The translations under genes and the position numbers were made by a program. From assembly GCA_017429465.1 (NCBI GenBank), contig JAFROU010000040.1, positions 1 to 15,293 of the forward strand: a stretch of DNA of 15,293 nucleotides, in the 5' to 3' direction. Position 1 is the stretch's first letter. Each line of letters starts with the position of its first letter. The notes beneath the pieces are model-generated. The model saw only the letters and a list, made by a program, of their open reading frames with translations. It searched no databases and was not told the DNA's origin. The stretch is from Candidatus Saccharimonadota bacterium (GTDB lineage Bacteria; Patescibacteria; Saccharimonadia; Saccharimonadales; Nanosyncoccaceae). This document shows positions 1-15,293 of the stretch, piece by piece.

Positions 1-150
1 CCTTGGTTTGTGGTCCATGGACACGATTTAGGACTATTGCATTGGTCTTGGAAACGCTATCTCGAGCATCAAATTCGCGAACAATATCCATTTGTTGGTA
101 CTCCAATTTGCTTTTCATTTCGTGACGACAAAAAATCCAACGATAACTAA
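1..150 (+). CDS. der: GTPase Der (EngA), C-terminal fragment
   Basis: Frame 1 is open from the window edge to a TAA at 148-150 and encodes 49 residues. They read like the end of the C-terminal KH-like domain of Der. The segments FVVHGHDLGLLHWSWKRYLE and YPFVGTPICFSFRD line up with the family pattern of FVLFVNDPxLVHFSYxRYLEN followed by FEGTPIRxxFR. Der is an essential double-GTPase needed for maturation of the 50S ribosomal subunit. The two G domains would lie outside the window to the left. The gene runs in the same direction as phoH, but an extended -10 element 36 bases after the stop suggests phoH has its own promoter. The fragment is short, so the call rests on pattern recognition of this domain alone. 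Confidence 0.82.
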   Translation, partial: PWFVVHGHDLGLLHWSWKRYLEHQIREQYPFVGTPICFSFRDDKKSNDN

Positions 151-186
151 AACTATCTATTTTCTCGCTGTTTCTTTTTAATTTTT

Positions 187-197
187 TATGTTACAAT
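187..197 (+). promoter_or_regulatory. Extended -10 promoter of the phoH gene
   Basis: TATG (187-190), one base, then TACAAT (192-197) forms an extended -10 box of the TRTG-N-TATAAT kind. No convincing -35 hexamer is seen upstream. A start about seven bases downstream would fall near 202-204, which is where the leader hairpin begins. This is the only one of the five similar boxes in the window followed by a long leader and a strong ribosome binding site. Confidence 0.55.
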
Positions 198-201
198 TTT
201 A

Positions 202-242
202 GCAAGTGGGAGCACTACTTTTTTTATAGTAGTCCCTCTTGC
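202..242 (+). promoter_or_regulatory. Leader hairpin upstream of phoH
   Basis: Arms GCAAG (202-206), GGG (208-210) and ACTACT (214-219) pair with AGTAGT (228-233), CCC (234-236) and CTTGC (238-242). This gives a roughly 14 bp stem with small internal loops and a T-rich apical loop. It begins at the predicted transcript start and ends about 30 bases before the start codon. It could protect the 5' end of the mRNA. Because TTTTT follows two bases after the stem, it could also act as a weak terminator for der read-through. Confidence 0.5.
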
Positions 243-271
243 ACTTTTTACATAGAAGGAGGAGGTATTTC

Positions 272-1822
272 ATGAGTAACGAGAACCGAACGTACGTCAT
301 TGATACCAACATTGTGGTTGATTACACCGACATCATCCCCAATGGAGCCGAATTTCAGCCCGAGGAACCGACTATCGATCTTTCTGGAGCACATATCGTC
401 ATACCCACTGCAGTGGTTCGTGAACTTTCTAGTTTTAAAAAGGAAAGAACGGACCGTGGCAGAGCTGCACGTATTGCGTTGAGGCGTATTCGTAAGTTAG
501 TTGAAAACTCTGGACGTACAATGGACGAGACCTATAAGCTAAAAAATCCATTGGTCATCCATAATGGCGCTCAAAGATTTTCCATCTTTCCCATCGAAAA
601 CGACTTTTCTAAAACCATGCAGTTTCGCCCCTCGGCCGACGACATGGACGGTCAGATTATACTTACCGCTCTCGCCGCCAAAGAACGCGTCGACAGTGAA
701 GTAATCTTGCTGACTAATGACAACGGTCTTGCAATTCGCGCCGCAGTACGTGGACTGAAGTCTAGCCGTTACGGCTACAAGTATCCGACGCCTTATAGTG
801 GACGCCGTGACGTAGTTGTTCCTAAAGATTTGTATCTGAAGTTTCTCTGTGACAAGCAAATTCCGCTCGAGGACTGGGTTCAGGCGATGCCCAAAGAACC
901 CCCGCTCATCGCGAACGAATTTCTGATCATGAAGCCATCCGAACCAGTCAACATTGACTCGACCGAAGAGAGAGTCTTTTTCGTCAATGTCGGACGTTAC
1001 GACAAAGATGCCGAAGCCATTGTGGCACTAAGGTATATTCGCCAGTATCCAGGACAACTCAAAAATCCTGGCCAGGCTATTTATGCCGAGGCGCTCATGG
1101 ACCCAGACATCGCCCTCGTTATCTGCACCGGCCCTGCCGGCTCTGGCAAAACTTATATGGCCGCCATCTATGGTTATACCGCTTGCAAAAACGGTGACTA
1201 CATTGGCGTTACAGTTGTGCCGTGCCGCGTAGAAGATGACGGTGTAGGTTTCTTACCCGGAGACCTCGACGAAAAACTTGATCCGAACGTTCAGCCAATC
1301 AAAAACGCGTTACGCAACTATCTCATGCATGAGGACCGCGACATCAAGCGCCAGATGGAAAAAATCCGTAAATACGGGACCGATTCCAAAGATGAAGACC
1401 AAAAGCCAGACCAAAAGCCTGAACAAAAATCTGTTAAAGCTAGGCTCTCTGACAAAGTCAATCTGATTTGGAATAACTGGTTTGATAACATTCCCATCGC
1501 TTATGCACGTGGACGTGACTTTTCTTCCGAACTCGCTATCTACGACGAATTTCAGGACCAAAACCGCACGCAGGCAGACACGCTACTCAAACGTCTTGGA
1601 GAAGCCGGCAAAATCATCATCACTGGTGATATCGAACAGATACATGCCGCATACCTTGATCGTGAAAACAACGGTCTGATTTACGCGCGCCGTCAGGTTA
1701 TGGATAGTCCGATGGTGGCACAGGTCACTTTCACAGAAGACGAAGTTGTTAGACATCCACTGGTTCGTATGATTGCTCAGCGTCAGAAAGAAACTCGTAC
1801 GAAATCACCTACTTCTGAGTAA
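272..1822 (+). CDS. phoH: PIN-PhoH fusion ATPase/ribonuclease (PhoH2/YlaK type)
   Basis: A 516-residue protein with an N-terminal PIN nuclease domain (about 7-190) and a C-terminal PhoH-type P-loop ATPase (about 262-510). The PIN acidic residues look complete: D11 in DTN, E51 in RELSSF, D126 in DMDGQ and D150 in TNDNG. The ATPase has Walker A GPAGSGKT (287-294) and Walker B-like IYDEFQD (D425, E426). In related PhoH2 proteins the two domains form an RNA-unwinding and cleaving enzyme; that activity is inferred here. The start is ATG 272 because AGGAGGAGG lies seven to eight bases upstream; the in-frame TTG at 239 lies inside the leader hairpin. An insertion at about 371-390 is rich in Lys, Asp, Glu and Gln, with a repeated DQKP unit, and is probably a disordered loop. 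The gene is monocistronic between its own promoter and terminator. Confidence 0.9.
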   Translation: MSNENRTYVIDTNIVVDYTDIIPNGAEFQPEEPTIDLSGAHIVIPTAVVRELSSFKKERTDRGRAARIALRRIRKLVENSGRTMDETYKLKNPLVIHNGAQRFSIFPIENDFSKTMQFRPSADDMDGQIILTALAAKERVDSEVILLTNDNGLAIRAAVRGLKSSRYGYKYPTPYSGRRDVVVPKDLYLKFLCDKQIPLEDWVQAMPKEPPLIANEFLIMKPSEPVNIDSTEERVFFVNVGRYDKDAEAIVALRYIRQYPGQLKNPGQAIYAEALMDPDIALVICTGPAGSGKTYMAAIYGYTACKNGDYIGVTVVPCRVEDDGVGFLPGDLDEKLDPNVQPIKNALRNYLMHEDRDIKRQMEKIRKYGTDSKDEDQKPDQKPEQKSVKARLSDKVNLIWNNWFDNIPIAYARGRDFSSELAIYDEFQDQNRTQADTLLKRLGEAGKIIITGDIEQIHAAYLDRENNGLIYARRQVMDSPMVAQVTFTEDEVVRHPLVRMIAQRQKETRTKSPTSE

Positions 1823-1841
1823 GCATTCGCTTGCTCGCCCC

Positions 1842-1865
1842 AAGCCCCACAAGAGTGGGGCTTTT
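1842..1865 (+). terminator. Intrinsic terminator of phoH
   Basis: AAGCCCCAC (1842-1850) pairs perfectly with GTGGGGCTT (1855-1863) around an AAGA loop, followed by a short T tract. It sits 20 bases after the phoH stop and ends directly against the pth promoter. Confidence 0.85.
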
Positions 1866-1866
1866 C

Positions 1867-1877
1867 TATGCTATAAT
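1867..1877 (+). promoter_or_regulatory. Extended -10 promoter of pth, probably leaderless
   Basis: TATG (1867-1870), C, TATAAT (1872-1877) is a perfect extended -10. Only six bases separate it from the pth ATG at 1884, so transcription should start at or next to the A of ATG. There is no Shine-Dalgarno sequence. The upstream T tract belongs to the phoH terminator, so the promoter and terminator are packed together. Confidence 0.7.
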
Positions 1878-1883
1878 TGCACC

Positions 1884-2399
1884 ATGAAATTAATCATTGG
1901 TTTAGGCAATCCTGGCGACAAATATAACTTTACTCGTCATAATTTTGGCTTTCTAGCGCTGGATTTTTATACGAAGATTCATCAATTAGAATGGGAGTCT
2001 AAACCAAAATTTAATGCCATCTGGCTAAAAGAAGGCCAGCGCATTTTTATCAAACCCCAAACTTTTTATAACGACTCTGGTTTCGCCGTACGCGATTTTA
2101 TGCATTTTTATAAAATCAAACCAGCCGACATTCTAGTAGTTTGTGACGATTTTAATATTGATTTCGGTACCATCCGCTTTCGTAGTAACGGTTCTGCCGG
2201 AGGGAACAACGGGTTAAAATCTATCATCGAACAACTTGGTACCGACGAATTTCCGCGTCTACGTCTTGGCACTGGCAATGACGCATTAAGACGCAAAATC
2301 GGTGACGTCGATTTTGTGCTTTCAAAATTCATTCCTGAAGAAAAATCAGATCTAGCCAACCTACTAGTTGAGATTGCTAATCGTTTAGATGAGAAATAA
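1884..2399 (+). CDS. pth: Peptidyl-tRNA hydrolase
   Basis: This 171-residue enzyme releases peptides from prematurely dropped peptidyl-tRNAs in the cytoplasm. Family motifs are clear: GLGNPG with N9, RHN with catalytic H19, KPQTFYNDSG with N63, VVCDDF with D88, and SAGGNNGLKS with N109. The start is ATG 1884 because the canonical MKLIIGLGNPG begins there; an in-frame upstream extension from 1773 would read back through the phoH stop region. The protein is about 20 residues shorter than the usual 185-195, and the C-terminal helix appears reduced. The family motif GGHNGL reads GGNNGL, so the usual His of this loop (His113 in E. coli numbering) is Asn. The gene ends base-to-base against the serpin stop codon on the other strand. 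Confidence 0.95.
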   Translation: MKLIIGLGNPGDKYNFTRHNFGFLALDFYTKIHQLEWESKPKFNAIWLKEGQRIFIKPQTFYNDSGFAVRDFMHFYKIKPADILVVCDDFNIDFGTIRFRSNGSAGGNNGLKSIIEQLGTDEFPRLRLGTGNDALRRKIGDVDFVLSKFIPEEKSDLANLLVEIANRLDEK

Positions 2400-3944
2400 C
2401 TAATACTTATATTCAGATTTCGCGCTTTCCCAAAGCGTTGGTTCGTAAACCGTTCCTAAGAACCAAACCTCACCGTTACTTTTGTCTCGAATTACATAAA
2501 AGAATGGTTTGTTAATATAGAGATTAATTATCTCAGTATTTGGCATTCTATAACCACCGGCAGCGCCCTTCCCGCCCATTATAGTGACAGCCGCCGCTTT
2601 AATTCCTTCTTCGTTAAAATCAATTGTAGCTTTATGAATGGCCTCAGAAATATTATTACCTGGAGCCATATTAGACAAATCCGCATTATCACCAAAAACA
2701 TCGGTCACACCAAGCTGTTGAAGATCCTTTTTAAATTCTACTAACCCGCCATCATACTTAAACTTTGGAATGTGATAATTCAACGTAATATTCAAATCGG
2801 CACTGTTTGACTTAACTGGCTGAAGCTTCGCAATCAAATCATTAATTTTATTCATGCTTGTTGTAGCCACAAAATTTCTTAATTCCTGTGTTAACGGCAT
2901 CACGGCAACAAATTGCAATTGCGTATTCTCGTATTTTTTCAGATCAATAGCTAATAGAGTCGCATCACTACCAAAATAGTAACCAATACGAGTCGGATAT
3001 TCACCTTTTTCATTTCCTCTGTTACTAATACTGTCATTCATCATTGCAACCTTAAGTGCATTCGTGTCATCCTCGCTCTTCACATAAAAGCTACTTGAAC
3101 TAGTATTAGAAGCATCAAATCTGTGCTCCCAATCCATATCAATGGCTAAAGCGTTAATCAAGAAAAATGTATTGCTTTCAGATATTTCTTCGAGTGCATT
3201 TGGAATCATGTTGAATGTTTTTTCACTACACCAATTATTAATATTACCGACTGAAGTAAAATCATCGAATTTTAATTCTGCGTTATACTTCTGTTTTAAA
3301 AGATCAATGTATTCGGTCTTAACAACATCCCTTGCCTTATTGTTAACCCAGATTGAGTTAGCTAAACTTAAAACACCCTGGATATCGTTGTATTTCGTTA
3401 CCGAATTACCTGCGAGCAGCTTATCAATTTGAGCCTTAGTGTTGCCACCAGCCCCATCCGAAAGCATGGAAAGAGCATATTTAACAGATAGCGGACTATA
3501 AATTGTGTTTTTGCGTCCATTCTCTAACTTCAAAAGGTTTAGAGTCATGTCTCCGTCATGATAAACAGTTTCAACATCATCTTCATAATAAACAATTGGC
3601 TTAGCGCTTGTGCCTGTAGCCTCAGTCGTACTCTCACCAACGGTTTGAACCTGCGTGACTTCTTCACCAGTTTGAGTCGTAGTTTGAAGAGGCTTATTAG
3701 AACCCTTCTTGCCAAAGTTACTACCTAGGAAAATCGCCAAAAATACACCGCCCACCACGAATAATACAGCCATGATACAAAGCGCGGCTAATTTTGAATT
3801 CTTTTTTCTACTATCTTCATCTGGATGCAAATCTTCTTGCACAAAAAGGATTTTTTCCTCAGTTTTTGGATCTTTTTGCCCCTCTTGTTTTTCGCCCTGA
3901 TCACTCATAGGCGCTAGCTCCTCTGTATTTTTATGATCTTCCAT
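2400..3944 (-). CDS. Membrane-anchored serpin-family protein
   Basis: A 514-residue protein in four parts: a charged cytoplasmic N-terminus (1-50), one transmembrane helix (about 52-73), a Thr/Glu/Gln-rich linker (about 82-115) and a full serpin domain (about 133-508). The serpin marks are YSPLSVKYALSMLSDGAGGN near 149-168, the hinge NEEGIKAAAV (444-453) and the C-terminal INKPFFYVIRD (478-488). Positive charge before the helix (RKK, 46-48) suggests the serpin lies outside the membrane. Counting from the hinge Gly447 as P15 puts P1-P1' at Ala461-Ala462, a small-residue bait like those for elastase-type proteases. P14 is Ile rather than the usual Thr or Ser, which may affect loop insertion, so inhibitory activity is uncertain. 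It follows dprA by 42 bases but has its own promoter-like box. Confidence 0.9.
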   Translation of the reverse strand: MEDHKNTEELAPMSDQGEKQEGQKDPKTEEKILFVQEDLHPDEDSRKKNSKLAALCIMAVLFVVGGVFLAIFLGSNFGKKGSNKPLQTTTQTGEEVTQVQTVGESTTEATGTSAKPIVYYEDDVETVYHDGDMTLNLLKLENGRKNTIYSPLSVKYALSMLSDGAGGNTKAQIDKLLAGNSVTKYNDIQGVLSLANSIWVNNKARDVVKTEYIDLLKQKYNAELKFDDFTSVGNINNWCSEKTFNMIPNALEEISESNTFFLINALAIDMDWEHRFDASNTSSSSFYVKSEDDTNALKVAMMNDSISNRGNEKGEYPTRIGYYFGSDATLLAIDLKKYENTQLQFVAVMPLTQELRNFVATTSMNKINDLIAKLQPVKSNSADLNITLNYHIPKFKYDGGLVEFKKDLQQLGVTDVFGDNADLSNMAPGNNISEAIHKATIDFNEEGIKAAAVTIMGGKGAAGGYRMPNTEIINLYINKPFFYVIRDKSNGEVWFLGTVYEPTLWESAKSEYKY

Positions 3945-3950
3945 AACTTA

Positions 3951-3961
3951 ATTTTAACATA
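3951..3961 (-). promoter_or_regulatory. Extended -10 promoter of the serpin gene, probably leaderless
   Basis: On the minus strand TATG (3961-3958), T, TAAAAT (3956-3951) ends six bases before the serpin ATG. The geometry matches the pth box, and no ribosome binding site is present. This suggests the serpin is transcribed on its own, in addition to any read-through from dprA. Confidence 0.55.
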
Positions 3962-3986
3962 AGCATTCTAAAAAAATAAGTATTTG

Positions 3987-4898
3987 TTACCTTAGAACCC
4001 AGTTATTAGCACCTAGGCCCCTAATTAAGCCTTTTATTTCTAATAAAGTAACTATCTGGTTAAACTCTGTAACTGGAAGCTTCAGCTTAGCCATAATATC
4101 CTCTCCGTCTCTCACGCCTTCAGAAAGTAGTTTAAGAATGGCTGTTTCGGTAGGCGTATCACCCGCAATTAACCTCGGCTTTTCGCTCCGACGAGTAGGG
4201 AAGAGCAGATTTAAAACATCATCTATCTCTGTTAAAGGCATTGCCCCTTGTCGAATTAAACGATTGCAACCAACAGATAGTGGTTTAGTAATATCGCCAG
4301 GTACCACTAGTAAATCACGCCCCTGCTCTAGCGCGTGCGTCGCCGTGTTTAAGGTGCCAGATCGCTCTGCCGCCTCAGTAATAATTACTACATCGGCTAA
4401 ACCTGAAATTAACCGATTCCTTTCGAGAAAACTCGTTTTAAAATACGTTTTTGCGCCAGGAGCATATTCACTTATAATGCACCCGCCCTTCTCTATAATT
4501 TCGTTTGCTAGTCCCTGATTTTGCCGAGGATAAATATTATCTATCGCAGTACCTAAAATTGCCACCGTTTTGCCACCAGCGTCTAACGCGGCTCGATGCG
4601 AGATAGCATCTATGCCAATCGCAAGCCCAGATATTATTACTGCACCTCGTCGCGCTAACTCGTAAGATAATTTATAAGTGACCTCTTCTCCATACCTCGA
4701 ATTGTGCCTTGAACCTACTATTGCAACACATTTTGGCCGTTTTGAAACTCCATTTATTACTATATTTTCGGGCATTTTTCCATAGAAATATAACATTTTT
4801 GGCATAAGCGCAATAGTGTTTAACTTCTCTGTAAAAGTATGCTCTAGGGGTGATAATCCATTGATTTTTTGAAAAAAGTGTGCAAAAAGTGTTGACAT
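3987..4898 (-). CDS. dprA: DNA processing protein DprA (Smf)
   Basis: A 303-residue protein of the DprA/Smf family, which loads RecA onto incoming single-stranded DNA during natural transformation. The Rossmann-fold core (about 45-232) shows AIVGSRHNSRYG (59-70), ISGLAIGIDAISHRAAL (89-105), TVAILGTAIDNIYP (111-124), ISEYAPG (142-148), FLERNRLISGLADVVIITEA (157-176) and GTLNTA (181-186). A C-terminal winged helix (about 248-301) matches the usual DprA tail, while the N-terminal SAM-like domain is essentially missing. The start is ATG 4898-4896, preceded by GGAG eight bases upstream; an in-frame TTG at 4910 would overlap that ribosome binding site. The start codon lies inside the -35 box of the opposing RNA promoter, so transcription of the two may interfere. 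Confidence 0.93.
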   Translation of the reverse strand: MSTLFAHFFQKINGLSPLEHTFTEKLNTIALMPKMLYFYGKMPENIVINGVSKRPKCVAIVGSRHNSRYGEEVTYKLSYELARRGAVIISGLAIGIDAISHRAALDAGGKTVAILGTAIDNIYPRQNQGLANEIIEKGGCIISEYAPGAKTYFKTSFLERNRLISGLADVVIITEAAERSGTLNTATHALEQGRDLLVVPGDITKPLSVGCNRLIRQGAMPLTEIDDVLNLLFPTRRSEKPRLIAGDTPTETAILKLLSEGVRDGEDIMAKLKLPVTEFNQIVTLLEIKGLIRGLGANNWVLR

Positions 4899-4920
4899 TT
4901 TTAACTCCAAGTGGTATAAT
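4892..4920 (+). promoter_or_regulatory. Consensus sigma70 promoter of the structured RNA
   Basis: TTGACA (4892-4897), a 17-base spacer and TATAAT (4915-4920) match the consensus in both hexamers and in spacing. It is the strongest promoter in the window. The predicted start is near 4927. No open reading frame of size follows before the terminator at 5193-5232, so its product is an RNA. Confidence 0.88.
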
Positions 4921-4926
4921 CAGAAA

Positions 4927-5232
4927 CAGTTAGAGCTCATTCGGGCTCTAAACCGCACCTAAATAAATCATAATTTCTCTACGCTATATCTAGCGTAGCA
5001 GAAGTTGCGTGCTTTTGAAACCCTTCGGGCTCTCGATTTCTTTACGGTCGCTGAGTTTAAGTATTACCTCCACTTATGAAGGGTGCTTCGAAGGCATAGC
5101 AACCCCTATAACCGGCGGGCCCCAATTTGTGTGAGGTGGGTCGCGCTTCCGGGGTCACCCCGGTATCTATCAAGTGAAGCGTTATAGGGTCTAAAAACCC
5201 CAGGTGATGCCCACCCTTACCTGGGGTTTTTT
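4927..5232 (+). ncRNA. Unidentified structured non-coding RNA of about 305 nt
   Basis: The region between the promoter at 4892-4920 and the terminator at 5193-5232 folds extensively on paper. Hairpin 1: 4930-4938 with 4943-4951. Hairpin 2: CTACGCTA (4979-4986) with TAGCGTAG (4991-4998), perfect. A long-range helix pairs 5004-5026 with 5078-5103, about 23 bp, with only a two-base bulge (5085-5086), a one-base bulge (5098) and a few G-U pairs. Directly adjacent, CCCTATAAC (5104-5112) pairs with GTTATAGGG (5181-5189) and encloses hairpins 5115-5144 and 5149-5163. The loop ACCUC (5066-5070) is complementary to the loop GAGGU (5133-5137). I see no tmRNA tRNA-like end, no RNase P core, no SRP GGAAGGAAGC motif and no riboswitch core. 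The function is unknown; the strong promoter suggests abundance. Confidence 0.75.
5193..5232 (+). terminator. Strong intrinsic terminator of the structured RNA
   Basis: AAAAACCCCAGGT (5193-5205) pairs perfectly with ACCTGGGGTTTTT (5219-5231) around a 13-base loop, and the T run continues to 5232. The run of A on the other side makes it potentially bidirectional. The loop CCCACC (5210-5215) is also complementary to GGTGGG (5135-5140) inside the RNA. Confidence 0.9.
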
Positions 5233-5262
5233 GATGCTAAACGAAAAATGCGCTTGACACAA

Positions 5263-5273
5263 TATGCTATAGT
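5263..5273 (+). promoter_or_regulatory. Extended -10 promoter of topA, probably leaderless
   Basis: TATG (5263-5266), C, TATAGT (5268-5273) lies seven bases before the topA ATG at 5281. A TTGACA at 5254-5259 is only eight bases upstream of this box and cannot serve as its -35. No ribosome binding site is seen. The promoter lies after the RNA terminator, so topA is probably independent of the RNA. Confidence 0.6.
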
Positions 5274-5280
5274 TATAAAT

Positions 5281-7551
5281 ATGAGCAAAAATTTAGTCAT
5301 TGTAGAGTCGCCTGCCAAGGCTCATACCATCGAAAAATATCTGGGAAAAGACTTCAAAGTCTTAGCCTCGGTCGGGCATATTCGAAAAGATACCAAAGTC
5401 GATAAATCTACTTTTGACGTTACTTATGAGATCGATCCTGAACATAAAACTATTGTTAAAGAGCTAGCCGAAGCCGTTAAAGAAGCCGACAAAATCTGGC
5501 TCGCTACCGATGAAGACCGAGAAGGAGAAGCTATTTCTTGGCACCTTCTAGAAGTCTTAAAGCTGCCAAAAGACACCGCTCGCATCACTTTTCACGAAAT
5601 AACTAAATCAGCGCTAGAAGAGGCCATTAAACACCCCCGCACTGTAAATATGGACATGGTCTCTAGCCAGCAAGCTCGCCAAACACTCGATATGCTCGTT
5701 GGCTTTGACCTTTCTGGCTCAGTCCGCAAAAAAGTTCCAGGTGCAATTTCGGCTGGTCGCGTACAATCACCAGCACTTCGCCTGATTGTTGAACGTGAGC
5801 ACGAGATTGAAAAATATAACGGCAAATCCTCTTTTAAAGTCACTGCTGATTTTGGTTTTCCAGCCACGCTTGATCATACTTTCGACGATGAAAAATCTGC
5901 CACAGCTTTTCTAGAAAGTCTCAAAGATGCCGAATATAAAGTCCTAGATACCGAAACTACTCCTGGTGAGCGTAAACCACTGCCACCATTCACTACCGCA
6001 TCAATGCAGATTGAAGCCAACAGCAAACTCGGCTTCACTTCTCGCACTACCATGAATGCTGCTCAAGCACTCTACCAGGCAGGTCTAATTACTTATCACC
6101 GCACCGACAGCGTCAATCTTAGCAAACAAGCTCTCGCCATGATGGCAGACTATGTCGAAGAAAAATTTGGTAAAAACTATCTAAAAGTACGCAACTTTAA
6201 AACTAAAGATGCCAGTGCTCAAGAGGCTCATGAAGCTATTCGCCCAACCAATATTAATACAGCAGAAGCTGGTAAAAATAACTACGAAAAACGCCTTTAC
6301 AAATTAATCCGCGCTCGCGCTCTTGCCAGCCAAATGGCCGACGCCAAGCTCGAGAAAACCACTATTTCAATTAGTCATGATTTTGTTGCTAAAGGCGAAG
6401 TCGTAATATTTGACGGTTTTTTAAAAGTTTACGGACGTATCAAAGAAGAAGAGTTACCACCACTAAAAGTCGGCGATAAACTTAAAGCTAGCAGCGTTAC
6501 TGCGCATCAAACTTTTGGCAAAGCGCCAGCTCGTTACTCCGAAGGCTCACTCGTTAAAAAACTCGAAGAACTCGGTATCGGCCGCCCATCTACCTACGCT
6601 ACAATCATGACCGCTATTCAAGCCCGTGGCTACGTAGAAAAGGGCGAATCTAGTGGTGAAACCCGCGAAGTAATTGATCTAAAATTAGAAAACGGCAAAG
6701 TCACACGCAGCCTCGTAGAAGAAAAATTTGGCGCTGATAAAGGCAAGCTGATTCCAGCACCAATTGGCGAACTAGTCACTAGCTTTCTTGTTGATAATTT
6801 TAAAAATATCGTTGACTATAAATTCACAGCCAACATTGAAAAAGACCTTGATTTAATTGCTGAGCACAAACTTGAGCGCGTCAAGATGCTGCGCGACTTT
6901 TATAAACTCTTTAATAACGATGTCCTCGCCGCTGATGGCGCCAAACGTTACAATAACGCGCGCTTACTCGGTCATGAACCAAAAACCGGCCTACCAGTCT
7001 ACGCAAAAGTTGGTAAAAATGGCGGTTTTATTCAGGTTGGAGATAGTGAAAAAGACGCCGGTGAAAAACCTCGCTTTGCACCGTTACCAAAACGTAAATC
7101 CGTCAAGACTGTCACCTTTGAACAAGCCCTCAAACAGCTAGAATTACCATCCCTACCACGCGTTCTTGGCACGTCTAAAGATGGCACTGAAATCATCGCT
7201 GCCGCCGGACCATTTGGACCATATTTAAAGTGTGGTAAATATAACGTACCAATCAAAGATTATGACCCATATACTATCACCTTCGAACAAGCCGATCCAC
7301 TATACCGCGCTAAAGTCGACTCAATTATTGCTGATTGGGGCGATATTATGATTATTAAAGGTGCTTACGGCCCATATGTAAAAGGCCCAGGCCGCCGCAA
7401 CAATGTTAAAATACCAGCTGACCAAGATCCAAAGAAGTTAACCAGAGCCGAGGCCGAAGATTTACTAAAAAACAAGCCAAAAGCCACCAGACACGCTAAA
7501 CATCGTCGCAAAACCGCCAAAAAATCTGCTAAAAAAGTTGCCAAAAAATAA
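5281..7551 (+). CDS. topA: DNA topoisomerase I (type IA)
   Basis: A 756-residue type IA topoisomerase that relaxes negative supercoils by transient single-strand cleavage. The Toprim domain starts at once with NLVIVESPAKAHTIEKYLG (4-22, Glu9) and has the acidic triad ATDEDREGE (D77, D79, E81). SAGRVQSP (157-164) and LITYHRTDSVNLS with the catalytic Tyr272 mark the cleavage domain. The C-terminal part has no cysteine zinc fingers. It carries glycine-rich topoisomerase C-terminal repeats instead (GPFGPYLKCG and GAYGPYVKG), then a Lys/Arg-rich, histone-like tail over the last 25 residues. The start is ATG 5281 because the canonical MSKNLVIVESPAK begins there; an in-frame ATG at 5248 precedes the promoter box and is unlikely to be used. 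Confidence 0.97.
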   Translation: MSKNLVIVESPAKAHTIEKYLGKDFKVLASVGHIRKDTKVDKSTFDVTYEIDPEHKTIVKELAEAVKEADKIWLATDEDREGEAISWHLLEVLKLPKDTARITFHEITKSALEEAIKHPRTVNMDMVSSQQARQTLDMLVGFDLSGSVRKKVPGAISAGRVQSPALRLIVEREHEIEKYNGKSSFKVTADFGFPATLDHTFDDEKSATAFLESLKDAEYKVLDTETTPGERKPLPPFTTASMQIEANSKLGFTSRTTMNAAQALYQAGLITYHRTDSVNLSKQALAMMADYVEEKFGKNYLKVRNFKTKDASAQEAHEAIRPTNINTAEAGKNNYEKRLYKLIRARALASQMADAKLEKTTISISHDFVAKGEVVIFDGFLKVYGRIKEEELPPLKVGDKLKASSVTAHQTFGKAPARYSEGSLVKKLEELGIGRPSTYATIMTAIQARGYVEKGESSGETREVIDLKLENGKVTRSLVEEKFGADKGKLIPAPIGELVTSFLVDNFKNIVDYKFTANIEKDLDLIAEHKLERVKMLRDFYKLFNNDVLAADGAKRYNNARLLGHEPKTGLPVYAKVGKNGGFIQVGDSEKDAGEKPRFAPLPKRKSVKTVTFEQALKQLELPSLPRVLGTSKDGTEIIAAAGPFGPYLKCGKYNVPIKDYDPYTITFEQADPLYRAKVDSIIADWGDIMIIKGAYGPYVKGPGRRNNVKIPADQDPKKLTRAEAEDLLKNKPKATRHAKHRRKTAKKSAKKVAKK

Positions 7552-7644
7552 TAAAAATCTTATAAATATTTTTGCACTTACCTCTGTTAAGCGGCCTTTG
7601 AATGCATAAAAACCCATTACAGTAAGCATAAGCATATCATTTTT

Positions 7645-7674
7645 TTGCACATTCTGTAAAAAATGTGCTAGAAT
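7645..7674 (+). promoter_or_regulatory. Upstream promoter with an inverted repeat in its spacer
   Basis: TTGCAC (7645-7650), 18 bases, TAGAAT (7669-7674). GCACATT (7647-7653) and AATGTGC (7662-7668) form a 7 bp inverted repeat that fills the spacer almost exactly and overlaps the -35 box. This arrangement is typical of a repressor operator, or of a small hairpin. The same TTGCACAT string recurs at 7709-7716, inside the second promoter. Confidence 0.5.
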
Positions 7675-7701
7675 AGTATGTATAAAGCTCAACTAGTACA
7701 G

Positions 7702-7730
7702 TTGACATTTGCACATATTTATTGTATCAT
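7702..7730 (+). promoter_or_regulatory. Proximal sigma70 promoter of the sigma4-HARE gene
   Basis: TTGACA (7702-7707), 17 bases, TATCAT (7725-7730). The start would be near 7737 and the leader about 43 bases, with AAGGAA seven bases before the ATG at 7780. Unlike its neighbours, this gene therefore has a conventional leader and ribosome binding site. Confidence 0.7.
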
Positions 7731-7779
7731 AATAAAATATATCATAACATTAACGTGGTGGAATAAAAGGAAATAATCC

Positions 7780-8808
7780 ATGAACCAAAATGCGGAAATA
7801 ATTGCGAATGCAATTAATGGCAGCCTTAATATCATCGATCAAGACCGCGAAAAGGAAATTGTCTCGCGTCGTTTTGGTCTCTCTGGACAAAAAGAGACCC
7901 TCGAACAAATCGGCGAGATGCTTTCAATCACTCGCGAACGCGTCCGTCAACTCGAAAAGGCCATTCTTATCCGTCTCCGCATTGGCGCTGAAGAATCCAA
8001 AATTTCCGAGTTAGCCGCCGCTGAAAAAGTTATCATCCGCAATCTTACCGAGATGGGCCGTATCGCCAAAATCGCCAATCTCGCTGATAAAATCTATGGT
8101 CGTTCCGCAACTCCAGCTGAAAAAGCCGGCCTTCAATTTTTAGGCAACATCTCTAGCAATCTCACTATCGTAGAAGAAAACGATAAATATGCTGCTGCAA
8201 TCGGTATCGCTGAATATGGCGACGAAAAAACCATCCGTACCAAAGTTGACGAAATCGTTGCTATCATTAAAGCCAACAAGGCTCCAATGACGCTTGACGA
8301 GCTTGATAATAAACTCAACTATGAGCATCCAGACCACATTAAGGCTGTTGCTTCTGTCTCTAAACTACTTTCCACTTTGAACGGACTTTGGGGACTTGCT
8401 AAATGGCCGACTGTTAATCCAAAGAACATTCGCGACAAAATTTACGTCGTGCTCGAATCTAATAAAGAGCCAATGCATTTTGCCGATATCGCCAAAGCTA
8501 TCTCCGATTCTAGCTTCAAACGCAAAAATGTAACCATCCAAGCTATTCATAACGAACTAATTAAAGACTCTCGTTTTGTATTGATTGGCCGTGGTATTTA
8601 CGCTCTTGATAGCTGGGGTTATTCTAAAGGCACTGTTGCCGACATCATCACTAGTATTCTAAAGAGCGCTGGCAAACCACTCAGCCGCGAAGAAATCGTC
8701 AAACAAGTTTTGAAGAGCCGTAAGGTTAAAGAAACTACCATCCTTCTTAATCTTCAAAACAAGAAATTATTTAAGAAAGCCGACAAAAACAGCTACACTT
8801 TAGCATAA
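7780..8808 (+). CDS. Sigma-region-4 plus HARE/winged-helix transcription protein
   Basis: A 342-residue protein whose residues 22-68 look like sigma70 region 4, the helix-turn-helix that reads -35 elements: REKEIVSRRFGL, LEQIGEMLSITRERVRQLEK, AILIRLR. There is no region 2, so it cannot melt a -10 element and is not a complete sigma factor. The rest is a chain of winged-helix units at about 80-145, 154-210, 216-278 and 283-341. The third, with MHFADIAKAI and RGIYAL, resembles the HARE-HTH fold of the RNA polymerase delta subunit. A role as an RNA polymerase-associated regulator is inferred. The start has a clear ribosome binding site. It lies just upstream of the ATPase gene, which seems to have its own promoter. 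Confidence 0.82.
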   Translation: MNQNAEIIANAINGSLNIIDQDREKEIVSRRFGLSGQKETLEQIGEMLSITRERVRQLEKAILIRLRIGAEESKISELAAAEKVIIRNLTEMGRIAKIANLADKIYGRSATPAEKAGLQFLGNISSNLTIVEENDKYAAAIGIAEYGDEKTIRTKVDEIVAIIKANKAPMTLDELDNKLNYEHPDHIKAVASVSKLLSTLNGLWGLAKWPTVNPKNIRDKIYVVLESNKEPMHFADIAKAISDSSFKRKNVTIQAIHNELIKDSRFVLIGRGIYALDSWGYSKGTVADIITSILKSAGKPLSREEIVKQVLKSRKVKETTILLNLQNKKLFKKADKNSYTLA

Positions 8809-8827
8809 ATTATTAATATATGCTAAA
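8799..8827. promoter_or_regulatory. Inverted repeat spanning a stop codon and the next promoter
   Basis: TTTAGCATA (8799-8807) and TATGCTAAA (8819-8827) form a 9 bp perfect inverted repeat separated by 11 bases. The left arm covers most of the stop codon of the sigma4-HARE gene. The right arm is the start of the extended -10 box of the next gene. No T tract follows, so it is a poor terminator; an operator is possible. Confidence 0.4.
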
Positions 8828-8829
8828 AT
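8819..8829 (+). promoter_or_regulatory. Extended -10 promoter of the TraG/VirB4-like ATPase gene
   Basis: TATG (8819-8822), C, TAAAAT (8824-8829) lies ten bases before the ATG at 8840, leaving a leader of only about three bases. No ribosome binding site is visible. It shares the TATG-N-TANANT form with the pth, serpin and topA promoters. Confidence 0.55.
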
Positions 8830-8839
8830 TATAACCATA

Positions 8840-11614
8840 ATGGGAATTTTGAAATTTATTTTAATGCCAATCGTTTGGATCCCAATCGTGGGCGTGTTGG
8901 CATATCTTACCTATCGCAACTATAAAAAGATGAATACTCTGAAGGTTTTAAACGTCGACTCCGTACTTTTAATGCTGGAAATTCCACGCACCAACGATAA
9001 GAAAGAGTTGGCCGCCGAGCAATTGTTTGCTTCACTTCATGGTATTCTGCGCGACGCTGAAGAACTCAGAAATTCAGGTGGCGTACAGGAACATTTATCA
9101 TTTGAAATCGTTTCCACTGGTGGCCAAATTCGCTTTTACGTTTGGGTGCCAAAAATCTTACAAAGCTTTGTCGAAGGCCAGATTTATTCCCAATATCCAA
9201 CCGTCCAAATCTATAAAATGGACGACGATTACGCTGACAACCGTCACAAACACCCAATAGTCTATTCCACTGAGCTAACTTTAACCGACAACGAAGTTTT
9301 ACCAATTAAAACCTTTGAAAACTTTGAAGTCGATCCACTTGCCGGCATCACCGGTACACTAGCTAAACTCGACCCAGACCATTCTGAAGAACTTTGGATC
9401 CAAATTCTTACTCGCCCAATCGCTGATGACTGGCACAAAAACACCACCGATAAATGGGTTAAAGAAGTAAAAACAGGCAAAAAACCATTCAAGATTCCAG
9501 GTATTGATATTGATTTTGTCTGGCTAGCTGAAGTCTTTAGCGCGCTTTGGAAACCACCAGAAGGTGGCACCGGCTCTGCCGCTGCAGCTCCAGAATTATC
9601 TGAACGTGACAAAACTCGCATTTCTAAAGCCGAAGAAAAAGCCACTAAACTTGGCTACCAAGTCAAAATTCGTCTAGCTTACCTAGGCAGCAACGACGTC
9701 GATGCCAAATTAAATATGCAAGCCTTAGTTGGTACTTTTAAACAGTTTAACTCTACCAACCTAAACGGTTTCAAGGCTACCGAAGGTAGTTTCAGCGCCG
9801 AACCACTAGACAAATATAAGATGCGCGAATTTGCCGATGACGGCTTTATCTTAAACATCTCTGAGCTAGCTTCTGTCTTTCACTTACCACACACCTCAGT
9901 CGAAACTCCTAATATCGTCTGGGCTTCCGCTAAAACCGCTGAACCACCAGCCAAATTGCCTCTGATAACAGGGAATCCTGCAAATGACGAAGATATTTCC
10001 GCCTTCGGCCTAACCAATTTTCGTGGCATCAACCACCAGTTCGGTTTACTCCGTCGTGATCGTTCACGTCATGTTTATATTATTGGCCAAACCGGCGCAG
10101 GGAAGAGTGGATTACTTGAGCTCTTTGCCCTATCCGACATCTTCTATAACCAAGGTTATTGTATTATCGATCCACATGGCGACTTTGCCATCAACAACCT
10201 TCGTTTCGTGCCGCCTTCTCGCGTCAACGACGTTGTTTACTTTAATCCAGCTGATACATCTTATCCAGTAGCCTTTAACCCATTAGAGCTTTCTGATCCA
10301 GCCCGCAAGCCAAATGTCTGTTCTGAGGTAATCGGCGTGCTTAAACGTATGTTCGGCGACTCCTGGGGCCCACGTCTTGAGCATATTCTTCGTTATACCC
10401 TACTGGCATTGCTTGACCGCCCAGAAACCACTTTGCTTGATATTTCTCGCATGCTCACTGACAAAGATTTTCGCAAAGAAACACTTTCTTATTGTAACGA
10501 TGTAACAGTCTTACAATTCTGGAAACAAGAGTTTGGCCAATGGAACGATAAACAAGTTAACGAATCAATTGCGCCAGTTCTAAATAAGGTCGGTGCCTTT
10601 ACAGCTAATCCAATTATCCGCAACATCATTGGCCAACCAAAATCGTCCTTTGATGTGCGTAAGATTATGGATGAAGGTAAGATTCTTGTCGTCAACCTTT
10701 CTAAAGGTCTAATTGGTGAAGACAACGCCTCAATCCTTGGCGCATTCTTGGTCACTAAAGTGCAACTTGCCGCTATGTCTCGTTCCGACATTCCAGACGT
10801 TAAGGATCGCCGTCCATTCTACCTATACGTAGATGAATTTCAGAACTTTGCTACTGACTCCTTTGCTGTGATTCTTTCCGAAGCCCGTAAATACGGCCTG
10901 AACCTCACTGTCGCCAACCAATATATTGCGCAAATGACCGATAGTGTGCGTGATGCTGTCTTTGGCAACGTAGGTACAACTATTTCGTTCCGCGTTTCCG
11001 CTGATGATGCACCGCTACTTGTTAAACAATTTGAGCCAACCTTTGACCAATCCGACCTAATTCAAATGAATAATCGTCACTTCGTAATCAGCATGATTAT
11101 TAACGGCGAAAAAGTGCCAGCTTTCTCTGCTACTACCCTGTCCATTCCGAAGTCACCAAGCGATAACTTTGATGCTATTATTGAACACTCCCGCCGTGAA
11201 TTTTCTCGCCCACGCGCCGAAGTTGAAGAAGAAATCAAAGAGGCTATCGAACAATCAGAGAAGTATAAGAGGGAATTAAGCGAATCTGGACGCCATCCAG
11301 ACACCAATGATTCCCCGAAAAAAGAACAAAAACCGAACTTTAAATATGAACCTACTCCACAAGCTGATTTTCGTAAAGCCAAGCTTTCACCAAACCAGGC
11401 CGAAAATAAAACCAACCGTCTAAGCCTTAAGGATTTAGGTAAGTTAGTGGCCGAACGAGCAGAGAAAAAAGAAAATAATCAAAAATCTGACAAAAAGGGA
11501 AAGAAGGGAAAAGCTAATAGTTCCCTTAATTCCCCAGTTAAAACCGCCGAGAAGACCCCGAAACCGGCTGAAGACACAGATCAGACTAGGTTAAATATCA
11601 AACATAATAGATAA
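8840..11614 (+). CDS. Membrane-anchored TraG/VirB4/HerA-like P-loop ATPase
   Basis: A 924-residue protein with one N-terminal transmembrane helix (about 5-25), a large soluble domain (about 35-375) that I cannot assign firmly, and a RecA-like motor of the TraG/VirD4-VirB4-HerA group. Walker A is IIGQTGAGKSG (414-424), followed by IIDPHGDF (442-449). Walker B is FYLYVDEFQNF with D665 and E666. SEARKYGLNLTVANQYIAQM follows and matches the sensor region of TraD/TraG coupling proteins. The last 140 residues are charged, Lys/Glu/Pro-rich and probably disordered. Such ATPases move DNA or protein through type IV systems, but no other such component lies here, so the substrate is unknown. A domesticated DNA translocase or pilus motor is equally possible. 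It ends before a strong terminator. Confidence 0.85.
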   Translation: MGILKFILMPIVWIPIVGVLAYLTYRNYKKMNTLKVLNVDSVLLMLEIPRTNDKKELAAEQLFASLHGILRDAEELRNSGGVQEHLSFEIVSTGGQIRFYVWVPKILQSFVEGQIYSQYPTVQIYKMDDDYADNRHKHPIVYSTELTLTDNEVLPIKTFENFEVDPLAGITGTLAKLDPDHSEELWIQILTRPIADDWHKNTTDKWVKEVKTGKKPFKIPGIDIDFVWLAEVFSALWKPPEGGTGSAAAAPELSERDKTRISKAEEKATKLGYQVKIRLAYLGSNDVDAKLNMQALVGTFKQFNSTNLNGFKATEGSFSAEPLDKYKMREFADDGFILNISELASVFHLPHTSVETPNIVWASAKTAEPPAKLPLITGNPANDEDISAFGLTNFRGINHQFGLLRRDRSRHVYIIGQTGAGKSGLLELFALSDIFYNQGYCIIDPHGDFAINNLRFVPPSRVNDVVYFNPADTSYPVAFNPLELSDPARKPNVCSEVIGVLKRMFGDSWGPRLEHILRYTLLALLDRPETTLLDISRMLTDKDFRKETLSYCNDVTVLQFWKQEFGQWNDKQVNESIAPVLNKVGAFTANPIIRNIIGQPKSSFDVRKIMDEGKILVVNLSKGLIGEDNASILGAFLVTKVQLAAMSRSDIPDVKDRRPFYLYVDEFQNFATDSFAVILSEARKYGLNLTVANQYIAQMTDSVRDAVFGNVGTTISFRVSADDAPLLVKQFEPTFDQSDLIQMNNRHFVISMIINGEKVPAFSATTLSIPKSPSDNFDAIIEHSRREFSRPRAEVEEEIKEAIEQSEKYKRELSESGRHPDTNDSPKKEQKPNFKYEPTPQADFRKAKLSPNQAENKTNRLSLKDLGKLVAERAEKKENNQKSDKKGKKGKANSSLNSPVKTAEKTPKPAEDTDQTRLNIKHNR

Positions 11615-11619
11615 ATAAC

Positions 11620-11662
11620 AGTGGTGCTACCCCTATTAATTTAGGTATAGCACCACTTTTTT
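11620..11662 (+). terminator. Intrinsic terminator of the ATPase gene
   Basis: AGTGGTGCTA (11620-11629) pairs perfectly with TAGCACCACT (11648-11657), followed by TTTTTT (11657-11662). An inner CC/GG may extend the stem. It begins five bases after the stop codon. Confidence 0.88.
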
Positions 11663-11683
11663 ATATCTGTTGCTTCCCCGTTC

Positions 11684-11725
11684 TACCCCTGTAAAAGCAA
11701 GAACTACCCCTGTAAATACAATAAA
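11684..11725. repeat. Two tandem 21-bp repeats with a TACCCCTGTAAA core
   Basis: TACCCCTGTAAA occurs at 11684-11695 and 11705-11716, exactly 21 bases apart, with CT before each core (11683-11695 and 11704-11716). The 21-base period equals two helical turns, as in protein-binding iterons. Related copies TTCCCCTGTTA (12206-12216) and TACCCCTGTTA (12320-12330) lie at the other side of the spacer; the last one forms an arm of the minus-strand terminator. Confidence 0.5.
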
Positions 11726-12177
11726 TCAGCCACAAACAAATAAAAACTCGCCGACGAACGATAAAACACGCGAACGTAGGGAATTAAACAACGCGAATTT
11801 TAGACCGCTAGCCATAAGCAGAATAAAAACTACTTGGAGCAGACGTAAAGTTAACCGTCTTTTCGCCAAATACTCAATGTCGCACAATACATATTTTACG
11901 ACATAACGCAAAGAAACCCTTATGAATAAACATGTCAGCTCTTCTGCCCACAGCAGCAAACAGCCCTAGTACTAGGTCCCTAATATGTCCTATAAAGTTA
12001 TAAAAGTAATTCTAAATATATGATAAAAGAAGCCTTTTACGCGAGGCTGTCGTACATAAACGAGCTTACGCGCGTTTAAACTATTTTAACCTAGATCATG
12101 TTTGACTTTTCCACAGTCTAATGTCACAATATGCATTTCACGCCATATTTCACGGCCAAAATTTGCATTTGACATTT

Positions 12178-12211
12178 CCCCGCTTTGATTCCCTAATTCC
12201 CCTTTTTCCCC
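12178..12211 (-). other. Putative G-quadruplex motif
   Basis: The plus strand carries C runs at 12178-12181 (4), 12191-12193 (3), 12199-12202 (4) and 12208-12211 (4). The minus strand therefore has four G runs of at least three, with loops of 5, 5 and 9 bases, which fits the loose intramolecular G-quadruplex pattern. It stands out against the AT-rich spacer. Confidence 0.5.
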
Positions 12212-12296
12212 TGTTACCGTGTCTATATTACACCATTTTTTTACTCAAAAAACACTCTCTTGAACAAAAACCGAACAATAGGGCACGAAACTAAAC

Positions 12297-12329
12297 AAAA
12301 AAACAGGGTACCGTATTTTTACCCCTGTT
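12297..12329 (-). terminator. Intrinsic terminator of the ftsW-murG-ftsQ-like cluster
   Basis: On the minus strand AACAGGGGTA (12329-12320) pairs with TACCCTGTT (12310-12302) with one bulged G, and a run of seven T follows (12303-12297). It lies ten bases after the stop of the last gene of the cluster. Confidence 0.8.
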
Positions 12330-12338
12330 AATTCCCTA

Positions 12339-12866
12339 TTATTTGTAGTATGCCCTACCCTCAATACGTACATCTACGTACGAATAAGTCGCGTTTCTCT
12401 CTGTTAGATATTTTATCATGCGGTCAATATCCTCTGCTGACACCCCAGTTTCACGGTCAATATTCACTTTAAAATAGGCACTATAACCTTCTAGATAGAA
12501 GTCCACCTCCCTGGTTGTCTCAGCTGGTAGAACCGCCCTCGTCACCTTATAACCCAACTCGTCTAAATCATATTCCATCTGGCCAACATAATCTTTAACG
12601 CGATCAGATACGTGCCCACTATGAGATTCATCATATATTTCAACGGTTGGCTCATATTTTTTACCTTCCACCTCTATCTCTTGTCGGTCTTTAGCCCAAT
12701 TATTAAAAGCCATTGCGATTAAAAAACCAACGATTGCAAGCGTCAGTAAAACCGTGATAAAACCTAAAATCTGGCGCGTCTTCTGACGTTTACGAGTCTG
12801 CATCCTAGACGACTCGGACTCCATCCGATCGCGCTTAGCCACAATTGTTCTACCTAGCTTTTGCAT
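12339..12866 (-). CDS. Small single-pass membrane protein, FtsQ/DivIB-like
   Basis: A 175-residue protein with a basic cytoplasmic N-terminus (1-31), one transmembrane helix (about 33-54) and a short extracytoplasmic domain. The end, YSYVDVRIEGRAYYK, resembles the last strand of the FtsQ/DivIB beta domain, where the pattern is hydrophobic-Asp-hydrophobic-Arg followed by Gly-Arg. It is preceded by a helix (VSAEDIDRMIKYLTER) of the kind found there. Its place after ftsW and murG is where ftsQ sits in many division clusters. At this length the usual POTRA domain is missing or much reduced. I infer a minimal septal scaffold protein, not a confident ftsQ. The ATG lies 17 bases inside the murG end and is preceded by GGAAGAGG, so translation is probably coupled. 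Confidence 0.6.
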   Translation of the reverse strand: MQKLGRTIVAKRDRMESESSRMQTRKRQKTRQILGFITVLLTLAIVGFLIAMAFNNWAKDRQEIEVEGKKYEPTVEIYDESHSGHVSDRVKDYVGQMEYDLDELGYKVTRAVLPAETTREVDFYLEGYSAYFKVNIDRETGVSAEDIDRMIKYLTERNATYSYVDVRIEGRAYYK

Positions 12867-14121
12867 CCTCTTCCACCTTAGTTAAATCCTTACCATCTGC
12901 GATATCAATCACAATAGCAGCAAGCGCTTTTGCCGCATCCGGTCGCGCTTCTTCGTGTAATTTCGCGGCCATTTCTTCCCTTTTCTTTGGACTACGAATT
13001 AGCGAGCGAACTTCATCTAATAAAATTTCTGGATTTTTGACCATCTTATCATCGCGCACAGACAAAACTGCGCCTTTTTTCTCTAGTCTCTCAGCATTTT
13101 TAACCTGATGGCCACCTGGCAATTTTTCAAACGGCACCAAAACTACTGCCTTTGATAAACCTGCAAGTTCTGCAATCGTTGTCGCTCCAGCCCTAGAAAT
13201 CACCACATCTGCGGCGCCCATTAGCTCGTTCATTGACGAATTAAATTCCCACAAACGAAAGTTCGATTGTAGCTTTGCCTTATCCCATTCTTCATATTTC
13301 TTAAGGTCCACCATGTCTTCATAGTGCTTGCGACCCGCCACTAGACCAACCGAAGTAAACTCTAACATCTTTGGCAAAATCTGGCGCATTGCCTCATTCA
13401 TATTCACCGAGCCTTGACTACCACCAGTTACAATCACGAGTGGTTGATCTGGATTAAAACCAAATGTTTTCTTTAAAGTCTTTTTCTGCGTTTCACTAAT
13501 CTTCTTAAATTCTGGCGCCACTGGCACACCTACCCATTTCCAGTTTGGTTTAGCCTTTTCTTCGTCAAAAGGCATCCCAAAAGCCACGATCTTGGCTTTC
13601 TTCATTAAAATTCGATTAGCAAGTCCCGGCACCACATCAGATTCGTGCACCACGTATGGGATACGAAAAATCTTTGCCACTAAACCAACTGGTAGACAAA
13701 CAAATCCACCTTTTAAAAACATCACGTCTGGGCGGTTTTCCCTGCTGAATAAACGGAAAAAACTCTGAAGCCAGCCACCAACAAAGCCACAAAAACCAAC
13801 TATGTTTCCCCAAATTATATCTTTAAAAGTAATTTGCCAGTTAATAAAATAGTCTTTAAACTTCCAACCGGCATAACGATGAAACTTCCCCGCGCAAATC
13901 TTGCGCACTCTAATATAAGGATTGTCTTTATTCCCTGTTTTTTCTTGTTCTCCCCAGCGCACCCCTAATTCTGTTGTAATTTTTACAACATTCTTATAAT
14001 ACTTACGGTCAGTCCAAAATTCAATTCTGGTGCGGGGTTTAATCTCTAATAATTCACGCACTACGGCGACGGCTGGAGTGATATGACCCCCGGAGCCTCC
14101 GCCCACTACTAATACTTTCAT
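12850..14121 (-). CDS. murG: UDP-GlcNAc transferase MurG (lipid II synthesis)
   Basis: A 423-residue GT-B glycosyltransferase that adds GlcNAc to lipid I on the inner membrane face, giving lipid II. Motifs appear in order: GGGSGGHITP (7-16), FLKGGFVCLPVG (135-146), HESDVVPGLANR (159-170, usually HEQNxxPGxxNR), VTGGSQGSVN (231-240), ISRAGATTIAEL (308-319) and GGHQVKNAERL (336-346). It is about 65 residues longer than typical MurG. An insertion at about 60-128 carries a hydrophobic, aromatic patch (102-125) that could deepen membrane contact, and there is a charged tail after about residue 400. The start MKVLVVGGGSGGH is canonical and lies 68 bases inside ftsW, so translation is likely coupled to it. 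The product would supply the lipid II that FtsW polymerises. Confidence 0.94.
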   Translation of the reverse strand: MKVLVVGGGSGGHITPAVAVVRELLEIKPRTRIEFWTDRKYYKNVVKITTELGVRWGEQEKTGNKDNPYIRVRKICAGKFHRYAGWKFKDYFINWQITFKDIIWGNIVGFCGFVGGWLQSFFRLFSRENRPDVMFLKGGFVCLPVGLVAKIFRIPYVVHESDVVPGLANRILMKKAKIVAFGMPFDEEKAKPNWKWVGVPVAPEFKKISETQKKTLKKTFGFNPDQPLVIVTGGSQGSVNMNEAMRQILPKMLEFTSVGLVAGRKHYEDMVDLKKYEEWDKAKLQSNFRLWEFNSSMNELMGAADVVISRAGATTIAELAGLSKAVVLVPFEKLPGGHQVKNAERLEKKGAVLSVRDDKMVKNPEILLDEVRSLIRSPKKREEMAAKLHEEARPDAAKALAAIVIDIADGKDLTKVEEDAKAR

Positions 14122-15262
14122 CTTTTTCCTCTTCCCTACTAGTATAACATGATAATTGTAATGTTAAACCTAATGCAAACGCCATAAATAGCATACTTGT
14201 ACCTCCATAGCTAAGAAGCGGGAGCGTCACGCCAGTTAAAGGAATTAATCCAGTCATAGAAGCAATATTCGTCACCATGTGTGCCATAATCCAAGCCCAA
14301 AAACCAGCCACCATTAGCCTCTGGTCGTCATCTCTTAAGTGCGTGGCTGTTCTCATCATTCTAAACAACAGTATCGTAAAACAAATTAAGATTAGTGCTA
14401 GGCCCAAAAACCCGAAGGTCTCGCCCATCACCGCAAAGACGGAGTCATTTATGGACTCTGGCAAATAACCAGTTGCCTGCACGCTATTACCAATTCCCAC
14501 ACCAAAGAATCCACCCGAGCCAATCGCCATTAAGGCATTGTCAATATGATAATTGTCGTCCTCGCTGCCACTACCACTAAAAGTCATCAGGCGTTCCATA
14601 CGGTGTGGTGCCATTAGGATTGCAAACACACCAGCTACTGCAATAATAGCCACTACTAACCAAAAATATTGCTGTTTAATATTGCTCATCCAAAGAATCG
14701 CTAAGATAATTGCCACCAGCGCTACGCCGGTACCCATATCAGACTGCACAATCACCACAAAGACCAAAGATATAATGCTCATTATTGCAAACGGCAACCA
14801 AAAGTCACTCGAGCGTTCAAATTTTCCCTGTTTTTTCCGCTCAGCAATTAAATCAGCTAGATACATTACCATTCCTAATTTCAAAAGCTCTGCTGGCTGA
14901 AAACTTACTACACCTAGGTTAAACCAACGACAAGCACCATTTTGGCAACTAGCTAATGAGCTATTAGTAGTTGCCAGGATTGCCAACAACGCACAAGCAA
15001 GCAAACCTAGAATTAACACAATTTTAGCACTCCTCCGTATCCATCCATAAGGCACCTTAAACGCCAGAATAAATACGCCGACCGCTAGAACAACGCTAAT
15101 TAATTGATGCCAAAAATAATTATTTGGATCAGCATTTAACCCATAAGCCGCATTCTCATAATTAGTACGCATCGGTCCAATCGTGTAAATCACAACTAAA
15201 CCTACCACCATTAAAATGGCCGTCAAAACGCCAATCAATCGATCACTTTTGTGCCGTCTCAT
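14054..15262 (-). CDS. ftsW: Septal peptidoglycan polymerase FtsW (SEDS family)
   Basis: A 402-residue SEDS protein with about ten predicted membrane helices that polymerises lipid II at the division site. Typical motifs are SFQPAELLKLGMVMYLA (120-136), VQSDMGTGVAL (172-182), GVGIGNSVQATGYLPES (254-270), INDSVFAVMGE (271-281, with the conserved catalytic-type Asp273) and, near the C-terminus, GLIPLTGVTLPLLSYGGTS. Cys106 and Cys111 in an extracytoplasmic loop could form a disulfide. The Arg/Ser-rich tail overlaps the start of murG and ends at TGA, which argues against recoding of UGA. The start is ATG 15262, in a TAATG context with a weak ribosome binding site. The frame stays open to the window edge, so a farther start cannot be excluded. 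The class partner (PBP2b/FtsI) is not in the window. Confidence 0.94.
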   Translation of the reverse strand: MRRHKSDRLIGVLTAILMVVGLVVIYTIGPMRTNYENAAYGLNADPNNYFWHQLISVVLAVGVFILAFKVPYGWIRRSAKIVLILGLLACALLAILATTNSSLASCQNGACRWFNLGVVSFQPAELLKLGMVMYLADLIAERKKQGKFERSSDFWLPFAIMSIISLVFVVIVQSDMGTGVALVAIILAILWMSNIKQQYFWLVVAIIAVAGVFAILMAPHRMERLMTFSGSGSEDDNYHIDNALMAIGSGGFFGVGIGNSVQATGYLPESINDSVFAVMGETFGFLGLALILICFTILLFRMMRTATHLRDDDQRLMVAGFWAWIMAHMVTNIASMTGLIPLTGVTLPLLSYGGTSMLFMAFALGLTLQLSCYTSREEEKDESISSGRRLRGSYHSSRRRSA

Positions 15263-15293
15263 TAGGCAATACCACTCACGGTAACGAGGAAGA

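Follow-up and report, generated by a model that had tools for sequence, protein, structure and literature searches.

The interval 4926-5232 on the plus strand of the window (the whole 15,293-nt stretch of Candidatus Saccharimonadota DNA analysed here) looks like a stand-alone RNA gene, and its product is almost certainly a conserved functional RNA. That this RNA represents a class-wide family undescribed in Rfam 15 is well supported; the novelty lies in the RNA family and not in a mechanism. Comparison with relatives establishes, at the level of sequence, the main helices, the promoter, the distribution and a group of nearly invariant unpaired C-rich sites, and from the analysis of these features we infer action in trans with the C-rich sites as partner contacts. 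The explanation proposed is a structured RNA that acts in trans, is transcribed on its own, usually has a single copy and is kept across the Saccharibacteria class that holds Nanosyncoccus alces. Its transcription would start from a strong TG-extended promoter of the sigma-70 type, divergent from dprA, and would end at an intrinsic terminator whose hairpin would also be part of the working molecule. Its C-rich sites (ACCUWA in the 5' strand, CCUCC in hairpin P3d and GCCCACC in the terminator) would grip a partner, most likely a G-rich RNA such as ribosome-binding sites, by pairing, and the RNA would then be a class-wide regulator of translation.

The promoter agrees with the consensus at 12 of 12 positions and ranks top among the 34 promoter-like sites in the window. 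Since shuffled sequences contain 30.5 such sites, the number of sites is unremarkable and it is the promoter of the RNA that is special. The preliminary description had reported its TTGACA-17-TATAAT arrangement, to which a TG before the -10 box can be added, and had seen no gene between it and the terminator; both strands of the RNA are free of complete ORFs longer than 41 aa. Of the 111 RNA sequences compared (51 near sequences, redundancy-filtered, and 60 fetched; 110 are distinct because L115 repeats L052), 104 are preceded by a promoter that fits the consensus at 9 or more of 12 positions, with a spacing of 17 in 102 and the TG in 101. The seven misses consist of L059, which comes without upstream DNA, three cores cut at the 5' end (L142, L155 and L156), L139 with 8/12, and L013 and L019 with no candidate. 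Folding of the plus strand yields a minimum free energy of -120.1 kcal/mol; its shuffles average -87.5 (z -5.93), and none of the 100 reaches the observed value. The reverse strand of the interval also beats its shuffles, less strongly (z -3.98). Together with the covarying helices, this fold energy upholds the earlier proposal of a structured RNA that has a promoter and a terminator to itself; the gene is presumably transcribed.

Relatives' loci were found through TopA (n=80; 67-78% identity to the window TopA in the best segment), and their titles name Saccharibacteria in 78 cases, Candidatus Nanosyncoccus alces in one and an 'uncultured bacterium' in one. By blastn the RNA interval has counterparts in 72 of the 80, most alignments covering ~290 nt with 74-84% identity, while R1, a covariance model built from the window and 30 relatives' loci, matches the window and 71 of the 80, five of the 71 being cut by a contig end. 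R1 also yields ten low matches (17-27 bits) on the other strand, all of them overlapping the RNA at its 3' end. Nine loci are unmatched by R1, a result that concerns the locus only: L056 holds a 21-nt terminator piece at a contig start, L029, L033, L039 and L060 hold less than 900 nt upstream of topA, and L009, L010, L021 and L050 hold 1.4-5 kb without an RNA match.

Class and phylum genome samples were drawn around G005, the genome that holds the Candidatus Nanosyncoccus alces locus (L036) and whose phylum is Candidatus Saccharimonadota in the NCBI taxonomy; the class sampled is one that we take to be Saccharimonadia in GTDB. R1 matches 85 of 147 class genomes and 23 of 379 phylum genomes, R2, which describes the 3' module and draws on both near and distant members, matches 107 and 30, respectively, and R3, which covers 64 positions at the 3' end and was made from 31 of the 67 pieces prepared, matches 33 of the phylum genomes. 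All of the phylum matches by R1 (23/23) and R2 (30/30) and 32 of the 33 by R3 are on the class lists; the 33rd, G229, has its copy next to pth and topA, a setting shared with other members, and may be a class genome outside the matches listed. No match is shown outside the class in the 379-genome phylum sample, which was searched with stricter filters and few candidates scored per genome, and phage and plasmid records hold no RNA match. There is one match per genome with two exceptions, G434, in which pieces at the ends of two contigs fit one copy cut by assembly, and G482, in which two R2 rows overlap. Weak matches adjoin dprA, topA or pth (L192, L197, L199-L202) or dprA (L237, L238), a context indicating that the weak matches inspected are real.

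Covariation was assessed in three alignments: A1 contains the window and 30 of the 71 matching loci (31 near sequences), A3 contains 20 distant sequences (2 of 22 short distant members omitted, L142 as cut and L146 as odd) and A4 contains 30 near and distant sequences of the 3' module (3 of 33 prepared pieces omitted, L131, L132 and L134, one wrongly anchored and two with long inserts). In A1, the structure is paired in 93.5% of cells and both sides vary in 30 of its 76 pairs, compared with 16.9 in shuffles and at most 15 in slid registers, over which all of these structures are favoured by having been drawn on the alignments and then counted. The corresponding values are 97.3% and 27 of 47 (13.5; at most 9) in A3 and 99.4% and 17 of 26 (10.2; at most 8) in A4, where the covariation score is 0.462 against 0.161. 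A tree null was also applied, in the R-scape manner though not R-scape itself; it uses a G-test with average-product correction and columns evolved on a FastTree tree, each by its own parsimony changes. Significant pairs fall inside the structure in A4 (6 of 6; P4 and terminator), in A3 (3 of 3; P4 and terminator) and in a 101-sequence alignment (4 of 4 within its RNAalifold structure; P3, P4 and terminator). The preliminary description had named covariation as one check on its RNA; all significant pairs are inside the structure in three of four alignments. The near group, A1, has none in the structure as drawn and two outside it, one of which (columns 327-383) would lengthen the drawn terminator stem by one pair. 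No pair in P1, P2, P3b, P3d, P5 or P6 passed the tree null, and support for these comes from the simpler counts. On this comparative evidence the main helices of the RNA are under selection and are kept by compensatory changes.

Table 1. Features of the RNA gene and its neighbours in the window. The two strands of a helix are separated by a slash; A1 and A3 are the alignments defined in the text.
Feature	Position	Strand	Remarks
RNA	4926..5232	+	start placed by promoter spacing, end by terminator
Promoter	4892..4920	+	-35 TTGACA 4892-4897, 17-nt spacer, TG-extended -10 TATAAT 4915-4920
Hairpin P1	4930-4938/4943-4951	+	5/6 modelled pairs vary on both sides; 80.9% of cells paired (A1)
Unpaired 5' strand	4955..4966	+	GCACCUAAAUAA; GCACCUUAUACCCCC in distant members (A1, A3)
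Hairpin P2	4979-4986/4991-4998	+	length variable; 5/6 modelled pairs vary on both sides; 93.3% paired
Helix P3	5004-5008/5099-5103 and 5009-5019/5087-5097	+	100% paired in A1; 12/17 pairs vary on both sides in A3
Inner helix P3b	5021-5026/5078-5083	+	4/5 modelled pairs vary on both sides; 88% paired
Hairpin P3d	5059-5062/5072-5075	+	9-nt loop AUUACCUCC at 5063-5071
Helix P4	5104-5112/5181-5189	+	closes 3' domain; 30/30 sequences paired at each of 9 positions
Hairpin P5	5115-5122/5138-5146	+	97.8% of modelled cells paired; 3/6 pairs vary on both sides
Hairpin P6 (CCGGGG/CCCCGG)	5149..5163	+	77.8% of cells paired; no pair changed on both sides
Terminator hairpin	5193-5207/5217-5231	+	15 bp; 9-nt loop UGCCCACCC at 5208-5216
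dprA	3987..4898	-	Pfam DNA_processg_A 4.1e-67; ATG at 4898; divergent from RNA
topA	ATG at 5281	+	48 nt downstream of RNA

Much of this architecture had been anticipated. The two strong local hairpins of the preliminary description are both present as P1 and P2, and its 9-bp helix is exact, beginning directly after 5103. Its 23-bp helix (5004-5026 with 5078-5103) does pair in that region and is really two helices, 5004-5019 forming 16 pairs with 5087-5103 around a bulged A5098 and the 6-bp inner piece standing apart as P3b. Likewise its perfect CCGGGG/CCCCGG hairpin exists as P6 and proves to be the worst conserved of the 11 modelled helices, and its intrinsic terminator at 5193-5232 is there and folds with 15 bp, not 13. 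Two features are additions to that description, the hairpin P3d with its loop and the position of the -35 box over the first codons of dprA.

Within this structure, one pair of P3 is significant under the tree null in the 101-sequence set, and P3b encloses a variable covarying hairpin (7/8 pairs vary on both sides; 83.5% paired). The P3d stem is paired in 31 of 31 sequences and never varies in A1, and its sequence differs in distant members. Changes on both sides occur at 5 of the 9 positions of P4, for which the tree null gives a single significant pair in A3, in A4 and again in the 101-sequence set, and the terminator stem is 99.7% paired with 9 of 11 pairs varying on both sides and five significant in A4. 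Some distant members have a larger domain in place of P5. In many of the distant members L131-L172 the GUUAG of P3 is able to pair with either of two CUAAC copies, possibly a conformational switch in these members. A longer domain inside P4, with recurring GACUAUCCAGUAG and AGGCGC...GCUUC, is seen in L097-L104 and some of L145-L172.

Three unpaired C-rich sites are nearly invariant across the 111 sequences, the distant members of which were found by models that contain the C-rich loops and would miss members lacking them. GCCCACC, in the terminator loop near the 3' end, is present in 111 of 111; CCUCC, in the P3d loop, is present in 108, the three misses showing it once the cut end is extended; and ACCUWA, in the 5' strand, is present in 104, three of the seven misses being cut cores. 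The distant member L237, found by R3, has GACCACC in place of GCCCACC. At their best occurrences the sites have median unpaired probabilities of 0.92-0.95 (0.92 for ACCUWA) compared with 0.36 for all positions. The strongly covarying stem of the terminator surrounds a constant loop, from which it appears that the loop probably does more than end transcription. Intramolecular kissing loops, joining the P3d loop to P5 or to a GGAG loop and the terminator loop to GGUGGG, are hinted at by L153, L166 and L168 and were rejected. Among 85 sequences (26 of the 111 were dropped because their anchors were not all placed) the P3d matches are hardly longer than those of block-shuffled domains (5.0 vs 4.42 near, 4.41 vs 4.34 fetched; 0/85 at p<=0.05), and the terminator-loop matches are weakly longer (6.0 vs 4.71 near, 5.57 vs 4.60 fetched; 11/85 at p<=0.05).

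The gene neighbourhood bears on two explanations that would tie the RNA to an adjacent gene. A divergent and adjacent dprA accompanies the RNA in 54 of the 71 near loci and in 53 of the 60 class loci that were fetched (the genome of L052 and L115 being in both sets), and the -35 box of the RNA overlaps the first codons of dprA, as might be expected of a dprA-linked control element working by promoter overlap, by transcription interference or by direct control of dprA and hence DNA uptake. Such an element is improbable, since the RNA occurs without dprA in 10 of the 71 near loci even though each of these extends 600 nt or more upstream of it (seven more, with less than 600 nt, are too short to tell) and promoter overlap alone needs no 300 nt of covarying RNA. 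In addition, DprA is not among the significant fitness genes given for S. epibionticum in the portion of that study drawn on here, which is silent on transformation (PMC10633639). The dprA-topA context of the preliminary description thus holds across the class as far as dprA is concerned, but topA is not a constant neighbour. An attenuator or riboswitch leader of topA would agree with the 48 nt that separate the two in the window and with the 20 of 68 same-strand loci in which, as in the window, the RNA ends less than 150 nt upstream of topA. The distance across loci ranges from 24 to 3577 nt, topA is on the opposite strand in 4 of 72 loci, and in 43 of the 60 fetched loci it lies on the dprA side. 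Because the downstream gene varies, the RNA is not the leader of one gene, and the topA attenuator, which this variation contradicts, was rejected as having hardly any chance of being correct.

A relationship to a known RNA class is scarcely more probable. None of the 4227 Rfam families reaches its gathering score in the window; when the filters are relaxed, the highest score at the RNA is 16.8 bits against a cut-off of 49.5. Nor do 22 relatives (7 near, 15 distant) have a gathering-score match at the RNA under relaxed thresholds, sub-threshold overlaps in two distant relatives scoring 26.5 bits against 114 (L094) and 22.9 against 45 (L092). The novelty suggested at the outset therefore stands, together with the statement that the RNA is not in the usual classes, whereas the alternative offered there, a very divergent SRP RNA, 6S RNA, RNase P RNA or tmRNA, found no support and is very improbable. 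RNase P RNA (RF00010) and tmRNA (RF00023; ARAGORN 0) have no match at the locus, and each is found elsewhere in 9 of 10 relatives, tmRNA over cut-off. A vacancy could exist for the other two, as neither small nor large SRP RNA was matched in the 10 relatives (controls 11/14 and 6/14, both missing Bacillus subtilis), nor was 6S RNA (RF00013), which has no match at the locus either (only 5/14 controls); the large SRP and 6S negatives are weak. Ffh, however, is over its family cut-off in 0 of the same 10, three having ~17-bit fragments (14/14 controls match, 10 over cut-off), so that there is probably no SRP to serve and an SRP RNA identity is unlikely; Rfam gave no SRP RNA match at the locus, and a hand-typed SRP tip pattern, with no positive control, occurs in 0 of 10 genomes. 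6S RNA is one long stem with a central bubble, and it was rejected on its fold, the RNA here being predicted to form a chain of separate domains with unpaired ends. The 10 Saccharibacteria genomes G001-G010, with neither Ffh over cut-off nor an SRP RNA match, may lack the signal recognition particle. A literature search that left most subscription papers and preprints outside found no description of such an RNA, which leaves its absence from print unproven; for oral Saccharibacteria genomes, the portions of the reports drawn on give 2 and 1-4 annotated noncoding RNAs, unnamed.

Action in trans through the C-rich loops is thus to be judged mainly against a second role for the same loops. We consider such action only just short of an even chance, and that the loops act by pairing with RNA a possibility somewhat below that mark. 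CCUCC forms the core of the anti-Shine-Dalgarno sequence. Upstream of 558 ORF starts from the window, L001-L080 and L113-L172, a set dominated by few repeated genes, the Shine-Dalgarno-like AGGAG occurs in excess (84 vs 9). In this set complements of the terminator loop are not enriched upstream of ORFs (6-mers, 9 observed vs 7.0 shuffled), and those of the P3d loop (31 vs 16.2) and 5' strand (55 vs 32.2) give signals no better than the reversed control (34 vs 19.4). This target test, limited to ORFs near these loci, lends the pairing reading no support, and base-pairing sRNAs are rarely this conserved. TATAAT-like 5-mers are likewise enriched up to 22 nt upstream of ATG in these repeated genes (TTATA 138 vs 44 in one shuffle), which suggests leaderless mRNAs. 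The lack of excess over the reversed control would also fit an RNA of housekeeping type that serves as scaffold for an unknown ribonucleoprotein; its C-rich loops would then be protein-binding sites and not antisense. Such a role is favoured by the wide distribution, the usual single copy, the strong promoter and the retention of ~300 nt in genomes of ~0.6-1.7 Mb; moreover the loops are nearly invariant while the stems vary, and a protein partner fits this near-invariance at least as well as RNA pairing. The variable size across lineages (matches of 227-383 nt, some of them truncated) argues against it, and we consider the scaffold somewhat less probable than action in trans through the loops.

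The RNA can be compared with several known systems. OLE and the raiA motif are large conserved bacterial RNAs without a simple role, phylogenetically wide, highly structured and non-coding; the RNA described here is also wide, structured and non-coding, but the window matches none of the 4227 Rfam families. SRP RNA, 6S RNA, RNase P RNA and tmRNA resemble it in size and conservation and differ in having no match at this RNA. For the preferred reading, pairing of C-rich loops with G-rich RNA, the likeness is to RNAIII of Staphylococcus aureus, in which H14 is the terminator hairpin, and to LhrC of Listeria monocytogenes. The C-rich loops H7, H13 and H14 of RNAIII are described as interacting with Shine-Dalgarno sequences (PMC3861533), and the C-rich binding sites of LhrC as a hairpin loop, a single strand and a terminator loop (PMC4132741). 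The trait common to these RNAs, unpaired C-rich loops including one in the terminator hairpin, was found here in 111, 108 and 104 of the 111 sequences. RNAIII is, like the present RNA, long and structured with several C-rich loops; it is however staphylococcal and encodes delta-hemolysin, whereas the present RNA is class-wide and has no complete ORF above the length given, and no Rfam match links the two. LhrC has the same three-site C-rich layout but exists in five copies, in contrast to an RNA of ~300 nt that is usually single copy and has long-range helices.

Other features of the window deserve mention in their own right. A 342-aa protein with sigma-70 region 4 and HARE-HTH domains is encoded at 7780-8808 (+), with an 11/12 promoter at 7702-7730, and is possibly an unusual transcription factor. 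A serpin (protease inhibitor; Pfam 9.1e-62) with a hydrophobic stretch ahead of the serpin domain lies at 2400-3944 (-), and the bacterium that bears it is probably host-dependent. At 8840-11614 (+) is a 924-aa protein with type IV secretion coupling-protein and HerA-like domains.

Ultra-small parasitic bacteria with genomes of ~0.6-1.7 Mb keep an RNA of ~300 nt across their class that no Rfam family describes. Saccharibacteria are transformable and Tn-seq data exist, according to the sections of PMC10633639 drawn on, so that expression, need and partners become testable as soon as a cultured strain is found to carry the RNA. In the passages of a review that were consulted, the control of Saccharibacteria differentiation is called unknown and translation control is considered likely to be key (PMC11665869). 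A more speculative and rather unlikely proposal is that RNase P RNA and tmRNA have here a third, equally housekeeping-type companion that is widespread in Saccharibacteria, a group of which 10 genomes show no SRP RNA, no 6S RNA and no Ffh over cut-off. Its anti-Shine-Dalgarno-like and other C-rich loops would exert global control over translation, for instance during the transition between the swarmer and host-attached states.
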